Shown: positions 1 through 64,000 of the stretch, piece by piece
Layout of the letters: the number at the start of each line of letters is the position of its first letter
Position numbering within the stretch: position 1 is the first letter of the stretch
Source of the DNA: a virus
IMG/VR virus record: IMGVR_UViG_3300027996_002186
Coordinates: 62,001-126,000 of that record
Reading direction: 5' to 3' (one strand)
DNA length: 64,000 nucleotides
The notes under the pieces: model-generated
Told to the model about the DNA's origin: nothing
The model's database searches: none
The model's input: only the letters and a program-made list of their open reading frames with translations
Program-made: the position numbers and the translations under genes

Positions 1-2140
1 TTGTTTGTGTTGGCTTACCACCCTTTTGGTTGATAAAAGTACCATTCTTTATCAACTTAGCTGAATTACCAGATGGAATACCAGCGAACATTTTTTGAAT
101 TCTACCTCCTTTACCGGAGCTCTGAGTCAATTCAGATATTAAAAAGGCACATTGTGCCTCAAATAAATAAGGCACTGATTTCAAATATACTTCGAGTTTA
201 TTTAAAGTATCTCTTCCAATCTTAACAGTTCCGCCTCCATGTGGTCTTGGATCTGTATCAAGGAATCCATTCTTCAAAGCTGAAGTCTTAACTCCTTTGT
301 TAGTTAGATACTCACCACAAAATTTCTCCATGTTATATCTCCTTGAATATGTCCATTGAGCTAAGCCGAGACCAGAGAATACTTGACATTTACCTTTCTT
401 ACACGTATAATGTTTTACTGATCCTTGTTTTGCGTTCTCTTTTGACCACCGTTTTGCACCCATCCCACCGGGTACTATGTAATTTGCTTGATTTTCAATA
501 TTCCAAAATTTAAAACTTGATTCTGCATCGATATTACCACAGATACCAGCTGCTTGGTCTTTTGTAAACCCGCCCTCCTTGATTAACAATTCCATCAAAA
601 TATAAATCGCCTGTCGTTTCGTTTGGTTGTTACTAGGTGATGCTGGTGTAGGAGGTTCACCAGTAGCTGGATCAGCGTCTGGATCATTGGATCCATTCTG
701 TTCCCGCGCCTCATCCCGCTCCTCAGCTGCTTCTGCTTCTGCCTCCTCTTGACCTAAGAATGCAGTTTCTCGGTACTCATCGTCCAATTCACCAAGTTGT
801 TCAAAATCATCCTGGAAAACAAACCCACCGGGTTCGATTAGTGTTAATTTACCAATTTTTGAATCTACTATTATTGATAAAGAATCTTCATATGATTTGA
901 GAGAATCGTTACTAGTTGTTCCGCCGCTTGCACTTCCACTTGATAAAGGAAGAAACACTCCCTCAATTTCAACATTGAATGTTATTATATTTTTTTTTGA
1001 TTCTACATCACCGCTTTGTGAACCCGTAATTACAGGCGCGGGCTCTTCTACTTCTTCTTCTGGTAGTAATTTTATGGGGCTTTTATACTCTACTAATTCT
1101 CCTGAATAATATAAACCTTTTTCACTTTTAGCAGGTGTTGAATTAGCCGCCCCCAATCTACCACCACCTTCGGGGTTATATATGTTACAAGCCACACCAT
1201 TACCAAATATTTTATTAGTGTTCCCATCCTTCGCTGGCCACCTACCGAGTGATGTTTCCTGTGGATCTATCAACTCACATTGACCAACATTATAATTAGG
1301 TACTTTTTTATTCCAAGCAGATAGTATATCATTTATGATATCAACATCATCAACATTACCAGTATATTTCTTTTCTTGCTTCTCTAATTTTGTTGTGGTA
1401 GATTTCCCAGTATCGTCATAAGTCGTTTCATATCCAACCTTAGTAGATAATTCTAATAAATTATCCTCTGTTATATAAAGAACAGATTCTTCGGTCTTCC
1501 ATTGTGGATCAAAAGAAGGGTCACTAGGAGTCCGTATGGTTACCGACTTAATTATTCTAGATTTGATACTTTGATAAATTATCAAACCATTACCATCTCC
1601 AATACTACCATCACTATAATAGGATTGTGTGGGTGATACACCATCAGGTAATGCTAATTCATTACCTTCATCATCACTCCATTGTTCACCACCCAACATA
1701 GTATATGGACCAACAGTGCGCCCAAAGTATGTAGTATCTCCATTTTCATCGACCTGACTAGAAGATGCGCCGAAGTCTGGTGATGTCCATCTAATATCTA
1801 CCCTTGTTCCATTATTTAAATGATAATAATCGGATCCGAAGTTTCTTTTTCTAGCTATATTTACTGACCAGGGGTCCTGTATTATTTCAGAGCCTTTGGG
1901 TATTTTACCCGAGGCCGAATTCACATGCAACCAATCAGCTATGATTTCATCGGAACTCATATCTTTATACCTATTACCTTTATAATCCCCTTCACCTAGA
2001 ATAGGACCGGTATCATAATCATTAACGTATCGAGTTAATCCATAAACGATTCTGCTTTTAAGTTTACCGTTATTTTTAAAATTCTCAACCACACGGACCA
2101 TTATATCACCTGTAATTCTAACCTCTTTAACTATTCCCAT
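1..2140 (-). CDS. Baseplate tail lysozyme (partial, runs off left edge)
   Basis: An uninterrupted minus-strand frame of about 713 codons starts at the ATG at 2138-2140 and is still open at base 1, so the C-terminus is missing. After roughly 450 residues of unrecognised virion-like sequence and an acidic Glu/Ala linker comes a region that reads like a phage tail lysozyme domain: GGFTKDQAAGICGNIDAES, with Glu in NIDAESSF as the probable catalytic acid, then GLGLAQWTYSRR. Such domains sit on the tail tip and cut peptidoglycan during DNA entry, as T4 gp5 does. It lies directly downstream of the hub gene on the same strand. A TATAAATATA element lies just before the ATG. The lysozyme call is fairly secure; the N-terminal part is not identified. 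Confidence 0.65.
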   Translation of the reverse strand, partial: MGIVKEVRITGDIMVRVVENFKNNGKLKSRIVYGLTRYVNDYDTGPILGEGDYKGNRYKDMSSDEIIADWLHVNSASGKIPKGSEIIQDPWSVNIARKRNFGSDYYHLNNGTRVDIRWTSPDFGASSSQVDENGDTTYFGRTVGPYTMLGGEQWSDDEGNELALPDGVSPTQSYYSDGSIGDGNGLIIYQSIKSRIIKSVTIRTPSDPSFDPQWKTEESVLYITEDNLLELSTKVGYETTYDDTGKSTTTKLEKQEKKYTGNVDDVDIINDILSAWNKKVPNYNVGQCELIDPQETSLGRWPAKDGNTNKIFGNGVACNIYNPEGGGRLGAANSTPAKSEKGLYYSGELVEYKSPIKLLPEEEVEEPAPVITGSQSGDVESKKNIITFNVEIEGVFLPLSSGSASGGTTSNDSLKSYEDSLSIIVDSKIGKLTLIEPGGFVFQDDFEQLGELDDEYRETAFLGQEEAEAEAAEERDEAREQNGSNDPDADPATGEPPTPASPSNNQTKRQAIYILMELLIKEGGFTKDQAAGICGNIDAESSFKFWNIENQANYIVPGGMGAKRWSKENAKQGSVKHYTCKKGKCQVFSGLGLAQWTYSRRYNMEKFCGEYLTNKGVKTSALKNGFLDTDPRPHGGGTVKIGRDTLNKLEVYLKSVPYLFEAQCAFLISELTQSSGKGGRIQKMFAGIPSGNSAKLIKNGTFINQKGGKPTQT

Positions 2141-2178
2141 ATTGTATATTTATAATTATCTTAACCCCCGCTATAAAA

Positions 2179-4422
2179 TTAATCAGAAACGTCAATTAAT
2201 TCACCTACTACTTCTTTACCATCATCTGATAATGATGAAACTATAAGTTCGTATATTTTACCATTACCATCACTAAGTCTATATGATTCACCAATATTAT
2301 AGACCTCATTTGGTTTAGGTTCCTCAACAGGATTATCATTTGTTTCTGCATTATCAACACCCTCTTTTGCTTTTGTTGGTATGTCTAATTCCTTGTTTAA
2401 TTTACCTAATTCTTTTCTAGCTATTTTAACTTTTTGTGTTAATTTACCAGATCTCCAAGAATATCTAATGTCTATTATTAACCACTCACCGCTCATCCGC
2501 TCATCAAGATATGATTCTGTTGTTTCTGTTTGTGGTGTTCTTTTAGTATTTGTAAAGTTGACTTGTATTTTTTGATATTTATATATGTTAAAATTAGGTT
2601 GTGGTAATTGTAACTCGGCTGTTATTTTAACCATGTTATCTAAGTTAATTCTATTTTGTGTTTCTGAATAGAGATAATTTTCATGAACATTATCCATATC
2701 AACTCTGCCTAAAAAATTAGTTCTATAATTTTCTTTAAATGATTTTTCATCACCAGGTGCTCCCTTTAATGAGACAACATCATCCTTTTTTGTAGTTAAA
2801 GAGTCAATTTTGAATATCTGCATAATTTTTTTATTACTATCATAGTATTTGGTAATAGTAAATTGTCCCTTTTTAAGTGATTGGCTTGTTGAATTATTAC
2901 TTATTTTGTATGATGAAAAATATAAGTTGTTACTTTGATTACTCTGCTCGTTAGATAAAGCGAGGGGTATTATTTTACTCTCATCACTTTTACCCACTGT
3001 TTGTGTAGATAAACCTGATGAATCAACACCAACATCTGATGATATATCTCTATTCCATTCTTTTTCTATATCAACATAGTTAAAACACCAATAATGATCA
3101 ATATAACCTAATACAAAAGAGTCATCTGATATATATGAGTGTTTTATAATATTGGAAACAAAATCTTTAAACAACATACCTGTATTTGTCCATTTCATCG
3201 AATCTTTTGTGTTATTTATATTTGAATTAAATCCTAGTTTTAATTCTTTTGATATCATATCAAATGTATCAAATGATGTTCCGGTATATGATTTATAAGC
3301 TATTTCATAAAATTTGGGTAAGTCAATAGATCCAGATATTGTATAATTTTTCCTCTTTCTTTGAAAGGTTTTAATCTTAAATTTTAGGTGTATTGATTTT
3401 AAATTTTCAGATCCAGAATTAAGAAATATTTCAAACTTAGTATCATCAAGTGGAGCACCTTCAGCTTTCATAATACCGAGCGTATCTTTGAATGTTACAA
3501 TCACCGTTGGTGATATTCCTTCGTGATAAAGTTCAAGTGACTTAATATCCTTTTCAGGTATTTGTAGTGCATTATACCATAAAAACGGCATATAACCTTG
3601 TCCCTGTGAGTCCGTATTCTGTTGTGCGTCCTCGGTGACCTTATATTGAATTGGTGGTAATATTACTTCTGGTTTACGTATCTGTGCAATTATTGGTCTA
3701 TCTCCTTCTACTTTTACTTCATCTGGGCCACTATCATCCTGTTCTATAAGTTCATCCTCCGGTAATACTGTTATTGAAAATTCTGTGCTATCAAGATCTG
3801 GTGATGTTGGTGTTACTGCTATAATATAATCACCTGGTTTATCGAATTGTAACCCAGAAAAGTCTATTTCTCCATTGACAACTTCTTTTTCGGTAATACC
3901 AATTATAACACCTGGTCCACTTTTAACACTTAATGTTATTTTTGTATTTATAGACTTTGGATCTACTATCGCTGATGTTTGTTTATTTGATGGTTCTGGA
4001 TCGCTCTGTGGTGTGCTCTGTGTACCAGTTTGTGGTTCTTCTTCTTCTTGTTTTGGTTCCTCTGGTGCTGGCTCCCAAACCAATCTTGGTCCAATAGTAG
4101 TGCCATAGATATCATCTATGATTCCAGCCATTTCACTTAATAGTATATCAATTGCGTATTTAAGGGATCCTGGACCATCACCCGTGAAAGGAGTAATTGC
4201 TTCTTGGGTTCCCTCTATGGTAAATTCACCAATATCAACTATTTCTTGTGCTGATTTACCATCAATCGTAACACTACTATTTGTTGTGAATGGTTTGGGA
4301 AATCCATTTACGGTACCAAATACTGTTAATTTATTGAATTGGTTTTTATTATCTATTGTTCCGGTTATAGATTTCTCTGCATCTGATACAGGGTTTTTTA
4401 CGAAGAGTGACCAATTTGACAT
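2179..4422 (-). CDS. Probable baseplate hub protein (gp27/gpD-like)
   Basis: This 747-residue protein has an N-terminal domain (about 1-125), a Glu/Pro/Thr-rich linker, an Ig-like stretch (about 145-230) and a long C-terminal half. The segment SGEWLIIDIRYSWRSGKL followed by TQKVKIARKELG near residue 670 resembles the end of late-control-protein-D/gp27-type hub domains, where a beta-rich ring joins the tail tube to the spike. The gene sits immediately upstream of the tail lysozyme gene on the same strand, the arrangement expected of hub and spike. The Ig-like insertion and linker are unusual for gp27. The call rests mainly on the C-terminal pattern and context; another baseplate component is possible. 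Confidence 0.45.
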   Translation of the reverse strand: MSNWSLFVKNPVSDAEKSITGTIDNKNQFNKLTVFGTVNGFPKPFTTNSSVTIDGKSAQEIVDIGEFTIEGTQEAITPFTGDGPGSLKYAIDILLSEMAGIIDDIYGTTIGPRLVWEPAPEEPKQEEEEPQTGTQSTPQSDPEPSNKQTSAIVDPKSINTKITLSVKSGPGVIIGITEKEVVNGEIDFSGLQFDKPGDYIIAVTPTSPDLDSTEFSITVLPEDELIEQDDSGPDEVKVEGDRPIIAQIRKPEVILPPIQYKVTEDAQQNTDSQGQGYMPFLWYNALQIPEKDIKSLELYHEGISPTVIVTFKDTLGIMKAEGAPLDDTKFEIFLNSGSENLKSIHLKFKIKTFQRKRKNYTISGSIDLPKFYEIAYKSYTGTSFDTFDMISKELKLGFNSNINNTKDSMKWTNTGMLFKDFVSNIIKHSYISDDSFVLGYIDHYWCFNYVDIEKEWNRDISSDVGVDSSGLSTQTVGKSDESKIIPLALSNEQSNQSNNLYFSSYKISNNSTSQSLKKGQFTITKYYDSNKKIMQIFKIDSLTTKKDDVVSLKGAPGDEKSFKENYRTNFLGRVDMDNVHENYLYSETQNRINLDNMVKITAELQLPQPNFNIYKYQKIQVNFTNTKRTPQTETTESYLDERMSGEWLIIDIRYSWRSGKLTQKVKIARKELGKLNKELDIPTKAKEGVDNAETNDNPVEEPKPNEVYNIGESYRLSDGNGKIYELIVSSLSDDGKEVVGELIDVSD

Positions 4423-4453
4423 GAACTATATATTTGCCATCACATCTTCTGTC

Positions 4454-6058
4454 CTATAAGTTTATTTTAATTGTTTTATATGGGTATTTTCGTTTATCAT
4501 ACATACGTGCTCTCTCTTTGAAATGTCTATATAATATATTATTCATATTCTTCGGATCAAAAACATCTACTAAGTCAAATATCATAGCCTTTGTCTTATC
4601 CGTGTGTAAACGTAAGGCTCTACCAATTGATTGTATTATAATTTGCTCTGATTTGAAAGAATCTACAAATATCACATTAAATATAGCATTAATAGATACA
4701 CCAGTTGATAGTGTACCATAAGAAGCAACTAATACTCTAACTTTACCATCAGTTTCCTCCATTTGTTTCTTAATAACTTCCCTCTTTTTACCCGATACAC
4801 CACCATCAATATAATAAAATTCTTTATCTGGTAATTCCTCTGATAATTTATTCATTATCTTTTGACCATATTCAATCGTGTGAAATAATAAAAGTGTATT
4901 TGATTCACATTTATCAACTATCTTCTTGATAAAGTCTAATCTTTTATCCGAAACATGAATATATTCCTTTTCTATTTGAAAAGCTTCTTTACCATAACCA
5001 CCTTTCCTTATTTGTTCCATTCTATCTGCGAATTCTAAGTCATTATGATTCATAATGACAGCCTTTATTTCCATAGCTGATATTATACCCTTCTTCTTTA
5101 ATTCATCAGCAGAAACTTCTGTTATCTTAGGACCTAAAACTGATTGTATTGTTAGTATTTCACAAGTATCATCCTCAGGGAATGTACCAGATACACCAAA
5201 CCTTGAATATGCTTTACCAAACGTTCTCTTTAATATACTTAACATCGTTTTTGCTTTAGCTCCATGTGCCTCATCAGTAACAACTGTGTGAAATTGGTCA
5301 AAGAATTCTTTCGGCCATTTTTCTAATGATTGATAAGTTCCGATATAAATATTAGCATCTTGTGTACCTGTGTGTTTTCTTGGTCTTTCTGACATAACTT
5401 CCTCAACCCTTAAATCAAAGGGTACATGAGTTCCTTCTATATGGTCTATCTTTTTATCATCCATTTCTATTAAATTATTAACACCATGGTTATATTCTAC
5501 AATATTATCATAAAATTGAGTAACTAATGTTATCGATGGTACTATTATTAGAAATTTAGCTTTAGGAGTATGTTTAAGTGTATAAAACATAACAATTGAT
5601 ATGATTAATGATTTACCACCTGATGTAGCAACCTCAGCCATACAATATCTATTCTTTAATATTTTGTAAGCTGATTCAACTTGGTGGTCATAAGGTATAA
5701 ATGGTATCCAAGTACCATCTTTTTTCTTAACTTTATGTTCTTTAAAAAATTCTTTACAAAAATCATGAACTTTTTCTAAGGTAACATCTCTATTTAATGG
5801 GAAATCTTCTTTATTTTCTAATATAAAAGGTGCTCCGATTTCTTTACAACCTTTCAAAGCTTCTTTCCAAAGACCGATGTTTATTCTACCGTCCTTAAAA
5901 TATGATTGTTGTCCATTCCAAACACCCATCTTGAATGCTGGCATATATCGATAACCTTTAACGTGTCTAGATAACCACAAATCCATTTGGTGGTATTCGA
6001 TTCTCGTAGCTTCACTTACGACAATTTCTTCTGTTTCTTTATCATATCTAAACTTCAT
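4454..6058 (-). CDS. uvsW: DNA/RNA helicase UvsW-like
   Basis: This is a 534-residue superfamily 2 helicase close in length to T4 UvsW (about 503). Motif I is TSGGKS at residues 145-150, motif II is DEAH at 262-265, motif III is the SGTF segment, and motif VI is QSIGRALRLH near residue 485. The N-terminal region (1-110) before the helicase core is also typical of UvsW. In T4, UvsW unwinds R-loops and branched recombination intermediates and drives the switch from origin-dependent to recombination-dependent replication. A UvsY-like gene, gp47, gp44 and gp45 are also in this window, so the T4 recombination-replication machinery is present. A TTTTATATATAA element lies just upstream. Confidence 0.9.
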   Translation of the reverse strand: MKFRYDKETEEIVVSEATRIEYHQMDLWLSRHVKGYRYMPAFKMGVWNGQQSYFKDGRINIGLWKEALKGCKEIGAPFILENKEDFPLNRDVTLEKVHDFCKEFFKEHKVKKKDGTWIPFIPYDHQVESAYKILKNRYCMAEVATSGGKSLIISIVMFYTLKHTPKAKFLIIVPSITLVTQFYDNIVEYNHGVNNLIEMDDKKIDHIEGTHVPFDLRVEEVMSERPRKHTGTQDANIYIGTYQSLEKWPKEFFDQFHTVVTDEAHGAKAKTMLSILKRTFGKAYSRFGVSGTFPEDDTCEILTIQSVLGPKITEVSADELKKKGIISAMEIKAVIMNHNDLEFADRMEQIRKGGYGKEAFQIEKEYIHVSDKRLDFIKKIVDKCESNTLLLFHTIEYGQKIMNKLSEELPDKEFYYIDGGVSGKKREVIKKQMEETDGKVRVLVASYGTLSTGVSINAIFNVIFVDSFKSEQIIIQSIGRALRLHTDKTKAMIFDLVDVFDPKNMNNILYRHFKERARMYDKRKYPYKTIKINL

Positions 6059-6065
6059 CTCATGT

Positions 6066-6077
6066 TTATATATAAAA
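6066..6077 (-). promoter_or_regulatory. Late-type promoter motif for uvsW
   Basis: On the minus strand this reads TTTTATATATAA, matching the TTTAATATATA element found before most genes in the window; it lies 7 nt upstream of the uvsW ATG. Confidence 0.5.
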
Positions 6078-6137
6078 AAGTAATCTTTGTTTATTTTGGG
6101 TTTTTTCGAGGTTTTTTACAGAGGGAGGGAAAAAATA

Positions 6138-6149
6138 TGAATATATAAT
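6138..6149 (+). promoter_or_regulatory. Late-type promoter motif for the lysine-rich gene
   Basis: TGAATATATAAT-type element 18 nt upstream of the ATG at 6168, followed by an A-rich leader. It is the long-leader version of the window-wide TTTAATATATA motif. Confidence 0.5.
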
Positions 6150-6167
6150 AAAAAATAATTTAAAATC

Positions 6168-6542
6168 ATGAAAAGTATAATATCTTTTTTTAAGAGATTG
6201 TTTGGTAAAAAAACTACACAAGTTGTTGTTAAGGCTGAAGTTAAAATAGAAGCTGTTAAAGAAGTTACTAAACCAATCGTAAAGGCTAAACCAATCGTAA
6301 AGGCTAAATCAACAAAGGACAAGTCTAAAGTTGAAAAGCCTGTAACAGCTAAGGATATCAAAGCTAAGGTTAAAAAACCAGTGAGTAAAAAGTCAACGGT
6401 TAAAAAGTCAGATACTAAGAAATCGACTAATAAAAAGTCAACTCCTAAAGTTAAAAAGGAATCGACTAATAAAAAGTCAACGGTTAAAAAGGAATCTACT
6501 AAGAAGAGAGCTCCTAGAAAGTCAACTGCTAAAAAGGATTAA
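6168..6542 (+). CDS. Lysine-rich histone H1-like protein
   Basis: The 124-residue protein starts with a short amphipathic segment (MKSIISFFKRLFGKK) and is then almost entirely Lys/Ala/Val/Thr/Ser, with tandem KKSTVKK/TNKKST units from about residue 65 on and a duplicated KPIVKAKPIVKAK near residue 40. The composition resembles the C-terminal tail of histone H1 and bacterial H1-like proteins such as Hc1 or AlgP, which bind DNA non-specifically. A role in condensing DNA or binding the nucleoid is an inference from composition only. The gene is followed by a strong hairpin terminator shared with the convergent clpP gene. No catalytic domain is visible. Confidence 0.6.
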   Translation: MKSIISFFKRLFGKKTTQVVVKAEVKIEAVKEVTKPIVKAKPIVKAKSTKDKSKVEKPVTAKDIKAKVKKPVSKKSTVKKSDTKKSTNKKSTPKVKKESTNKKSTVKKESTKKRAPRKSTAKKD

Positions 6543-6560
6543 ATTAATTGATTTTTAACA

Positions 6561-6592
6561 AAAAACCCACTCAAATATGAGTGGGTTTTTTT
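6561..6592. terminator. Bidirectional terminator between H1-like gene and clpP
   Basis: Perfect 13-bp inverted repeat with CCCACTCA core, 4-nt loop, flanked by A-tract on the left and T-tract on the right, so it can end transcription from both convergent genes. Confidence 0.85.
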
Positions 6593-6604
6593 ATTCTTAA
6601 TATT

Positions 6605-7270
6605 TTATTTCCTTTTTGTTAAAATTTCATCTATCATACCATATTTCTTAGAATCAGCGGCCGACATCCAATAGTCTCTATCACCATCTTTATAAACTCT
6701 ATCATATGTTTGACCAGTTCTATCTGATATTATCTCATATAATTCTTTTTTAAGTGAGTTAATTTGTTTTGCTTCAATTTCTATATCAGATGCTTGTTGT
6801 GCCCACCCACCACCAAGTGGTTGGTGTATCATAGTTCTACTTCTTTTTAGTGATTTTCTTTTACCTTTTGTCCCAGAACATAATATAATAGCTCCCATGG
6901 AAGCAGCTAACCCGGTATTAACCGTAATTATATCAGGTTTAACAAACTCCATAACATCCAATAATCCTAATCCGGAATAAACTGAACCTCCTGCCGTATC
7001 TATGTATATAGATATATCTTCATCACTTTGGGATTCTAAGTATAGAAGTTGAGCTTTTATTATGTTACATACATAATCATCTATTTGTGTTGAAAGAAAT
7101 ATTATTCTATCATCTAATAATTTAGAGAATACATCTACTGGTATTTCATTATTACTTAATATGTTTGGTGTGTTATTATTTTTCTGTATCTGCTTGAAGT
7201 AGTCATCACTATAATTAGATCCTATTTTATTACTACGTAGATATTTTTGTAAATCTTTGTCGTTATTCAT
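6605..7270 (-). CDS. clpP: ClpP-like serine protease
   Basis: Numbered from the ATG at 7268-7270 (221 residues), the catalytic triad of ClpP is present: Ser124 in GLAASMGAI, His149 in RTMIHQPLGG, and Asp195 in VYKDGDRDYWMSA, which aligns with the E. coli ERDTERDRFLSA segment. The GGSVYSGLGL and KKYGMIDEIL stretches are also typical. ClpP forms a barrel that degrades proteins handed to it by ClpX or ClpA, so a phage copy could join or replace the host peptidase. Some phages use ClpP-fold proteases for head maturation, so a prohead protease role cannot be excluded. A ClpS adaptor is encoded at 56.4 kb. An upstream in-frame TTG is rejected in favour of the ATG. Confidence 0.88.
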   Translation of the reverse strand: MNNDKDLQKYLRSNKIGSNYSDDYFKQIQKNNNTPNILSNNEIPVDVFSKLLDDRIIFLSTQIDDYVCNIIKAQLLYLESQSDEDISIYIDTAGGSVYSGLGLLDVMEFVKPDIITVNTGLAASMGAIILCSGTKGKRKSLKRSRTMIHQPLGGGWAQQASDIEIEAKQINSLKKELYEIISDRTGQTYDRVYKDGDRDYWMSAADSKKYGMIDEILTKRK

Positions 7271-7347
7271 TATCAAAGTTATTTTTTTGTTTTATGTTAT
7301 AATGTTGTGAATGTTTAGTAAAATTGTATGTAAAGTGGCTTTATATT

Positions 7348-7359
7348 TTTAATATATAA
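7348..7359 (+). promoter_or_regulatory. Late-type promoter motif for the acidic core-like gene
   Basis: TTTAATATATAA, 19 nt upstream of the ATG at 7379, followed by an A/T-only leader. Confidence 0.55.
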
Positions 7360-7378
7360 TAAAAAATAATAATATAAT

Positions 7379-7696
7379 ATGAAAACTAAAGTTGAGATTG
7401 CTGGATACGAAATTGAGGTCGAAGAAAAAGACGGCCTTATTATGGTGAAAGCTGAAAAAGATGATGAGGTTGTAGAAGAATTTACGATTGAAACAGAAGA
7501 ATTTGAAGGTGAAGAAGGACAAGAAGAAGTTCAAGGACAAGAAGAAGTTCAAGGATTTGGAGACTTCGAAGGAGGAGCTCAAGAAGAAGGTGACTTTGAA
7601 GAAGGTGACTTTGAAGAAGGTGAACTTGAAGAAAAAGATGATGAGGTTCAATTAGAGTCTTTTCAATCATTTGTTAATAAGAACGCTAAAAAATAA
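7379..7696 (+). CDS. Acidic low-complexity protein, possible prohead core component
   Basis: The 105-residue protein has a short ordered N-terminus (about 1-40) followed by a Glu/Gly/Gln-rich run with tandem repeats (GQEEVQ twice, GDFEEGDFEEGE), then a C-terminal segment LESFQSFVNKNAKK. Very acidic small proteins form the scaffold core in T4 proheads (gp67, gp68), which makes a core role plausible. The C-terminal ESFQSFVN resembles the N-terminal signal shared by many proteins of this window. It lies 8 nt upstream of the HAD-like gene and probably shares its transcript. No enzymatic motif is seen. Confidence 0.5.
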   Translation: MKTKVEIAGYEIEVEEKDGLIMVKAEKDDEVVEEFTIETEEFEGEEGQEEVQGQEEVQGFGDFEGGAQEEGDFEEGDFEEGELEEKDDEVQLESFQSFVNKNAKK

Positions 7697-7704
7697 AAAT
7701 AAAA

Positions 7705-8772
7705 ATGATTAAGAAGTTTAATCAATTTCTAGAAAATAAAAATTCTAGTTACCTTCTTTACTATGCGTTTGATTGGGATGATAATATATTAAATATGCCA
7801 ACCGTAATACACCTAGATAAAAAAGATGGTGACTCTTGGGTACCTATTAATGTTTCAACATCTGATTTCGCTGATGTCAGAAATGATGAGAATTATAGAA
7901 TGTTGAATAATGATCCTGATGAGGCTTTCTCTGAGTTTAGAGATGGCGGTCCTCGAGGGGTTGAAGCCTTTTTGATTGATACTAAAGCAGCTATTGCTAG
8001 TAACAGTTATGGTCCGGCTTGGGATGATTTTATTGAATGTTTGACAAATGGGTCAATATTTGCTATAATCACCGCTAGGGGTCACGAACCAGAGGCTATA
8101 AGATTAGGTATTGATTGGATACTTGATAATGTTCTAACCGAAGACGAAGTATATGATATGTATAATAACTTATTAAAGTTTGAGTATATGTTTGATAGAG
8201 TTGAAGGTGAGAAAATATTAAAAGGTGATCCATCTAAGAATGAATTGGTTAAGAAGTATTTAGATCAATGTGATTTAGTTGGTGTTTCGGCTCCTTCTAG
8301 AGGTGGTTCTCCTGAGAATCCGGAAAAGGAAAAGGAAAACGCTCTTATGGATTACAAGACTAAGATTAATGACTTTGCTAAAAACCTAGGTATGGAAGCA
8401 AAAGTTGGTTTTTCTGATGATGATTTAGGTAATGTTAAACATATTGAAGATTTAGTTGATAGTTTACATCACGAAAAATTCCCTAATATTGTTGAGTTTG
8501 TAGTTAAAAATACAAAAAACCCAGAAGATGTTACCAAAAAAGTTAGAACAATGAATCTAATAGAGGGTAATGATACCCCAGGTATGGAATCATCTGTTTT
8601 AGCATTCACTCAATTTAATAATATGACAAATAAACTGTATCCAACGGATGATAAAACAAGACAAGATGACTTTGCTAACCAATTCAGAAGACAATCTGAA
8701 TATCTAGCTAAAACTTCTAAAGACATCTTAGGGAAAAAGAAAGTAAAGAAGAAATTTCCTAAAAAGAAATAA
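7705..8772 (+). CDS. HAD-superfamily hydrolase-like protein with capsid-targeting-like N-terminus
   Basis: This 355-residue protein begins MIKKFNQFLEN, one of the shared N-terminal motifs. HAD-type signatures follow: YAFDWDDNIL (motif I, nucleophile Asp) near residue 22, IITARG (motif II) near 118, and GFSDDDLGN (motif IV acidic cluster) near 233. HAD proteins are mostly phosphatases acting on nucleic acid ends or small molecules; the substrate cannot be told. The insertion between motifs I and II is long, and the C-terminus (KKKVKKKFPKKK) is strongly basic, so nucleic acid binding is possible. It follows the acidic core-like gene by 8 nt. Head packaging is an inference from the N-terminus. 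Confidence 0.55.
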   Translation: MIKKFNQFLENKNSSYLLYYAFDWDDNILNMPTVIHLDKKDGDSWVPINVSTSDFADVRNDENYRMLNNDPDEAFSEFRDGGPRGVEAFLIDTKAAIASNSYGPAWDDFIECLTNGSIFAIITARGHEPEAIRLGIDWILDNVLTEDEVYDMYNNLLKFEYMFDRVEGEKILKGDPSKNELVKKYLDQCDLVGVSAPSRGGSPENPEKEKENALMDYKTKINDFAKNLGMEAKVGFSDDDLGNVKHIEDLVDSLHHEKFPNIVEFVVKNTKNPEDVTKKVRTMNLIEGNDTPGMESSVLAFTQFNNMTNKLYPTDDKTRQDDFANQFRRQSEYLAKTSKDILGKKKVKKKFPKKK

Positions 8773-8783
8773 AAAATTAAAAG

Positions 8784-8806
8784 TCCTCTTAATGAGGATT
8801 TTTTTT
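8784..8806 (+). terminator. Terminator after the HAD-like gene
   Basis: TCCTC/GAGGA stem with a 5-nt loop followed by eight T residues. It overlaps the last codons of the convergent gene at 8789. Confidence 0.7.
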
Positions 8807-9025
8807 ATGCTTTATAATTTCATCTATTTTAATATCTCTTAATATAGCTTTTTGATTTTCATTAAACCAACGTTTATAATCGTGATTATAAGCCATATGA
8901 ACACCATCAATAATTGGACCAGCCTGTCCAAACATAAACTCAGTAAAGCTTTTACGCCAATCATCAGGTATATCATCGAATGATACGGGCTCTGTATTTA
9001 AATACATCTCCATTAATTTAATCAT
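8789..9025 (-). CDS. Hypothetical protein (78 aa)
   Basis: Not recognised. It is a small soluble protein with a Trp/Phe-containing middle (DDWRKSFTEFMFGQAGP) and a Lys/His-rich C-terminus. It is divergent from the primase gene and convergent with the HAD-like gene, whose terminator overlaps its stop codon. Confidence 0.55.
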   Translation of the reverse strand: MIKLMEMYLNTEPVSFDDIPDDWRKSFTEFMFGQAGPIIDGVHMAYNHDYKRWFNENQKAILRDIKIDEIIKHKKNPH

Positions 9026-9072
9026 GTAACAAATATAATAAACTTAACTCTATTTTCCTAATATATCATGTA

Positions 9073-10269
9073 ATGGATAAGGGATATATAAAAAATATGA
9101 TACAGAAGATTCTTGATAAAGAGTTTTCTCATAAACAGAAGCGTCGTCTTAATGATTATCACGATAGACTTAACATGGCTTGTCCTTATTGTGGTGATAG
9201 TCACCGTCACAAACATTCTAAGAGAGGCAATCTCTATTTCAATAGATTATTCTATATTTGCTTCAACTGTGATAAGAAGACTACCTTAGACAAGATGTGT
9301 AGGGATTTCAATGAGCAAATTGATCCAGGTAAGAAATTAGAAATGATTGAGCACTTAGATAGTGTCATGACTTATAATGATTACGAAAATGAGTTTGTAG
9401 ATGCTCAATTTGATAATCTAATTGATATGGAAGATCTTGAAGCAGCTTTCGCTTCTGATATAACTCCCATAAATGACTTCCAACCTATTAAGGTTAATGG
9501 TGGTATTTATAAGTACCTTATTGGTAGAGGAATAGGTCCCGAATTACATAAAAATATTTATCAAGCAAAGTATCACAAAAACGAAAACGAAAGTGAGTGG
9601 ATAATAGCTATGTTAAATAGAAGAGGTGATAAGATAATTGGAATGCAAGTCAGAAACCTTAAAGGTGGTAGACGAAGAATGTTCAAGATATACAATTATG
9701 AGAATCTATTAGAGTGGGTTAATCATGGTAAAGAAGAGCCTCTTAATATAGATATGGGTGAGATGGTTATTTATAATAAATTATCATACTATTTTAATAT
9801 ATTGAATGTTAACTTCGAAAAAAGAATAACCGTATTTGAGGGTTATTTAGATTCTTTATTCTATCCAAATTCAATAGGTTTGGTTGGTGTAAATACTGAT
9901 TATAGATTTTTGGAGAATAATGGATTTGATATACAATATTTCTTTGATAATGATGAAGCTGGTTTTAATAAGTCAGAAGAAAAAATGAATGATGGGTTTT
10001 CTGTCTTCTTGTGGAGAAAATTATTAAACGATATAGTTGATAAAAAGAATTCGACAGATCCATATAAGCTATTCCATAGAATAGTTAAGGTCAAAGATAT
10101 AAATAAATTGGCTGAGTTAGTACCAAATCCCTATAAGGCTCTTAAATTACCTGATTATTTTAGCACAGATGTTCTTGATGTTAAATGGATACCTAAAATG
10201 AATAAAGGTAAGTGGGTAGAAAGAGAAACTGATTATAACAAGAAATTTGATAATTTTAATAGATTATGA
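9073..10269 (+). CDS. gp61: DNA primase (gp61/DnaG-like)
   Basis: 398 residues. The N-terminus carries a zinc-binding motif, CPYCGDS at residues 37-43 paired with CFNC at 63-66, for template recognition. A TOPRIM domain follows, with the catalytic Glu in ITVFEGYLDSL near residue 256 and the metal-binding DND in YFFDNDEAG near 290. Primases of this type lay RNA primers for lagging-strand synthesis together with the replicative helicase; T4 gp61 is 342 residues. No helicase domain is fused here. A TAATATATCA element precedes the ATG. Downstream lies a homing-endonuclease hotspot. Confidence 0.88.
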   Translation: MDKGYIKNMIQKILDKEFSHKQKRRLNDYHDRLNMACPYCGDSHRHKHSKRGNLYFNRLFYICFNCDKKTTLDKMCRDFNEQIDPGKKLEMIEHLDSVMTYNDYENEFVDAQFDNLIDMEDLEAAFASDITPINDFQPIKVNGGIYKYLIGRGIGPELHKNIYQAKYHKNENESEWIIAMLNRRGDKIIGMQVRNLKGGRRRMFKIYNYENLLEWVNHGKEEPLNIDMGEMVIYNKLSYYFNILNVNFEKRITVFEGYLDSLFYPNSIGLVGVNTDYRFLENNGFDIQYFFDNDEAGFNKSEEKMNDGFSVFLWRKLLNDIVDKKNSTDPYKLFHRIVKVKDINKLAELVPNPYKALKLPDYFSTDVLDVKWIPKMNKGKWVERETDYNKKFDNFNRL

Positions 10270-10313
10270 ATTGGCATGGTGTGTGTTAATACAGGTAGTT
10301 GAGTTATTTATAT

Positions 10314-10579
10314 ATGATAAAAGATGAATTGATACAAATAAAAATATCCAATAAAACACTCTCATATTATTTGAATATTAAAGAGAGGTATCATCAACAT
10401 TAATACAAGATGGATCTGGTATTTTAATAACAGGAATATGTGATTTTTGTGGGAATGAAAAGTTAATAAGTAAGAAAAAATATAACACACAAACCAAGTT
10501 TTCTAAGTTGGGATTCTCCTGTTCCAAACCAAACAGAACATTCTATAATGAACGAAAGGGGTTATTATCGGATATTTGA
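10314..10579 (+). pseudogene. Decayed zinc-ribbon gene of homing-endonuclease type
   Basis: An ATG at 10314 opens 29 codons (start IKDELIQIKISNKTLSYYLN) ending at TAA 10401-10403. One frame away, sequence from about 10397 to the TGA at 10577-10579 reads on sensibly, including CDFCGNEKLISKKKYN and a later single Cys. This resembles the zinc-ribbon segment found in phage homing-endonuclease proteins. A single-base indel near 10400 would join the two, so it looks like a remnant. This is the only content of the gap between primase and the HNH gene. Confidence 0.45.
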
Positions 10580-10618
10580 TTGTGGGTCTAAAAAGTGGAT
10601 TAGGAAATTTAAATATCT

Positions 10619-11092
10619 TTAGATAATTATATTACCTTTATTTATATACTTTTTATTTTTAGTAAAAAGAAATGACTTAAATTCTTTATTTCCTCTTTCT
10701 GCATTACAATCTTTACAACAAACAACTAGATTTACTTGACAATTATTACCACCTTCTGATATGGGTACTATATGATCCGCCGTAGCGTTTTCATAACTTA
10801 ACTTTTCTTCACAATATAAACAAAGGCTACCTTTGTTTTTATTTATGAAATCTTTAGCGAATCCGCTAGTTCTTCTTTTAACATTTTTACCGCTATATTT
10901 TAGTCCGACCACAACAAAGTCTTTCATATATTTGAATTTTTTCCTATATATCTCACAAGATTTATAGTTCTTATTTACAATGACTACCAACTTTATTAAA
11001 AATTTCCATCTGTTGTATGTTTTCTTTTCTACTGAGAGAAAATGTGGGTGTTCCGATTTTACTAGGAATTTTATTACTTTTATTACTTTCAT
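10619..11092 (-). CDS. HNH endonuclease, probably homing
   Basis: 157 residues. The C-terminal half carries a clear McrA-type HNH module: CLYCEEKL, ADHIVPISEGG, NLVVCCKDCNAERGNKEF. The two Cys pairs bind structural zinc and the His of ADHIVP is the catalytic base. The basic N-terminal half (1-75) has no recognisable domain and could contact DNA. Free-standing HNH enzymes of this size in T4-like genomes are usually homing endonucleases that spread by cutting alleles lacking them; a defence or packaging role is less likely because the gene lies alone beside a decayed homing-type remnant and is oriented opposite to the primase. Confidence 0.75.
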   Translation of the reverse strand: MKVIKVIKFLVKSEHPHFLSVEKKTYNRWKFLIKLVVIVNKNYKSCEIYRKKFKYMKDFVVVGLKYSGKNVKRRTSGFAKDFINKNKGSLCLYCEEKLSYENATADHIVPISEGGNNCQVNLVVCCKDCNAERGNKEFKSFLFTKNKKYINKGNIII

Positions 11093-11163
11093 ATTTTATC
11101 AATTTATATATTGAATTTTCTCATTTTCCTCGTTTAATATATACCTAAAATAAAATAACCACT

Positions 11164-11475
11164 ATGCGTAAATTTAAATTACCAAAAACTTTCTTTGGAT
11201 GGTCTAACATTAAATGGGCTATTAAAGAGCTTACAAATGTTTATTCAACAAACAAATCTTTCTTTTCTAAGAAAAGACTAGAATCTGGAATGGCTTTTTT
11301 AGTTGGTCAATTCGGGATGGTGTATTTCATGATACAAAATCATTCTACAATGACTGCATCTGACTTAGCTATCTGGGCTGGGATAGAGTTTGCTATATCT
11401 GGGTATATGGTTACTCAAATACAGAAAGAAAAGAAAAAGGGTGATCCGGAAGGAAGTCACGAAGAACAAGTTTAA
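11164..11475 (+). CDS. Small membrane protein, possible holin
   Basis: 103 residues with two hydrophobic stretches, roughly 42-58 (MAFLVGQFGMVYFMIQN) and 66-84 (LAIWAGIEFAISGYMVTQI), separated by a short polar turn, and charged termini (KEKKKGDPEGSHEEQ at the end). Two-helix membrane proteins with charged tails and an independent promoter are often phage holins, but there is no lysis gene next to it (the putative endolysin and spanins are elsewhere), so holin is only a suggestion. TTTAATATATAC lies upstream and a strong terminator downstream, so it is a single-gene unit. Confidence 0.5.
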   Translation: MRKFKLPKTFFGWSNIKWAIKELTNVYSTNKSFFSKKRLESGMAFLVGQFGMVYFMIQNHSTMTASDLAIWAGIEFAISGYMVTQIQKEKKKGDPEGSHEEQV

Positions 11476-11480
11476 AAACA

Positions 11481-11511
11481 AAAAAGACCATCAATTTGAT
11501 GGTCTTTTTTT
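11481..11511. terminator. Bidirectional terminator
   Basis: AAAAAGACCATCAA paired with TTTGATGGTCTTTTT; near-symmetric, serving the convergent genes on both sides. Confidence 0.85.
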
Positions 11512-11527
11512 GTATCTATTATTTTAA

Positions 11528-12022
11528 TTACTTAAATTTTCTAGTATTCTTATAACTTTTAGATTCACCTACTTTCATAGCATATCTTTCATCCTCATCC
11601 ATTTCATCAAATTCTTTATCAGCTAATTTGTTTGATTCACCTTCTATAAAAGTAACAACTTCATCCGCCGTTTTGAATTTTTTATTACCAACGTGAAACA
11701 TCTCTGTTTCTGATGGGAAAATTATCTTTTGTCCATTATATTCTACTTTACCATTAGTAACCTCTGATCCTAATTTATCAGCAACTTCTTGTAGTTTATT
11801 TGCATAAACATCTCCACCTTCTTCTTCCATTTCTTCTTCCATTTCTTCAGATTCTAAATCTTCAATGGGAGCTTCTTTAACGTCAGATTCTAAATCTTTG
11901 AATTCATGTTCTAAGTCACGAATAGCTAATTCATGTTCTTGTTGGTTTGTATCAAACTCTTCTTCTGATTCAAACTCTTCGTTTACTCTTTCGTTAACAA
12001 ATTGATTATATTTTTTAATCAT
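11528..12022 (-). CDS. Acidic protein with capsid-targeting-like N-terminus
   Basis: The ATG at 12020-12022 is chosen over the GTG one codon earlier. The protein (164 residues) starts MIKKYNQFVNERVNEE, a good copy of the shared N-terminal motif with a V-N-E site. It continues with an extended Glu/Asp-rich region (about 18-75, including MEEEMEEEGG) and a small ordered C-terminal domain (about 80-145, NGKVEYNGQKIIFPSETEM). The composition would suit an internal head or core protein. It is preceded by TTTTAATATATATAAAC on its own strand. No enzyme motif is recognised. Confidence 0.5.
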   Translation of the reverse strand: MIKKYNQFVNERVNEEFESEEEFDTNQQEHELAIRDLEHEFKDLESDVKEAPIEDLESEEMEEEMEEEGGDVYANKLQEVADKLGSEVTNGKVEYNGQKIIFPSETEMFHVGNKKFKTADEVVTFIEGESNKLADKEFDEMDEDERYAMKVGESKSYKNTRKFK

Positions 12023-12062
12023 CACTATTACTTATTTTTTGTTGTGTTTATATATATTAAAA

Positions 12063-12572
12063 TTAATTATCAGAATTTTTCAATTCACTTATAACATAAT
12101 CAACAAAACTATCTAACTCATATTCTAATCCATTACAAAATTCGAATATGTCATAATTATCTTGATTCTTTCTCTTTTTTATTGAGAAAAAATCAGGTGA
12201 TGTTGTTCCATTACTAAATAAAACTATTTTTCCCTCTAACCTACCTTCTATTTTCTTCTTACTAGGAAATTCTAAATCAGGAACATACATTGTCCCAATA
12301 TAGTGTATTTCATCACCATAATCTTCTATTTCTTCTAATTCAAATTTGAAATATCCATAATCATCTTCGAAAACTCTTTCACTTTCTTCTTTCACTATCT
12401 CCTTATGAACTTCTTCTTCACCACCAGAAGCGTGAGCGTCCAAAAAATCTTTCTCCAGCTTGGTTATAGAAGGCATACCATATTTAGATATTTTATCTAA
12501 AATATCATCTACCCTTTCTTTGGTAGTATAACCTTCATATCTCATTAAGTGTTTCATATTGTTATTAAACAT
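12063..12572 (-). CDS. Hypothetical protein with shared N-terminal motif
   Basis: 169 residues from the first ATG; a second ATG at 12557 would give an N-terminus MKHLMRYEGYTTK that fits the shared motif better. Residues about 20-50 (VDDILDKISKYGMPSITK followed by LEKDFLDAHAS) match a short helical motif seen again at the C-terminus of the protein at 51.1 kb and common in Bacteroidetes proteins. The rest is an acidic alpha/beta region without a recognised fold. A GAAATATATACC element lies 4 nt before the first ATG, which supports that start. Confidence 0.55.
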   Translation of the reverse strand: MFNNNMKHLMRYEGYTTKERVDDILDKISKYGMPSITKLEKDFLDAHASGGEEEVHKEIVKEESERVFEDDYGYFKFELEEIEDYGDEIHYIGTMYVPDLEFPSKKKIEGRLEGKIVLFSNGTTSPDFFSIKKRKNQDNYDIFEFCNGLEYELDSFVDYVISELKNSDN

Positions 12573-12607
12573 TAAGGTATATATTTCATATTGAATTCCC
12601 TTTTTTA

Positions 12608-13000
12608 TCAGTAAAACTTATGTGTTGGTGTTTTACCTAACCCACTATCAACAAGGTTTCTGTTGTGGTTACCAACTAACCAAGGTTTTCCTATCTTTTT
12701 ATGTATATTTTCCTTTATTGCTTTATATACTATTTCTAAATCCCCGTCTGTCTGATATATACAAATATAATTGTTGTTTACAATATCGATATCAAAATCA
12801 ATAACTTCTTCATCTGATAGTATATTATCTATCTTAGACCCTCTATCGTACTTTTTAACCTCACTTACCCAATTCTCAACGAAGTAGAATATAAATCCAC
12901 CAGATCCGTCCTTAGGATGCTCTTGAGCCATTTTTAGGTCTATACCATCATAGTATTTAACATTAATATCGTCTATTTTTTCCTCAGAAATTAATATCAT
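12608..13000 (-). CDS. Hypothetical protein (130 aa)
   Basis: Not recognised. A compact acidic alpha/beta protein; the end (GKPWLVGNHNRNLVDSGLG) is the most distinctive stretch. It overlaps the gene upstream by 17 nt and is probably translated from the same transcript. Confidence 0.5.
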   Translation of the reverse strand: MILISEEKIDDINVKYYDGIDLKMAQEHPKDGSGGFIFYFVENWVSEVKKYDRGSKIDNILSDEEVIDFDIDIVNNNYICIYQTDGDLEIVYKAIKENIHKKIGKPWLVGNHNRNLVDSGLGKTPTHKFY

Positions 13001-13217
13001 CGAATATATCGTCTATTTTTTTATCCCTTGTTTCGGATTTATGTAATCCTATTATATTTTTATGGAAAAGTTCATCGGTTTCAAATTTTAGTTTGAAACT
13101 ATCAAATGATGATCGTGACATTCTCAATAAAGAATACTCACCTCTTGATATTTTAGACTCTAAAATCCTGGTATCCAAGTAAGTTATATATTCTAGGTAT
13201 AATTCCTCGTTTTTCAT
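12984..13217 (-). CDS. Hypothetical protein (77 aa)
   Basis: Not recognised. Mostly helical and charged, with a Ser/Arg-rich middle (SLLRMSRSSFDSFKLKF). It overlaps the downstream hypothetical gene by 17 nt and is divergent from the nuclease-like gene at 13250. Confidence 0.5.
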   Translation of the reverse strand: MKNEELYLEYITYLDTRILESKISRGEYSLLRMSRSSFDSFKLKFETDELFHKNIIGLHKSETRDKKIDDIFDDINF

Positions 13218-13233
13218 AAATTATATATCTATA

Positions 13234-13245
13234 TTTAATATATAC
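13234..13245 (+). promoter_or_regulatory. Promoter motif with 4-nt spacing to the start codon
   Basis: TTTAATATATAC ends 4 nt before the ATG at 13250. If it acts as a -10 element, the transcript would be leaderless or almost so. Confidence 0.5.
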
Positions 13246-13249
13246 CCAT

Positions 13250-14008
13250 ATGCTAAATTATAAAGAGTATTTAAAGGAGGCCCAAGATAATCAAGTCGTT
13301 GTGTTGGATGATGGACAAGGTGGTAATATGTTTAAGACTGTTAAAAATGGTAGTAAGAACTCAATTACTTATCTTAATGCTGTTATAAAAAGGTTTATCG
13401 AAAGTGTTTATGGATCATCTGGGTTTGTTTATGGTAAACATACTGATATATTTATCGATAATAAGATAATTAATGGTGAGTATATATCAAAGATGGTTAA
13501 TAATTACACCATTTTTAAAAATGTGATAAGAATTAATAATATTAAAGAGGAAGAATCTTTTTATAATTTTATGTTATCTAATCTGAATAATATTTATTCA
13601 CCAAATGGTAAATTCTTTTTAGAACAATCATTACCTATTTTAATAAACACAACTAGAAGGGGAAATGTACTTGAAAAAATGGCTAAGGAATCCTTTTTAA
13701 AGTATTCTAAAGAAAAAGATATCGAGATTACTATACAAAACCCTTCTGTTGATGAAGATATAAACGGTGTTGATTTCAAATTCTTATCCAATGGTAGAAG
13801 TTTTACTGTTCAAGTAAAGCCATTTACTGATTATAAGTATATTGGTGATAAAATTTTCATAAAGACAGAAGGATCTTTATCATTGAATACAAACTACTTG
13901 ATACTATGTGATGGTAAGAATTGTATTAAATTAAGAAATACACCCTCTAATCCAGTTAAAATAAAAGGTAATACTTTTATTTCAAGTAAATCTAATCTAC
14001 TTATTTAA
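13250..14008 (+). CDS. PD-(D/E)XK nuclease-like protein with capsid-targeting-like N-terminus
   Basis: 252 residues beginning MLNYKEYLKEAQ, a variant of the shared N-terminal motif with L-K-E|A at residues 8-11. The C-terminal third carries what looks like a restriction-endonuclease-fold active site: a helix GNVLEKMAKESFLKY with Glu, then NGVDFKFL (Asp near residue 176) and, about ten residues on, FTVQVKPF (Q-x-K). The E...D...(E/Q)xK pattern is the usual PD-(D/E)XK metal site. If the N-terminal signal is real, this would be a nuclease carried in the head and injected. It ends 8 nt inside the convergent polymerase gene. The nuclease call is moderate; no specificity can be inferred. Confidence 0.5.
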   Translation: MLNYKEYLKEAQDNQVVVLDDGQGGNMFKTVKNGSKNSITYLNAVIKRFIESVYGSSGFVYGKHTDIFIDNKIINGEYISKMVNNYTIFKNVIRINNIKEEESFYNFMLSNLNNIYSPNGKFFLEQSLPILINTTRRGNVLEKMAKESFLKYSKEKDIEITIQNPSVDEDINGVDFKFLSNGRSFTVQVKPFTDYKYIGDKIFIKTEGSLSLNTNYLILCDGKNCIKLRNTPSNPVKIKGNTFISSKSNLLI

Positions 14009-15323
14009 ATCCACCGAATATATCCATTACCACACTCAATCTTCTTGTTATTTCTGGCATACCTAATGGTTCAATAATAGAATTAATTGGTGATAGTATT
14101 GATTTCTCAAATTGTATATCATAATCTATCTCAGGAGCAAATTCAATCGGGTAAGACCCTCTAGCATAAGCAAATGTGGAATTAACTGATTTATCTTTAC
14201 AGATATAATATTTAATCTTTGTACCAGATTTCATAAATTCATACTTATCTTGTAATTTCTTATCATTGTTCAATAAGTAATTATGATAAGCGGCCGCTTT
14301 AACAGCAAAGTGAGCTCCACTTATAAATTGTAATGGTAATGTTTTATCATTTAAAACTTTCTCATCATATTTATTACAAGATGATTGCATTGCGATATCA
14401 TCAACATCAGCCAATTCAAATTCCTTTCTAAGACCTTTTACCAATTTAAGTAAATCCTTTATATTGAATGTATCGGGATTCTCAAATAAATACTCTACTA
14501 TCCCAACAATCTTATCACGAGCAAAGGCTGGTGTGGATGACCTAACAAGTTCAACTCCTTTAGGATAAATATATTTCAATCTATCATATGGAATACCATC
14601 CTCATATAAAATATGTTGTATGTATTTTTTCTTAGCAATATTTATAATTGATTCTGATATTCTTTCAAGTTCAAAATCTTCTTTGTTTTCAACACCATAT
14701 GATTCTGCGTGTTTATCTAAACAATCTTTGAAGTAACCCTCATATTTTATTTGGTCAACTCCTAATATAAAATCAACCTCAGTAGACCAGTTCCAGATAA
14801 TATCATTTGTTAAAACTCCATCATCTATCATCTTATTTAACTTCCTATCTTTCACGAAGTTACCATCTATTAAAACTAACCCATAATCTTCTTTCAGAAG
14901 TTCTGTAAATTCCGTGATATCTTTTGACATACCCAAATAATTTGGATTATCTGTTTCTATCAAATCTCTTGATAGTATAATAAATTTCTTATCAATTGAA
15001 GATAGATATTCATCGTTAAATACTTGATCTCTCCAAGTACAATGGTCCATACAAGGTTTGAATGAAACAAAAATTGAATCGGTATCACCATAGATACTAA
15101 CATCCTCTTTCGTATCAATTGGTGTGATATCTTTTATATTTAATTGTTTGTGTAGCTCAGTATCAAGATGCCATTGATTATACCAATAATCTTGGTTATC
15201 ATCATCCATCTTTCTAGTCAATTCTCTACCCTCTGCTGTTATAGTACCTGCAACGTGGTTGTTATAAAGTATGAAGTATGGTGTTGCGAAGGCTCCATAA
15301 GAACCATTCAATACAAGTTTTAG
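14001..15323 (-). CDS. gp43: DNA polymerase (family B, gp43-like), C-terminal part
   Basis: The frame is open from the codon after the TGA at 15324-15326 down to 14001 (441 codons). It starts LKLVLNGSYGAFATPYF, i.e. motif B with the dNTP-binding Lys and the Asn-x-x-Tyr-Gly. Motif C YGDTDSIFV lies about 74 residues later, then thumb-domain segments matching T4/RB69 gp43 (GVELVRSSTPAFARDKI) and a C-terminal clamp-binding-like end (MDIFGGFK). Only a TTG is available as start in this frame, and it lies after the essential lysine, so independent translation would give a defective protein. The exonuclease and motif A parts are not in the window, so the gene is split, as in some Aeromonas T4-like phages. 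Confidence 0.85.
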   Translation of the reverse strand, partial: LKLVLNGSYGAFATPYFILYNNHVAGTITAEGRELTRKMDDDNQDYWYNQWHLDTELHKQLNIKDITPIDTKEDVSIYGDTDSIFVSFKPCMDHCTWRDQVFNDEYLSSIDKKFIILSRDLIETDNPNYLGMSKDITEFTELLKEDYGLVLIDGNFVKDRKLNKMIDDGVLTNDIIWNWSTEVDFILGVDQIKYEGYFKDCLDKHAESYGVENKEDFELERISESIINIAKKKYIQHILYEDGIPYDRLKYIYPKGVELVRSSTPAFARDKIVGIVEYLFENPDTFNIKDLLKLVKGLRKEFELADVDDIAMQSSCNKYDEKVLNDKTLPLQFISGAHFAVKAAAYHNYLLNNDKKLQDKYEFMKSGTKIKYYICKDKSVNSTFAYARGSYPIEFAPEIDYDIQFEKSILSPINSIIEPLGMPEITRRLSVVMDIFGGFK

Positions 15324-15329
15324 TCATTT

Positions 15330-15355
15330 ACCCCCACTTAAAATAAAGCGGGGGT
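15330..15355 (-). other. Hairpin in the 40-nt coding gap of the polymerase gene
   Basis: On the minus strand ACCCCCGCTT pairs with AAGTGGGGGT around a 6-nt loop (10 bp, one G-U). It fills most of the gap between the CTT codon at 15361-15363, followed at once by TAA, and the CTA codon at 15321-15323. No U-tract follows, so it is not an ordinary terminator. The layout recalls the bypass hairpin of T4 gene 60. Confidence 0.7.
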
Positions 15356-15357
15356 GA

Positions 15358-15462
15358 TTAAAGAGCGAGTTGAAGGGCATTGTAGTAATCTACTTCCTTT
15401 TTCAACTCGCTCGCTTTAATTTTTAATGACTCGATTTTTTTTATTTTTTCGGTTTTTGTCAT
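15358..15462 (-). CDS. gp43: N-terminal piece of the polymerase C-terminal half (before the gap)
   Basis: A 34-codon frame from ATG 15460-15462 to TAA 15358-15360. It ends ELKKEVDYYNALQLAL, which is the helix that normally leads into motif B (Q-x-x-x-K-x-x-x-N in T4 and RB69). Joining its last Leu to the following frame restores QLALKLVLNGSYG with the exact family spacing. It is therefore read as the true start of the split polymerase half, broken by the 40-nt gap. The 12 nt ending in the last sense codon pair with 15401-15412, forming a second hairpin, and use codons (GCG, AGC, CTC) that are rare in this AT-rich genome. Confidence 0.65.
   Translation of the reverse strand: MTKTEKIKKIESLKIKASELKKEVDYYNALQLAL
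15363..15412 (-). other. Coding-region hairpin just before the polymerase gap
   Basis: Arms 15363-15374 and 15401-15412 are perfect 12-nt inverted repeats (AGCGAGTTGAA/TTCAACTCGCT plus one pair) with a 26-nt loop. The structure ends exactly at the last sense codon before the in-frame TAA. Confidence 0.65.
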
Positions 15463-15527
15463 ATTTAATAAATTTGTTATAAAGGGTACTTATACATTTT
15501 GATATATAAATAAACCTCTTAAAGTAT

Positions 15528-15614
15528 ATGATAAAGGAAGAAAAAGTTTCAGTAAAAATCGGACCACGTAACATAAAATATTTTAATATGTGTGGATATG
15601 ATGTTACACTTTAG
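15528..15614 (+). pseudogene. Truncated homing-endonuclease-type N-terminus
   Basis: A 28-codon frame with VSVKIGPRNIKYFNMCGYDV, a start sequence typical of phage homing-endonuclease or zinc-ribbon proteins, stops at TAG 15612-15614 right after the conserved Tyr-Asp. The codons after the stop do not continue a recognisable domain, so it is a fragment. It lies just upstream of the split polymerase piece. Confidence 0.4.
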
Positions 15615-15643
15615 TCAGGCGCAATTTGGTCAGATAACAGAAC

Positions 15644-15986
15644 TATACGCCTATATGGTATTTGTTATGCTGATTGATAACCACTTATATTCTCACCATC
15701 ATAATAGTCGATACCTATCCAATTTTCATAATCTTCTACATTCACGTTTATATAATTCCCATTGTGGTAATAATTCACCAGGTATAATAATAAACAATAT
15801 AGGATCTGCCATTAGCTCTGTACCTCTTTTAACCTTTGTTTGTTTTGATTTTAATTTTACAATATCAACCTTTGATACATTATCAACTCCATATCTCTCT
15901 AAACAGGTTTCTTTTATTTTAGATATGATTGATTTTTTATTTATCTTATATTGATTATAGTAATGGAAATAGTAGTAACCTATCAC
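15644..15986 (-). pseudogene. Fragment of a homing-endonuclease-like protein
   Basis: An 86-codon frame (15726-15986, GTG start) contains ISKIKETCLERYGVDNVSKV, a repeat typical of large phage homing-endonuclease-associated proteins, and stops at 15726. One frame over, downstream sequence reads on (VEDYENWIGIDYYDGENISG, ending near 15644), suggesting a frameshift. There is no ATG start and no HNH or GIY-YIG core, so it is judged decayed. Together with the fragment at 15528 it fills the stretch between the polymerase and the gene at 16049; I see nothing else there. Confidence 0.4.
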
Positions 15987-16018
15987 TATTTGATTAATCA
16001 GATATATTATATTTTAAA

Positions 16019-16030
16019 TTTAATATATAA
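16019..16030 (+). promoter_or_regulatory. Late-type promoter motif
   Basis: TTTAATATATAA, 18 nt upstream of the ATG at 16049, with an A-rich leader. Confidence 0.55.
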
Positions 16031-16048
16031 TAAAAATAACAGTATCAA

Positions 16049-16432
16049 ATGAGGTTAAAGAAGTTTAATAGTTTCAAAATTAATGAATCAGAAGAGTTGA
16101 TGGAAACTCCTGTTGAGACTGGTAGCAAAGCATCTACATTAACTGGTGAGGTTACTCTTTATAGACTCACTTCTCATCCGGTTGTTGATCTTTCTTCACC
16201 TGGTGAGTATTATGTATGTGATAAAGGTGATATCGACCCTTCTATATTAGATAAGAAAGAAAGTTCTGAGTTATATTTAATTACGGTTACTTGTGATTCT
16301 TCTAATATTGACTTAGATAAATCTGAAATGGAGATTGCTAACTTAGGAAACGATTCTATCGTAGCAGTTAAAGATGATAATGTTTGTAAGGTTATTAGTG
16401 TTACTCCTTATGGAAACAATCCAGTAGATTAA
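16049..16432 (+). CDS. Small protein with capsid-targeting-like N-terminus, possible ART-like fold
   Basis: 127 residues starting MRLKKFNSFKINES: the shared motif followed by I-N-E|S, a good match to the T4 gp21 cleavage rule. The remainder contains GEVTLYRLTS near residue 35, GEYYVCDKGD near 57, and KSEMEIANLGNDSIVAV near 100. The Y-R and E-M-E elements recall the R and E-x-E positions of R-S-E ADP-ribosyltransferases such as T4 Alt (ITLYRS and EMEVILPRG), itself an injected head protein. No clear S-T-S motif is seen and the protein is short, so the ART reading is only a suggestion. It is a single-gene unit with its own promoter. Confidence 0.5.
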   Translation: MRLKKFNSFKINESEELMETPVETGSKASTLTGEVTLYRLTSHPVVDLSSPGEYYVCDKGDIDPSILDKKESSELYLITVTCDSSNIDLDKSEMEIANLGNDSIVAVKDDNVCKVISVTPYGNNPVD

Positions 16433-16457
16433 TATGAATCGAATTTAGTTGGATTCA

Positions 16458-17360
16458 TTAATAGATAATTGGTCCATCAAACCCCAAACGAACATTTTGA
16501 CCATCAAACACAATTGTTTCCGTTATCTCAGAAGGCTTAAATGTATTTTTGTGATAAACTTTCATTGGTCTTCTAAAGTCTTCTTCTGGTGGAGTATAGA
16601 CATAATTAAAACACTCACATCCACCACCCGTTCTTTTCCAAGACTTGGTTAAAAAAAAGTTATCACCTATTAATTCCTTTATGTGAAAATAAATATAATT
16701 CTCTTTTGAGTATTCATTGATAGGCATTAAAGATACTAAACCAATATCATTTATCTCAACAGAGTTTGCCCATTCTAAATATTTAAATACTTCTTCTGGT
16801 GTATCTATATAATTCTTTATTAAGTTACATCTGAATTGTACTTGGTGTGGATGTGTTTGTAAATGGCTTATAGCCTTTATCTCTTCTGATGTAGGAGTTT
16901 TGCATTTGAATATCTCATCATTAATCTTATCATCATAGTGGTGACGACTAAGTTGTATATAATCATATCTTTTAGCAATAGGGTCGTTAAATAACTTCTC
17001 CCATCTAAATCCGTCTGTATTCAGTGATAATTCACAATCAGGTGCATATTCCACACCAACATTGGACATTTCCAGAAAATTATCCCAATATAAAGTTGGT
17101 TCTCCACCAGAAATGGCTATTTTTCTAATCTTAATTCTATCTGATATATGTTGTAAGACTTCTTTATATTTTTTACCGTTCCATTTGGATGCGTCTGAGT
17201 GATATGTACAGAATGAGCACTTAGCGTTACAGAATTTAGTTCTAACATAAAGATTTATATAAGGTTCTTCAATGGCGTTTCCCTCCTCCTCTCCAAATAA
17301 GGCACAATTATGAGTTATTAGCTTAATTTCTTTCCCGAATAATTCGATTGATTCTAACAT
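16458..17360 (-). CDS. Radical SAM protein
   Basis: 300 residues. The iron-sulphur motif C-x3-C-x2-C is at Cys44, Cys48 and Cys51 (KFCNAKCSFCTYH), and the SAM-binding ISGGEPTLY follows near residue 85. These define a radical SAM enzyme that makes a 5'-deoxyadenosyl radical. The 50 residues before the cluster and a later Cys-containing segment (GGGCECFNY near 250) may bind substrate or an extra cluster. The specific reaction is not recognisable: the spacing does not single out QueE, and no other queuosine genes are nearby. It is the last gene of the minus-strand series with NadR, PnuC and the TonB-dependent receptor, which may hint at a link to nucleotide or cofactor metabolism. Confidence 0.8.
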   Translation of the reverse strand: MLESIELFGKEIKLITHNCALFGEEEGNAIEEPYINLYVRTKFCNAKCSFCTYHSDASKWNGKKYKEVLQHISDRIKIRKIAISGGEPTLYWDNFLEMSNVGVEYAPDCELSLNTDGFRWEKLFNDPIAKRYDYIQLSRHHYDDKINDEIFKCKTPTSEEIKAISHLQTHPHQVQFRCNLIKNYIDTPEEVFKYLEWANSVEINDIGLVSLMPINEYSKENYIYFHIKELIGDNFFLTKSWKRTGGGCECFNYVYTPPEEDFRRPMKVYHKNTFKPSEITETIVFDGQNVRLGFDGPIIY

Positions 17361-17370
17361 TATTTATTTA

Positions 17371-17631
17371 TTAACAAGATGATCTTGAATATGATGAATC
17401 ATCGTTTCGAAATCTCGAAATTGATGATTTTGGTGTTGGTGTTACTTTTTTATTAATTCGTGGCTCGATATCATTTTCGATACAAAACTTTATATAAACA
17501 GATCTTTTCAAATCGCCTGTGTTTATTAAATCTTCACAAGCATCATTAAATTTTGATTCAAGGTTAGTACCTTCATATCTACCTTTGTAGAATTGTAAAA
17601 GTTTTGCTAAAAGTTCTAATTGTTGGTCCAT
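17371..17631 (-). CDS. Hypothetical protein (86 aa)
   Basis: Not recognised. The first 60 residues look helical (QQLELLAKLLQFYKGRYEG); the C-terminus is Ser/Arg-rich and ends in Cys. It lies 10 nt upstream of the radical SAM gene and has its own TTTAATATATAA element on the minus strand at about 17657-17668. Confidence 0.5.
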   Translation of the reverse strand: MDQQLELLAKLLQFYKGRYEGTNLESKFNDACEDLINTGDLKRSVYIKFCIENDIEPRINKKVTPTPKSSISRFRNDDSSYSRSSC

Positions 17632-17649
17632 TGTGAATTCTTATTTTAG

Positions 17650-18669
17650 TTATATATTAAATTGTGAATTTACAATTTCAATAGATTTGCTTAATCTATC
17701 TCTCCAATTACCACCCACTTCTATATAATTACAATTGTACTTTTCCAATTCTGATTTAATAACATTATAATGTTCCATCCTTTCTTCTAAAAACTGTCGT
17801 GTTCCGTCTTGAACACCATCACAATCAGGTTTCAATAGTAAGTATAAATCATAATTACTATTTTTATATACTTTATCTAGTAATATGTTTTCAATACTTT
17901 TATAACCATTTGGAAAATACATTTTTGAGAAGAGGTATGTTGTTATATCCTCTGTATCACAGAATAATAATTTATTGGATGTCTTTATTTTTTGATTTTC
18001 CAATTCTTGTCGACCAACAGATATTGGGATAAAGTCTTCTATTCCTATTTTATTACCATTTCTTTCAAATACAGTTCTGCCATATTCCTCAACAAAATTT
18101 GTGTTATAGTATTTAGCTAAATTTTCACTCATTGTTGATTTCCCAACAGATTCCGGCCCCATAATAACAATTCTCTTAACGAAGTAGGGTTTTATTTCAT
18201 CCGGTATAAATTCCCAACTATCAAAGGGGTTAGTTCTTACTTTAGTTCCTGATATAGGAAATTTCTTTCTTTCTTTATCAACTAGATAGTGTTTTATACC
18301 CAAATATTTAGCAAAATCATCACCGTAATTCTCAGAAGTGAATACACAATCTAATTTACCAACAAATTTATAAACAAATGGAACCCAATAAGAATAAAAT
18401 TCATCAAGTGATTTACATTCGTGTTCATATTGTGGCATCTCACTATCATCAACAGAGTGTATTATGACATTTGGGTTACTTTCATATATTTCTCGTAAAG
18501 ATTTTACTCTTAATTTACCAGGGATTGTTTGTGTAGGATTATGACAAGCTAAAACATGAACAACTTCCGAATTTTCCAAAGCGGTGTCTATTAAATAAAG
18601 GTGCCCGGTGTGTAATCCGTAGAATTTACCCAATACTAAACTACTTTTGTACTTTTTATCCATTTCCAT
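17650..18669 (-). CDS. nadR: NadR-like NMN adenylyltransferase / ribosylnicotinamide kinase
   Basis: 339 residues in two domains. The first is a nucleotidyltransferase: GKFYGLHTGH at residues 14-23 and ISGTKVR at 139-145, the (H/T)xGH and ISxTxxR signatures of NMN adenylyltransferases. The second is a P-loop kinase with Walker A GPESVGKST at 171-179, matching the nicotinamide riboside kinase domain of NadR. Together they would turn nicotinamide riboside into NMN and then NAD. The N-terminal helix-turn-helix repressor domain of E. coli NadR is absent, so this form is purely enzymatic. Its start overlaps the end of pnuC by 34 nt, a tight coupling of transport and phosphorylation. Confidence 0.92.
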   Translation of the reverse strand: MEMDKKYKSSLVLGKFYGLHTGHLYLIDTALENSEVVHVLACHNPTQTIPGKLRVKSLREIYESNPNVIIHSVDDSEMPQYEHECKSLDEFYSYWVPFVYKFVGKLDCVFTSENYGDDFAKYLGIKHYLVDKERKKFPISGTKVRTNPFDSWEFIPDEIKPYFVKRIVIMGPESVGKSTMSENLAKYYNTNFVEEYGRTVFERNGNKIGIEDFIPISVGRQELENQKIKTSNKLLFCDTEDITTYLFSKMYFPNGYKSIENILLDKVYKNSNYDLYLLLKPDCDGVQDGTRQFLEERMEHYNVIKSELEKYNCNYIEVGGNWRDRLSKSIEIVNSQFNI

Positions 18670-19184
18670 AATCCAATTGATGCTAATATTAAGAATAAAC
18701 CATATACATATGATGATACGTCTAAGCCATTTGATGAGAATAATACTATTAATAGAATGTCATTTATAATCCAAAGAATCCAAGCTTCTATTTTCTTCTT
18801 CACTAATAGGAATGTAGCCATAACACCCAATGTCATTACAGCAGAGTCTAGAAATGGCATATTACCACCATATTCACTTGTTATACAAAACGTGGTCATG
18901 TATAGAATAATGGTGCTGGTTGTTAGATATCCTAATTGCTTTTTATTTAACCAACTAATAGCCAATTCTTCTTTTGGTTTGCTCCAGTTTATCCAACCTA
19001 GTATAGATTGGACTAGAAATACACCTTGTAAAACTAAATCACCAAGTAAGTTATGGTTGTAAAAGATAACAGAGTAAAAGATAACTCCTACGATACCAAA
19101 TGGCCAACATAATATGTTATCTTTTACTGTTAGAATAACAGCTAGTAACGTGAATAAAACAGCTACTGCCTCAATAATATCCAT
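18636..19184 (-). CDS. pnuC: PnuC nicotinamide riboside transporter
   Basis: 182 residues, almost entirely hydrophobic, with six to seven predicted transmembrane helices. Family landmarks are NILCWPFGIVGV near residue 23, SILGWINWSKPKEEL near 60, and EAWILWIINDILLIV near 132. PnuC proteins move nicotinamide riboside across the inner membrane by facilitated diffusion; trapping depends on phosphorylation by NadR, whose gene overlaps this one. Its ATG shares a base with the end of the TonB-dependent receptor gene, so the three genes are almost certainly co-translated from one mRNA. Other pnuC-fold transporters carry thiamine, but the NadR partner points to nicotinamide riboside. Confidence 0.92.
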   Translation of the reverse strand: MDIIEAVAVLFTLLAVILTVKDNILCWPFGIVGVIFYSVIFYNHNLLGDLVLQGVFLVQSILGWINWSKPKEELAISWLNKKQLGYLTTSTIILYMTTFCITSEYGGNMPFLDSAVMTLGVMATFLLVKKKIEAWILWIINDILLIVLFSSNGLDVSSYVYGLFLILASIGLWKWIKSTKVV

Positions 19185-21166
19185 TAAATCTTAAATTTAA
19201 TTGTAGCGAAGAAGTTGAATGGTGGATTAACAAAGAAGTGTCTATCTGTACCAACTGCGTATCCATTAGTGTAATAACTTTCATTAGTTATGTTATTTAC
19301 TCTAATACTTAAACTGTGTTGTTTATAGAATTTATAATCAACTTGAGCATTTAATACCACAAAATCTGGTGTTGTGAGTGTGTTCTCCATATCAATATAA
19401 GACTCTGAGTGGTACTTCACATCAAATCCAACTCTTATTCTATCTTTTGAATCTTTAATCACCACACCTTGGTTAATTATCAAATTAGGTGTGTATAATG
19501 GACTAAATTCTTTCCCATCATCATTAATTCTGTTATAAGAGTATGATGATGTATTAACTAATAATAAGTTAATTTTCTTTTTACTAAATAAACTTAAAGT
19601 CATATCTAATTCAATACCACTTCTAAAAGAGTTTTCAACATTAGTCATTAACGGTAAACCATTTGAACCAATTGCTCCTAATAATGTTATTTCATTTTTG
19701 AAATCCATATAGTATAGATTACCTTGTAACTTAAAGTTATCTAATGTTATATTAGTACCTAATTCATAATCAACAACCGATTCTGGTTTAACATCTATGT
19801 AACTAATAGGATCATCTTCTCCCATAAAAATATCATTTCTTGTTGGTTCTCTTTGTGATTGACCAACAGAAGCATAGAAGTTATAGTGTTTACATTTCGT
19901 GAACATTATACCACCTTTTGGGTTGAAGAATGTCCATTCAAATGGTGCCATATCCATAGTACCTTGATACTTGAAATCAACGTATCTAACTTGAGCATCT
20001 CCGAAAAGAGTAAACTTCTTTATATCATATCCGAATTTAACAAATGATGATACTTCGTTTTTAAGTCCTTTATTAGAATATAGTTCATCTGTGTTTGCTA
20101 ATACAGTCATAGCATGTCGTCTATCATACATATTACCACTAACACCAATATTCAATCTATATTTATTACCAGTTAAGTTATAGTTAGAGGTTAATCCATA
20201 GAAGTTAGAACCTAAATTGAAGTTAAGAACATCATCCCCTCCACCAAGTGGTAGTAAATCTAATCCCCAATCTCCATCTAATCTATTATAGAAAGCGGTA
20301 GTCGTTAAATTTGACTTGTTAAAAAAGTGTTTGTGTTTTAAGATAACCATACTTTGTGTAAAGTCGTCATTTTCTCTAGTAGTATTATAGTTAGTTCTTG
20401 GTTCTGATTTTATATCATCTTCTGAAACTGCGAACCAAGCCATTTCATTAGTTGTGTGTCCATTGAATGCTGTTATTTTAACAAAATCCTTTTCTCCATA
20501 ATAACCACCACTTAAAAAGAATGATTGTCCTTCACCACCTGAGTTATATTTGTATCCATCACTCGCGTAATTTGAATATCTAGTATAAAAGGCTGTTTTA
20601 TTTTTTAGTAATCCTGTTGAGTTTTCAATACTAACTCTATAAGTATTAAATGATCCATATCCAATTTGTCCTTCTGTTCCTTTCTTTAATCCCGTTGGTG
20701 ATTCAAAATTAATAGAACCAGCATATGAGGAAACACCGTTTGTTGATGTACCAACACCACGTTGTATCTGCATTGACCTAATTGAGTTTGTAAAATCTGG
20801 GTAATTTGAGAAATATACACCTTGGTCCTCTGGTTCATTAAGAGGAACCCCATCGAGTGTCATATTAATTCTAGTTTGGTCAATACCTCTCAATCTAAAG
20901 TAAGTATATCCCATATTGTGACCGCCATCTGTTGATGATGTTACACTTGGTGTTGTGTTTAATAACAACGGTAATTCTTGTGTATGATACATAACATCTA
21001 TATCATCTTTACTGATTGTTTTCTGAGTGACTGGTGTTTTAGATCCAGCTCTAATTCCTTGTATAGTAACTTCTTCAATTTGCACCATTGATGTGTCAAC
21101 CTTTAGAGTATCCTGTGAATACGATGTTGATGTTGCTAATAAAAATAAAAATAGTAATTTCTTCAT
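19184..21166 (-). CDS. TonB-dependent outer-membrane receptor
   Basis: 660 residues. A signal peptide (MKKLLFLFLLATSTSYSQ) is followed by a TonB-box-like EEVTIQG near residue 32, a plug domain (about 40-150: ELPLLLNTTPSVTSSTDGG, YFRLRGIDQTRINMTLDGV, SIRSMQIQRGVG) and a long barrel rich in alternating aromatic strands (YGSFNTYRVS, YASVGQSQREPTRNDI near 435). The end (NNITNESYYTNGYAVG, FFATIKFKI) is typical of the last strands. Such receptors import vitamins, siderophores or glycans across the outer membrane using TonB energy. It is followed directly by pnuC and nadR, so nicotinamide riboside or a precursor is the likely ligand. There is no SusC-type N-terminal extension. No frameshift or truncation is seen. 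Confidence 0.93.
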   Translation of the reverse strand: MKKLLFLFLLATSTSYSQDTLKVDTSMVQIEEVTIQGIRAGSKTPVTQKTISKDDIDVMYHTQELPLLLNTTPSVTSSTDGGHNMGYTYFRLRGIDQTRINMTLDGVPLNEPEDQGVYFSNYPDFTNSIRSMQIQRGVGTSTNGVSSYAGSINFESPTGLKKGTEGQIGYGSFNTYRVSIENSTGLLKNKTAFYTRYSNYASDGYKYNSGGEGQSFFLSGGYYGEKDFVKITAFNGHTTNEMAWFAVSEDDIKSEPRTNYNTTRENDDFTQSMVILKHKHFFNKSNLTTTAFYNRLDGDWGLDLLPLGGGDDVLNFNLGSNFYGLTSNYNLTGNKYRLNIGVSGNMYDRRHAMTVLANTDELYSNKGLKNEVSSFVKFGYDIKKFTLFGDAQVRYVDFKYQGTMDMAPFEWTFFNPKGGIMFTKCKHYNFYASVGQSQREPTRNDIFMGEDDPISYIDVKPESVVDYELGTNITLDNFKLQGNLYYMDFKNEITLLGAIGSNGLPLMTNVENSFRSGIELDMTLSLFSKKKINLLLVNTSSYSYNRINDDGKEFSPLYTPNLIINQGVVIKDSKDRIRVGFDVKYHSESYIDMENTLTTPDFVVLNAQVDYKFYKQHSLSIRVNNITNESYYTNGYAVGTDRHFFVNPPFNFFATIKFKI

Positions 21167-21182
21167 ATTTTTTGTTATTGAT

Positions 21183-21542
21183 TTATATTGATTGATTTAT
21201 TATTGATTCTCTGTTTTCTGATTTAAGATATTCGAAAAAGTCTTTTAGTAAAATATTTTCTGTTCCATCATACTCATATTCACTACCACTTCCTATATTC
21301 CCATAATTTATATTTGAGTTTTTAAACTCATTAAATTTTTCTTCTAATTTCTTACTCATTTCAGTGGATGTATGGATATCAATTGTATTGTCTCTTTCAT
21401 CTAAGTAAAAAGTGAACAATTTGTTATCTAATCCAGTTCTTTTGTGGTGTACCGAGACGAATCTTTTACCAAGTACCTCAATATGGTCTGAGTTATCACA
21501 TTTAAGTTCAATTCCGTAAAATGGTAAGTATAAATTTATCAT
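21183..21542 (-). CDS. Hypothetical protein (119 aa)
   Basis: Not recognised. A soluble alpha/beta-looking protein (LGKRFVSVHHKRTGLDNKLF, DERDNTIDIHTS). It lies between the sliding clamp gene (20 nt away) and the TonB-dependent receptor (16 nt), all on the same strand, so it is probably part of one transcript. Confidence 0.55.
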   Translation of the reverse strand: MINLYLPFYGIELKCDNSDHIEVLGKRFVSVHHKRTGLDNKLFTFYLDERDNTIDIHTSTEMSKKLEEKFNEFKNSNINYGNIGSGSEYEYDGTENILLKDFFEYLKSENRESIINQSI

Positions 21543-21562
21543 ATTAGATTAAAATTATTTGA

Positions 21563-22351
21563 TTAAATATCATCCTCTTCAAAATCTTGTTCGAAGCTAA
21601 GCATCAAATTAGATTCTTCATCTTTAACTAACATAAAGGTTTCGAATATACTGAATGTGATTTTTTCTCTCTCAGCGTTTATGCAATTTAAAAACCTTTT
21701 ATTAAAAATAAGGTTAGAACTTCTATCATCTTCTAAGTTATCGACTTCTAAATCCCAAGCTGATTTTTCAGAGAAGTTAACAATACCTTTATCGATACCA
21801 ATATTTATAATTCTCTCTGAGTTAATACTTGAAAGTTTTTTAATATCAGTGAAATCATCTTTCGTAAGAGCGAATGACCATTTACTATTTTTTAGATTTA
21901 AGTTCTTAGCTAACATTTCTTTATTGATTTCTCTAGTTTCATTATTGTGTTCTCCACCAACCCAATTAATCTTAAATCGACCACAAGATACTTGGAAATA
22001 TCTTACTTGATAAATGTCTCTATCATCGGCTGATGGTTTATAATTAAATTCTATTGTTACTTTATCCGGATCCTTGATCATACCAAGGTTCTTAACAAAT
22101 TTCTTGATATTAGGTATGACTAAATCTAATTGATAATCTAGGTCATCGTTTTTTATGAGAAATTCATCTGTTGGTATTAAATAGTTTTTGAAGGCGAGTA
22201 ATATATTCTTACCTAAGATAGAATACATTAATACATCATCATTATCTATTTTCAACCTAACACTATCATCAATAGTTGATAAATCACTTAATTTAGAAAC
22301 AAATGTATTAAATGTGTCTCCGTTTATTTTAAATTTTACTTTATTCGCCAT
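21563..22351 (-). CDS. gp45: Sliding clamp (gp45-like)
   Basis: 262 residues with the character of a T4-type processivity clamp: a beta-rich acidic protein with repeated segments such as DDVLMYSILGKNILLAFKNY in the first half and KRFLNCINAEREKITFSIF in the second, ending in an acidic tail. T4 gp45 is 228 residues and forms a trimeric ring that tethers the polymerase and, in late transcription, contacts the sigma-like gp55-RNA polymerase complex. A gp44-like loader is encoded at 60.6 kb. It heads the minus-strand series that continues through the TonB-dependent receptor, PnuC and NadR. The call relies on overall pattern rather than a diagnostic motif. Confidence 0.6.
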   Translation of the reverse strand: MANKVKFKINGDTFNTFVSKLSDLSTIDDSVRLKIDNDDVLMYSILGKNILLAFKNYLIPTDEFLIKNDDLDYQLDLVIPNIKKFVKNLGMIKDPDKVTIEFNYKPSADDRDIYQVRYFQVSCGRFKINWVGGEHNNETREINKEMLAKNLNLKNSKWSFALTKDDFTDIKKLSSINSERIINIGIDKGIVNFSEKSAWDLEVDNLEDDRSSNLIFNKRFLNCINAEREKITFSIFETFMLVKDEESNLMLSFEQDFEEDDI

Positions 22352-22406
22352 TTCGTAGAAATATTATTACTAAGTATATCATGTAAATCTTTTTTTGTTT
22401 AGTTAT

Positions 22407-22418
22407 TTTAATATATAT
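22407..22418 (+). promoter_or_regulatory. Promoter motif with 3-nt spacing to the start codon
   Basis: TTTAATATATAT ends 3 nt before the ATG at 22422; this identifies that ATG rather than the upstream TTG as the start. Confidence 0.5.
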
Positions 22419-22421
22419 GTT

Positions 22422-22748
22422 ATGGTAAAAAAATGGAATCAATTTATTAGAGAATTCATAGAGAACTCGGATAATGTTATCGATATTAAAATGCAAGAGA
22501 TAAGAACACTTATAAATGGTGTTTCTGATGGCCAGAACATAGTATATGAATGGGAGAATAAAAATGATCATCAATTAATAGTTAATTTCACTAAAGATGA
22601 TTTATCTATTAGATATGAATTTGACATCGATAATTTGATAGTTAAAAAAATAGTTGGTGATACTGTTGATTTCACCAATCAGGCAAAATCCATAAGTGGT
22701 GGGTTAATTAATATTGAAAAGGATATACATATGGTTTTAAGTATTTAA
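22422..22748 (+). CDS. Hypothetical protein with capsid-targeting-like N-terminus
   Basis: 108 residues starting MVKKWNQFIREFIENS, a copy of the shared motif. The remainder is a small alpha/beta domain (NIVYEWENKNDHQLIVNF, LSIRYEFDIDNLIV) without a recognised family. The start is set by the promoter motif 3 nt upstream. It ends 12 nt inside the convergent gene at 22737. Confidence 0.5.
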   Translation: MVKKWNQFIREFIENSDNVIDIKMQEIRTLINGVSDGQNIVYEWENKNDHQLIVNFTKDDLSIRYEFDIDNLIVKKIVGDTVDFTNQAKSISGGLINIEKDIHMVLSI

Positions 22749-23129
22749 GATAGGTTTAACGTGTTCGTTAATTATTCTTTCAACTTCCTTTAACTTCTTT
22801 CTCGTAGTTTTAACATCTAATTGAATTCTCCAATTTCTAACAAGTACATCATCATCATCTGGAATTTCTTCGATTATTATATCGAAGTCTTCATCTTCCT
22901 TTAAAATTTCAAAGAAATTCTCATCACTTTCAAAAGAAGTCTTAAATTCTTTCATTGTCTTTTCATCAATCTGTTGATAAGCACCATAAGGATCTAGAAC
23001 CTCATATGTACCATTTTCGTTTGGTTCAAATATATGACCTTTTTCATAAATGACCTTTTCCTTTGAAAGGCCCATAAAATCAGTCTTTATACACCAATCT
23101 TCTTTTGATATAAATCTAGGATACTTCAT
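22737..23129 (-). CDS. Hypothetical protein (130 aa)
   Basis: Not recognised. Begins MKYPRFISKEDWCIKTDFM; the middle is rich in Glu/Asp (IIIEEIPDDDDVL) and the C-terminus is a charged helix (TTRKKLKEVERIINEHVKP). Lies 24 nt downstream of the UvsY-like gene on the same strand. Confidence 0.5.
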   Translation of the reverse strand: MKYPRFISKEDWCIKTDFMGLSKEKVIYEKGHIFEPNENGTYEVLDPYGAYQQIDEKTMKEFKTSFESDENFFEILKEDEDFDIIIEEIPDDDDVLVRNWRIQLDVKTTRKKLKEVERIINEHVKPILNT

Positions 23130-23153
23130 TTTTAATTTGTTTTTTATAAAATA

Positions 23154-23651
23154 TTAACTACGACCTAAATAGTTCATTAATTCAATCATATTCTTTATTG
23201 AATATGAAAAGCTTTCAAGATTTCTTACGGTGTCTCTTAAAAATTCTATATATGATTCTATTAATTCCATACATCTATCATTCTCGGCTAGGTGACCGTC
23301 TATTAAAATACCCTTTTCTCCTAAATTGGTTTTCATACCAAAACCCGTTGCATAAAAAACAAATTTATCTTGTCTAAGTTTCTTTATCTTAGTCGTTTCT
23401 CTACTACGTTTATTTAAAAAGAAGTTAATTTGTTCGTTAATTTGTTGTCTGTGTGTGAGAGCGTTAGCTTGAGCATCAAGTAATGGTTTAGCATTTGAGG
23501 GAATACTTAAATCCAAAGAAAGTACTTGAAATAATGGTTCCACATTTTTATTCCAATCTGTTCTTTTGTCATTAAAGAAGTCTTCTAATTTATCATTAGT
23601 CTCCTTTGCTTTTTTGATTCTCTCTAATTCTTCTTGGTTATATGGGTTCAT
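23154..23651 (-). CDS. UvsY-like recombination mediator (tentative)
   Basis: 165 residues, mostly helical and charged. The order of features resembles T4 UvsY (137 residues): a basic helix (INFFLNKRSRETTKIKKLRQ), a short FYATGFGMKTNLG turn like the LDYYSGRG segment, an acidic-to-hydrophobic stretch (ILIDGHLAENDRCMELIESY), then a final helix ending FSYSIKNMIELMNYLG like AIKHIQDMRAFEAG. UvsY loads UvsX onto single-stranded DNA coated by gp32. The presence of uvsW and gp47 supports it, but the similarity is of pattern only, so another small helical replication accessory is possible. Confidence 0.42.
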   Translation of the reverse strand: MNPYNQEELERIKKAKETNDKLEDFFNDKRTDWNKNVEPLFQVLSLDLSIPSNAKPLLDAQANALTHRQQINEQINFFLNKRSRETTKIKKLRQDKFVFYATGFGMKTNLGEKGILIDGHLAENDRCMELIESYIEFLRDTVRNLESFSYSIKNMIELMNYLGRS

Positions 23652-23728
23652 ACTTAAATATTTTTTTCATTTGTTAATCATACCTTTTATGTCTTTATCT
23701 ATGTTTTGATTTAAATATTTTTCAAAAT

Positions 23729-24007
23729 TTATTTATTTATTTCATCCATAATCTTTGAGATTTTGAAATCTCTTATGATTTTAATTGTTGAATTATCGAT
23801 ACCCTCATATATATCATTTGATGAGTGACCATTATTATTGATAATATTTAATACTGATATTAATGATTCTCCCATCTCATCTAGATGTTGATTGATAATA
23901 TTCTTCTTATTAATATTATTATTTTTTATATAATCAGAAATTATAATTATATGTGATGTTAGGTAATCAAGGTATTCATTAATTTCTAACTCTGTTGGTT
24001 CTTGCAT
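23729..24007 (-). CDS. Hypothetical protein (92 aa)
   Basis: Not recognised. A small helical, Asn/Ile-rich protein (IKNNNINKKNIINQHLDEM). Divergent from the peptidase gene at 24074. Confidence 0.45.
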   Translation of the reverse strand: MQEPTELEINEYLDYLTSHIIIISDYIKNNNINKKNIINQHLDEMGESLISVLNIINNNGHSSNDIYEGIDNSTIKIIRDFKISKIMDEINK

Positions 24008-24073
24008 ATGTATCGAATTTTATCTAAAAATGGGTATTTTGTTTATTATATATACTAAAAATAAAAGTATCTT

Positions 24074-24805
24074 ATGAGTATAACAATAGGAAACCTTAAA
24101 AGGGTTATGAAAAACAAAGGATATAAATGGTATACAGATAGACCTAATATGATAGGAGTGAGAACCACATTAGATATACCAGATTCGTTTAATGATTTCT
24201 TCTGTATGGTTTATTCTATCCCAGAAATGCCTTCTACTTTATCATTAAAACAAAAACAATCTTTTTTAAATAATTGGGGATTTATAGGAGCCAATGGTAG
24301 AAAATTATCGGAGGATGGTGTTAGTGGTAAAAATACTGATTATGCTATTTCTCAATATGAATCTAAGAAGGGAAAAGAAGATTTAAAAATATTTCCGAAT
24401 ACAACTAACCCTGGGGTTTATTGGTTAAACCACCCTATGAATAAAATGGGATCAGCTGTTCTTAAACCTGGTCAATGGGAAGATTGTTGGTCTCGTGGAC
24501 AACACATAAAGCCTAGTCATAGAGCATTAAGACAAACTGGTAAGATAACAGTTTATAGAGATAATGATAAAGATAATAATTATGACTTGAATGAGTCTAA
24601 TACACAAAATGGTTTATTTGGTATAAATATTCATGGTTCTGGTAGAAAGTACCCTTCTAAACAAATTGGTAAATGGTCTGCTGGTTGTCAAGTTTTCTCT
24701 AATTGGGAACATAAAGAGTTTGTGATGGATGTTTGTGATAATTTCAAAGCACACACTGGTAATAAATTTACTTATACATTAATAGATGAAGTTGATTTAG
24801 TTTAA
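24074..24805 (+). CDS. L,D-transpeptidase-like cell-wall peptidase, putative endolysin
   Basis: 243 residues. The C-terminal half carries GINIHGSG near residue 194 and KWSAGCQVFSNW near 211, the His and S-x-G-C elements of an L,D-transpeptidase/carboxypeptidase-type active site with Cys as nucleophile. Upstream, NTTNPGVYWLNHPMNKMGSA and VLKPGQWEDCWSRGQHI belong to the same phage family pattern. Phage proteins of this kind are thought to act on peptidoglycan peptides, so an endolysin role is plausible. There is no signal peptide, so export would need a holin. It has its own TATATATAC element and a strong terminator. The enzymatic reaction is inferred. Confidence 0.55.
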   Translation: MSITIGNLKRVMKNKGYKWYTDRPNMIGVRTTLDIPDSFNDFFCMVYSIPEMPSTLSLKQKQSFLNNWGFIGANGRKLSEDGVSGKNTDYAISQYESKKGKEDLKIFPNTTNPGVYWLNHPMNKMGSAVLKPGQWEDCWSRGQHIKPSHRALRQTGKITVYRDNDKDNNYDLNESNTQNGLFGINIHGSGRKYPSKQIGKWSAGCQVFSNWEHKEFVMDVCDNFKAHTGNKFTYTLIDEVDLV

Positions 24806-24820
24806 AACTAAAATAAAGTA

Positions 24821-24850
24821 AAAACCCACTCAGATTTTGAGTGGTTTTTT
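24821..24850. terminator. Terminator after the peptidase gene
   Basis: CCACTCA/TGAGTGG stem, 5-nt loop, followed by T6 and preceded by an A-tract; the convergent gene ends at 24849. Confidence 0.8.
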
Positions 24851-25172
24851 ATGCTTTTTTATTTATTTTGTCATATAACTTTTTGAAATGATCTCTTATC
24901 ATTCTTTTAGTAACTTCTTCTAAAGATAAAATGTTATTAACTTCGTTAAGAAAATCTTCTAATCCTAAATCATCCATGAATTCTTTGGTGAATTCTTTGT
25001 TTAATTCTCTTAGTATTGTTCTTGAATCTATTTTCTTATCCATGTTCAAAAGTATAGAAGTTCTATATTCTTTTAATCTAAATAATAAATTATCATTTAT
25101 CTGTGATAATGTATTTTCATCCAAATCAGACATTTTTAATTCTTCGTTAAACTTTTTGAAATTATAAATCAT
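24849..25172 (-). CDS. Hypothetical helical protein with capsid-targeting-like N-terminus
   Basis: The ATG at 25170-25172 is preferred to the one 36 nt upstream, which lies inside the preceding gene; it gives MIYNFKKFNEELKMSD, a copy of the shared motif, 107 residues in all. The rest is predicted helical and charged (TILRELNKEFTKEFMDDLG, FKKLYDKINKKA). Starts 4 nt after the stop of the WYL-like gene, so the two are coupled. No family recognised. Confidence 0.5.
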   Translation of the reverse strand: MIYNFKKFNEELKMSDLDENTLSQINDNLLFRLKEYRTSILLNMDKKIDSRTILRELNKEFTKEFMDDLGLEDFLNEVNNILSLEEVTKRMIRDHFKKLYDKINKKA

Positions 25173-25176
25173 ATTA

Positions 25177-26079
25177 TTATACTTTTTCGTCAAATAGATA
25201 AAGGTCATATAGTGAATTGCCTTTAACTCTTTTAATATTTTTTAATACATCTCCTGTTATAGAGTCTAATACTTTATAAACTCCTAATTGTGTACCTTTG
25301 TCTGTTAAAACTTTAACTGTATTTCCTGGTTGACCAAGTGCTCCTAAAATAGCAATATATTTATTACCATAAATACTTTTAAGAAAAGACATTCTTAACC
25401 CAACCATATCCTTAATATTATTGATATAAGCATTTTCCATTGGGTTTGTTAAATCTACTTGACTGTCAGCATCTTTAACTTTAATTATAGCGAATTTTCT
25501 ATTTTCATCTCCAATAGTAACCTCTTCTCTACTTTGAATCTTATCTTGTTTAACAAGGTTTTGTTGGTTTCTTCTTATTTCATTGAAATCAGCACGTGCT
25601 ATCATACCACCTCTCATTCCTTTATCATTCATATTGTATCCGTTTGGTGGAAGTCTATAAAATGAACCAGTAAATGTCATTGACAATACTCTATCAGTTC
25701 TAAAAAGTCTCCATATCTTATTAATGTGTCTTTTTTGTGATACTGACCAACCATTTAAGTGCCATCCTCTAAGTAAAGTCTTACCTTTTGATGACCTACC
25801 TAATACCATTGGATATATAACTCTTTCATGGCCAGCAAAATGAGAATCCTTTTCTCCTTTGTAGTTAAGTAAGAATATCATACCATATTTAATAGCTTTA
25901 ATCATTAATTCATCCGAATATTTAACTGGTTCGTTAATAGGAATATTTGCTATATCTCTAACATTCTTTAATGAAAATCTAGGAACAAACTCTTGATTTT
26001 CAATCAAGTCATATTTTTCTTTAATAATAAACTCAACTGGTTTTGTGTTGTAATATGCTCTTACTTGTCTTAAATTCAT
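25177..26079 (-). CDS. WYL-domain-like protein (tentative)
   Basis: 300 residues. The middle (about 65-155) has the layout of a WYL-type ligand-binding domain: MIFLLNYKGEKDSHFAGHER, VIYPMVLGRSSKGKTLLRG, then WRLFRTDRVLSMTFTGSF, comparable to the R-x-F-R-l-D-R-I ending of WYL domains. WYL domains bind nucleotides or ssDNA and regulate transcription or defence systems. No helix-turn-helix is seen. The C-terminal third (GNTVKVLTDKGTQLGVYKVL) is a separate small beta domain. TTTAATATATAA lies 3 nt before its ATG. A structural role cannot be excluded. Confidence 0.4.
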   Translation of the reverse strand: MNLRQVRAYYNTKPVEFIIKEKYDLIENQEFVPRFSLKNVRDIANIPINEPVKYSDELMIKAIKYGMIFLLNYKGEKDSHFAGHERVIYPMVLGRSSKGKTLLRGWHLNGWSVSQKRHINKIWRLFRTDRVLSMTFTGSFYRLPPNGYNMNDKGMRGGMIARADFNEIRRNQQNLVKQDKIQSREEVTIGDENRKFAIIKVKDADSQVDLTNPMENAYINNIKDMVGLRMSFLKSIYGNKYIAILGALGQPGNTVKVLTDKGTQLGVYKVLDSITGDVLKNIKRVKGNSLYDLYLFDEKV

Positions 26080-26082
26080 GTC

Positions 26083-26094
26083 TTATATATTAAA
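26083..26094 (-). promoter_or_regulatory. Promoter motif with 3-nt spacing to the start codon
   Basis: Minus-strand TTTAATATATAA ending 3 nt before the ATG at 26077-26079. Confidence 0.5.
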
Positions 26095-26095
26095 A

Positions 26096-26237
26096 TTAAC
26101 CTTTAGCTAAAAAGGATGAGTTGATGAAATAAATATCTTCCCACTCAGGATCACGACCACTTGTATTTTTTTAGTAGTATATCATAAACATCTGATTTTA
26201 TATCATTACTTTCGTTAAATTTTCTTAGATATTTCAT
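26096..26237 (-). pseudogene. Small gene with a one-base frameshift in an A7 tract
   Basis: An ATG at 26235-26237 overlaps the stop of the methyltransferase gene as ATGA and opens MKYLRKFNESNDIKSDVYD, a copy of the shared N-terminal motif. In this frame it ends at TGA 26151-26153, but removing one A from the seven-A tract at 26166-26172 continues it as RDPEWEDIYFINSSFLAKG to TAA 26096-26098 (about 46 residues). Transcriptional or ribosomal slippage on the A-tract, a sequencing error, or true decay are all possible. Confidence 0.5.
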
Positions 26238-26806
26238 GTCTTAGCAACTATTTCTAACCATTTTGATTGATTATCATAAAGAATTCCTTCCTTTATCTCA
26301 GATGAAACTATCTCAAATTCATTTGATACTAAATCTTCCCAAGTTTCTTTATTAAATATTGTTTTACCTGTTTGTATATCATTTACTAACTTAACAGTAA
26401 ATACTAAATACTCTTTTGTGATTCTACTAATGTCTTTGAATATACTTTGTAATTCTGACTCACTGAAATAGTGAAGTCCTAATCTAGAATAAACTAAATC
26501 AAATGAATTATCAGGAAATGGGAATTTGTTTTTGGTGTCGTGTTTAACACAGTTAATCTTCTGATTAACGTGGTCTACATATTGTTGATTGTTTTCTGTT
26601 CCGAATACTACATATCCTCTTTTTAAGAGTTCTAAAGCATCAGCCCCGTTACCACAAGAAATTTCTAAGATAGAACCACTTGAAATAAGTGATTGTATTT
26701 TCTCTACTAACTCAATATCAGCATTGTCATCTAACTTTAGTAGAGTGTCTTGATTATTTAATTCTTCTTGATTCTCGAATATTTTTCTAGTGAGTAAGTG
26801 TTTCAT
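26234..26806 (-). CDS. Class I SAM-dependent methyltransferase with capsid-targeting-like N-terminus
   Basis: 190 residues starting MKHLLTRKIFENQ, related to the shared motif. SAM-binding motif I is SILEISCGNGADALELLKRG near residue 45, an acidic residue at the end of strand 2 is in VVFGTENN, and FDLVYSRLGLHYF near 102 corresponds to motif IV of type 11 methyltransferases. Substrates of this group are usually small molecules or proteins, not DNA. A TTTATATATAC-like element lies just upstream on the minus strand. Overlaps the following frameshifted small gene by ATGA. The substrate is unknown. Confidence 0.7.
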   Translation of the reverse strand: MKHLLTRKIFENQEELNNQDTLLKLDDNADIELVEKIQSLISSGSILEISCGNGADALELLKRGYVVFGTENNQQYVDHVNQKINCVKHDTKNKFPFPDNSFDLVYSRLGLHYFSESELQSIFKDISRITKEYLVFTVKLVNDIQTGKTIFNKETWEDLVSNEFEIVSSEIKEGILYDNQSKWLEIVAKT

Positions 26807-26822
26807 TAGAGTATATATAAAA

Positions 26823-27545
26823 CTACTCTAATCTTTTTTTAGTTAAGTCAATAGCTTTCTGATTTATATCACATCCAATGAAATCCCTCTTTAGCTCCTT
26901 ACAAACAACAGCACATGTACCGCTTCCTAGGTAAAAATCAGCTACCAAATCACCTTCATCTGACGAAGCTCTTATTATTCTATCAATAAGTTCTTTCGGT
27001 TTCTGTGTATCATATCCAACTCGCTCCTTCTTATCGTTTTGTCCTAGAATATTCATTTTCCATACATCACCAATTACTTTACCGTCTTTGTGATAGTACT
27101 TTTCTTTAGCATAACCTCTTGGTGCACTTTTAGCATAAGGTTCTCTGATTGGGTTGAACTTATAATTGTTACTTTTAGTGAATCGGTATATTATATCATG
27201 TCTTTTTCCAAAATCTAATTTCTTTCTGGGAGCTGTATTGTAATTCCATATGATTTCGTTTCTCATATTATCATACCCGAATATGTCTTCCATTATACAA
27301 CGTATCCAGTGATTGATTTTAGTATCCATTTGTAGGTATATGGTTCCTGTATCCTTTAATACGCGGTGCATCTCCTTTAATCTAGGTATATAGTGTTCTT
27401 CTATATCAGATTTTATGGGTTTTAAGTCTTGGTAGTCTTTGAATTTCCTACCAGTCCCATATAAGATATCTACGTATATCAAATCTATTGAGTTGTCATC
27501 TAATGTTTTTAGTAAATCAAGATTATCTTGGCATGATATGTTCAT
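26823..27545 (-). CDS. DNA adenine methyltransferase-like protein with altered motif IV
   Basis: 240 residues, organised as a beta-class DNA amino-methyltransferase: catalytic motif IV first (YVDILYGTGRKF, Asp26-Tyr29), target-recognition part in the middle, SAM-binding motif I last (ADFYLGSGTCAVVCKEL from residue 202). Such enzymes normally carry D-P-P-Y or D-P-P-F; here the two prolines are Ile-Leu, and motif I is D-F-Y rather than D-P-F. The enzyme may still methylate adenine N6, because Asp and Tyr are kept, or may have changed activity. In phages these protect DNA against restriction. No restriction enzyme partner is adjacent. Confidence 0.75.
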   Translation of the reverse strand: MNISCQDNLDLLKTLDDNSIDLIYVDILYGTGRKFKDYQDLKPIKSDIEEHYIPRLKEMHRVLKDTGTIYLQMDTKINHWIRCIMEDIFGYDNMRNEIIWNYNTAPRKKLDFGKRHDIIYRFTKSNNYKFNPIREPYAKSAPRGYAKEKYYHKDGKVIGDVWKMNILGQNDKKERVGYDTQKPKELIDRIIRASSDEGDLVADFYLGSGTCAVVCKELKRDFIGCDINQKAIDLTKKRLE

Positions 27546-27577
27546 ATTATGTTTATAGTTAAATTATAATTTTTGTT

Positions 27578-27589
27578 TTTTATATATAG
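27578..27589 (+). promoter_or_regulatory. Promoter motif with 4-nt spacing to the start codon
   Basis: TTTTATATATAG ends 4 nt before the ATG at 27594, which fixes that start over an upstream TTG. Confidence 0.45.
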
Positions 27590-27593
27590 TGTT

Positions 27594-27914
27594 ATGAATC
27601 ATATTAAAAAATACGAATCTTTCGATTTTAGTAATACTTTACCAATATCATCTAAATCAGACTTAACAATGTATTATAATTGCAATGTTTGTAATGCTCT
27701 TTGGGAATCATTTAATGATCCTTGTGTTAAGTGTAGATTTTGTGATACGGGTAACATTAAAGAATTGGATGAAGATGGTTACTATGATATGGTTGAGTCA
27801 AGGTTAGAGGATGATGAAGTAGAAGATTTGAGAAGTGAGAGGGAAGATAGTAAAGATAAATTTGTTAATTTATTATCATTAAAAGCAAAAGAGAAGAAAA
27901 AGTATGTCAATTAA
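27594..27914 (+). CDS. Zinc-ribbon protein with capsid-targeting-like N-terminus
   Basis: 106 residues starting MNHIKKYESFDFSN. A zinc ribbon follows: CNVCNALW near residue 32 and CVKCRFC near 47. The C-terminal half is acidic and helical (RLEDDEVEDLRSEREDSKD) and ends in a Lys-rich tail. Zinc ribbons of this type bind nucleic acid or proteins; no function can be assigned. Its last 11 nt overlap the next gene. Confidence 0.5.
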   Translation: MNHIKKYESFDFSNTLPISSKSDLTMYYNCNVCNALWESFNDPCVKCRFCDTGNIKELDEDGYYDMVESRLEDDEVEDLRSEREDSKDKFVNLLSLKAKEKKKYVN

Positions 27915-28614
27915 TAACAGAGAAGATGCTAATAAGTATTATCAAATAATGAATGAGCTTGTTGATGAGTATATCGATAAGTGGAAAATACGTCCTGCTA
28001 AATTGAAAAAGTATCTTTCTCCTGGTTCTAGTAGGTTTAATAGATTTCTAGAAAGAAATAAATTAGGTGATATTAAAGGTGCTGGTACTATACTAACTGA
28101 TATAATTGATGATAGGTTCAGTATGGAGTCTGATGGTGTTCTTACATTTGAGAATCACAAGTTCTTAGAATCTGCTGAATTTAAAATACAATCATTAAAA
28201 CAATGTCTTTATAAAGGTATTGAGAAGGCTGATATTAAAATGGAAAAAATAATAGCTGATTATCACGATACTAATTTAGGTGAAATAGATGTTGTTGATT
28301 CTGATAAACATTTATTTAAAATTTCTTCTTGGGGAAATGATGGTTCCAATATTGTCATTTATTCAAAAGAGGATATTGATTTAATAGTAAGTAATATGAT
28401 AGACCATTTATTTGATGAATTGTCTAAAAATAAAGTTGAATTAACTGATTCAATTTCTATTGATCTTTCTGATTTGATTAAAAAAGAAAATTTTGAAGAT
28501 AAAATGAATTCAATTTTTAATAAAGAATTTTCAACAAAGGTTATTACTGATTGTTTAGGTGAAGAATGTCAGTTTGATGGTGAATTAAATGGATTTTTAC
28601 TATGGTCTATGTAA
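27904..28614 (+). CDS. Hypothetical protein (236 aa)
   Basis: Not recognised. Mostly helical and acidic; the N-terminal part (VDEYIDKWKIRPAKLKKYL, GSSRFNRFLERNKLGDIKG) has the look of a small helical domain, and the C-terminus has no Cys or catalytic signature. It overlaps the zinc-ribbon gene by 11 nt and is the last gene before the tail-fibre cluster. Confidence 0.5.
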   Translation: MSINNREDANKYYQIMNELVDEYIDKWKIRPAKLKKYLSPGSSRFNRFLERNKLGDIKGAGTILTDIIDDRFSMESDGVLTFENHKFLESAEFKIQSLKQCLYKGIEKADIKMEKIIADYHDTNLGEIDVVDSDKHLFKISSWGNDGSNIVIYSKEDIDLIVSNMIDHLFDELSKNKVELTDSISIDLSDLIKKENFEDKMNSIFNKEFSTKVITDCLGEECQFDGELNGFLLWSM

Positions 28615-28693
28615 AACATGTAACATCATGATACCACTTTAACTATAATTTCGTATTTATATTTATCTTAATATACCATTAATAGATTTAAAA

Positions 28694-28705
28694 TTTAATA
28701 TATAA
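28694..28705 (+). promoter_or_regulatory. Late-type promoter motif for the fibre cluster
   Basis: TTTAATATATAA, 20 nt upstream of the ATG at 28726, with an A/G-rich leader. Confidence 0.55.
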
Positions 28706-28725
28706 AAGAAAGAAATTAGTATTTT

Positions 28726-29757
28726 ATGTCTGTCACTGGTACATATAGTCCTCCTGGTGGAGGTCCTCCTTATGGAGGTAGCGCTTCGGCTGAGAGTTGG
28801 TCTGATTTGGATGATTTACTTATTCGTATGCCTGATAATACGGCTAACTTAATAGTAGCTAAGAATATTAGAGATTCTGTTTACACTTTATGGGATAGAA
28901 TTGATACTGTTGAGGTAATAGCAGCTTCTGCGGGTTCGGCATCTTCTTTTTTCCAAAATACAGAATCTACACCAATTACAGTTGGTGGTATACCATCAGG
29001 AACTTCGTTTCCGACACCAACTAATATGCAAGATATGTGGGATCAATTACTTTATCCATATGTTGGACCAAGTTCTGGATTTTCACCATCATCTTTATCA
29101 AGAGAATTTGGTACACCTTTAGCGGTAACATTGAATTGGTCTGTTGTGAAAAATAGTGATCCAATTACAGTTATAACTGTTGATGGTGTTGCTCAAATAC
29201 CCACCGGTAATTCACAAGTTGGTACAAAAACAGATTCAACTGGTACACATAGCTTAACACCCGGAGTTACTGAAACTAATGTATTTGCTATGTCTGCTTA
29301 TGATGGTACATCTACTACAAATTCAAATTATACATTAACATGGAAAAATAGAATATTTTGGGGATATATTGACCTTGCTTCTATTGATAATCCAAATCTA
29401 ACTACAAATCCAGGATCACAGTCAATAGTAGCATCACTTTGTACCGATACTGCTATAAAGTCATTGACTGGAGCAAATGCAAATGGGTCTATGTTAGGTA
29501 GTGAATTAGCAATTAGTAAAAATAAAACATATACGGGAATAGATGGTGATGGTAAATATTTAATATTTGCTTGGCCTAGTAATGTGAGTGGTGCGTTGAT
29601 ACCATCATTTAGTGTTAATGGATTGCCTAATACGGCATTTACGAGAGTTAGGACCGCGTCAGCTTTTGTAAACTCAAATGGATTTAGTGGCACAAATTAT
29701 GAAGTGTGGGTTAGTAATACATTACAAAACTCACCATTAAATATAATAATAAGTTAA
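28726..29757 (+). CDS. Tail fibre or baseplate structural protein
   Basis: 343 residues. A Gly/Pro-rich start (TGTYSPPGGGPPYGG), a short helix, then beta-rich Ser/Thr/Asn-rich domains: TPTNMQDMWDQLLYPYVGPS near residue 104 and Ig-like segments with NWSVVKNSD and TYTGIDGDGKYLIFAWPS. The composition and the YVGPSS-FSPSS pattern are typical of phage fibre or adhesin modules. First of five consecutive plus-strand genes of the same character; 11 nt separate it from the next. Role in host recognition is inferred from context. Confidence 0.6.
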   Translation: MSVTGTYSPPGGGPPYGGSASAESWSDLDDLLIRMPDNTANLIVAKNIRDSVYTLWDRIDTVEVIAASAGSASSFFQNTESTPITVGGIPSGTSFPTPTNMQDMWDQLLYPYVGPSSGFSPSSLSREFGTPLAVTLNWSVVKNSDPITVITVDGVAQIPTGNSQVGTKTDSTGTHSLTPGVTETNVFAMSAYDGTSTTNSNYTLTWKNRIFWGYIDLASIDNPNLTTNPGSQSIVASLCTDTAIKSLTGANANGSMLGSELAISKNKTYTGIDGDGKYLIFAWPSNVSGALIPSFSVNGLPNTAFTRVRTASAFVNSNGFSGTNYEVWVSNTLQNSPLNIIIS

Positions 29758-29768
29758 ATATATAGAAT

Positions 29769-31391
29769 ATGGCACAAAACATAGGTACATTAGTTTCATC
29801 AGCAATCAGACCCAATGATTCATTAGATCCAATTGCGTCAGCTTTTTCTAGTGAGATAAAAGGTGGATTACATACAGTGGTATCAAGTGGTGATAGAGAT
29901 GATACTATATTTGAGAGAAGAGAATGGGGTATGATGTGTTACATTATCAATGATAAAAAAACATATCAATTAGAGTATAATTATGCGGATACTGATATAA
30001 TGAACAACTCTAATTGGATTGAATTTAGTGGATCTGGTGGAGGTGGTGGAAGCGAATGGGTTGATTCTGTGTTTTCAGTTTTGTTAACTGAGCCAACGAT
30101 AGGGCCCGGGTCACCAACAAGTGGTGATAGATATTTAGTAGGTACTAAACCCACCGATGTCGTTTCTGGTACTAATTGGTCAGTTATATCTCCTGGATTT
30201 GTAGCTGAGTGGAATTCAGCTTTAATGTCTTGGGATATCACATATCCAACTGAGGGTATGTCTGTTAGGGTAGATGATGAAGATAATTCCATTTATAAAT
30301 ATGAAACGGATGGTGGATTAAATAATTATCCGAATGGAACTTGGGAAAAGGAAAAATTAGGACAAGTTAGATCAATAGATGCTAATTTCACCGGAGGGTT
30401 TAGTTATTCAACAACATCTGATCCTGAATTTTCAGGATATATAAAAGATATGTTATTCCTTACCAAATTTGATACAGTTAATTCCGGAGTAACAGCTTCA
30501 TTGGATGTAAATGGATTGGGTAATGTTTTAATAAAAAAATCAACATCGGGTGGTGTTATAAACTTAAACCCATTTGATATAAAAACAGACATTGTTTATA
30601 GTTTAGTTTATGATGGTACATATTTTCAATTAAACAAACCTTCAAATGATGATTTATTTAATGTTAAATATTATATAGAACCTACTGATTATATAGTTGT
30701 TCCTCAATATTATCAATATTGGGTTTATGGAGATTTAACCATTGATGGTTGGATGGAAAATTACGGACAAGTTGTTATCGCTAATGGTTCACTTATTAAC
30801 ACTGGAACTTTTTCCAATTTTGGATCCTTATCATTTATTAGTTTTGACTCTGGAACTGGATCAACCCCATCAGTAACATCATATTCTGATACAGACACGA
30901 TAGATTTTGATATTTTTGTAGCACCACTTGGTCCCTCGGTATCAGCTTTCATTAAAAATGATTCACTAACGGCTTCACACTTAAACACTGGATCTTCCGG
31001 TGGAGCAACTGCTGGATATGTATTATCTGTTGATGAATCAGGATTATTTAACTGGAAAGGCGGAGGAGGAGGAGCTTTATCGTATTCTGATAAAAGTTAT
31101 GTAATGAGTACTAATACTAGTGGTGACGGTTCACCTACTGGATTGGTTATATCAAATACACCTCTTGTAAATTCTTATGTTGGTGTTTTTATAAATGGTC
31201 AAGAATTTCAAGTTGGTTTTGGTACAACTTCTAGCGTTCCATGTTATTTTAGTGATGATGGTGGAACAACTGCTAAAACATCAACTTCACCTAATAATGT
31301 ACAGATAGGTGACGAATTATATTGGAATGGAGTTGTAGTTGGAATGGATTTATTCACTACTTGGAGGATTTCATTATTTTATCAAGAATAA
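29769..31391 (+). CDS. Tail fibre protein
   Basis: 540 residues. The N-terminal part (1-90) may attach the fibre (IRPNDSLDPIASAFSSEIKG is a common start in phage fibres). Middle domains are separated by poly-Gly linkers (GSGGGGGSEW, WKGGGGGAL). The last about 110 residues form a domain with VFINGQEF, CYFSDDGGTT and GDELYWNG, which recurs at the end of the next gene, indicating a shared, probably trimerising or receptor-binding, tip. No chaperone domain is seen. Confidence 0.7.
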   Translation: MAQNIGTLVSSAIRPNDSLDPIASAFSSEIKGGLHTVVSSGDRDDTIFERREWGMMCYIINDKKTYQLEYNYADTDIMNNSNWIEFSGSGGGGGSEWVDSVFSVLLTEPTIGPGSPTSGDRYLVGTKPTDVVSGTNWSVISPGFVAEWNSALMSWDITYPTEGMSVRVDDEDNSIYKYETDGGLNNYPNGTWEKEKLGQVRSIDANFTGGFSYSTTSDPEFSGYIKDMLFLTKFDTVNSGVTASLDVNGLGNVLIKKSTSGGVINLNPFDIKTDIVYSLVYDGTYFQLNKPSNDDLFNVKYYIEPTDYIVVPQYYQYWVYGDLTIDGWMENYGQVVIANGSLINTGTFSNFGSLSFISFDSGTGSTPSVTSYSDTDTIDFDIFVAPLGPSVSAFIKNDSLTASHLNTGSSGGATAGYVLSVDESGLFNWKGGGGGALSYSDKSYVMSTNTSGDGSPTGLVISNTPLVNSYVGVFINGQEFQVGFGTTSSVPCYFSDDGGTTAKTSTSPNNVQIGDELYWNGVVVGMDLFTTWRISLFYQE

Positions 31392-31433
31392 ATTGAGAAT
31401 AAACAAAACATAGATATATAATTAAGTTTCATA

Positions 31434-31445
31434 TTTAATATATAA
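31434..31445 (+). promoter_or_regulatory. Late-type promoter motif for the large fibre gene
   Basis: TTTAATATATAA, 24 nt upstream of the ATG at 31470. Confidence 0.55.
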
Positions 31446-31469
31446 TCTAAGAAAAATTAAAAATGAAGA

Positions 31470-34400
31470 ATGGCATTATTAGATGGTAAGCAAATGAGAG
31501 ATAACTCACTCTCATTAGATAAATTAAATGGATCCAGTGGTTTAGTTACTTTCACTTCTGCAACAATGAGTTTTTCTACGGGTGCTTTTTTAAGAACATC
31601 CGATGATAATATTTTAGATGGATTAGATGTTGTTAATAAAAATTATGTTGATTCTGTTTCATCTGGATTAAATCCAAAAGAATCTTCTACTGCTATTTAT
31701 GAGGATGACGTTGCATCAGAGACAGGATATGTATATAATAATGGTGCTTCTGGAGTTGGAGCTACATTAACATTTACAAACGTTAATAGTCTTGATTTTG
31801 ATGGTGTTACACTATCTGTAACCTCACCACTAACAAGAGTTATTATAAATTCTAACACAGACACATTTGTGAATGGTATTTATGATGTTACTAGTTTGAC
31901 AGTACTTACAAGATCTACTGACTTTGATGGTTCTCCATCTCAAGAGGTTGATGGTGGTGAATATTCATTCGTTACGGAAGGTAGTTTATATGCTGATACA
32001 GGATGGGTTGTTTCCTCTCCTAATAGCACAGCTACAATAGGAACAACTCCAATTATTTGGACTCAATTCTCATCTGCTGGTGTTGTACAAGCTGGATCTG
32101 GATTAACAAAAACCGGTAACACATTAAATGTTGGATCTGGAACAGGATTATCAGCATCATCAACAGAAGTTTTTCTTGAAGATACATCCGTTACTCCTAC
32201 TACTTATGGTGCTGATGATACAATACCAACATTTACAGTAGATCAACAAGGTAGATTAACATCAGCGAGTGATGTTACGATTGATATAACGGCATCTCAA
32301 GTAAATGATTTTACATCCGCTTCAGAAACAGCTATCTTTACAGATGCGAATTTTGTGGATGGTATAACAGTCACATTCTCAGTAACACCTGGGTCCGATA
32401 TTACTGCTGAAGTAGTTGATGGTTCGTTAGGAACTGTTAAACTTGATGCTAGTGGTGGAGCAACTGCTGGTTATTCTTTACTATCAAACGGAACAGGATT
32501 TGATTGGGTTCTTAACGCAGGAGACATATCAGCAGTTACTGCTGGAGCCGGATTAACTGGTGGTGGTTCGTCAGGAGCGGTTTCATTATCTGTTAATGTT
32601 TCTAATGGTTTAAATTTAGATGGCGATGATGTTGAATTAGGTGGTACATTAGATAAGACAACAACAATAGATACTGATGGTAATGTTTTAGATATAACAA
32701 ATGTGGCTGATTCATACACTTTGATGAAAAATCAGAACCTAGCGGATAAATCTGGTACATTTAGTACACTTTCTATTGGTTCTGATATTGATAATGGTAT
32801 TTCGGAACCTTCGACTAATAGAGTTGATGATTTACAAGTGGAAGCAGACTCAGTTTATATCATCGGCGCGAGTGATAGTAGTAATTTAGGATTTTTAAAT
32901 ATAAATAAAGAACAAGGTACTTTAGGCGTAGATGCACCTGGAGGACAATCATCAATTAACATATTGGCAACTCAGATGTTAGTAGGTGATACTTTAAATC
33001 TAACAGGTTTAAAGTATCAAGCTGATTACTCATCTAACTATACTGATCGTTCTTTAGTTGATAAAGAATATGTTGATGATGCTATTTCAATAGTTACTGG
33101 ATCAGATATCGATGAAGTTACTGCTGGTGCTGGTTTAAGTGGAGGTGGTACTCAAGGAGTTGTTACTTTAGATGTTAATGTTAATGCTGACTCTATGGAG
33201 ATAGTAACTGATGTTATTAGATTAAAAAATACTATTACAGGAGATAGAACATTTGCTGATTCGGTTATCGTATCAGGAAACTTAACAATTGCTGGAACAG
33301 CAACTTATGTAAATACAGAAAATCTTTATGTAGTTGATAATACTATTACATTGAACGCTACTTATAGTGGTTCTCCATCAGCAGTACCTTATTCAGGTAT
33401 CGAAATTAACTTAGGTGATGGTACATATTCTACATTTTTACACGAAGAATCAACTGGGTATTTTGTTGGTGGTGTTTCTGGATCAGAATCAGCATTTATA
33501 CAAGAAGCTGGTACAGGATTAACAAAAACTGGTAATGCACTATCTGCTGATTTAACAGAAATTGCTGAATCAACACAAGGTGCTGGATTAACAGCAAGTG
33601 CCGGTGTTATTAATGTTGGTCAAGGAACTGGTATTACAGTAAATGTTGATGATGTGGCAATTGATTTTGTTTCAATCACTGGTAATGGTTTAACACAATC
33701 GGGTGGAGTTATTAATGTTGATGTTGATAATACAACAATTCAAATTGTAAATGGTGAATTAGTCGCTACTACATTGGGTGATATACAAGGAGTTACTGCT
33801 GGTGCTGGTTTAAGTGGAGGAGGTGATTCTGGATTTGTTACTTTAGATGTTAATCTTGGAGTTGATGGTGGTTTAACATTCTCTAGTGATGATATAGTAG
33901 TTGATGAGGCTAACTTTAATTATACGATAATAAATACTAACTTACAAGGAAATGGTTTAACTGCAAATGGTGTAGTTCTTGACGTAAATACTGGAAATGG
34001 TTTAACAATCAATTCTGATGTTGTTGAAGCTGACTTATTATCTAATGGAGGTTTAACATTCTCTAGTGGCCAAATTGAAGTATCTGTTGATAATAGTACA
34101 ATAACAATTATAGATGGTGAATTAGTTGCTTCTGCACAAGGAGATATTACGGGAGTTACAGCCGGATCTGGTTTAAGTGGAGGTGGTAATTCTGGATTCT
34201 TACAGATGGATGCTGATATTACCGCACAAGGTGGTTTAACATTCTCAGGAGTTATTGTTGATAACAACAGCACTTTACAAGTTGAAACTGATGGTACAAC
34301 TATAACAGTTAATGCAAGTGGTCAATTAGAAGCAATTGGTACAACAGCTCAACCAGTTTATAATCAAATGAATGAAACTTCTGTATTAACTACACCAAAC

Positions 34401-34658
34401 ACTGATAATGTTAGTACACAAATTGCTATCGCGAACCCACCATCTAAATATTCAAGAGTACAAGTATTTGTTAATGGACAATTACAAAACTTGGGTGATA
34501 ATAACACAACCAAAGATTGTTACTTTAGAGATTCTGGTAATACAACAACTAGAGCAATAAGTCTTATAGTTGCTACTGATGTTCTTTATTGGAATGGGGC
34601 AATTGCTGGATTTAACTTAACAACTACTGATACAATTTCTCTTTCTTACGAAACATAA
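31470..34658 (+). CDS. Large repetitive tail fibre protein
   Basis: 1062 residues of Ser/Thr/Gly/Asn-rich beta repeats. Four long repeats carry VTAGAGLSGGG (DNA copies near 32533, 33115, 33793 and 34153), along with many shorter NGLT and GNGLTQSGGVINV units, as in elongated fibre shafts. The N-terminus (LLDGKQMRDNSLSLDKLNG) is a typical phage fibre attachment motif. The C-terminal about 100 residues (VFVNGQLQN, CYFRDSGNTTT, DVLYWNGAIAG) match the end of the preceding fibre. Internal repeats make the length prone to variation by recombination. Own promoter and terminator. Confidence 0.8.
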   Translation: MALLDGKQMRDNSLSLDKLNGSSGLVTFTSATMSFSTGAFLRTSDDNILDGLDVVNKNYVDSVSSGLNPKESSTAIYEDDVASETGYVYNNGASGVGATLTFTNVNSLDFDGVTLSVTSPLTRVIINSNTDTFVNGIYDVTSLTVLTRSTDFDGSPSQEVDGGEYSFVTEGSLYADTGWVVSSPNSTATIGTTPIIWTQFSSAGVVQAGSGLTKTGNTLNVGSGTGLSASSTEVFLEDTSVTPTTYGADDTIPTFTVDQQGRLTSASDVTIDITASQVNDFTSASETAIFTDANFVDGITVTFSVTPGSDITAEVVDGSLGTVKLDASGGATAGYSLLSNGTGFDWVLNAGDISAVTAGAGLTGGGSSGAVSLSVNVSNGLNLDGDDVELGGTLDKTTTIDTDGNVLDITNVADSYTLMKNQNLADKSGTFSTLSIGSDIDNGISEPSTNRVDDLQVEADSVYIIGASDSSNLGFLNINKEQGTLGVDAPGGQSSINILATQMLVGDTLNLTGLKYQADYSSNYTDRSLVDKEYVDDAISIVTGSDIDEVTAGAGLSGGGTQGVVTLDVNVNADSMEIVTDVIRLKNTITGDRTFADSVIVSGNLTIAGTATYVNTENLYVVDNTITLNATYSGSPSAVPYSGIEINLGDGTYSTFLHEESTGYFVGGVSGSESAFIQEAGTGLTKTGNALSADLTEIAESTQGAGLTASAGVINVGQGTGITVNVDDVAIDFVSITGNGLTQSGGVINVDVDNTTIQIVNGELVATTLGDIQGVTAGAGLSGGGDSGFVTLDVNLGVDGGLTFSSDDIVVDEANFNYTIINTNLQGNGLTANGVVLDVNTGNGLTINSDVVEADLLSNGGLTFSSGQIEVSVDNSTITIIDGELVASAQGDITGVTAGSGLSGGGNSGFLQMDADITAQGGLTFSGVIVDNNSTLQVETDGTTITVNASGQLEAIGTTAQPVYNQMNETSVLTTPNTDNVSTQIAIANPPSKYSRVQVFVNGQLQNLGDNNTTKDCYFRDSGNTTTRAISLIVATDVLYWNGAIAGFNLTTTDTISLSYET

Positions 34659-34678
34659 TAATTAATAATTAATTAATC

Positions 34679-34710
34679 AAAAAGGAGTGAAGAAATTCAC
34701 TCCTTTTTTT
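34679..34710 (+). terminator. Terminator after the large fibre gene
   Basis: AAAGGAGTGAA/TTCACTCCTTT stem with GAAA loop and a T-run. Confidence 0.85.
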
Positions 34711-34739
34711 ATGTACATTTTTAAAATAGAGTATCCTGT

Positions 34740-34751
34740 TTTAATATATAA
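34740..34751 (+). promoter_or_regulatory. Late-type promoter motif
   Basis: TTTAATATATAA, 28 nt upstream of the ATG at 34780. Confidence 0.5.
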
Positions 34752-34779
34752 GACTAGATAAAAATATTAAATCCATTAA

Positions 34780-35571
34780 ATGGCTCAACAGAATATTAAA
34801 CAAATAAAAGGTGCTTCACAAGGTTCAGTACTTTTCTTAGGTACTAATAGTGTAGTTAGTGAAGATTATAATAATTTAAATTGGGATCAAGGTACCTTTT
34901 CGATAAATGGTAATTTAGTAACATCTGGTATAATAAATGGTATAGATATAGCTACTGATGTAGCAGCGAACACAGCTAAAGTAACTAATGCTACTCATAC
35001 TGGTGATGTTACAGGAGATACCGCATTGACTATTGCAGCAGGATCCGTAGATATACCAATGCTTTCAGCTAGTGGTACATCTGACACTACTACTTTTTTA
35101 GGAGGAGATAATGTTTGGAATGTTGCTCTTAAAAGCTTAACGGTAGGAAGTAGCACATTTGTAAGCTTACAAAATGTAGGTACAGTAAATGTTCCTGATA
35201 TCACTTCTACATTATCTGCTACTGGTACACCGGATTCTACTACATTCTTACGAGGTGATAATACTTGGTCTGTTCCAGCAGGAGGAGGCGGAGCAACAGT
35301 ATCTTTTACATTAAGAAATGTGAGTTCAGGTGATACTTTTTCAACAGCACAAGAAACTATTAACGCTACTGCTGGTACATTTATAGTAAACTTACCAACA
35401 TCAGTAGGTATTCAAGGCGTAACCTATACACTCGTAAACAGTGGTACAGGGATAATAACATTAAAAGGTAATAGTGGTGAGACAATAAACGGTTCCACAA
35501 CTATTACTTTGTCAACTCAATATACAAGTAGAACAGTACAATCAGATGGTGCAAATTGGATCATCATATAA
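34780..35571 (+). CDS. Tail fibre or adhesin protein
   Basis: 263 residues. Two copies of a repeat (SASGTSDTTTFLGGDNVW and SATGTPDSTTFLRGDNTW) are separated by about 60 residues, followed by a Gly-linker (PAGGGGATVS) and a beta-rich C-terminal domain (TIKGNSGETINGSTTITL-like, ending SDGANWIII). The T-F-L-(G/R)-G-D-N-x-W repeat is common in phage tail-fibre shafts. Lies between the large fibre gene and the 714-residue protein, probably co-transcribed with the latter. Confidence 0.65.
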   Translation: MAQQNIKQIKGASQGSVLFLGTNSVVSEDYNNLNWDQGTFSINGNLVTSGIINGIDIATDVAANTAKVTNATHTGDVTGDTALTIAAGSVDIPMLSASGTSDTTTFLGGDNVWNVALKSLTVGSSTFVSLQNVGTVNVPDITSTLSATGTPDSTTFLRGDNTWSVPAGGGGATVSFTLRNVSSGDTFSTAQETINATAGTFIVNLPTSVGIQGVTYTLVNSGTGIITLKGNSGETINGSTTITLSTQYTSRTVQSDGANWIII

Positions 35572-35601
35572 ACAAGAAGAATAAAAATAAATATATAAGA
35601 C

Positions 35602-37746
35602 ATGAGTTATACACCACCATTAGAAGCAGAAGTAACTGCATTTAAAACTACCGCACTTTTAGCAAATGGAGCGACTTACACTTCATCTGATGTAGATTGG
35701 GATGGAGATGTAAATGGTTGTTCACAAGTTCAAACAGAGATATTAGCCTCTCACGATGGTAATATTGATATTTCATTTTGTGAAGATTCAGCTTTTACAG
35801 ATGTTGTTAGAACTATATCAATTCCTTATACTGCAAGTGGGGGTTATCAATTCTTTGCCGCACCTGCTTTTGCGAACTTTATAAAATATGAGTTTACAAA
35901 TAACGGTGGAGTAACACAAACAGATTTTTATTATACTACTAAGCTTTTAACAACTGCAATATCTCCTCAGTTATTAACAACGGGCGCTTTTATTGCCCCC
36001 GCGATGGTTACTACCCTAAATAGAAGTATAACAGTAGGACAAGACCCAAATGCTGTTTTTACAAATACTCCAAGCGGAGGAATAAGTGATGTAAATTCAT
36101 CAGTTGCACCTCTTGGTGCAGGAGCAACATTTAGCGGAACATTCACCGACACTAGTGGTTATGCTTCAACTTCTATTTTTATGAAATCGGATCAAGATTC
36201 AGCCGCAGATGGACTTAAAATTATACATTCGAGTGATGGTGTTACTGATGAAAGAGTAATAAGTTTTACATATTTAACAGCATCAAATCCACAAGGACTT
36301 GTGTATATGATACCAGCTTCAACTAAATATTTTAGAGTTCAGTATATCAACGGATCCACCCCTCAAAGTTCATTTGTCATGAGTATTAAGAATGAAACAT
36401 CACCACAACAAACAATAGCATTACCTGTTAATTTACCAATTAAAGATGGCACTCTTTCTAATGTAACTAAGTCAGTTATAGTTGGTCAGAATGATGCAGG
36501 TAATTTTGAAAATGTCCCAATAGATACTAAAGGTCATTTAGAAGTAAACGTTACAAATCCTAATACCTCTTATGATGAAGTTCAAGTAGCACAACTTACT
36601 CCAGTATCTCAATTAAGTTTTCCATATAATATTAATGCAGATATAGTAACTACTATTTTAGGAGGAAGTGGAACAGTTACACAAGGTGATAATATGGCTG
36701 TTCTTTCTACAAGCGTAGATCAAACCGCAGTAGAATCAGCAGCATTAGAAAGTAAAGAAACTATTACATTTAGAGCAGGACAAGGATCGTTAGCAAGATT
36801 TTCAGTCTTGTTTACAAACTCATCAAATGGACCAACAAGCATTCAAGGAATGGGAGTAGGAGATGCAAATGATGGATATGGTTTTGCTCTAATAGGTTCA
36901 GTTATGAATATATCGTATAGAACAAACGGAGCAGTTGATACACCTCCTGCTAACCAGACTAACGTAGTACAGACCTTATGGAATAATGATGTGATGGACG
37001 GCACAGGAAGTGTGGATAATCCATCAGGAATGTTATTAGACCCAACACTAGGTAATGTTTACCAAATTAGTTATGGAAGCGGGTTTGGTTGTATTAACTT
37101 TTCTATTGAAAGCGATGTAACAGGAAGAATGATATTAGTTCACGTATTGCATCTTGCAAATATATTGGATGCTCCATCCGCCTACAATCCAACTTTTGCA
37201 TTAAGAGCAGAAGTTTTCAAAGTAGGAACATCAGATGCCAACAATTATGTAATGAAAGTTGCTGATATGTCAAGTTTCGTGGAAGGAAATAACTTACCAA
37301 CTGGTCCTGTTAATGGATTCACAAACATAGAAGATACTAATAATACAACTGACGTACTAATGTTTACACTATATAACAATGCTACCTTCGCAAGTAAAAC
37401 GAATAAAGTATCTTGTTTATTACAAAGTATTAGTATTGCAAGTGGTTCAGGTGAGCCTGGTGTAGTTAAAATAATAGAGGATGGTTCTTTGACTGGAGCG
37501 GGAACACCTAATGATATATCAACTGGAACATCTGTTGTATCTACTGATATTACCGCAACTGCAATAAGTGGAGGTAGAGTACTATGGGTAGGTTCTGTCG
37601 CAAAAGATGGTGGGACCTCTGTTGATATAAGTAATTTAGGTATAAGAATGCGACCTGGTAGCCATTACACTGTTACTACTGCTTTGGTTACTACCGCTCA
37701 AAACAAAAAGATTTCAGCAGGAGTTGTTTGGAAAGAAGATTTTTAA
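35602..37746 (+). CDS. Large virion surface protein, possibly an adhesin
   Basis: 714 residues, beta-rich and low in charge. The first 280 residues hold two domains with repeat-like segments (NRSITVGQDPNAVFTNTPSG near 145 and KSVIVGQNDAGNFENVPIDT near 290). The central part (GNVYQISYGSGFGCINFSIE, RMILVHVLHLANILDAPSAY near 490) resembles a jelly-roll-like module seen in virion proteins of unrelated viruses, where it may be a decoration or fibre domain; this is from memory of the pattern only. Last gene of the fibre cluster; followed by a weak terminator. Confidence 0.5.
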   Translation: MSYTPPLEAEVTAFKTTALLANGATYTSSDVDWDGDVNGCSQVQTEILASHDGNIDISFCEDSAFTDVVRTISIPYTASGGYQFFAAPAFANFIKYEFTNNGGVTQTDFYYTTKLLTTAISPQLLTTGAFIAPAMVTTLNRSITVGQDPNAVFTNTPSGGISDVNSSVAPLGAGATFSGTFTDTSGYASTSIFMKSDQDSAADGLKIIHSSDGVTDERVISFTYLTASNPQGLVYMIPASTKYFRVQYINGSTPQSSFVMSIKNETSPQQTIALPVNLPIKDGTLSNVTKSVIVGQNDAGNFENVPIDTKGHLEVNVTNPNTSYDEVQVAQLTPVSQLSFPYNINADIVTTILGGSGTVTQGDNMAVLSTSVDQTAVESAALESKETITFRAGQGSLARFSVLFTNSSNGPTSIQGMGVGDANDGYGFALIGSVMNISYRTNGAVDTPPANQTNVVQTLWNNDVMDGTGSVDNPSGMLLDPTLGNVYQISYGSGFGCINFSIESDVTGRMILVHVLHLANILDAPSAYNPTFALRAEVFKVGTSDANNYVMKVADMSSFVEGNNLPTGPVNGFTNIEDTNNTTDVLMFTLYNNATFASKTNKVSCLLQSISIASGSGEPGVVKIIEDGSLTGAGTPNDISTGTSVVSTDITATAISGGRVLWVGSVAKDGGTSVDISNLGIRMRPGSHYTVTTALVTTAQNKKISAGVVWKEDF

Positions 37747-37772
37747 AATACACAACCATCCATATAATTTAT

Positions 37773-37801
37773 AAACAGAAAAGTCTAGCGTTCTGTTTTT
37801 A
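37773..37801 (+). terminator. Probable terminator after the fibre cluster
   Basis: AAACAGAA/TTCTGTTT stem with a 10-nt loop and a short T-run. Confidence 0.5.
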
Positions 37802-37803
37802 TA

Positions 37804-37815
37804 TTTAATATATAC
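37804..37815 (+). promoter_or_regulatory. Promoter motif with 3-nt spacing to the start codon
   Basis: TTTAATATATAC ends 3 nt before the ATG at 37819. Confidence 0.55.
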
Positions 37816-37818
37816 TTT

Positions 37819-38565
37819 ATGAAACTTACTAAATATTTAGAATTTGTCCAGTCTGATTTAGAACCTGTTAAATCTTTCTATATTAAAGATGAATTAAACC
37901 CAAAAGTTTGGGAAAATGAAGAGATGATACCTGAGGTAAGAGAACAATTACTTCAAATTGCTCAAGATTTTTACGATGGTACAGATTTAAAGGCTGATGT
38001 TCAAGACATTATACTAACTGGATCTTTGGCTAATTATAATTGGTCGGAAAAATACTCTGATTATGATATACATATATTAATTGATTTCAAGGATGTTAAT
38101 GATGATGAAGAATTGGTTAAGAAATATGCGGATAGTGTTAAGAACATATGGAACGGATTACATGATATTGAGATTGGAGGATATGAGGTTGAAGTTTATA
38201 TACAAGGTATAAAAGAAATACATAAAGCATCTGGGATTTATTCAGTTATGAATGATGAATGGAATGTAAAGCCGAGTAAAAAAGATTTCGAACCAAATGA
38301 AGAATTAATCAAAGAAAAGGCTAAATCAGCTATGATGATGGTTGATGATTTAGAGGGAGATATCGATGAAGATAAATATGAAGAATTTCAAAAGAAGGTA
38401 AAGAAAGTTTGGGATAAGATTAAGAATTATCGTAAGAGTGGATTAGCTACACAAGGTGGTGAATTCTCTACTGGTAATTTAGTATTTAAGTTACTTAGAA
38501 GAAATGGATATATTGGAAAAGTTCTTGTTCTAAAGAGAAAATCTTATGATAATCAATTTAATTAA
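37819..38565 (+). CDS. Nucleotidyltransferase-fold protein with capsid-targeting-like N-terminus
   Basis: 248 residues starting MKLTKYLEFVQS. Residues near 72-90 contain ILTGSLANYNWSEKYSDYDI, the G-S-(x)n-D-x-D signature of polymerase-beta-type nucleotidyltransferases, with a third acidic residue probably in GYEVEVYIQG near 128. Such enzymes transfer nucleotides to RNA ends, proteins or antibiotics, and occur as toxins. The C-terminal third is helical and basic (KKVWDKIKNYRKSG). Substrate unknown. Followed after 3 nt by the next gene. Head packaging is inferred only from the N-terminus. Confidence 0.65.
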   Translation: MKLTKYLEFVQSDLEPVKSFYIKDELNPKVWENEEMIPEVREQLLQIAQDFYDGTDLKADVQDIILTGSLANYNWSEKYSDYDIHILIDFKDVNDDEELVKKYADSVKNIWNGLHDIEIGGYEVEVYIQGIKEIHKASGIYSVMNDEWNVKPSKKDFEPNEELIKEKAKSAMMMVDDLEGDIDEDKYEEFQKKVKKVWDKIKNYRKSGLATQGGEFSTGNLVFKLLRRNGYIGKVLVLKRKSYDNQFN

Positions 38566-38568
38566 ATT

Positions 38569-39264
38569 ATGGCTAGAATTTCAGAAATAGAAGAATTGCT
38601 TAAAGAAGTATTTGATGAGGAAAAGGGTGTTGTTAACTCTGTTGAATCTATTTATGAGTCACCCGAAGAAGGTGATTTTCTTAAATTGGTTATATCTATA
38701 CATGGTTTAGTAACGGAAGATACTACTATCATACACACAAAGTTTATATTTAAAGTTGATTTAGAAAAAAGAAAAACCGTAGAGGATTCTTTTATTTATT
38801 TATATGATGTTAATTGTGTTTATCATAAATTAGATTTCAAAAATATTATTGACTTGAAAGATAAGATAACTAATATTATAGAATCTAAAGATTTTGGAGA
38901 GGACTTACAAATACTTTCTGACTTCATTGAGGCACCTGCTATGTTCTTAAATTACTACATGAGAAGACACAAGATAACAGATTATTCTATTTTTGATGTG
39001 GTGTATCAACCAAAATTTAAGACTACTCCGTGTGATAAAACAACGTTTGATTTCAAAGTCAATATTAATAATAACTATGATATGGGATTATCTATTAGTA
39101 AGGTAGATCGAGATGAAGAAGAGAATGAAATTGACTCCTATAAATTCCAATTTAGGTTTATGGATGATATAGAAACACTTGAAACAGATTCTTTGTCAAA
39201 TGTTCACTTTTTTATCGGGTCTAATATCGCTAAGATGTTGGATAAAAAGTTAAAGAATAAATGA
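38569..39264 (+). CDS. Hypothetical protein (231 aa)
   Basis: Not recognised. A charged alpha/beta protein (LVISIHGLVTEDTTIIHTK, FIEAPAMFLNYYMRRHK). It lacks the shared N-terminal motif. It lies 3 nt after the nucleotidyltransferase-like gene and overlaps the next by ATGA, so the three genes form one transcript. Confidence 0.55.
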   Translation: MARISEIEELLKEVFDEEKGVVNSVESIYESPEEGDFLKLVISIHGLVTEDTTIIHTKFIFKVDLEKRKTVEDSFIYLYDVNCVYHKLDFKNIIDLKDKITNIIESKDFGEDLQILSDFIEAPAMFLNYYMRRHKITDYSIFDVVYQPKFKTTPCDKTTFDFKVNINNNYDMGLSISKVDRDEEENEIDSYKFQFRFMDDIETLETDSLSNVHFFIGSNIAKMLDKKLKNK

Positions 39265-39911
39265 AACATCTAGAGAAATTTTATAACTATATTACGGAGT
39301 CTGATTCATATTCTAAAGATGAATTGAATGAATTGTTAGTACCTATTAGGGATTTGGGTGTGTCTTGTGATATTGGTGATAAAAGAACAATAACAGAGGG
39401 TAAATTTTATGGTAGTGAATACATTAGTGTTGGATTTTCATTTAATGACTATGAAAAAACACCTGGTTTTGGATACCGAACCGATATTATGTCTGATAAT
39501 AGAATATGGGATTTTTTCGATGAGTTAATTTCTTTGAGAAATAGGTTAGAGAATGATAAAATATTAATACATTTTTATAACACTAAGTATGGTAGTTATG
39601 GTGTTAGTATAATGTTTGTTACTGGTGAGGTAACTGATAATAAATTATTTGAACTAGAAAAGGTTTATAATGTATTAAGAACTAGATCTAATTCTGGTAC
39701 AACAGATTTTTATTATAGTATGTTACTGAAATTAAATAAAGAGGAACCCTCTATAAATATTGAGGTTTCTCAATATACTAGTAGGAAATTCAAATACTTT
39801 ACTAGACAAATTGATATGTCTGGTTTTGATATTAGAATTGTAATTATTGGAGCTGGTAGTTATGGTTATGGCGGTACAAAAGCAGATATTAAGATAACAC
39901 CTAAAGGTTAA
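39261..39911 (+). CDS. Hypothetical protein with capsid-targeting-like N-terminus
   Basis: 216 residues starting MKHLEKFYNYITES, where I-T-E|S after the motif fits the T4 gp21 cleavage rule. The remainder is a two-part alpha/beta protein (KFYGSEYISVGFSFNDYEK; FDIRIVIIGAGSYGYGG near the end) without a recognised family. The GAGSYGYGG stretch could be a loop binding phosphate, but nothing else supports a nucleotide site. Overlaps the preceding gene by 4 nt and the convergent gene at 39901 by 11 nt. Confidence 0.5.
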   Translation: MKHLEKFYNYITESDSYSKDELNELLVPIRDLGVSCDIGDKRTITEGKFYGSEYISVGFSFNDYEKTPGFGYRTDIMSDNRIWDFFDELISLRNRLENDKILIHFYNTKYGSYGVSIMFVTGEVTDNKLFELEKVYNVLRTRSNSGTTDFYYSMLLKLNKEEPSINIEVSQYTSRKFKYFTRQIDMSGFDIRIVIIGAGSYGYGGTKADIKITPKG

Positions 39912-40101
39912 AACCCTCATCATGTAACCTACTATCTGATAGATTTTTCACAACAATACACTTTTCATATTCTTCATCATTCTCAAATGAAATTAGAACT
40001 CTTTCTAATAAAACTTCTGAATAAGGCTTTAAGTCCTTATCATAAGGTTTACCTGATATAATTCTATTATAAATTTTGTTATTATCTATTATCTTAAACA
40101 T
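39901..40101 (-). CDS. Hypothetical protein (66 aa)
   Basis: Not recognised. A small charged protein overlapping the end of the gp47-like gene by 8 nt on the same strand, hence probably coupled to it. Confidence 0.5.
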   Translation of the reverse strand: MFKIIDNNKIYNRIISGKPYDKDLKPYSEVLLERVLISFENDEEYEKCIVVKNLSDSRLHDEGFNL

Positions 40102-41215
40102 CGTCTTTTTTATTAGTGTAGTTTTCTTTATAAATTTTAATTACTTCATCATACTCGTTTAATATACCATCCTTGAACTTACCATTATCATAGGTTTGTT
40201 TAAGTATGTACTCTTTTACATAGTCTTCGTAGTCTAGTTGTATAGATATATCTAAAGTCTCTTCATCCAATTCTATGATATCATCCTCACTTTTTTCTGT
40301 TATTAATGAAACATCATCTATATACTCAACAGATGCGAAATTACTACTTTCTAATATAACTTCCAATTTTCTTCTCAATTTTCTATTACTCATAAGTAAT
40401 GAATTTGATATAGCTATATCAACATAATCTTTGGTGTTTTTTATCTCATCAAGACTCTCAACATCATCCTCATTTTCTACACGAACTTTCTTAAAACTAG
40501 GTGAATAAGTGTTGTGTATAAATGAAATTTCATCAGTATCTAAATCCAACATTGTTATGCCTTTTTGGTCACCATAGTCATTTCTATCCATTTGATATAA
40601 ACTACCAATAAACATAAAGTTTTTATTTTCTTGTCTTATATGTATGTGTCCAGAGAAAACATTCTTATATCCTTTGAATTCTTCAACATCAATCTTATCA
40701 CCATTTCTATGAGCTATTGAATTTAGGTGCATCTGACACCCATTTAAGTCTGAGTGACACAATAAGTAGTCTCCAGGACTTATACTTATTTGATCAATCA
40801 TATCTCTTCGTCTTTCAATCCAAGGCATTAGAACGAGTTTTTGACCTCCCAATTCTAATGTTGTTGTTTCTTCATACACTTGAATATCTTTATTCATATA
40901 TCCGAATAATCTAACTGAATTAACTTCATTACTACCTTTATTCCATAAATCGTGGTTACCCACCATTATATGTAATGGTAATATATCAGACATTTCTTTA
41001 AGAATTTTCTCTACTTTGTTAATAACAATAATAGGTAAACTATTTCTATTATCAAATAGATCACCTAAATGTATTAGTACATCACCTTCTTTAGCATTTT
41101 CTTTTAGATAAGGTATAACAAAATCATAAAACGTTGATTCCATCATATTTAACCACTTATCTAAATTATTAAGATAGATACCAAAGTGTGTATCTGTTAT
41201 CATGAATACTCTCAT
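40094..41215 (-). CDS. gp47: Recombination nuclease subunit gp47 (SbcD/Mre11-like)
   Basis: 373 residues. All metallophosphoesterase motifs of Mre11/SbcD are visible: FMITDTHFG (Asp8, His10), LIHLGDLFDNR near residue 48, IMVGNHDLW near 84, YLLCHSDLNG near 152 and VFSGHIHIRQ near 187. T4 gp47 (about 339 residues) forms a nuclease with the SMC-like gp46 and resects ends for recombination-dependent replication and host DNA degradation. The gp46 partner is not in the window. The gene has a minus-strand ATAT-rich element upstream and couples to the small gene at 39901. Confidence 0.92.
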   Translation of the reverse strand: MRVFMITDTHFGIYLNNLDKWLNMMESTFYDFVIPYLKENAKEGDVLIHLGDLFDNRNSLPIIVINKVEKILKEMSDILPLHIMVGNHDLWNKGSNEVNSVRLFGYMNKDIQVYEETTTLELGGQKLVLMPWIERRRDMIDQISISPGDYLLCHSDLNGCQMHLNSIAHRNGDKIDVEEFKGYKNVFSGHIHIRQENKNFMFIGSLYQMDRNDYGDQKGITMLDLDTDEISFIHNTYSPSFKKVRVENEDDVESLDEIKNTKDYVDIAISNSLLMSNRKLRRKLEVILESSNFASVEYIDDVSLITEKSEDDIIELDEETLDISIQLDYEDYVKEYILKQTYDNGKFKDGILNEYDEVIKIYKENYTNKKDDV

Positions 41216-41247
41216 ATAAAAACATTTCTTTTTTAATTATATGAATA

Positions 41248-41259
41248 TTTAATATATAG
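41248..41259 (+). promoter_or_regulatory. Promoter motif with 3-nt spacing to the start codon
   Basis: TTTAATATATAG ends 3 nt before the ATG at 41263. Confidence 0.5.
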
Positions 41260-41262
41260 TTT

Positions 41263-41421
41263 ATGAAATATATTAAGACTTTTGAATCTTTCTATATTGG
41301 ATGTTGGATGATATTGGACGGTCACCATAGGTTATTGAAAGATATTAATAATGGTATTGTTAATATAAAGGATAGAATTTTGGACTTAAAAAGTTTTTTA
41401 TCAAAAAATGATTTTTGGTAA
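41263..41421 (+). CDS. Small protein (52 aa) with capsid-targeting-like N-terminus
   Basis: A 52-codon frame starting MKYIKTFESFYIGCWM, a near-consensus copy of the shared N-terminal motif, then DGHHRLLKDINNGIVNIKDR. Short, but the motif and the promoter element 3 nt before its ATG support it. No function recognised. Confidence 0.5.
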   Translation: MKYIKTFESFYIGCWMILDGHHRLLKDINNGIVNIKDRILDLKSFLSKNDFW

Positions 41422-41450
41422 TTTATATATACTAATAGAGAAAGGAGAGA

Positions 41451-41463
41451 TTATAATATATAA
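41451..41463 (+). promoter_or_regulatory. Late-type promoter motif for the tail tube gene
   Basis: TTATAATATATAA, 47 nt upstream of the tail tube ATG, followed by an A-rich, G-poor leader. Confidence 0.5.
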
Positions 41464-41510
41464 ATTATAATTTAACCAAAACAAATTAATTAAAAAATAA
41501 TAAAAAGATA

Positions 41511-42131
41511 ATGGGATTACCACACTTTACACAAGTAATAAATTCAGGATCACCAGGTGGACCAGGAACCTTACCGGATGAGGTTGTATATTTAAACCTT
41601 TTTGAAATAACTTTTATTTTACCAGTTATTTTACAAGCACAGGGAAGAGACCCAATTTTATTGCTACAAAACGCAACTAAGGTTGATTTAAACTTAACAG
41701 AGTTTGATTCTAGTACTGTACAACAAAGATTTAAATACTCAACTAGAGAGTTTATAACTACACCAACTAAAACTAGTGGTACTATAGCTATACCGATTCA
41801 AGTTAACGTAAATCAACAAGGTTCTATGGAGACTTGGAACACTATGAAATCTTGGTACGATTTAATGTTTAATTCACAAAATGGTGCATTACACTATAAA
41901 AGTGATATGATTGGTACTATTATAGTTAATCAGCATGATAAGAAAGGTGTTGTTTTAAGAAGAGTAACATTTCAGAATTGTCAGATAACAAAATTAGGTG
42001 GATATTCACTCGATTGGTCATCTAATAATATATTAACTGAAGCATCAGCAGATTTTGTTTATGATTACTTTATTGATGAGTATATAGATCAAAACTTTAC
42101 AATTAATCCTCCTTTAGTAACAGGATATTAA
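41511..42131 (+). CDS. gp19: Tail tube protein (gp19-like)
   Basis: 206 residues, beta-rich. Segments such as LFEITFILPVILQAQGRDPI near residue 30, GTIIVNQHDKKGVVLRRVTF near 137 and NCQITKLGGYSLDWSSNN near 157 follow the tail tube fold of contractile tails: a strand pair, the long loop and the late strand with L-x-x-W. T4 gp19 is 163 residues. It has a strong promoter element and A-rich leader, as expected of an abundant late protein, and a bidirectional terminator. It is placed opposite the sheath gene rather than beside it in the same operon. Confidence 0.8.
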   Translation: MGLPHFTQVINSGSPGGPGTLPDEVVYLNLFEITFILPVILQAQGRDPILLLQNATKVDLNLTEFDSSTVQQRFKYSTREFITTPTKTSGTIAIPIQVNVNQQGSMETWNTMKSWYDLMFNSQNGALHYKSDMIGTIIVNQHDKKGVVLRRVTFQNCQITKLGGYSLDWSSNNILTEASADFVYDYFIDEYIDQNFTINPPLVTGY

Positions 42132-42154
42132 AATTAAGATTAATAAGAATAATA

Positions 42155-42188
42155 AAAAAACCCACTCAAAATTTGAGTGGGTTTTTTT
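42155..42188. terminator. Bidirectional terminator after the tail tube gene
   Basis: AAACCCACTCAAA/TTTGAGTGGGTTT stem with A- and T-tracts on each side, near the convergent gene at 42222. Confidence 0.88.
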
Positions 42189-42221
42189 ATTATTGTCTAT
42201 CCCCAATAGGTCGCCTAGTAT

Positions 42222-42473
42222 TTATAATTTCGGCATTTTCATGTTTTTTGTCATATCAGAAGCACTTTTCATCATAGAATTTGCATCGAAGTTTCCTTGT
42301 TGTCCATCTTCTTGTTTCTTCTGATTAGAATCTTCTTCTTCAAGAATTTCATTTACTAACTTAACATTTTCTTCAAATAACCAATAAGGCCAATTGTCCA
42401 TAGCTAATTCTTGTGTATGGAAATGTTTCTGTAATAATAACTTATTCTTTAAGATATGCTTCAAAGGCATCAT
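42222..42473 (-). CDS. Small tail-assembly-like protein (83 aa)
   Basis: 83 residues with a tryptophan-rich middle (AMDNWPYWLFEENVKLVNEI) and a Gln/Asn/Met-rich C-terminus. It overlaps the upstream gp26-like gene by 32 nt in another frame. In T4-like phages a small protein with a W-P-Y-W-(L/M)-F/Y-E pattern often follows the gp26-type gene and may be a tail or baseplate assembly factor. Reading across the overlap, ending the first frame in AYLK and continuing NKLLLQKHF would need a +1 shift, so a fused product is possible but not shown. An internal ATG at the MDNW methionine is an alternative start. Confidence 0.45.
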   Translation of the reverse strand: MMPLKHILKNKLLLQKHFHTQELAMDNWPYWLFEENVKLVNEILEEEDSNQKKQEDGQQGNFDANSMMKSASDMTKNMKMPKL

Positions 42474-43392
42474 GAATAACGAAAATACCTGAGGCTCCGT
42501 TGGGAAACGTCATATCTGTGAGGACCTCCATTCCACACTCACCACATGATTTTTTAAGTTCCTTTATTCCAAATGTCATTTTACCAATTGCTGCGTTTAA
42601 GAATTGAAATGAAATATCATCCATATCTTCAAAATCTACAAGTTTAGATTTTATACCATCATATGATATGCTAGTTCTACCAGCTAACATAAATGGTATT
42701 ATCTTCAAGAAAGCTAGATTAGGAGTTTTCTTTTCATTATTTTCTTTTATGATATAATCAGTAAAAGCTTTTTGTAAACCAATATTAGGTGGTGAAATTT
42801 CATAGTCTTTACCATTAACTGTTTTGAACTGGTATGTTTTTGTTGATAGATTTAAGAACTTAGATAAGTTCTCATCAACTTCGTGATAATTAAAACTATC
42901 TCTTTTCAATTCAACCTGAAATTCACTACCACATCCACATCTTGCTGGTATAGCTAAGCTATTTCCTTGTTGAAATGTTAATTCTCTTATTAAGAATACA
43001 AGATATAATCTATCTTGGTCTTTAATTTCTAAATAAGATCCTACCTTACCATCTGTGTATTTAATCCTAACACATGATTGTAACATATCATTCATCTTCT
43101 CAACAATATCATAGAAGTTATTATCATCAACCATTGAGTATGCTTGTATTTCTCTAACTTGAGCTGGTCTTACCATAAAAAGAGTACCTGTTGGGTAAAA
43201 CTCACCACAAGGTAATTCTTTAACATCAAAATTAAAGTATTGTAAATCATCAACTCTTGATCCTGATTTATTTTCTGAAATAAATGGTGTGTCAGTACTA
43301 GCTGACGCTGCCTCTTTACCAACTTCCAAGTCTGTTAAGTGTCTTTTTAAGTAGTCCTCTTCGGACATCTTATCTTGTTTTTTATCTGACAT
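42442..43392 (-). CDS. Baseplate hub assembly protein (gp26-like)
   Basis: 316 residues. After a disordered start, LPCGEFYPTGTLFMVRPAQ near residue 60 and DMLQSCVRIKYTDG near 105 match the pattern of T4 gp26-type baseplate proteins. A zinc ribbon is formed by ARCGCGSEFQVEL near 150 and KKSCGECGMEV near 285. The gp26 family helps assemble the central hub of the baseplate. It has an upstream ATATATAATT-type element, lies between sheath and tail tube, and overlaps the following small gene. The zinc ribbon supports the family call. Confidence 0.6.
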   Translation of the reverse strand: MSDKKQDKMSEEDYLKRHLTDLEVGKEAASASTDTPFISENKSGSRVDDLQYFNFDVKELPCGEFYPTGTLFMVRPAQVREIQAYSMVDDNNFYDIVEKMNDMLQSCVRIKYTDGKVGSYLEIKDQDRLYLVFLIRELTFQQGNSLAIPARCGCGSEFQVELKRDSFNYHEVDENLSKFLNLSTKTYQFKTVNGKDYEISPPNIGLQKAFTDYIIKENNEKKTPNLAFLKIIPFMLAGRTSISYDGIKSKLVDFEDMDDISFQFLNAAIGKMTFGIKELKKSCGECGMEVLTDMTFPNGASGIFVIHDAFEAYLKE

Positions 43393-43480
43393 AAAATTAT
43401 CTTTATTTTTTAATTATATATTCTATATAACTCTTCCTCTATTATAAATAATAATATACACTTTGTTTAGTTTAAAATGA

Positions 43481-43508
43481 AAAAACCCTCGAAATTCGAG
43501 GGTTTTTT
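43481..43508 (-). terminator. Terminator after the tail sheath gene
   Basis: AACCCTCGAA/TTCGAGGGTT stem flanked by A5 and T6; it lies immediately downstream of the sheath stop on the minus strand. Confidence 0.82.
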
Positions 43509-43525
43509 AATTTATTTTGATATTT

Positions 43526-46500
43526 TTATGAGTTTTGAAACCCACCCGCGTTAATAGCTCCTGTTCTAAGTATAGTAATGTTGTTAACAATTATACCCAT
43601 ACCTTTGATTGGTTCTACATAAGTATCAATAACACCAATTTGGTTATCAATAATTTCAGATGTGTTATTCTCTTCATCCATTTTGTTAAAGAAGTTGTAT
43701 AAACCATTCTTACTTACATAAGTTTCACAAATAACATCTGCTCTAAGTTTAATTTCTGCTCTTACATCAGGAGTGTTAAACTTCCATTGGTAGTCTAATA
43801 ACATTCTTGATAATTCTCTTTCAAGTTCAATAAGTACTTCTCTTACGTGTATGTAAGAAAGAGCTGATTTATAAAGAGTTTGAGCTGTATTCTCAGTTTC
43901 AATTTGGTAACCTCTATTTCTCTTGAATACAATTGGATTCATTTGAGCTTGATTCAAGTATTCGATGTCTTCTTGTGTGAAGTCCATTTCTATACCAGAA
44001 GTGTTAGTAATCTTACCATTTGTTACACCAGCTGCTATTGTCCAAGGAGTAACAGATGTTATATTAGAAATATGCTTTCTCATATAAGTTGTTGCTACAA
44101 AGGATGCAGGTGGGAATTCTAATGGTCTACCATTATCATTCACCGTAACATAAGGTGTGAAATAACCAACAGTAGTTGTACCTGCTCCATCACCGAATGA
44201 GTAAAGGAATGCTGGGTTACTTTCTGGGTCACCTCCACTTGCTACATATTTAACTTGTAATGTACCTTCTGAATTAACAAATGATGGAGAAGATGAATTT
44301 TTGAACGATCTAAGTGATGGCATATTTAAGAAACCAAAGGCATCTAATCTATCACCACATATATCAACTAATTGTTGTTTTGATCTTTCGGTTAATCCTA
44401 ATCCAAATGAGTCAATTAAATATCTAAAGTCTAATGCTTCTTTGTTAATTAAAGCTTTGAACATTGGAGTTCCTTTAGCTACTAAGTTAAGTACTTGATT
44501 TTGTTTATCTTCTGTTCCATCAGGTAAAGAAGCTTGTCTAACCTTGAATCCTTTCATAGTGATAGCTTTGTATGTTGTCGCATATTGGTCAACTGATACA
44601 TATCTCATTGTTTGTACATCACCATTAAAAACATAAGTAGCTATTCTAGAATCACAAGATATTTCAGTTAAACTAGCATCACCTACATATTGTCTCTTAC
44701 TAAGAATTCTTGTTAATCTTCTTGGTACTTCACCAACTGCAAGAGTTGTAGGGTCATAATAAGCTTCTAAGAAATCACCAACTTTTATTTCGGTGTATCT
44801 AGAACCATCTATTAATATCTTATTTGGTATTTGAATATATCCAGTAGGTAATTCTACTTCAACTGTTTGTTTGAAGTTTGTTTTACCTGATTGTATATAA
44901 AATGTGTTATTAGCTTGTATATCAACTGCTTCAGTTGCTAGTAATAACTCATCCATAAATTGAACATTCAATACGCCATCGTTATCAAGATATAATTTAA
45001 GGTAGTGTCTTCTAGAAGAATAGTTATAAACTATACTCTGTGAGAATAAAGTTTCAGTCTCTACTTCCTCAGTTACTTGATAAGCGTAGAATGTACCGCC
45101 TAGAATACCATATCCTAATTTTACAGCCAATTCATTTGGAGTATCTCCTGGCTCTACTGAGTTTCCTACTATTGTAAATGTTCCTTTATTTACTTTCGAA
45201 GTAGGGAACAATAATTGCTCAAATGTTTGTAAATCAATTTCATCAGAGAAGGACGCGACACTTGAATCAAATACGATATAATCATATCCAGCGTATGATG
45301 AAGTAGCTGATGTAGCATTTTCACCATCGATAAATGATATATCAACTGTTGTTCCAAGAACATTAGTAGCACTCGCACTATTATCAACATAAAGTCTATT
45401 ATCATAAAAGAAATCTTTTGTGTTAATAACACCATCATAGTATTTACCATAAAGGTTAGAGTATTTAGCTACTACCCCAGAAGCTGGTGTCGAGACTAAA
45501 TCAGTTGTTGTTACTTCGTCAGTACCTAATATAAACTCATTATCTTCTGTATAGAATACTAATAAACCATCAGTTATTACATTTACTAATTCAACTGTTG
45601 TTAATCCAGTATTTAATGTGAATGATTTATTTTCTAATGTAGAAGTAACAATATCAGTTATAGTCATTAATCCCAAACTAACTTTAGTCATTGAATTATC
45701 CAATAACATAGTCATTTTATTTTTATTAGGACTATCAATCAGATTAACCAATCTGTTATACATTTTGAATCTTCTATATTGTTCGTAGTTTTTAACATCT
45801 GATTTTGTATTAGTTCCTAAAAATTCAATTTTTAATGAACCACTTCCTAAATCAGTTATTGAATAATCGGTACCTAATCTAAAATCAAGGTAATCGAATG
45901 TCCCGCTATCACCAACTGTTACATCAGTTACTCCACTCGATATGGCTGTTACGCTATCAATTGAACCTTGATAGACAGTAAAATCTATATACCCAAGTAT
46001 AATATCACTTGTGTTAACCGATGGGTTAACATTAGGAGTTAAGCTATTTACTAATACAACCTCACCAGTAGCGTCTAATACAAATGTTGATGTATAAGAT
46101 GCTGTTGAGCTTGTATATGTATAATCACTAGCACTTATAGTAAGTGATGTAGTTCCTGATACCGGAATATGAGTATCACCTATTACTGCGAATGCGTTTG
46201 TTCCAGTAACATACTCTATTACTAAAGATGCTGATGATCCTGTTATTGGTGTAGATCTAGTAACATTATAAACAGACCCTTCACCGAAAAATCCAGTTCT
46301 ATTATTACCATTCTCCAATATTCCACTTGATAATGGTCCAATAGAACCATTTATCGGACCATCAAATGCATGTGATGCTTGACTTCCGTATGCTGAATAT
46401 GTTCCTAACATAGCAGTTACGTTACCTGGTAAATCAAGAGGTGTATTTGTCATCACCACTGATTCTGCGATTGTTTCCTTATATGATAAGAATTCAATAT

Positions 46501-47458
46501 CAGTTTCGTTAACACCAACTAATGTATTACCTAATAAATCAAGTAATCCTGTATAATAATCTTGTTCAACTAAATCATTGTTAAATGAACAAAATAGCCC
46601 AGTTGAATCTGTATCTCTGTTTATTGATGTTTCAATAAATATATTTCTTCCGTTTAAGTCTCTGAAATAAGGTATTAAAGATAAACCTTCGTAATAAGAA
46701 AGTAAAGTGACATTTCTATCATTAGCAAAATTACTAACTTGGTCTTTTACTAAACCAGAAGCGTTGAAATATTCACTCCATCTTGGATCAACTGCTAATT
46801 CTTGATAGTTTGACCAGTCTCCAGCAATAACAACAACATCAATTAAGTAATCTGATGCAAAATCATTAGCATTTACATAAGTTGGCATTTTCTCAACAGA
46901 ACCATACCATTCTAGTAATGTTCTATCAAAACCATTTAGTTGAGATTTGAACACAAAAGTAGTTATAGGCTTATCCGATAAATTAGTAAGATTAAATGCT
47001 CTTTCAGTATATCCTGTGTTATTTTTTGTTAAGTTGATAAATGATTCGGTATCTCTTTTCCAGAAACCTGTTGTATCAAACATTCTTCTATAAGGTCCTT
47101 CTCTCTTTATATCATTCTTGTATTCAGCAGAAGCAGATAGTGATTTATATTCAATCACATCTAAGTTATCATCTGTTAATAACAAGTTCATAGCATATAT
47201 AGGAGCAGTCTCTAACATTTTAGCAATCGTTCTGTGGAAGAAAGAACCTTTTCTTTCTAAATTACGATCTAATTGTCCAAAGATAGCTTCTAAATCTGTT
47301 ATATTAGTTAGTCTAATCGGTGTGTTAACAGGTCCTTTTCTGGATACACCCATCACAAGATTGGTAATCCCTTCAACAGTTGGACTGCTGATTACAGACG
47401 CGTCAAATTCTTCGATGAAGATTCCTGGTCTTTTGTATTTTCCAATTTGAATTGCCAT
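43526..47458 (-). CDS. gp18: Tail sheath protein (gp18-like, unusually long)
   Basis: 1310 residues. The N-terminus (GKYKRPGIFIEEFDAS, then GVSRKGPVNTPIRLTNITDL) and the C-terminus (YIHVREVLIELERELSRMLL, GIIVNNITILRTGAINAGGF) are hallmark ends of contractile sheath proteins, which form the conserved inner domain. T4 gp18 has 659 residues, so about 600 extra residues lie in the middle: Ser/Thr-rich beta-like segments with repeats such as SGTTSLTISASDYTYTSS near 430. These are probably extra surface domains projecting from the tail. Own TATATATATAC promoter element and a terminator directly after the stop, suiting an abundant late protein. Confidence 0.92.
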   Translation of the reverse strand: MAIQIGKYKRPGIFIEEFDASVISSPTVEGITNLVMGVSRKGPVNTPIRLTNITDLEAIFGQLDRNLERKGSFFHRTIAKMLETAPIYAMNLLLTDDNLDVIEYKSLSASAEYKNDIKREGPYRRMFDTTGFWKRDTESFINLTKNNTGYTERAFNLTNLSDKPITTFVFKSQLNGFDRTLLEWYGSVEKMPTYVNANDFASDYLIDVVVIAGDWSNYQELAVDPRWSEYFNASGLVKDQVSNFANDRNVTLLSYYEGLSLIPYFRDLNGRNIFIETSINRDTDSTGLFCSFNNDLVEQDYYTGLLDLLGNTLVGVNETDIEFLSYKETIAESVVMTNTPLDLPGNVTAMLGTYSAYGSQASHAFDGPINGSIGPLSSGILENGNNRTGFFGEGSVYNVTRSTPITGSSASLVIEYVTGTNAFAVIGDTHIPVSGTTSLTISASDYTYTSSTASYTSTFVLDATGEVVLVNSLTPNVNPSVNTSDIILGYIDFTVYQGSIDSVTAISSGVTDVTVGDSGTFDYLDFRLGTDYSITDLGSGSLKIEFLGTNTKSDVKNYEQYRRFKMYNRLVNLIDSPNKNKMTMLLDNSMTKVSLGLMTITDIVTSTLENKSFTLNTGLTTVELVNVITDGLLVFYTEDNEFILGTDEVTTTDLVSTPASGVVAKYSNLYGKYYDGVINTKDFFYDNRLYVDNSASATNVLGTTVDISFIDGENATSATSSYAGYDYIVFDSSVASFSDEIDLQTFEQLLFPTSKVNKGTFTIVGNSVEPGDTPNELAVKLGYGILGGTFYAYQVTEEVETETLFSQSIVYNYSSRRHYLKLYLDNDGVLNVQFMDELLLATEAVDIQANNTFYIQSGKTNFKQTVEVELPTGYIQIPNKILIDGSRYTEIKVGDFLEAYYDPTTLAVGEVPRRLTRILSKRQYVGDASLTEISCDSRIATYVFNGDVQTMRYVSVDQYATTYKAITMKGFKVRQASLPDGTEDKQNQVLNLVAKGTPMFKALINKEALDFRYLIDSFGLGLTERSKQQLVDICGDRLDAFGFLNMPSLRSFKNSSSPSFVNSEGTLQVKYVASGGDPESNPAFLYSFGDGAGTTTVGYFTPYVTVNDNGRPLEFPPASFVATTYMRKHISNITSVTPWTIAAGVTNGKITNTSGIEMDFTQEDIEYLNQAQMNPIVFKRNRGYQIETENTAQTLYKSALSYIHVREVLIELERELSRMLLDYQWKFNTPDVRAEIKLRADVICETYVSKNGLYNFFNKMDEENNTSEIIDNQIGVIDTYVEPIKGMGIIVNNITILRTGAINAGGFQNS

Positions 47459-47484
47459 AGTATTATCTTTAATTTTTTGATTTA

Positions 47485-47499
47485 GTATATATATAAAAA
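47485..47499 (-). promoter_or_regulatory. Late-type promoter motif for the sheath gene
   Basis: Minus-strand TTTTTATATATATAC, about 25 nt before the sheath ATG. Confidence 0.5.
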
Positions 47500-47518
47500 G
47501 TAAAAAATGGTATTTTTT

Positions 47519-48079
47519 CTATTTTTGCTCTTGAGATGAGAGATTTTTTACATGATCCCTCATATCTTGCTCCATTTTAACCATTTTTTCTTTGTGGTCT
47601 TTTTCTTTTCCTACTAAATCTTGTTGTATTTCACTTATTTTGCTGGATCTTTCGGACATTCTATTTTTAATATCACTTATTTTGAATTCAACAGCTTTTT
47701 TTGTTTCACTATCCTCTGATAAACCAAGAGATTGTTGTAAATCATCTAATTTTATTTTATCATTTGAATTATCATCTTGTGATTTATTTATATCCTTTTC
47801 TAACTTAGCTAAGTGTGCATATTCTACTAGAAAGGGATTTCTATCCTTTCCGCTCTGAACATCTGTCTCACCTAGTATCTTTTCTAGCTCTGGTTTGATA
47901 TCAGCGCCTTCTTTAGAATATAATGCATCGATTTGTGATTTCTTAGTCTTATAGTCTTTCATATTAGACATAATAGTATTCATCTTCTCTTTAGACATAA
48001 CAACGTCTGGAGTATCAGTATCTCCTATCTCAAATTCATCAGCTTCTAGAAATAATTTATACTTTTTTAGATATTTCAT
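47519..48079 (-). CDS. Coiled-coil protein with capsid-targeting-like N-terminus
   Basis: 186 residues starting MKYLKKYKLFLEADEFE, the shared motif. The rest is a long Lys/Glu-rich coiled coil (about 35-186, e.g. KISEIQQDLVGKEKDHKEK). Coiled-coil composition of this sort suits a prohead core or scaffold component. Its ATG overlaps the stop of the 948-residue gene (ATGA), so the two are co-translated. Confidence 0.5.
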   Translation of the reverse strand: MKYLKKYKLFLEADEFEIGDTDTPDVVMSKEKMNTIMSNMKDYKTKKSQIDALYSKEGADIKPELEKILGETDVQSGKDRNPFLVEYAHLAKLEKDINKSQDDNSNDKIKLDDLQQSLGLSEDSETKKAVEFKISDIKNRMSERSSKISEIQQDLVGKEKDHKEKMVKMEQDMRDHVKNLSSQEQK

Positions 48080-50922
48080 TTTTCTAAATAACCTTTTGCT
48101 TTATCAACTGATATATCACCATAAGCATTTTGTGTTGCTGATGTTGGTAGTAAGTATTGTTCACCGGAACCTTCACCTTCTTTTACATAAAATGTGTATA
48201 AATCTTCTATCTTGCCTAAGTCAACTTCTTCTGTTTTCAGTTCTGAGGAACGTTCTTTAAGAGTAGTTAAATTAATAGATTTCAATTTTAAATTGATACC
48301 TTCTTTTAAGAGACCACCTTTAGCATCGAATAATTTATTAGATATTCTAGCATAATGTATAGTAGAGTCATTATCATTTAATGATGATGATAAGTCACCT
48401 TTCATACCCTTAACATTTTCACCTTTAATATATTTACTGATGTATCCAAATGTTTTTGAATATTTCAAATAAGTAAAATCACTATCACCTGCTATTACTA
48501 TCATAAAATATGAATTATTTAGGTTAAAAATACAACCAGGTTTATCATTTACCTCTTTAGACTTTTTGAACTCAGCTATTATATTACCTTTTGTTTCATC
48601 AGCAACTTCAGCATTTCCTTCAACCTCTTTTCCACCCGTATAATCTAATTTATTTGAATCAACATCAACTTTGAAGTATTTGCTGATAAATTTATGTTGT
48701 GCGCCACCACCTTTTCCACCCGAGGACCTGTATAAAGTATCTCCGTCTAACATATCGTTCATAAATTTGAGTAGTACTTTACCACCACCTTCTACTCTAC
48801 CACTTTTCTTACCTTTATCACTAATTGATGTTGGTGAAACATTTACCCTATCATCTGCTTTACCAACTTGTATAATAGTCGATTCATCGAATAAAACTGT
48901 ATATTTTGAATCCTTTATTATATCAAGAACAGCATCTTCCCATTTGGTGAATATTCTTATGTTTCTATAAGGGCCCATTCCAACTTTAAATCCACTTGAT
49001 TCAGTATTAACCTCAGGAGATCCACTACCTATATACTCATACTCTCTGAATTTTTTATTAGATACTTTACCACCACTTCTACCCGTTGGTATTGTCTGTG
49101 ATGTGTGTAATTTATAAGCTCTGTTAAATATCTTAACAATTTCTAGTATAGGATCAATACCGTTTATTTTATATGTAGTACCCTCTTTCTCCATTTTTAC
49201 CAACCTCTGTTCCAGATTTTTAGCATCTTGTTCGGTAACAGACCATTTTCTCAAATATTCTTCACTGAAAAATTTATTCCATGGTATGGATAAATCATAT
49301 CTATTCTCTTTTTCGATAGATTGATCCTCTTTTGAAACATCTCCAGATGGTTTATCTTTTGTTGTATCATCAACCACATCTTCACCTTCCGCTTCAAATA
49401 TTTTTCTGAAACTTTTATATCTTAATAACTTACCTTCGTTTTTCTCTACCTTATCCTCTGGTTTTTCATTTTCTGTAACCTCTGGCTCCTGTTCTAAAAT
49501 AGCACTCATTGTTTCATTAAATGATTTTATTGAATTTTTCAATGCACCATCTATATCTTTCCCCCATTCATCAATTTCGGTTAAATCTCCTGATTTTGAA
49601 ACACTATATAAATTTTTAATATGATTACCAAGTGCCTCACTACCGGATAATAAACTATCTAAATTTTCTGATACTGATGTTTTCTTAATATGATCATATA
49701 GGTTTTTAACAGAAGCATATTTTTGCATCATTTCCGCGTTACCAGCTGATAATTTATTTTTATTGTCATCAGACATTTTATCATAACTTGATATCAATCC
49801 TTGTAATTCTACTAGATTATTAGGATCTTCATTCATAAAATTAAATAATGCCTTTGTAGCATTTAGAATAGGTATATTATCTTGCTTTTTATCATCAGTT
49901 CCCTCATTTAGTGAGAATTTTCTAAAACTATCGTTCATAGACTCGGCATATAATTCGGTATCTGGTACTTTATTCCATGTTTCAGCTTTAGCAACAGATT
50001 TTAGAAAACTTTCTCCTTCTTTGGATTTTTTGAAATCCTCCATAGTACCAGAATTTCCTTTTTCTGACCAAATTTTGTAAGCAACTTCCTGTTTAAATTT
50101 CTTTCTAGTATGTTCTCCTGGTTTAAGATTAGCTCCCTTACCAAGAGCTTTTTGACTTTTTAGCAACTCAGCTAGTTTTTTCTGATAAAGATCTTCACCT
50201 TTAACTCCCCATTCAAAATGAACCTGTTCGGGTTCTTCAACTTCTTTTGGAGCTGGTAATGACCTTACTGATTTAATCTTCTTAAAAGACTCTAATATAC
50301 TAGATATGGATTTTATATTTGCCATATAAAGTTGATAAGGTATTTTTTCACCATCAGTTTCCTCACCATCAGTTTCCTCATCATCAGTTTCCTCATCATC
50401 AGTTTCCTCATCATCAGTTTCCTCCATTTCTTTAAGTTCTGCTAAAAATTCAGTTAACTTTTCTAAAACTTCTTGTCTATCACCTTCACTTTCATCAGAG
50501 TATAATACCACTTCTGTTATTGCATAAATAGTTTCAGTTGTAACTCTTATTATTTCATCTAAATGATTTTTACCTTCCGCTTCAGGTTCTTTTATTGCTT
50601 TTATTAATTTCCCTATTAAAATAGAAATAGACAACATATCAATTTCTTTATTTGTTGCTTCATCAATCTCAGCTCCGTTTAATTTAGCAGTATCTACTAA
50701 ATAATCAAATTGTGTTTTTAGTCTTTTAATAACAGAGTCTATTCTAACTAAATCTATTCCTATTTGAGCCTTTCTAGCAAATGAGTGTAACATTCTTCCT
50801 AATAATGAGTCTCCCCATGCTATATCATTGGCGAATGGTCCTGCTCCTGAAACAACAGCTTCGTTAACGACTTTATATTTTGCTGACTTTAAGTATTCAG
50901 TTCTACTTGATAGATACTTCAT
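48076..50922 (-). CDS. Large internal-head-like protein with three processing-like sites
   Basis: 948 residues. It begins with a shared-motif-like stretch (MKYLSSRTEYLKSAKYKVVN) that ends V-N-E21|A22. Two more copies occur inside: SFRKFSLNE340|G341 and RYKSFRKIFEAE512|G513. Each ends in x-x-E followed by G or A, the rule for T4 prohead protease gp21 cleavage, so the protein may be a polyprotein cut into four pieces during head maturation. An acidic tandem repeat (TDDEE units, residues 169-192) precedes the first internal site. No enzymatic motif is recognised. The C-terminal third looks ordered. Coupled to the coiled-coil gene downstream. Confidence 0.5.
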   Translation of the reverse strand: MKYLSSRTEYLKSAKYKVVNEAVVSGAGPFANDIAWGDSLLGRMLHSFARKAQIGIDLVRIDSVIKRLKTQFDYLVDTAKLNGAEIDEATNKEIDMLSISILIGKLIKAIKEPEAEGKNHLDEIIRVTTETIYAITEVVLYSDESEGDRQEVLEKLTEFLAELKEMEETDDEETDDEETDDEETDGEETDGEKIPYQLYMANIKSISSILESFKKIKSVRSLPAPKEVEEPEQVHFEWGVKGEDLYQKKLAELLKSQKALGKGANLKPGEHTRKKFKQEVAYKIWSEKGNSGTMEDFKKSKEGESFLKSVAKAETWNKVPDTELYAESMNDSFRKFSLNEGTDDKKQDNIPILNATKALFNFMNEDPNNLVELQGLISSYDKMSDDNKNKLSAGNAEMMQKYASVKNLYDHIKKTSVSENLDSLLSGSEALGNHIKNLYSVSKSGDLTEIDEWGKDIDGALKNSIKSFNETMSAILEQEPEVTENEKPEDKVEKNEGKLLRYKSFRKIFEAEGEDVVDDTTKDKPSGDVSKEDQSIEKENRYDLSIPWNKFFSEEYLRKWSVTEQDAKNLEQRLVKMEKEGTTYKINGIDPILEIVKIFNRAYKLHTSQTIPTGRSGGKVSNKKFREYEYIGSGSPEVNTESSGFKVGMGPYRNIRIFTKWEDAVLDIIKDSKYTVLFDESTIIQVGKADDRVNVSPTSISDKGKKSGRVEGGGKVLLKFMNDMLDGDTLYRSSGGKGGGAQHKFISKYFKVDVDSNKLDYTGGKEVEGNAEVADETKGNIIAEFKKSKEVNDKPGCIFNLNNSYFMIVIAGDSDFTYLKYSKTFGYISKYIKGENVKGMKGDLSSSLNDNDSTIHYARISNKLFDAKGGLLKEGINLKLKSINLTTLKERSSELKTEEVDLGKIEDLYTFYVKEGEGSGEQYLLPTSATQNAYGDISVDKAKGYLEK
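50350..50424 (-). repeat. Five tandem 15-bp repeats coding for TDDEE units
   Basis: Five copies of ACCATCAGTTTCCTC or a one-base variant, in frame within the 948-residue gene, encoding the acidic TDDEE/TDGEE run. Copy number is likely to vary between relatives. Confidence 0.85.
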
Positions 50923-51088
50923 AAAAGAGTATTATTTTTTATTATATATTATTTCTACATACTCTATTTTTATTTTTATTGATATTTATCTATAAAAATT
51001 AGGTTTATCAATATATAATTACTATATTGTGTATAGAAACAATAATAATGAATTAATAATAAAGAAAAGTAATAAAAAATTAGGTTAC

Positions 51089-51119
51089 TTGGTATATTAT
51101 CCTTATATTGTATTATAAT
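51089..51119 (+). promoter_or_regulatory. Possible host-type promoter
   Basis: TTGGTA at 51089-51094 and TATAAT at 51114-51119, 19 nt apart, 22 nt before the ATG at 51141. The typical TTTAATATATA element is absent next to this start, so early expression by host polymerase is possible. The rest of the 218-nt gap before this gene is AT-rich with nothing else recognised. Confidence 0.3.
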
Positions 51120-51140
51120 CATTAAATAAAACAAACCACT

Positions 51141-51494
51141 ATGAAAAACAACATAATTTGCATCGACCTTACTAAATTCAACAACGAGAAACTTAAAGAA
51201 GTTTCTAATGAATTAAACTTATCTTATGATATTGTTTTAAACAATAAGAAAAAGGGATTCGCTAAAATTTACTTAAAAGGTATTGAAGTTATAGCATTCA
51301 CAACTAAGAAAGATAAAGGAAACATAATCTTTATGGAATCTTTCAAACTTGGATTATTATTTATGGATTCTTTCGAATTAACTGATGAGCCAATTCAGTT
51401 CGAATTAGATTCAGTTTTAGAAAAAATCACAAAGTATGGAATTGATTCTTTGAGTAAAAAAGAGAAATATTACCTTGATAACCTTTCAAAATAA
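51141..51494 (+). CDS. Hypothetical protein, possibly early
   Basis: 117 residues. The C-terminal segment LEKITKYGIDSLSKKEKYYL followed by DNLS matches the helical motif in the protein at 12.1 kb and in various Bacteroidetes proteins; the first 80 residues form an alpha/beta region (ISYDIVLNNKKKGFAKIYLK-like). The function is not known. It sits behind a long AT-rich leader with a host-type promoter candidate and is followed by a strong terminator, so it is a stand-alone unit. Confidence 0.55.
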   Translation: MKNNIICIDLTKFNNEKLKEVSNELNLSYDIVLNNKKKGFAKIYLKGIEVIAFTTKKDKGNIIFMESFKLGLLFMDSFELTDEPIQFELDSVLEKITKYGIDSLSKKEKYYLDNLSK

Positions 51495-51523
51495 GGAAAA
51501 AAACAGGAAATAGTTAATATATT

Positions 51524-51552
51524 AAAAAACCGGGATATTTCCCGGTTTTTTA
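51524..51552 (+). terminator. Terminator
   Basis: AAAACCGGGATA/TTTCCCGGTTTT stem flanked by A- and T-tracts. Confidence 0.85.
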
Positions 51553-51663
51553 ATTTTAAATAATTTTTTTTATTTACATAGTCGATTTTATTAAAAAAAA
51601 GAGGGCGGTATAATTTTCTATAAAAAATGTCGAATATATAAAGATGTAAATAATTATTAAATT

Positions 51664-51963
51664 ATGAATTTTCAAGAACTAAAGTATAACGGTAAGACTT
51701 ATACAGAATACAATCAAATCATTAAAATTATTAAAGAAGAAGGATTCTATTGGTTAATAGACTCCGAGACTGATGGTGCTATTTTAGAAATAGAGAATAA
51801 CACTCTTATATGGCACGAAGGTATTTATATGGTTGGTGATTGGGAATATGGTATATTCAAAAATGGAGGTTTCTACGGCAATTGGAAAAATGGTATCTGG
51901 GAGGATGGATATTTTAAGGGCAATTGGGAAAGTGGAATAAATTTATCAAAAAATAATGTTTAG
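51664..51963 (+). CDS. Protein with W-x-x-G-x-(W/F) repeats
   Basis: 99 residues. The C-terminal half is a run of short repeats: GDWEYGIFKNGGFYGNWKNG, then IWEDGYFKGNWESG. Such W/F-x-x-G units, similar to MORN repeats, form beta-solenoids in phage and bacterial proteins. Function unknown. The last 8 nt overlap the next gene. Confidence 0.6.
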   Translation: MNFQELKYNGKTYTEYNQIIKIIKEEGFYWLIDSETDGAILEIENNTLIWHEGIYMVGDWEYGIFKNGGFYGNWKNGIWEDGYFKGNWESGINLSKNNV

Positions 51964-52420
51964 TATTATGAGAAGAAAAAAAGATTTACTTAAAGAATTA
52001 TCAGAAATGACTTATGTTAATGATAAAGTTGTGATTAATAAAGATAGTGGTGGGTGGTTTTTTGAAATTGGTAAAGAAGTAACAACTGATGTCGCTGAAG
52101 CGGCGGTTATTCTTATGAGAGATTTTGGTTATAATCACCCAGTTTGGGAAACCGATATTATTGATGTTGAAATTGAGGAGCTAACACCTGAGAAAAGTTT
52201 GTTTTGGTTAACAGGTGGTTATAAGGAGTGGAGAAGTTTAGAACATTATAATAGACCTTGGTGTGATTGTTATTTAGACTTTCAGGAAGAATTTGGATTT
52301 TTGATTATAAATATTGTTAAAAAGGCTAATACGATGGGAGATATTAGAGATGGTTTTATTAGATATTTGAATTTGCCTGTCTTGTATGACTTTGCTATTG
52401 GTAAAGATTTTGTGAAATAA
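51956..52420 (+). CDS. Hypothetical protein (154 aa)
   Basis: Not recognised. An acidic alpha/beta protein with many Trp and Tyr residues (NHPVWETDIIDVEIEELTP, WLTGGYKEWRSLEHYNRPW). A start four codons in (MRRKKDLL) is an alternative. Overlaps the repeat-protein gene by 8 nt and ends with a terminator. Confidence 0.5.
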   Translation: MFSIMRRKKDLLKELSEMTYVNDKVVINKDSGGWFFEIGKEVTTDVAEAAVILMRDFGYNHPVWETDIIDVEIEELTPEKSLFWLTGGYKEWRSLEHYNRPWCDCYLDFQEEFGFLIINIVKKANTMGDIRDGFIRYLNLPVLYDFAIGKDFVK

Positions 52421-52423
52421 TAT

Positions 52424-52457
52424 AAAAACCCATCAATTTGATGGGTTTTCTTTTTTT
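52424..52457 (+). terminator. Terminator
   Basis: AAAACCCATCAA/TTTGATGGGTTTT stem followed by a T-rich run that also forms part of the next promoter element. Confidence 0.82.
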
Positions 52458-52465
52458 ATATATAC
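52454..52465 (+). promoter_or_regulatory. Promoter motif with 3-nt spacing to the start codon
   Basis: TTTTATATATAC ends 3 nt before the ATG at 52469. Confidence 0.5.
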
Positions 52466-52468
52466 AAT

Positions 52469-52705
52469 ATGGAATATAAAAGTGTATGTAGAAACCCTTG
52501 GTGTAAAGCACATTTTATCTATAACGATATTGATATACAAGATATTGATGGTAAGAAATTATCACCAAGTCAGTGTAAAAAGTGTGAAAGTTTTGATAGT
52601 GAATTGAGTGGTGGTGTTACTTGGACGGATAAAGAATATGAAGGGCCTCGGGATGATGGAAAACCTCATGAGATGAGCTATAAAGTAACAAATTTTAAAT
52701 TATAA
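52469..52705 (+). CDS. Small zinc-ribbon protein
   Basis: 78 residues with CRNPWC near residue 8 and CKKCESF near 36, a probable zinc site. No further domain is seen. One nt separates it from the next gene. Confidence 0.5.
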   Translation: MEYKSVCRNPWCKAHFIYNDIDIQDIDGKKLSPSQCKKCESFDSELSGGVTWTDKEYEGPRDDGKPHEMSYKVTNFKL

Positions 52706-52706
52706 T

Positions 52707-53558
52707 ATGGGTGCTCATTTTTTCGATATAGATGTATTAGTTGATGTTAATAGTAAGGTTTGGGTTATATCTAAGATAAAACCAGATATTCCTGTTATTA
52801 AAATTTCAAAACATGAATTTAAACTCATAAAAAGGGGCATTTATAAGAAATATAAACAAAACCTTAATATAGGAGGAAAATCATATTGGTTACCAGAAGA
52901 TTTAATGAATAACCTAAAGGTTAGGTGTAAAAATTTAAAATGTGATATAACAGATTTATCATTTTCGATGCAAGAATTTATGAACCCGTTAGTTATAGAT
53001 CACTTAGAATTTAAGGTACTGGTTGAACACTTTCAACAATTGAAAAATACTAAGGATGATATTTATATTATTTGTTCAAAGAACACAGAAAAGAATTATA
53101 AAAAAGTAGTTGATACGTTAATAGAAAAAATGGCTGATTTTGGTTTGGTTATTAAGGATTTCTATTATTTATCAGAAACATTCTATAATAGAGATAAAGA
53201 TAATATATCACATACTAAAGTTAAGTTACTATTACAACACTTGATTGGTTATAGAAGCGAGAGTGATAAATTTATCGATGAGGAAATAACACAATATGAT
53301 AGAGTTTATTTTTATGATGATGACTCTAGTGTGATTTCATTGGCTAATGATTGTAACAAAACATTCGATTTCATTGTTTCAAACACAGAAGATTCAATAA
53401 AATCTAACATAAAAGATGTTGTTAAAGAGGATGATAAAATAATTATTGTTAATAAAGTAACAAATAATAAAGTAAATCCTTTTATAACCAAGGAGGTTTT
53501 AATAGAATGGAGTAATATAAAGAAAACTTTCGAGAGTTTTATCTACAAAAGAGATTAA
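52707..53558 (+). CDS. HAD-fold-like protein
   Basis: 283 residues. HAD-like signatures: MGAHFFDIDVLVDV at the start (D-x-D), DDIYIICSKN near residue 115 (motif II position), and DRVYFYDDDSSVISLAND near 203 (motif IV acidic cluster). The long cap region between motifs is unusual. The C-terminus, NIKKTFESFIYKRD, resembles the shared capsid-targeting-like motif but at the wrong end. Substrate unknown. It ends next to the convergent terminase-associated gene. Confidence 0.5.
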   Translation: MGAHFFDIDVLVDVNSKVWVISKIKPDIPVIKISKHEFKLIKRGIYKKYKQNLNIGGKSYWLPEDLMNNLKVRCKNLKCDITDLSFSMQEFMNPLVIDHLEFKVLVEHFQQLKNTKDDIYIICSKNTEKNYKKVVDTLIEKMADFGLVIKDFYYLSETFYNRDKDNISHTKVKLLLQHLIGYRSESDKFIDEEITQYDRVYFYDDDSSVISLANDCNKTFDFIVSNTEDSIKSNIKDVVKEDDKIIIVNKVTNNKVNPFITKEVLIEWSNIKKTFESFIYKRD

Positions 53559-54209
53559 TTATTTCTTTTTCTTATCTTCTTCTTTACCGGTCATCGCCCT
53601 TTTAATTAAATCATTCAATTTTCTATTATCCATTACTTCACCACCTTCATCCTTTACTCCTTCATCGGCAGCGTGAGCGACTTGTGATTTAAGAACATCT
53701 GGACTTTCAATATCATTCAAGCCTAAATCGCTTCTTAGTGTTTTGTAGAATTTTTCAAGATCTGTTCTTTGTGTTGATAGAAATTTAGAATTTTCTCTTA
53801 TCTGACCAATTGTTTGATTGACAACTTCGTGCATTCTAGCTGAGTTATCACCGTTATCTACCTGCCTTAGTTGATTTAAGAAGTTTTTACGAGTCATTTT
53901 AGAAAGAAATATAGCCTCGGCATAAACTAAAGCATCTTCCCTCATTTTTGTTTTTATGTATGAGTGTTCTTTTAATTGTGGTACATCACTTAGATATAAA
54001 TCTACAAGTGACTCTAAGACTTCCATTGATTGTTGTGATGAAACACTTAAATCTGAATCGTAATCATATATCTCTATTTCTCCTAGATCTGGTAAGTCCT
54101 CGGGTTTAGCTAAGTGGTCAGATATATCAAAATTGAAATCATTACTTTCTGACTGAATTTGGTCAAATTCATCTTGTAATCTATTTCTTTCATTCTCACT
54201 TTTAGACAT
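53559..54209 (-). CDS. Possible small terminase subunit or terminase-associated protein
   Basis: 216 residues: an acidic, disordered start (residues 1-60, many Asp/Glu/Ser), a central helical region (about 65-180, with VNQTIGQIRENSKFLSTQRT) and a Lys-rich tail (GKEEDKKKK). It is divergent from, and next to, the large terminase gene, as expected of gp16. T4 gp16 (164 residues) is a ring-forming helical protein that helps start packaging. The similarity is of layout and composition only. Confidence 0.4.
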   Translation of the reverse strand: MSKSENERNRLQDEFDQIQSESNDFNFDISDHLAKPEDLPDLGEIEIYDYDSDLSVSSQQSMEVLESLVDLYLSDVPQLKEHSYIKTKMREDALVYAEAIFLSKMTRKNFLNQLRQVDNGDNSARMHEVVNQTIGQIRENSKFLSTQRTDLEKFYKTLRSDLGLNDIESPDVLKSQVAHAADEGVKDEGGEVMDNRKLNDLIKRAMTGKEEDKKKK

Positions 54210-54254
54210 AGAGGTGGTTTTTTACAATATATATAAAAAAAATATGCTTTCTTT

Positions 54255-56387
54255 ATGGCTAAGGAACAAGTACAGAGACAAATGATATTCACAACCATTC
54301 TGGTTGATGATGCTACTGATAAAATAAATGATGGTGTTGTTGTTAAGAGATACCAGAACCCTTGGCTAAAAAGTGAAGTTGGTTTAAGAAGAGCTGGTGT
54401 TACTTTTAAGATGACTACTACTGAACAACAAGAGTATATTAGATGTGCTTTGGATGTTCACTATTTCACTGAAAAATATTGTAAGGTTAAAACAGAGGAC
54501 GGTAGTGTAGGTAATATAAAACTTCGAGATTATCAAAAAGATATGATGGATAATTTTGTTAATAATAGATTTAATATATTAATGGCATCCAGGCAGGTCG
54601 GTAAGACTATATCATCCTCTATTTTTATGTTACATACAATTTTATTTAATAATGATAAGAATGTGATGATAGTTGCGAATAAAGGTGATACTGCGGTTGA
54701 GATTGTTGATAAGATGAAATCTATTTATACTTTATTACCTTTCTTTCTAAAGCCTGGTATAAAAACCTGGAACCAGAAATCATTAACATTTGAGAATGGG
54801 TGTAGGATAAAGACATCTGCTAGAACAAAGACACCTGCGATTGGTTTTACTATTGATGTTTTATATCTTGATGAGTTTGCTCATATACCATCCAATATTA
54901 TAGAACCATACTACACGGCTGTATTTCCAACTGTATCAGCAATTAAGAATTCTAAGATTATAATAACATCAACACCCAATGGTATGAACTTATTCCATAA
55001 ATTACTTACTGATGGTGAGAGACCAGATGGTGATCCTAGAAGGAATAACTTTAAAGCTCATAGGGTTTATTGGTATCAAGTACCGGGTAGGTTTGTTACT
55101 TATGTTAGATTGAATGATCATAAATTATATGAACAGGGTATTGATAAGGAATATATTTTAAAATTTCTTCAAGAAAACCTTGGTGATATTACTAAAGTTG
55201 ATATGTCTTATAATATTGATTTACAAAAAAATATTATAAGTGTACTTAATAATGATAAATGCTCTGATGATGATATTAGATCATTGATGATAGTAAATTC
55301 AAAGGACGAGGAGATTCCTTTATTTTCTGTTGCTGAGTTAACAACTTGGAAAGAAGAAGCTATTAAGGATATTGGTGGAGAAGATGCTTTTAACCAAGAG
55401 TACGGTTTGAGATTTATCAATGCTAGTAAATCTCTATTAAATGAGTCTATTATAGATGATTTATTAAAGTCTAAGAAAAATTATATTCATGAGGAAATTT
55501 CAGAATTTGAAAAACTTAGATTTAGTTATAATGAATTAAGATGGGTTGATGATGATGTTTACCTACCATTAATGAGAAAGGATTATAAAATTGTATTATC
55601 TGTGGATATCGCCGAGGGTTTAGGACAAGATTATTCAATAATAAATATATTCAGAGTTAATAATAAGACAAAGGAAGTCATAGATAACCAAAAGGCAGCA
55701 TATACATCAATTGTTGATTTCTTTAAATTAGAACAAATAGGTATATATAGGAGTAATTTAGTATCTGTTAAGCAATTGGCTGAGATTTTATATCTTATTG
55801 CCTTTGAGTATTTTAATCCAGATAATGTTAAAGTTGTTTTAGAATTAAATAATTATGGCAATACATTATTAGCTGAGCTACCACATGTTTTTGAGGGTAA
55901 TAATGATTATGGTTCTTCTATTTTTGTTAGATATAAACATAGAGCTGATGCTAACGAAGAGAAGGTTGGGTTAAAAGTTGGAGAAAATAAAAATTTATTG
56001 GTTAAGGATTATCAAGACTTAATGATATCTAAGGGATTCTCAATTAATAATGAGGAAACAATTAGAGAGATAACAACCTTTGTTAAACACACAACAACTG
56101 CTGGTAATACCAGATATGCTGCTGATGTAGGTCATGATGATTGCGTTATGACTATTGTTAACTCAACATCTATATTTAAAAAGAGTGAATTTCGTGAAAT
56201 GGTTGAGGAATGGTCGAGTAAATTTACAGATAGAGATCTTATGTCTTATATAAATGGGTGCTTGAAAAACTTTGATTATGTTGAGGGTGTGGATTATGGA
56301 CAAGTACTAAAGGTTAGAAGAAATTTCCAAAATCGTAATAAGAATACTGGATTAGATAATAACATTGGTACTTGGTTTGGTCAATAA
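54255..56387 (+). CDS. gp17: Terminase large subunit (gp17-like)
   Basis: 710 residues; T4 gp17 has 610. Walker A is ASRQVGKT at 111-118, Walker B DVLYLDEFAH at 201-210, and the C-motif ITSTPNGMN near 237. The C-terminal RNase H-like nuclease begins at IVLSVDIAEGLGQDYS (Asp451, Asp459). The protein packs DNA into the prohead and cuts it. Residues about 280-364, between VYWYQVPGRF and LTTWKEEAIKDIGG, form an insertion where other terminases go directly from one to the other. Stand-alone with a TATATAT element upstream and no gap before the convergent clpS gene. Confidence 0.95.
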   Translation: MAKEQVQRQMIFTTILVDDATDKINDGVVVKRYQNPWLKSEVGLRRAGVTFKMTTTEQQEYIRCALDVHYFTEKYCKVKTEDGSVGNIKLRDYQKDMMDNFVNNRFNILMASRQVGKTISSSIFMLHTILFNNDKNVMIVANKGDTAVEIVDKMKSIYTLLPFFLKPGIKTWNQKSLTFENGCRIKTSARTKTPAIGFTIDVLYLDEFAHIPSNIIEPYYTAVFPTVSAIKNSKIIITSTPNGMNLFHKLLTDGERPDGDPRRNNFKAHRVYWYQVPGRFVTYVRLNDHKLYEQGIDKEYILKFLQENLGDITKVDMSYNIDLQKNIISVLNNDKCSDDDIRSLMIVNSKDEEIPLFSVAELTTWKEEAIKDIGGEDAFNQEYGLRFINASKSLLNESIIDDLLKSKKNYIHEEISEFEKLRFSYNELRWVDDDVYLPLMRKDYKIVLSVDIAEGLGQDYSIINIFRVNNKTKEVIDNQKAAYTSIVDFFKLEQIGIYRSNLVSVKQLAEILYLIAFEYFNPDNVKVVLELNNYGNTLLAELPHVFEGNNDYGSSIFVRYKHRADANEEKVGLKVGENKNLLVKDYQDLMISKGFSINNEETIREITTFVKHTTTAGNTRYAADVGHDDCVMTIVNSTSIFKKSEFREMVEEWSSKFTDRDLMSYINGCLKNFDYVEGVDYGQVLKVRRNFQNRNKNTGLDNNIGTWFGQ

Positions 56388-56392
56388 AAATA

Positions 56393-56674
56393 CTAATTTA
56401 CTTCCATAGTTACTGATAACCCAGCACTTTCCAATTTATCTTTCATTGTTGAAATAGTTTCTAAGTCTCCGTACTTTACATCACAGATTCCTTTGAAGTG
56501 TACAAGATGAGCACATTGATTAGCTTGTTCTTGTTCATGGTCACAAACCTTCATTAAACAAGTGATTACCCAATCAAATGAATTGTGATCATCGTTATGT
56601 AAATCAAGTCTAAATGGTTTAGAAAGTATTTCATCTACCTTAGTCTCACTTTTTTTCTTTGTAATAGTTGCCAT
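56393..56674 (-). CDS. clpS: ClpS-like N-end-rule adaptor
   Basis: 93 residues. The ClpS core is clear: FRLDLHNDDHNSFDWVITCL (N27-D28-D29), helix VCDHEQEQANQCAHLVHFKG (His59 matching the E. coli His66) and the LETISTMKDKLESAGLSVTM end. ClpS delivers proteins with destabilising N-terminal residues to ClpA/ClpP. With the phage ClpP at 6.6 kb, this points to a role in redirecting host proteolysis. The N-terminal extension (ITKKKSETKVDE) is short as in bacterial ClpS. A minus-strand TTAATATATAC-like element is upstream. Confidence 0.9.
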   Translation of the reverse strand: MATITKKKSETKVDEILSKPFRLDLHNDDHNSFDWVITCLMKVCDHEQEQANQCAHLVHFKGICDVKYGDLETISTMKDKLESAGLSVTMEVN

Positions 56675-56699
56675 TTTTATTATTTCCTTTTTGTATATA

Positions 56700-57215
56700 T
56701 TAATATGTATTTGTTATCTTATTTACTATATCAACAACTGTTACCTCACAATCTTGTTCACTAGCCCATTCTCTGAACTTTACAAGGTGTTCGTGTCTAT
56801 CATCATACATGATGAAATTATCACAGTTTGTTTTTTCAATTAATTTTTCGAAAAGTTTGGTTTTGAATTTGAATGTATCTCCACCATCATTTAAGTGAAT
56901 TTCATCAAATGATAAATTGTGTTTATTTAGAATTTTTTCAACATTTCCTCTCATTCCTGGTGATTTTTCTAATCTACCAGTTGCCATTATTATGTAGTTA
57001 TCCTCATCTGATACTGCTTCAAGATATCTTTGATATACCCATTCATTTTTATCAACTTCGAAAACATCATTATCCAAAGATTCCGATTTACCCCACCATC
57101 CAACATATGGCCATGTCATCTCGGTCTTTTTCAACCAAATATCTTTACCTTCAGTCGGCATTGGTGAGTGTACTAATGTACCATCAAAATCGAAACAGTA
57201 TAATGTTTTTGTCAT
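56700..57215 (-). CDS. HAD-family phosphatase
   Basis: 171 residues. Motif I is LYCFDFDGTLV at residues 5-15, motif II IIMATGR near 95, motif IV FIMYDDRHEHL near 142, resembling HAD phosphatases of the nucleic-acid-repair type, where the enzyme removes 3'-phosphates. A fused kinase domain is missing. Its start region is duplicated: the ATG and promoter region occur twice as 24-bp tandem copies, the outer copy encoding only MTK followed by a stop. Confidence 0.72.
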   Translation of the reverse strand: MTKTLYCFDFDGTLVHSPMPTEGKDIWLKKTEMTWPYVGWWGKSESLDNDVFEVDKNEWVYQRYLEAVSDEDNYIIMATGRLEKSPGMRGNVEKILNKHNLSFDEIHLNDGGDTFKFKTKLFEKLIEKTNCDNFIMYDDRHEHLVKFREWASEQDCEVTVVDIVNKITNTY

Positions 57216-57254
57216 GTTGTTATATATTTATTTTGTCATGTTGTTATATATTTA
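57207..57254. repeat. 24-bp tandem duplication at a gene start
   Basis: Two perfect copies of a 24-bp unit, 57207-57230 and 57231-57254, each containing CAT (the start codon on the minus strand) and TATATATTTA. Confidence 0.9.
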
Positions 57255-57343
57255 ATACAAATATAAGTAAAATCCTTGAATTTTTCAAATAATACAAGGA
57301 GATAATTTGTTAATTTATATATACACCAAAATAAAAAAGTTTT

Positions 57344-57757
57344 ATGAAGTTAGATATTAAGTCAATTCTCATATTAATACTTCTAGGGTTTACACTTATA
57401 TTTGGGTATAAGTGGTACTTTAGTACTGATGGTGAGATTGGTGAAAAATTAGACCAATTACAGGAAAGGTATGATGAGATTGAATTAAAGAAACAAGAAT
57501 CTAATAAAAGGTTAGAAGATAATTCCTTTATTATAGATTCTTTGATGTTAGTTGATAGTCTAAATGGTGAAAAAATTGCATTACTAGAATTTAATATTAG
57601 AGAAGCTGAGGATAAAGCTACCGAAAGCGCTGATAACCTTAGTAGGATAAAAAGAGAATTAGCGGATACTAGAAAGAAGATAGAAGAATTAAAGAAAAAT
57701 CCACCAAATAGAACAGGAGACGATTTACTTAATTCTATAAAAAATAAAACGAAATAA
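57344..57757 (+). CDS. Spanin-like membrane-anchored coiled-coil protein
   Basis: 137 residues: an N-terminal transmembrane segment (ILILILLGFTLIFGYKWYF, about 8-26) followed by a long charged coiled coil (about 35-115) and a basic tail. This is the layout of an inner-membrane spanin (i-spanin), which helps disrupt the envelope at lysis. Its stop overlaps the start of the next gene by one base, and the two would form a pair. Confidence 0.45.
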   Translation: MKLDIKSILILILLGFTLIFGYKWYFSTDGEIGEKLDQLQERYDEIELKKQESNKRLEDNSFIIDSLMLVDSLNGEKIALLEFNIREAEDKATESADNLSRIKRELADTRKKIEELKKNPPNRTGDDLLNSIKNKTK

Positions 57758-58257
57758 TGAAAAGTTTATTAACATTGTTGGTTGGGTTATTAATTTCTAT
57801 TAATGTACTTTCACAAGAAATAGAATATCCTAGATATGAATTAGATTCTTTGGGTCAAAGTGTTGTTGTTATGACAATAGAACAAGCTCAAAAGCTTGAT
57901 AATAATTCTGATTTATTACAACTATTTGAGCAGTTAAATGTCCAGATTGGTAGTTATGATTCGGTTTGTGTTAAGGCGGTTAATGATAAGAATATTTTGA
58001 TATCAGAACAAAAAGTTTTAATAGAACAATTAAACACTAGTATTGATACTAAGGACACCACAATCGAAACTTTACAAAAACAAGTAACTGAGTATCAGTT
58101 AAGGGAGGTTATGTTTAATGATCAATTGATAAATCTAAAGGATCAGATAGATTTGAAAGATAAACAGATACGTGAGATGAAAACTAAGATGATAATAGGA
58201 GGAGGTCTCGGAGGTCTCGCTATTGTTGGTTTAATAATATCTATATTATTACCATAA
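57757..58257 (+). CDS. Spanin-like protein with signal peptide and C-terminal anchor
   Basis: 166 residues: a signal-peptide-like start (MKSLLTLLVGLLISINVLSQ), a coiled-coil region (about 75-140, with ETLQKQVTEYQL and LKDQIDLKDKQIREMKTKM) and a C-terminal hydrophobic helix (GGGLGGLAIVGLIISILLP). No lipobox Cys is seen, so it is not a classical o-spanin; it may bridge the envelope alone or with the preceding protein. The lysis role is inferred from layout and pairing. Confidence 0.45.
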   Translation: MKSLLTLLVGLLISINVLSQEIEYPRYELDSLGQSVVVMTIEQAQKLDNNSDLLQLFEQLNVQIGSYDSVCVKAVNDKNILISEQKVLIEQLNTSIDTKDTTIETLQKQVTEYQLREVMFNDQLINLKDQIDLKDKQIREMKTKMIIGGGLGGLAIVGLIISILLP

Positions 58258-58319
58258 TTAAGTTGTAAAAAACGGCTTTTAATACTTAATATATAACTTA
58301 TAAAAAAATTCTATTAAAT

Positions 58320-58913
58320 ATGAAGCATATTAGAACGTATGAAAAATATCGTATTGTAAAGAACAGATCTGAAATTATCAAAGAAGCTGTTCTACAAGTT
58401 AATGATATTTATAAAGTAAAGACAATGATTGATATTCCTCAATCTTTGATTAACTCTTATGTTAAGAAAGTTAAAGAAACTACTGGTAAGAACCTAAGAC
58501 AATTTTTTGGTGATGTTGACATCGCTGAGGAAATTGTTAAATATATTAATATGAACAATCTTGATATAGAGAAGATTCCAGGTGGAGCTTTGATGGGTGG
58601 TCAAGAAGAAACACAAGTTCAGCAAGCTCAACCAGAAGCACAACCACAAGCTCAAATGCAACCTCAGGTTCAACCAGAAGCACAACAAACACAACCACAA
58701 GGTGAGTTTGAAGAGCCACAAGCAGATGCTCAAGTACAGGCTCAAGATGGTCAAGTACAAGTTCAAGCAGATGGTCAAACACAAGTACAAGATGGTCAAG
58801 TACAGGCTCAAGATGGTCAAGTACAGGCTCAAGATGGTCAAACACAAGGTCAAGTACAAGGTCAAGCACAAGACGAAGATGAAGAAGAGGACGAAGAAGA
58901 ACTTCCACTTTAA
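58320..58913 (+). CDS. Prohead-core-like acidic/Gln-rich protein
   Basis: 197 residues starting MKHIRTYEKYRIV, the shared motif, with an I-K-E|A site at 20-23. The ordered part (about 20-92) is followed by a long Gln/Ala-rich repeat (VQAQDGQ units) and a highly acidic end (DEDEEEDEEELPL). T4 prohead core proteins such as gp67 and gp68 are small and acidic; this one could serve similarly. The repeat region is unstable at DNA level. Single-gene unit with promoter element and terminator. Confidence 0.5.
   Translation: MKHIRTYEKYRIVKNRSEIIKEAVLQVNDIYKVKTMIDIPQSLINSYVKKVKETTGKNLRQFFGDVDIAEEIVKYINMNNLDIEKIPGGALMGGQEETQVQQAQPEAQPQAQMQPQVQPEAQQTQPQGEFEEPQADAQVQAQDGQVQVQADGQTQVQDGQVQAQDGQVQAQDGQTQGQVQGQAQDEDEEEDEEELPL
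58731..58860 (+). repeat. Imperfect 21-bp repeats (VQAQDGQ units)
   Basis: Four to five in-frame imperfect copies of CAAGATGGTCAAGTACAGGC-type units inside the core-like gene. Open frames on the opposite strand here are by-products of the repeat. Confidence 0.75.
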
Positions 58914-58936
58914 TTTATAGAAAATATTAAAAAATG

Positions 58937-58968
58937 AAACCCATCAAATAAACTTTGATGGGTTTTTT
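58937..58968 (+). terminator. Terminator after the core-like gene
   Basis: AAACCCATCAAA/TTTGATGGGTTT stem with an 8-nt loop and a T-run. Confidence 0.85.
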
Positions 58969-58969
58969 A

Positions 58970-58981
58970 TTTAATATATAC
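58970..58981 (+). promoter_or_regulatory. Promoter motif with 5-nt spacing to the start codon
   Basis: TTTAATATATAC, 5 nt before the ATG at 58987, starting 2 nt beyond the preceding terminator. Confidence 0.5.
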
Positions 58982-58986
58982 TTACA

Positions 58987-59601
58987 ATGAGATACCTAAA
59001 GGCATATGAGAATTATAATACTGATACAACACTTATAATTGTTGATGTTCAAAAATCATTTAAGAAATTCTTTTCTGAGATGTACATAAATAAATTAAAA
59101 AAGTATTGTAATGAATTTGTCAATGTTTATCAAATCTGGGATAACCATACAGATGGTAAAATTGTTGATAAAGACTACTTATATGATAAAAATCCTGAAA
59201 TTCCAATACATGATGATTTATACCATTTTCCTAACCAAAGTGAGTTAATCGAAAAGAGATATAATTATGATGTAGATGCTGATTTTTATAAAAAAATTCT
59301 AGATAAGGAAGTTTATAAAGAGATTAGTGATAAAGAGGATAATAAACAATTAAAAAAAGGTGACTTTTTCCGAACAAAAGAGGGAACTATTATAGTTTAT
59401 ATTGGTAATAATCATAAATGGTTCCAAGTTCCTATTAAATTATATAAACATCTTGTTGAATTAAGGGGTAAGAGTGTTATTATTGTTGGTGGTTCTGATT
59501 CTGAATGTTTGGAGGATATTATTACATCTGCTGAAAGTCTTGGTGTTAATATTAAAAGAGATTATAAGTATATCTACTCAGCAAATCATTGTCCTATCTA
59601 A
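58987..59601 (+). CDS. Isochorismatase-fold cysteine hydrolase-like protein
   Basis: 204 residues starting MRYLKAYENYNT. The rest reads as an isochorismatase/nicotinamidase-type fold: LIIVDVQKSFKKFF (catalytic Asp20) and VIIVGGSDSECLEDIITSAE (Cys174 in the nucleophile position, followed by the usual helix). The lysine of the triad is not obvious; about 70 extra residues lie between. The family hydrolyses amides such as nicotinamide or isochorismate. Given the NAD genes at 18 kb, nicotinamide is a tempting but unproven substrate. Confidence 0.5.
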   Translation: MRYLKAYENYNTDTTLIIVDVQKSFKKFFSEMYINKLKKYCNEFVNVYQIWDNHTDGKIVDKDYLYDKNPEIPIHDDLYHFPNQSELIEKRYNYDVDADFYKKILDKEVYKEISDKEDNKQLKKGDFFRTKEGTIIVYIGNNHKWFQVPIKLYKHLVELRGKSVIIVGGSDSECLEDIITSAESLGVNIKRDYKYIYSANHCPI

Positions 59602-59975
59602 ATTACTGAAGCATAAACCTCATAGTCTTTGAGATTGAATGTTATAACCATATACTCTTGGTGTCTATCTGGATCTTCGAAAAACTCAACTGTTAGCCCA
59701 TAGTCTATACCATCTATTTCCTCTATATAATCTGATATTTGTGCTCTAATATCTCCTTCGATAGCTTCTGCTGATAATCTTGTTTCATATAATAGAGCTG
59801 GTAAATCTGCTCCGAAGTTTGGATCACCTAATAAATCACCTTTATTAGTGAAAATGACCATTTCGTATTTTTGTACGATCACCCTAATCACATCATCCTC
59901 AATCATTTCTTTATCGGTGAATCTTGGGTGACCAGGGTAACCTATGTAGAAGTCTATAAAATTAATATCTGCCAT
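59598..59975 (-). CDS. gp25: Baseplate wedge protein gp25-like
   Basis: 125 residues. The segment IFTNKGDLLGDPNFGADLPA, followed by LLYETRLSAEA, is the hallmark of the gp25/GPW/TssE family, which shapes the contractile baseplate and starts sheath assembly. Length matches T4 gp25 (132). Its start lies 3 nt from a TTAATATATAAAC element on the minus strand. It overlaps the stop of the isochorismatase-like gene by 4 nt. Confidence 0.88.
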   Translation of the reverse strand: MADINFIDFYIGYPGHPRFTDKEMIEDDVIRVIVQKYEMVIFTNKGDLLGDPNFGADLPALLYETRLSAEAIEGDIRAQISDYIEEIDGIDYGLTVEFFEDPDRHQEYMVITFNLKDYEVYASVI

Positions 59976-59978
59976 GTG

Positions 59979-59990
59979 TTTATATATTAA
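59979..59990 (-). promoter_or_regulatory. Promoter motif for gp25 (divergent pair)
   Basis: Minus-strand TTAATATATAAA, 3 nt before the gp25 ATG; the mirror element for the opposite gene starts 2 nt away, giving a compact divergent promoter pair. Confidence 0.5.
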
Positions 59991-59991
59991 T

Positions 59992-60003
59992 TTTTATATA
60001 TAC
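59992..60003 (+). promoter_or_regulatory. Promoter motif with 4-nt spacing to the start codon
   Basis: TTTTATATATAC, 4 nt before the ATG at 60008. Confidence 0.5.
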
Positions 60004-60007
60004 TCAT

Positions 60008-60577
60008 ATGAAATATCTGAAATTTTTTGAATCTTATAGAGGAACTGTATCTGTTAATAGAGATATTTTTATAAAGGTTTTATCTGATTATAGTAGTATA
60101 TATGATGATGGTTTGGTTACACAATTAGAGGAATTGGGATTTGAGAGTAGTGATGTAATTGCTGATATGATAGAAGATTCATTGAATAATGGTGATCGTA
60201 TAAGTTTAGAGGCTATAACACTTTTAGTTGATGAGATATCAAGAGGTAATTCTGAGAGGAGCGCAAGTAAGTTACAGGATATTTATAATGAATGTGAATA
60301 TCATTTAAATAATAGTACTGTTGATGTTATTGATAACTTGAAAGATATATTCTCTGAATATGTTGATGATAATAAAGCAATGATATATAAAACTGGTGAT
60401 AAATCTGACAACCGATGTGTCGTTTTACTAAAACAGGTTGATGTTTTGTTAAATATCGATTTCGATGAAGTATTAAATAGGGTTAAAGAATTTGTAAACT
60501 TAAAACATATGGAATATGTTGGTAGTAAAGACCGAATTAAATTTGAGTTTTATGAAAGATATCCTGATGAAGATTAG
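60008..60577 (+). CDS. Hypothetical protein with capsid-targeting-like N-terminus
   Basis: 189 residues starting MKYLKFFESYRG, a good copy of the shared motif. The body is a charged helical region (60-140) then a small alpha/beta end (VGSKDRIKFEFYERYPDED). No family recognised. Overlaps the convergent clamp-loader gene by 4 nt. Confidence 0.5.
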   Translation: MKYLKFFESYRGTVSVNRDIFIKVLSDYSSIYDDGLVTQLEELGFESSDVIADMIEDSLNNGDRISLEAITLLVDEISRGNSERSASKLQDIYNECEYHLNNSTVDVIDNLKDIFSEYVDDNKAMIYKTGDKSDNRCVVLLKQVDVLLNIDFDEVLNRVKEFVNLKHMEYVGSKDRIKFEFYERYPDED

Positions 60578-61533
60578 TTCAATATATCTCTTAACTTACC
60601 AATTATAGTCATCCCTAAAACAATAGGATCTGTGTTAGTCTCTAATTTTGACGAATAATCTGATATTATATAATTACACTCGAATAACTTATCAACATTT
60701 TTACCTTGTTCCATAGACCATTTTATAAATGGTGTTCCTAATACTTTAATCATACCATCTATTTTCTCAGGACCGAACATATTCATTAAGAAATGATAGA
60801 TTTTTTCGTAATCCATTGATGTGTCATATATAGTCTTGTATAAATCTAACCTAACCTTATTAGAAACATTAGATGATGATGTCGATTCTCCAGTTTTTAT
60901 GTGTGTTTCAAGATCAACCATTATTTCTCTGAAATCTGGGAACTTCTTATTGATAATAGTAACTAAACTTTCCTTTGATATTTCTTCTTCTTCTGTTGGT
61001 AATACAGTATTATTAATTCTCTTGTATATTGCTTGTTTTAGAAACTTTTCTTCTTCTAAATTCTCACAATCGAAGTTTAATCTAGGTATTCTGGATTTAA
61101 TACCACCATCTATCTTATTTAAGTGATTGGTTGTTATTATAAACCTAACATTTTTACTATACTTTTCTATAAATGCTTTAAACCCATCTTGAAACTGAGC
61201 GGATGTTCTTTCAAACTCATCAAAAAATATATATTTATAATCTGATTCTGTTTCCATCATAGGTGAAAACTTACAAAAATCATCAATTTCATTTCTAAGT
61301 AAATCAATTGATGTCTCGATAGAACTATTTATTTCTAGGAATGGTTTATCCTTGGTGTATTTACCAATGAGTATTCTAGCTAAGCTGGTTTTGCCAGTTC
61401 CATAATTTCCATGAAAAATATAATTTCCATCAATTCCGTTTTCAAAATGCTTTCTGATTCTAGGTAATAGAATCACATCATCCATAGTCTTTGGACGCCA
61501 TCTTTCCCATAATAATAATTTTTTTACGCTCAT
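60574..61533 (-). CDS. gp44: Clamp loader subunit gp44-like (AAA+ ATPase)
   Basis: 319 residues. Walker A GNYGTGKTS at 42-50, Walker B YIFFDEFE near 101-108, sensor I FIITTNH at 131-137, and the arginine-finger motif GIKSRIPR at 144-151 are all visible. T4 gp44 (319 residues) forms a pentamer with gp62 and loads the gp45 ring onto primed DNA. The gp62 partner is not in the window. This supports the clamp assignment at 21.6 kb. Confidence 0.92.
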   Translation of the reverse strand: MSVKKLLLWERWRPKTMDDVILLPRIRKHFENGIDGNYIFHGNYGTGKTSLARILIGKYTKDKPFLEINSSIETSIDLLRNEIDDFCKFSPMMETESDYKYIFFDEFERTSAQFQDGFKAFIEKYSKNVRFIITTNHLNKIDGGIKSRIPRLNFDCENLEEEKFLKQAIYKRINNTVLPTEEEEISKESLVTIINKKFPDFREIMVDLETHIKTGESTSSSNVSNKVRLDLYKTIYDTSMDYEKIYHFLMNMFGPEKIDGMIKVLGTPFIKWSMEQGKNVDKLFECNYIISDYSSKLETNTDPIVLGMTIIGKLRDILN

Positions 61534-61579
61534 AACATGTATATTGATATTTTGTGATAAGTTTTGGAGAAGATTTAGT

Positions 61580-61591
61580 TTTTATATATAC
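61580..61591 (+). promoter_or_regulatory. Promoter motif with 4-nt spacing to the start codon
   Basis: TTTTATATATAC, 4 nt before the ATG at 61596; this supports the ATG over the upstream GTG at 61554. Confidence 0.5.
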
Positions 61592-61595
61592 ATCT

Positions 61596-62639
61596 ATGAT
61601 AGGTGAAAGATTTAATATGGAGGATGTTTTCTTCCGAGATTTAACAGTTTGTGTTCTTGATACCTTAGAAGGTCAAGTTAATTGGGTTAATAGATTTTCT
61701 TCTGGGGATGTTTATGTAAAAGTACCTTTTTATTACTCATTGACGGGTGATGAGAGGTTTTTATTGGATACATTTCAGGATGATGTGGTTTCTGAAAATA
61801 GATTTGTTGAATTAAACACCGATATTATACCAAGGGGTCACATAACAATGACTGGATTTAATATTAATTCTGATGAATTCTCCAATCCTAATGTTTGGTT
61901 GAGAATGGTTGTCGAGAATGAGGTTGAGATAAGAAAGATTTTAGCTAAAGTTAGAGCAGTTCCTATTACTGTTAGTTATGATTTGGAAATATTACTTTCT
62001 AGTGAAGTAGATACGTTCAAGTGTAGTCAGGCAATAATGGATACTTTATGGTTATATAAATTTATGTATTTTGAGCATAACTTTATGAATATAGATGCTG
62101 TTATATTAATGCCAGATGGTAATTCAATAGAAATGGCACGTGAAAAAAATATGTCTTCTGATAATAATATTAAGATGAAGGTCTCATTTGAGGTACAAAC
62201 ATATTATCCAGCTTTTAGAAAAGATAGATATAATGGTGTGGGTTATCCTAGGAATTATGGTGATGGTATGACTGATTTAAATGGTCATACAATAGTAGAT
62301 GGGTTTTCGGAGGGATTTGGTACTGATAACCCATCGAATTCTCCTGGACCGTTCGCGCCCGGAGGTGGTACTAATAACGTACCGAATTCTCCTTATGATT
62401 ATATTGGTGGTCTAGATCCTAATATTAATACTGGTACTACACCATATGGTGCTACTGGTAATTATACATACATTCAAAATCCTAATGGTTCCGGTGATCC
62501 TGATTATTATATCACACCTAAAAGAACTAGATGGTTTAATAATATACTAAGAGCTAGACAAAAATCTAGTATACCAATAAATAACCCAAATTCACAAGAT
62601 CCTAATAATGGATCATCAGGAAATCCTTACACTCCGTAA
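61596..62639 (+). CDS. T4-like virion structural protein
   Basis: 347 residues from the ATG at 61596. The core (FFRDLTVCVLDTLEGQVNW, VKVPFYYSLTGDERFLLDTF, NTDIIPRGHITMTGFNI) matches the pattern of a conserved structural protein of T4-like phages, probably a tail or baseplate component. The C-terminal 100 residues are Gly/Pro/Asn-rich linker sequence (PGPFAPGGGTNNVPNSP, DPDYYITPKRTRWFNNILR). No exact T4 counterpart is claimed. Confidence 0.5.
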   Translation: MIGERFNMEDVFFRDLTVCVLDTLEGQVNWVNRFSSGDVYVKVPFYYSLTGDERFLLDTFQDDVVSENRFVELNTDIIPRGHITMTGFNINSDEFSNPNVWLRMVVENEVEIRKILAKVRAVPITVSYDLEILLSSEVDTFKCSQAIMDTLWLYKFMYFEHNFMNIDAVILMPDGNSIEMAREKNMSSDNNIKMKVSFEVQTYYPAFRKDRYNGVGYPRNYGDGMTDLNGHTIVDGFSEGFGTDNPSNSPGPFAPGGGTNNVPNSPYDYIGGLDPNINTGTTPYGATGNYTYIQNPNGSGDPDYYITPKRTRWFNNILRARQKSSIPINNPNSQDPNNGSSGNPYTP

Positions 62640-62740
62640 ATATTTTACGATCTGTTAAAGGAATATATAAAAATGGTAAAAAATGACTTTTTACTATTAA
62701 TATATAATAATAAGTAGAAAAAAAAATAATATTTTAAAGT

Positions 62741-64000
62741 ATGAAGAATCTTAAACTCGAGTTGTTTAACTTCAAGAAAAATCTTTCACTTGATCAAGAA
62801 GACGTTGCACTTATTGTAGAGGGGCATATGAATGCTTGTAATGAGCATGCCGAGAAAGCAATAATTAATTCTCTTAATGAGAAATTAAGATCTTTCACGT
62901 ATGATAGCGCTGTGAAGGGTCTATTGGAGAGTTTAAACGATGATATGTCAAATCACGAACTAATATATGAATTAAAAAGTTTATATAATGTTCTTAATAC
63001 CCAAAACCAAGGAGAGCTTTATAGACAACCAATTAATGTTCTTTTACAAACAATCAATTTAGAATCTGATGAAGATAGAATGTCTAAGGTTTTGAATGAA
63101 TTAGCTATTTATGACTGGGTTCCAGAAATTAAAGTATTTGTTCATAACTTAACAAAGTCTCCGGAGAAAAGAAATAACCTATTGAGTGGTGGTTCTGGTG
63201 AGTCAGTATTCACTATTGTTGAATCTGTTGAAGATGGTCACATCGCTTTAATTAAAGATTCTTGGTTCTTACTTACAGAAAATGTTATTGAAAAAACACT
63301 TTTAGAAAACCATGTTAAAAATGAAGAAGACTTAAAAAGTCTTAGAATGATTGAATCAGCTATGAAATATGCTACTATCAGTGAAGATAGAGTTAATTTC
63401 AGAATATCTGAATATCTAACAATTGGTCTTTCTGTTAGTAAAAAAGGTGGTATCTTTATTAATGAAGATGAATTAAATGAAGAAACTACATTAGAAAGTC
63501 TTTTCTCATCTCCAATTGTTCCTATTGTTAACAAAAACTTTTACCCTATTTTACTTGAGGTATCTCATAATATGGATAAATTTGTTGAATTGGATGTTGT
63601 TAAAAAGATTAATAACTTAATCAACCCTTATTTAGAGTGTTTTGCATTCAATTATAAAAACACTACTTTCTTATATAGATGTGATGAGAGATATGGTAAT
63701 TCATTCTTTAAGTATGAATCAGCTATCGAACTTGTTAATGAAGTAAGAAATGAACTTAATTATGATTTGACATATTTTTATGAAAATAAATTAGATGGTG
63801 AGTTAATCATTAAGAGAAAGCTTGAAGATAAAGAAAGAGAAATCACTCTTAAATTAGAGGATGTCAATTTCAATATTGAAAAGGTTAAAGGTTCTATACA
63901 AATGATTGGTGAATCGGAAGTTTTATCAACAGCTCTTAATAACCTAGAGAAAAGAAAAGTAAATCTTGATGGTGAATTATTGGGTATTAAAGAAGTACAA
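62741..64000 (+). CDS. Large hypothetical protein (partial, runs off right edge)
   Basis: An open frame from ATG 62741 reaches the window end (420 codons). It starts MKNLKLELFNFKKNLSLDQE, continues with alpha/beta sequence (ALIKDSWFLLTENVIEKTLL, AFNYKNTTFLYRCDERYGNS) and ends in a helical, probably coiled-coil stretch (DKEREITLKLEDVNFNIEKV). The length and coiled coil suggest a virion or internal structural protein, but it is not recognised. A TATTAATATATAATAA element lies about 40 nt upstream. Confidence 0.6.
   Translation, partial: MKNLKLELFNFKKNLSLDQEDVALIVEGHMNACNEHAEKAIINSLNEKLRSFTYDSAVKGLLESLNDDMSNHELIYELKSLYNVLNTQNQGELYRQPINVLLQTINLESDEDRMSKVLNELAIYDWVPEIKVFVHNLTKSPEKRNNLLSGGSGESVFTIVESVEDGHIALIKDSWFLLTENVIEKTLLENHVKNEEDLKSLRMIESAMKYATISEDRVNFRISEYLTIGLSVSKKGGIFINEDELNEETTLESLFSSPIVPIVNKNFYPILLEVSHNMDKFVELDVVKKINNLINPYLECFAFNYKNTTFLYRCDERYGNSFFKYESAIELVNEVRNELNYDLTYFYENKLDGELIIKRKLEDKEREITLKLEDVNFNIEKVKGSIQMIGESEVLSTALNNLEKRKVNLDGELLGIKEVQ

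Follow-up and report, generated by a model that had tools for sequence, protein, structure and literature searches.

This locus raises the question of how a DNA polymerase with an intact motif B could be made from a reading frame that stops within that motif. The gene lies in a window of 64,000 nucleotides, the whole stretch of DNA that was analysed, which corresponds to positions 62001-126000 of a 483,262-base phage record. It occupies 14001 to 15462 on the minus strand, and the ORF that opens with the ATG at 15462 reads MTKTEKIKKIESLKIKASELKKEVDYYNALQLAL and then meets a TAA stop codon. When this frame is joined to a second frame across a gap of 40 nt, the product reads QLALKLVLNGSYGAF, which is the Q-x3-K-x3-N-x2-YG pattern of motif B. 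The initial annotation had proposed translational bypass as a candidate, and after comparison with relatives this remains the best explanation. We consider it highly likely, judging from sequence comparison, that the interruption is a programmed bypass element of the T4 gene 60 kind, in a family of mobile cassettes made up of an endonuclease gene and a bypass element.

Going beyond that annotation, the gene is the C-terminal half only of a split family-B DNA polymerase. A PF00136 match is divided between both halves, and the joined product corresponds to the C-terminal part of the polymerase, starting shortly upstream of motif B. A separate gene of 512 aa, about 95 kb away in the same record (G000:C1:171954-173492), encodes the N-terminal half. 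A full polymerase elsewhere had been named as a point to check, and a PF00136 search of the 483-kb record found no second copy. The same two-gene layout is present in four complete huge-phage records (634, 636, 642, and 735 kb), the closest of which, LR745206, has an uninterrupted C-terminal part that is 84% identical. Among relatives of the C-terminal half, those from viral contigs are 56-100% identical and those from phage records 84%, and a PDB search with the polymerase retrieved weak family-B matches only. Replication of the largest Mahaphages has been predicted in Bacteroidetes (PMC7162821), and the hosts of the nearest complete relatives are likewise predicted to be Bacteroidetes. Family-B polymerases are known that are encoded by two genes separated by a homing endonuclease or by an untranslated insert (PMC2988022), but that work describes no gap within a gene that would need bypassing. 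In Chryseobacterium phage MA9V-2 (L062) the polymerase is likewise divided between two genes, and a TnpB-family endonuclease is annotated at the split.

The first reading frame in the window (15361 to 15462) comprises 34 codons, of which the last is the predicted take-off codon CTT (Leu, 15363-15361), followed directly by the TAA at 15360-15358. The second frame (14001 to 15323) runs from motif B (KLVLNGSYG) to the C terminus and includes motif C, YGDTDS. Comparison with uninterrupted alleles delimits an untranslated gap of 37 nt (15324 to 15360), followed by a putative landing codon, CTA (Leu, 15321 to 15323), with reading resuming at the AAA at 15320; the 40 nt between the take-off codon and this AAA are the gap plus the landing codon. 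The predicted gap-spanning stretch of the protein is NALQLALKLVLN. A hairpin of 10 bp, ACCCCCGCTT/AAGTGGGGGT (15330 to 15355), lies in the gap 5 nt past the take-off codon. Upstream of it, within coding sequence, is a second stem-loop (15363 to 15412), supported by RNAfold, synonymous shuffles, and covariation, in which 15412-15401 pair with 15374-15363 to form a 12-bp base beneath an apical GTAG/CTAC pairing, and the 3' arm reaches the first base of the take-off codon. The codons of this coding hairpin are rare in the window (GCG 7%, AGC 4%, and CTC 2% of the codons for their amino acids), and CTA makes up 11% of the Leu codons. The initial annotation had described the break at motif B with the TAA after NALQLAL, the join that restores the motif, both hairpins, and the pair of Leu codons, all of which, with their coordinates, agree with our reading of the sequence.

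The gap is not a chance feature, given that the pattern CCCCC-N4..24-GGGGG occurs once in the 483-kb record, that three further metagenome contigs (L004-L006) have the same allele at 99-100% identity, and that more than 30 further interrupted alleles exist. An outer pairing of GAGTCATT upstream with AATGACTA at the landing site can be drawn for the window and some other alleles and is absent from the rest, and we do not claim it. In a search for a phage-encoded Leu tRNA, ARAGORN named only Met, Gln, and Cys genes among four tRNA-model matches.

The comparison of the same site in related phages, suggested in the initial annotation, returned both uninterrupted alleles and interrupted ones that differ in sequence, length, and position. 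The allele set was gathered from five viral-contig scans together with phage records, with duplicates removed. In all 18 uninterrupted alleles the anchors YYNALQ and GAF are separated by exactly 33 nt. A further 33 distinct alleles are interrupted and have 36-48 nt more between the anchors; these lengths represent all three classes modulo 3, and the interruptions lie at six positions. The counts, from metagenomic contigs, are not numbers of independent events, since the alleles are kin to one another. With lengths in every class modulo 3, the inserts are not simply translatable. Named by the take-off residue in QLALKLVLNGSY, the insertion sites are 1a (A, n=5), 1b (the second L, n=15, including the window allele), 3 (V, n=2), 4 (G, n=2), 5 (S, n=1), and 6 (Y, n=8). 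One additional allele, L028, was left out of the count, as it differs from L030 by a single G in the G-run of the gap hairpin (inserts of 42 and 41 nt), which may be real variation or a homopolymer sequencing error. When about 300 loci were searched for hairpins of this kind breaking other genes, polymerase sites alone turned up, and this held even beside related endonucleases elsewhere.

Every interrupted allele (33/33) has a GC hairpin just past the take-off codon, beginning 5-6 nt beyond it and ending 4-10 nt before the landing codon. The 5' arm is usually C-rich, the stems are mostly 9-12 bp long, and the loops are mostly of four bases, often of the GNRA or UUCG type; the automatic stem search chose an alternative pairing in L030 and L042, for both of which RNA folds show the usual hairpin. 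The long gap stem of L020 includes the take-off codon, and in no other interrupted allele does the gap stem reach that codon. In 29 of the 33 alleles a stop codon stands at the first or second position past take-off, and the other four have no stop among the first three codons. Outside site 6 the take-off and landing codons belong to the same codon box in 25/25 alleles, with CTT or CTG leading to CTA in 15/15 cases at site 1b, GCT to GCT or GCA in 5/5, GTT to GTT or GTA in 2/2, GGT to GGT in 2/2, and TCT to TCA in 1/1. In 23 of these 25 alleles the landing codon is the first cognate triplet past the hairpin, and the two exceptions, both at site 4, involve a GGN that overlaps the G-run of the stem. 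At site 6 the match holds in 0/8 alleles, versus 25/25 elsewhere: the take-off codon is for Tyr and the landing triplets are AAC, AGC, GAC, TAA, and CAA, none of them cognate, with two of the three possible pairs with the Tyr anticodon retained in seven of the eight alleles. Site 6 may thus reflect either relaxed pairing or a different mechanism. Alternative take-off codons for this site were considered and set aside, as each deletes or adds residues in the conserved NGSYG.

The stem-loop in the coding sequence follows the insertion site, its 3' arm ending at, or a few bases from, each allele's own take-off codon at all six sites. When each allele was compared with 300 synonymous recodings, 28 of 30 interrupted alleles gave z values between -3.8 and -6.9 (-5.4 for the window allele), versus -2.6 to +1.8 for the uninterrupted ones. 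The two exceptions are L014, in which the stem-loop is weak (z -2.0), and L020, which is without one (z -0.1). Across 18 alleles of site 1, 84.9% of the cells are paired and six pairs show double changes; none of 500 shuffles scored as high, and at most 48% were paired when the structure was slid along the sequence. For 10 sequences of sites 4-6 the covariation was not significant. The coding hairpin is confined to interrupted alleles and has the look of a required part.

The pattern of selection indicates that both sides of the gap are selected as protein. Past the gap, dN/dS among relatives is 0.025-0.09, including pairs in which both alleles are interrupted (0.053 for L009/L011). The upstream peptide is conserved in all alleles, with a pooled pN/pS of 0.20 over 22 codons and no stops. 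This N-terminal peptide of 34 aa is rich in Lys, but it is conserved in uninterrupted alleles as well, so no element-specific nascent-peptide signal is evident. Start codons past the gap are not conserved; many alleles offer none before an ATG that lies 29-38 codons beyond the resume point and past motif B. Purifying selection on both sides, together with the lack of a conserved restart and of any other polymerase, argues that both pieces are selected as protein, and since an intact motif B needs the two pieces joined, we infer that the joined polymerase is made.

The anatomy of the element suggests how this may happen, with a role for each hairpin. After reading 34 codons the ribosome would arrive at CTT, its P site occupied by peptidyl-tRNA-Leu, and its A-site decoding would be stalled by the stop codon and by the GC hairpin 5 nt ahead, just past the A-site codon. 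The tRNA would then unpair and the ribosome slide forward, while the 5' stem-loop, whose 3' arm had earlier been inside the ribosome, would refold behind it and block its return. Re-pairing would occur at the first Leu CUN codon past the gap hairpin, CTA, and decoding would restart at AAA, leaving motif B intact. A UAG anticodon would make a U-U mismatch at CTT and pair perfectly at CTA, a difference that may favour the move.

The main rival to bypass is removal at the level of RNA, in which the 40 nt would be cut from the mRNA, as a minimal intron, either by a phage or host nuclease with an RNA ligase or by a ribozyme, and the joined message then read normally. Such removal would likewise account for all the length classes, the intact protein, and the two hairpins, and it would take away the difficulty of the unmatched codons at site 6. 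That difficulty, in eight alleles, is one of the points against bypass. Others are the position of the take-off codon outside the gap hairpin, the Lys-rich peptide that uninterrupted relatives share, the lacking or weak stem-loops of L020 and L014, the four alleles with no stop near take-off, and the non-significant covariation at sites 4-6. Against RNA removal, no intron family matches, with only two Rfam matches, both far below their gathering scores, and the 3' ends of the gaps have no common sequence and lie at varying distances from the hairpin. The same-box codons at 25/25 gaps and the retention of CTA in 15/15 site-1b alleles are predicted by re-pairing of a tRNA and not by splicing. 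We regard RNA removal as unlikely. A group I or group II intron in particular was rejected, as no ribozyme core came near the Rfam threshold and 40 nt is too short for one; an intein was rejected as well, as the inserts usually contain stops, can be of any length modulo 3, and have no in-frame splicing domain.

It is also conceivable that the polymerase half is produced in pieces, with the 34-aa peptide ending at the TAA and the rest reinitiating at an internal codon. The polymerase is, after all, already split between two genes, and the second frame in the window offers a TTG at 15311, which is the only start before codon 33 and, as the initial annotation had observed, lies after the motif-B Lys. 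Yet the starts that follow the gap shift from allele to allele as described above, often to a point from which motif B could no longer be included, and the position of the break varies among six sites in proteins that are otherwise nearly identical, so that reinitiation seems very improbable. Still harder to credit is that the gene is simply inactivated or the gap an assembly artefact, as a stop that breaks the frame might by itself suggest: the window allele was recovered from three further contigs and the 33 different interrupted alleles from many metagenomes, while the low dN/dS downstream, even where both alleles are interrupted, and the lack of another polymerase copy in the record speak against inactivation.

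Bypass of the gap would also fit the company that the element keeps. Just upstream of the polymerase half in the window is a decayed, putative homing-endonuclease gene with a DUF7487 repeat (15640 to 15986, minus strand), identified by a PF24308 match to the ORF 15986-15729 (E=6e-7) and, as far as about 15640, by eye; it retains the motif ...ERYGVDNVSK... and, frameshifted, ...NWIGIDYYDGE.... Intact homologues occupy the same place in other interrupted alleles, but in divergent orientation. The intact neighbour gene is 255-385 aa long and in most cases has DUF7487 repeats and an invariant C-terminal block, YPTIDHK...NLCITKR..NS.K, of which the part from DHK looks HNH-like by eye, and in L041 the neighbour is a GIY-YIG/NUMOD3 endonuclease according to Pfam. 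An endonuclease gene adjoins 21/33 interrupted versus 1/18 uninterrupted alleles (Fisher p=7e-5), a count that ignores relatedness and includes a few contigs with little upstream sequence. The single uninterrupted case, L024, has a GIY-YIG/NUMOD3 endonuclease at the usual cassette position, which possibly has another target or has outlasted a lost bypass element.

Both the presence and the site of the interruption are scattered over the polymerase tree, on which the label "uninterrupted" takes 14 changes, compared with a mean of 14.8 for shuffled labels, and well-supported branches force at least 10. The endonuclease tree, in contrast, separates sites 1/3 from 4-6 in two changes (5.2 when shuffled, with 5/500 and 2/500 as low), and so follows the insertion region as the polymerase tree does not. 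Between L018 (site 6) and L016 (no interruption), the DNA is about 93% identical except for two separate insertions about 160 nt apart, one of 858 nt with the endonuclease gene and the other the 39-nt gap. Between L011 (site 1a) and L014 (site 6), identity is 73% from the endonuclease site to the gap, with mostly synonymous differences, versus 96-99.7% past the gap, which is what joint movement of endonuclease, exon, and gap, as in co-conversion, would be expected to leave. These comparisons display the features of a homing cassette, with an endonuclease adjoining the element, filled and empty sites in close relatives, and co-conversion of the flanking exon, and the element in the window is one of a mobile family with many relatives. 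In large phages the cassette would consist of a homing endonuclease gene adjoining the polymerase half and a bypass element that probably removes the target site of the endonuclease, whose activity and target we infer from this arrangement; in the window the endonuclease would have decayed and the bypass element been left behind.

Other mobile elements of polymerase genes, namely inteins and group I introns, likewise carry homing endonucleases and sit in conserved catalytic motifs. The inserts described here differ in being 36-48 nt long, in containing stop codons, and in having no ribozyme or protein-splicing domain, and on present evidence they appear to be removed by neither RNA nor protein splicing. 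At a different position, the motif C of the C-terminal half (YGDTD|S), alleles L037, L042, L043, L044, and L052 have large in-frame inserts that end in ...HTFI.NDI.VHNS and look like inteins, and some alleles have both a motif C insert and a bypass element.

To our knowledge, bypass has so far been well studied in nature only in one phage gene and in some yeast mitochondria. In the phage gene, T4 gene 60, translation halts at the take-off codon GGA before a UAG, a stem-loop folds within the A site, and the peptidyl-tRNA comes unpaired; a 5' stem-loop that refolds behind the ribosome then promotes sliding to a matched codon (PMC5009743, PMC11194080). This sliding is highly processive up to 56 nt (PMC11194080), and all of the polymerase inserts are shorter. 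The likeness includes a stop after take-off, matched codons, a hairpin ahead, and a 5' stem-loop behind, and it extends beyond what the initial annotation had noted to the location in a split replication gene, in its C-terminal half, with take-off within the first ~50 codons (PMC5009743, PMC2988022) and to an upstream endonuclease gene, apparently of HNH type, that is decayed in both T4 (mobA, an annotated pseudogene) and the window. The likeness is one of layout, and we claim no sequence homology. Gene 60 encodes a topoisomerase and has a single 50-nt gap, whereas here the gap is at motif B of a DNA polymerase, spans 36-48 nt, and occurs at six sites in at least 33 alleles beside endonucleases of DUF7487 type or GIY-YIG; moreover, the take-off codon here lies outside the gap hairpin, the base of the 5' stem-loop abuts it, and landing is 4-10 nt past the hairpin. 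Since take-off is not inside a stem-loop, our claim is that the element works like gene 60, not that it is a gene 60 element.

The mitochondria of Magnusiomyces capitatus, with 81 inserts, offer a second parallel, in that short blocks at many positions are restored at translation and the match between take-off and landing is sometimes imperfect (PMC5009743). There, however, mitochondrial ribosomes translate 12 interrupted genes and bypass is apparently independent of mRNA context, whereas here one gene is affected and two hairpins and codon identity are conserved. For decades, efficient bypass in phages has been known essentially from a single well-studied natural example, although counterparts had long been presumed to exist (2016 review, PMC5009743). 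In the open-licence literature we found no previous description of a phage DNA polymerase with a bypass. The 33 alleles at six sites, with uninterrupted controls, form a natural library from which rules of spacing, hairpin, and codon identity can be read and tested, and they support the idea that a bypass element and a homing endonuclease can form a mobile unit. Gene callers will truncate such polymerases. A broader reading, which we favour with some reserve, is that bypass may be a general means by which widespread mobile elements hide, with endonucleases and tiny bypass elements, in place of introns or inteins, entering essential genes, and with such elements having repeatedly arisen, moved, and diversified in large phages under flexible codon rules that would include the non-matched Tyr landing.

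Two other features of the surrounding region may be mentioned. An HNH endonuclease gene of 157 aa lies at 10619-11092 on the minus strand, and homologues of it are found about 3-6 kb downstream of the start of the polymerase half in many relatives, interrupted or not. At 17650-21166, also on the minus strand, three genes in a row encode a NadR-like NMN adenylyltransferase/ribosylnicotinamide kinase, the nicotinamide riboside transporter PnuC, and a TonB-dependent outer-membrane receptor of 660 aa, with the NadR and receptor matches falling below the NCBIfam cut-offs; such a receptor beside a pair of genes for uptake and salvage of NAD precursors is unusual in a phage.

What the first reader, a model, noticed from the sequence alone, without database searches (positions are those of the whole stretch)
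16458..21166. Phage-encoded nicotinamide riboside acquisition unit with its own TonB-dependent outer-membrane receptor
Seen: a signal-peptide-bearing TonB-dependent receptor, PnuC and a NadR with both adenylyltransferase and kinase domains, in that order, overlapping by 1 and 34 nt, all intact. Known: PnuC imports nicotinamide riboside and NadR converts it to NMN and NAD; some phages (KVP40) carry PnuC/NadR-type genes. Inference: the receptor completes the route from the outside to NAD. A phage gene for an outer-membrane transporter is, to my knowledge, very rare. It would let the infected Bacteroidetes cell take up the nutrient even if its own receptor is lost, or replace a receptor used by the phage and so affect superinfection.
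Basis: partly seen in the sequence, partly recalled or inferred. Interest (0 to 1): 0.88.

Follow-up and report, generated by a model that had tools for sequence, protein, structure and literature searches.

The report
Megaphage-encoded vitamin B3 uptake operon
A giant virus of (probably) Bacteroidetes bacteria carries a complete bacterial-type set of genes for pulling a vitamin B3 form through the cell's outer membrane and inner membrane and turning it into NAD, and the same set recurs in many other giant Bacteroidetes phages, where published surveys appear to have missed it.

Summary
In detail: on the minus strand an intact TonB-dependent receptor (TBDR, 660 aa), PnuC (182 aa) and two-domain NadR (339 aa) overlap by 1 and 34 nt, in a 483-kb virus record with T4-like terminase, tail sheath, PolB and clamp loader. 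The operon is thus a standard Bacteroidota nicotinamide-riboside operon, apparently captured several times by phages and kept under purifying selection (dN/dS 0.09-0.15). It is not a one-off: it occurs in LR745206, LR756502, the 735-kb LR756501 and Lak phages, each with exactly one TonB barrel. Most also encode a nicotinamide/nicotinate phosphoribosyltransferase. One paper noted the LR745206 receptor but called it SusC (carbohydrate). Best reading: the infected cell gets an envelope-to-NAD supply line. Whether its purpose is nutrition or countering NAD-depleting immunity is open. New variant of a known kind (phage NAD salvage). Transport and substrate are inferred, not measured.

The parts
19184..21166 (-). 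TonB-dependent outer-membrane receptor, 660 aa, N-terminal signal peptide by inspection, plug plus TonB-receptor barrel
   Evidence: Pfam Plug and TonB barrel over cut-off; AlphaFold mean pLDDT 89.3, pTM 0.87; nearest solved fold PqqU/YncD, TM 0.83; only TonB barrel in the 483-kb record
18636..19184 (-). PnuC-family nicotinamide riboside facilitator, 182 aa; overlaps receptor gene by 1 nt
   Evidence: PF04973 153.5 bits, TIGR01528 above cut-off; profile of phage PnuCs matches solved NR transporter 4qtn, E 7e-31
17650..18669 (-). NadR: NMN adenylyltransferase plus ribosylnicotinamide kinase, 339 aa, no N-terminal DNA-binding domain; overlaps pnuC by 34 nt
   Evidence: TIGR01526 full length, PHROG 3462; motifs GKFYGLHTGH (14), SGTKVR (140), Walker A GPESVGKS (171), DTE (238), DGTR (288); 8x7f/1lw7 matches
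17371..17631 (-). 86-aa ORF downstream of nadR, no family; probably same transcript, role unknown
   Evidence: no Pfam/PHROG/NCBIfam match; conserved in LR745206 at 60%
16458..17360 (-). radical-SAM protein, 300 aa, downstream neighbour; association with the unit uncertain
   Evidence: PF04055 50.8 bits; 87% identical in LR745206, 46% in LR756502 (opposite strand) and 44% in L006, each next to the operon
21183..22351 (-). 119-aa ORF and 262-aa ORF upstream of the receptor gene on the same strand; the 262-aa product is sliding-clamp-like by my reading of size and replication context, no family match
   Evidence: same order in LR745206

Best explanation
This is a complete Bacteroidota-type NR acquisition operon carried by a megaphage related to the Mahaphage-clade genomes LR745206 and LR756502. 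During infection the phage makes a TonB-dependent receptor that is exported to the host outer membrane and, powered by the host's TonB/ExbBD, brings NR (or a close pyridine nucleoside/nucleotide) into the periplasm. PnuC lets NR equilibrate across the inner membrane. NadR phosphorylates it to NMN, which traps it, and adenylates NMN to NAD. The result is a phage-controlled NAD supply that does not depend on the host's own receptor or salvage enzymes. Shown: gene identity, intactness, order, conserved linkage, purifying selection, recurrence. Inferred: expression, localisation, substrate, direction of benefit.
For: (1) Domain, motif, solved-structure and predicted-fold matches for all three proteins. 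(2) Linkage: searching with the receptor only, 73/80 bacterial loci have nadR within 3 kb downstream and 55 have pnuC; the usual gaps are -1/-4 nt (receptor-pnuC) and about -8 to -50 nt (pnuC-nadR), the architecture seen in the window. 34 of 37 non-duplicate viral loci carry pnuC and/or nadR; of the other three, one has pnuC about 8 kb away and two are partial or truncated matches. (3) Selection against LR745206: dN/dS 0.09 receptor, 0.15 PnuC, 0.11 NadR at dS about 1, near the replication genes (0.04-0.07). (4) Receptor and NadR trees agree on the main groups, so the operon mostly moved as a block; phage rows are strongly clustered but not one clade (AU p 3e-7), meaning several acquisitions or exchanges. 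(5) Each of seven large phage genomes has exactly one TonB barrel, this one, and six of seven also have a nicotinate/nicotinamide phosphoribosyltransferase-family gene. (6) G+C of the operon equals that of the phage.
Against: No expression, localisation or uptake data. The receptor's substrate is inferred from neighbours only; its closest solved relative is the PQQ receptor PqqU at 15% identity, which does not fix the ligand. NadR scores below the curated equivalog cut-off. The host is not identified directly for this record. 18 of the 80 bacterial loci have nadR but no pnuC next to the receptor.
Confidence: 0.82

Rival explanations
1. Counter-immunity: the unit exists mainly to refill NAD when host defences (TIR/Thoeris, SIR2-type and other NADases) deplete it, with NR from outside as a source that the host cannot cut off and nicotinamide recycling as a second arm in related phages. 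(This is a rival on purpose, not on biochemistry; it can be true together with the best explanation.)
For: Phage NAD-synthesis genes have been interpreted this way (PMC9503650 section 3.6; NARP2 cited in PMC12028318). Related genomes LR756502 and Lak encode NAMPT-type enzymes, LR756501 PncB plus NadE.
Against: No NADase or other defence partner was identified here; no phosphoribosyltransferase was found in the 483-kb record itself, although it may be incomplete. Outer-membrane import of NR may be slow compared with an abortive response (inference).
Confidence: 0.35
2. Surface remodelling: the receptor is kept because it changes the infected cell's surface (superinfection, decoy, replacement of an entry receptor), and pnuC/nadR are incidental.
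For: The LR756502 receptor does not group with the window/LR745206 receptors although their NadR and PnuC do (AU p 4e-6 for the receptor; NadR group 100/99), so the surface part was apparently swapped independently. Huge-phage surface proteins have been proposed to affect superinfection (PMC7162821).
Against: The plug region around residues 81-140 is the least variable part of the protein; linkage to pnuC/nadR persists across phage lineages; none of the seven large genomes checked carries another TonB receptor.
Confidence: 0.1
3. The receptor is a SusC-type carbohydrate importer, as the Mar_Mega_1 paper called the LR745206 protein.
For: PMC9723777 assigns SusC to Mar_Mega_1 and says LR745206 has it too; LR745206 has only one TonB barrel.
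Against: No SusC-type N-terminal extension domain and no SusD neighbour among Pfam matches; the only annotated viral SusC in BFVD is 12% identical and 805 aa; neighbours are pnuC/nadR, not glycan genes.
Confidence: 0.03
4. Recent passenger or transduced host DNA, or a misassembly, without phage function.
For: The genes are bacterial in origin.
Against: Three other IMG/VR contigs plus LR745206 share the same position; about 84% identity to LR745206 at dN/dS near 0.1; phage-restricted deep receptor clade; phage-like G+C.
Confidence: 0.02

Closest known systems
Bacteroidota chromosomal receptor-pnuC-nadR operon (e.g. Flammeovirga, Chitinophaga, Zobellia, Mucilaginibacter loci L020, L030, L055, L052)
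   Same: Same three genes, same order, same kind of short overlaps; about 40-48% receptor identity
   Different: Here it lies among replication genes of a phage and belongs to a phage-restricted receptor clade
Phage NAD salvage of the KVP40 type (NadV/NadM/NadR, PnuC; NARP2)
   Same: Phage-encoded NadR and PnuC (PHROGs 3462, 1880); in the 'phages' collection 770 records match NadR and 391 PnuC
   Different: Those phages seem to rely on host outer-membrane entry; only 24 of the 50,697 records match this receptor, all Lak, Mahaphage-type or gut fragments. Published NAD surveys, where searched, mention no outer-membrane step
Mar_Mega_1 / LR745206 'SusC' (PMC9723777)
   Same: LR745206's single TonB barrel is the 84%-identical homologue of this receptor
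   Different: The paper proposed carbohydrate uptake and did not report pnuC/nadR next to it; the annotated marine-phage SusC in BFVD is a different receptor type, 12% identical
PqqU/YncD TonB-dependent transporter
   Same: Closest solved structure by profile and by fold
   Different: 15% identity; PQQ is not supported as ligand by the gene context

Membership tests
TonB-dependent receptor | N-terminal plug domain and C-terminal barrel | tested here: met
   Plug 46.5 bits and barrel 93 bits over cut-offs; AlphaFold model matches PqqU, TM 0.83
TonB-dependent receptor | Signal peptide | tested here: inconclusive
   N-terminus MKKLLFLFLLATSTSYSQ reads as a signal peptide and is modelled as helix 2-14; no predictor was run
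TonB-dependent receptor | TonB box contacting host TonB | tested here: inconclusive
   A conserved segment of the type (L/I)xEVxV/I (IEEVTI in the window) sits before the plug in alignment A1; function not tested
SusC/RagA glycan importer | Extra N-terminal carboxypeptidase-regulatory-like domain and a SusD partner | tested here: not met
   Only Plug and barrel found; no SusD match among the ten neighbouring proteins scanned
PnuC nicotinamide riboside transporter | PnuC family score and fold | tested here: met
   TIGR01528 88 vs 42.45 bits; 4qtn match
PnuC nicotinamide riboside transporter | NR rather than thiamine or riboflavin as substrate | not testable with these tools
   Inferred from nadR linkage only
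NadR (NMNAT plus ribosylnicotinamide kinase) | Both catalytic domains with their motifs | tested here: met
   HxGH, SGTxxR, Walker A, DTE and DGTR motifs present; end-to-end matches to 8x7f/1lw7 and PHROG 3462
NadR (NMNAT plus ribosylnicotinamide kinase) | Curated equivalog score (TIGR01526 341 bits) | tested here: inconclusive
   228 bits, full length but under the cut-off
NARP2-type NAD reconstitution (nicotinamide route) | NadV/NAMPT enzyme in the same genome | tested here: inconclusive
   None in the 483-kb record by PF04095 or by the LR745206 homologue; present in LR756502 and Lak, divergent in LR745206 and the L098 record. The record may be incomplete

The most novel reading that the evidence does not exclude
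Bacteroidota megaphages as a group make the infected cell self-sufficient for NAD from outside the envelope inwards, with an exchangeable outer-membrane receptor, and use this both to feed very large genomes and to outlast NAD-depleting immunity. To my knowledge this would be the first phage system shown to install a substrate-specific, energised outer-membrane importer.
Probability: 0.35. Interest if true: 0.85.

Novelty: new variant of a known kind. Interest (0 to 1): 0.72.

Why it matters
Phage metabolic genes are almost always single enzymes or inner-membrane transporters. Here the phage encodes the whole path of a scarce cofactor precursor, starting with an energised outer-membrane receptor, and the trait recurs in the largest phages known. 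It suggests that NAD supply is limiting for megaphage infections, corrects a carbohydrate-uptake assignment in print, and gives a concrete test of whether phage NAD genes serve nutrition or counter-immunity.

Tried and rejected
Riboswitch or other RNA element near the operon: only a sub-threshold CRISPR-repeat match at 19169-19196, regarded as chance. NAMPT in the window's own record: not found. Mar_Mega_1 (OU342829) is not in the collections, so its receptor could not be compared by sequence. I first thought L018 (contig of a Myxococcota MAG) and L098 share a neighbour gene; they do not. L018's neighbour has only distant relatives in scattered phages, so L018 is probably but not certainly phage. 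The 80 bacterial loci are the best 80 of 293, so linkage frequency for more distant receptors is not known. The terminase search (phrog_2) rang in 14 of 45 records; many short IMG/VR contigs carry no hallmark of their own and rest on IMG/VR's classification.
Full report
CHECK. The receptor has Plug and barrel domains, PnuC is above its curated cut-off, and NadR has both catalytic domains with their motifs. All three match solved proteins: PqqU/YncD for the receptor, PnuC 4qtn, NadR 8x7f and 1lw7. An AlphaFold model of the receptor from a 58-sequence alignment has mean pLDDT 89 and fits PqqU with TM 0.83. The window is part of a 483,262-bp virus record and carries T4-like packaging, contractile tail and replication genes.

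CONTEXT IN PHAGES. The nearest named genome is LR745206 (635 kb; receptor 84%, PnuC 73%, NadR 81%), with the same neighbours on both sides: clamp-like ORF, 119-aa ORF, receptor, pnuC, nadR, 86-aa ORF, radical-SAM, PolB half. LR756502 (642 kb) has the contiguous trio; LR756501 (735 kb) has it spread over about 4.5 kb; Lak phages have receptor, then nadR-pnuC about 5-6 kb on. IMG/VR scans with the receptor gave further contigs. Of 37 non-duplicate viral loci, 34 have pnuC and/or nadR in the locus; of the remaining three, one has pnuC about 8 kb off and two hold partial or truncated matches. Al-Shayeb et al. predicted Bacteroidetes hosts for all their genomes over 634 kb and placed them with Lak in the Mahaphage clade (PMC7162821).

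CONTEXT IN BACTERIA. Seventy-three have nadR within 3 kb downstream and 55 have pnuC, mostly with -1 or -4 nt and -8 to -50 nt gaps. So this is a bacterial NR operon.

EVOLUTION. In the receptor tree phage rows cluster strongly (4 label changes against 31 in shuffles). In a careful 34-row tree the window's receptor belongs to a 9-row group (100/100) of eight phage rows and L018, a contig from a Myxococcota MAG that is probably phage. One phage clade is rejected (AU p 3e-7), so there were several captures or exchanges. The NadR tree shows the same main groups, so the operon mostly travelled as a block. One discordance: NadR and PnuC of the window group with LR756502 (99 and above), but the receptors do not (AU p 4e-6), which suggests that the receptor was exchanged on its own once. 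Against LR745206 dN/dS is 0.09-0.15 for the three genes at dS about 1.

NAD GENES ELSEWHERE. Seven large genomes each have exactly one TonB barrel. Six of the seven have a PF04095-family gene: NAMPT-type in LR756502 and Lak-C1 (above the NF006629 cut-off), divergent NAMPT-like in LR745206 and the L098 record, and nicotinate phosphoribosyltransferase plus NAD synthase directly upstream of the receptor in LR756501. The window's own record has none by two searches, but it is shorter than LR745206 and may be incomplete.

MECHANISM. Receptor and host TonB move NR to the periplasm; PnuC is a facilitated-diffusion carrier and NadR traps NR by phosphorylation, then makes NAD (biochemistry in PMC7221760). 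Gene identities, linkage and selection are shown here. Outer-membrane placement, TonB use, NR as ligand and benefit to the phage are inferred.

PRIOR ART. Phage PnuC/NadR and phage NAD salvage are known (KVP40; PMC9503650 and PMC7824862). Passages found in those surveys and in the Lak and huge-phage papers do not mention a TonB receptor. PMC9723777 reports a 'SusC' receptor in Mar_Mega_1 and LR745206 and suggests carbohydrate uptake. Since LR745206 has a single TonB barrel, that protein should be this receptor; it lacks SusC features. BFVD holds one TonB receptor, a 12%-identical SusC of an uncultured marine phage. No held paper joins phage, TonB receptor and PnuC in the way described here; subscription papers and supplements were not searched.

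VERDICT. Observation confirmed; interpretation largely upheld for the NR route, corrected on rarity, undecided on purpose. New variant of phage NAD salvage, with an outer-membrane step. Interest 0.72.

Noticed in passing
window 14001-15311 (-) and record position 171951-173477 (+), outside the window: Family B DNA polymerase is split: the C-terminal half lies in the window and the N-terminal half about 95 kb away on the other strand; a DUF7487 ORF (15726-15986, possibly endonuclease-related) sits beside the C-terminal half.
   Followed up: partly
LR756501 (locus L127 and L014): The 735-kb phage has a cluster of nicotinate phosphoribosyltransferase, NAD synthase, TonB receptor, PnuC and NadR, i.e. 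two routes to NAD side by side.
   Followed up: partly
window 16458-17360: Radical-SAM protein (weak, sub-cut-off likeness to HxsC and viperin models) next to the operon here, in LR745206, LR756502 and L006; function unknown.
   Followed up: no
window 19184-21166 versus L003: Differences between the near-identical phages concentrate in the receptor's C-terminal 130 residues and in pnuC, while nadR, radical-SAM and PolB are almost unchanged, suggesting a recombination tract.
   Followed up: no
L013 (LR756502): Receptor gene apparently exchanged independently of pnuC-nadR (AU p 4e-6).
   Followed up: partly
L018, L019, L077: Receptor-bearing contigs filed under Myxococcota, Thalassovita and Williamsia MAGs look misbinned (probably phage for L018, Bacteroidota for the others, judging by the receptor tree).
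   Followed up: partly
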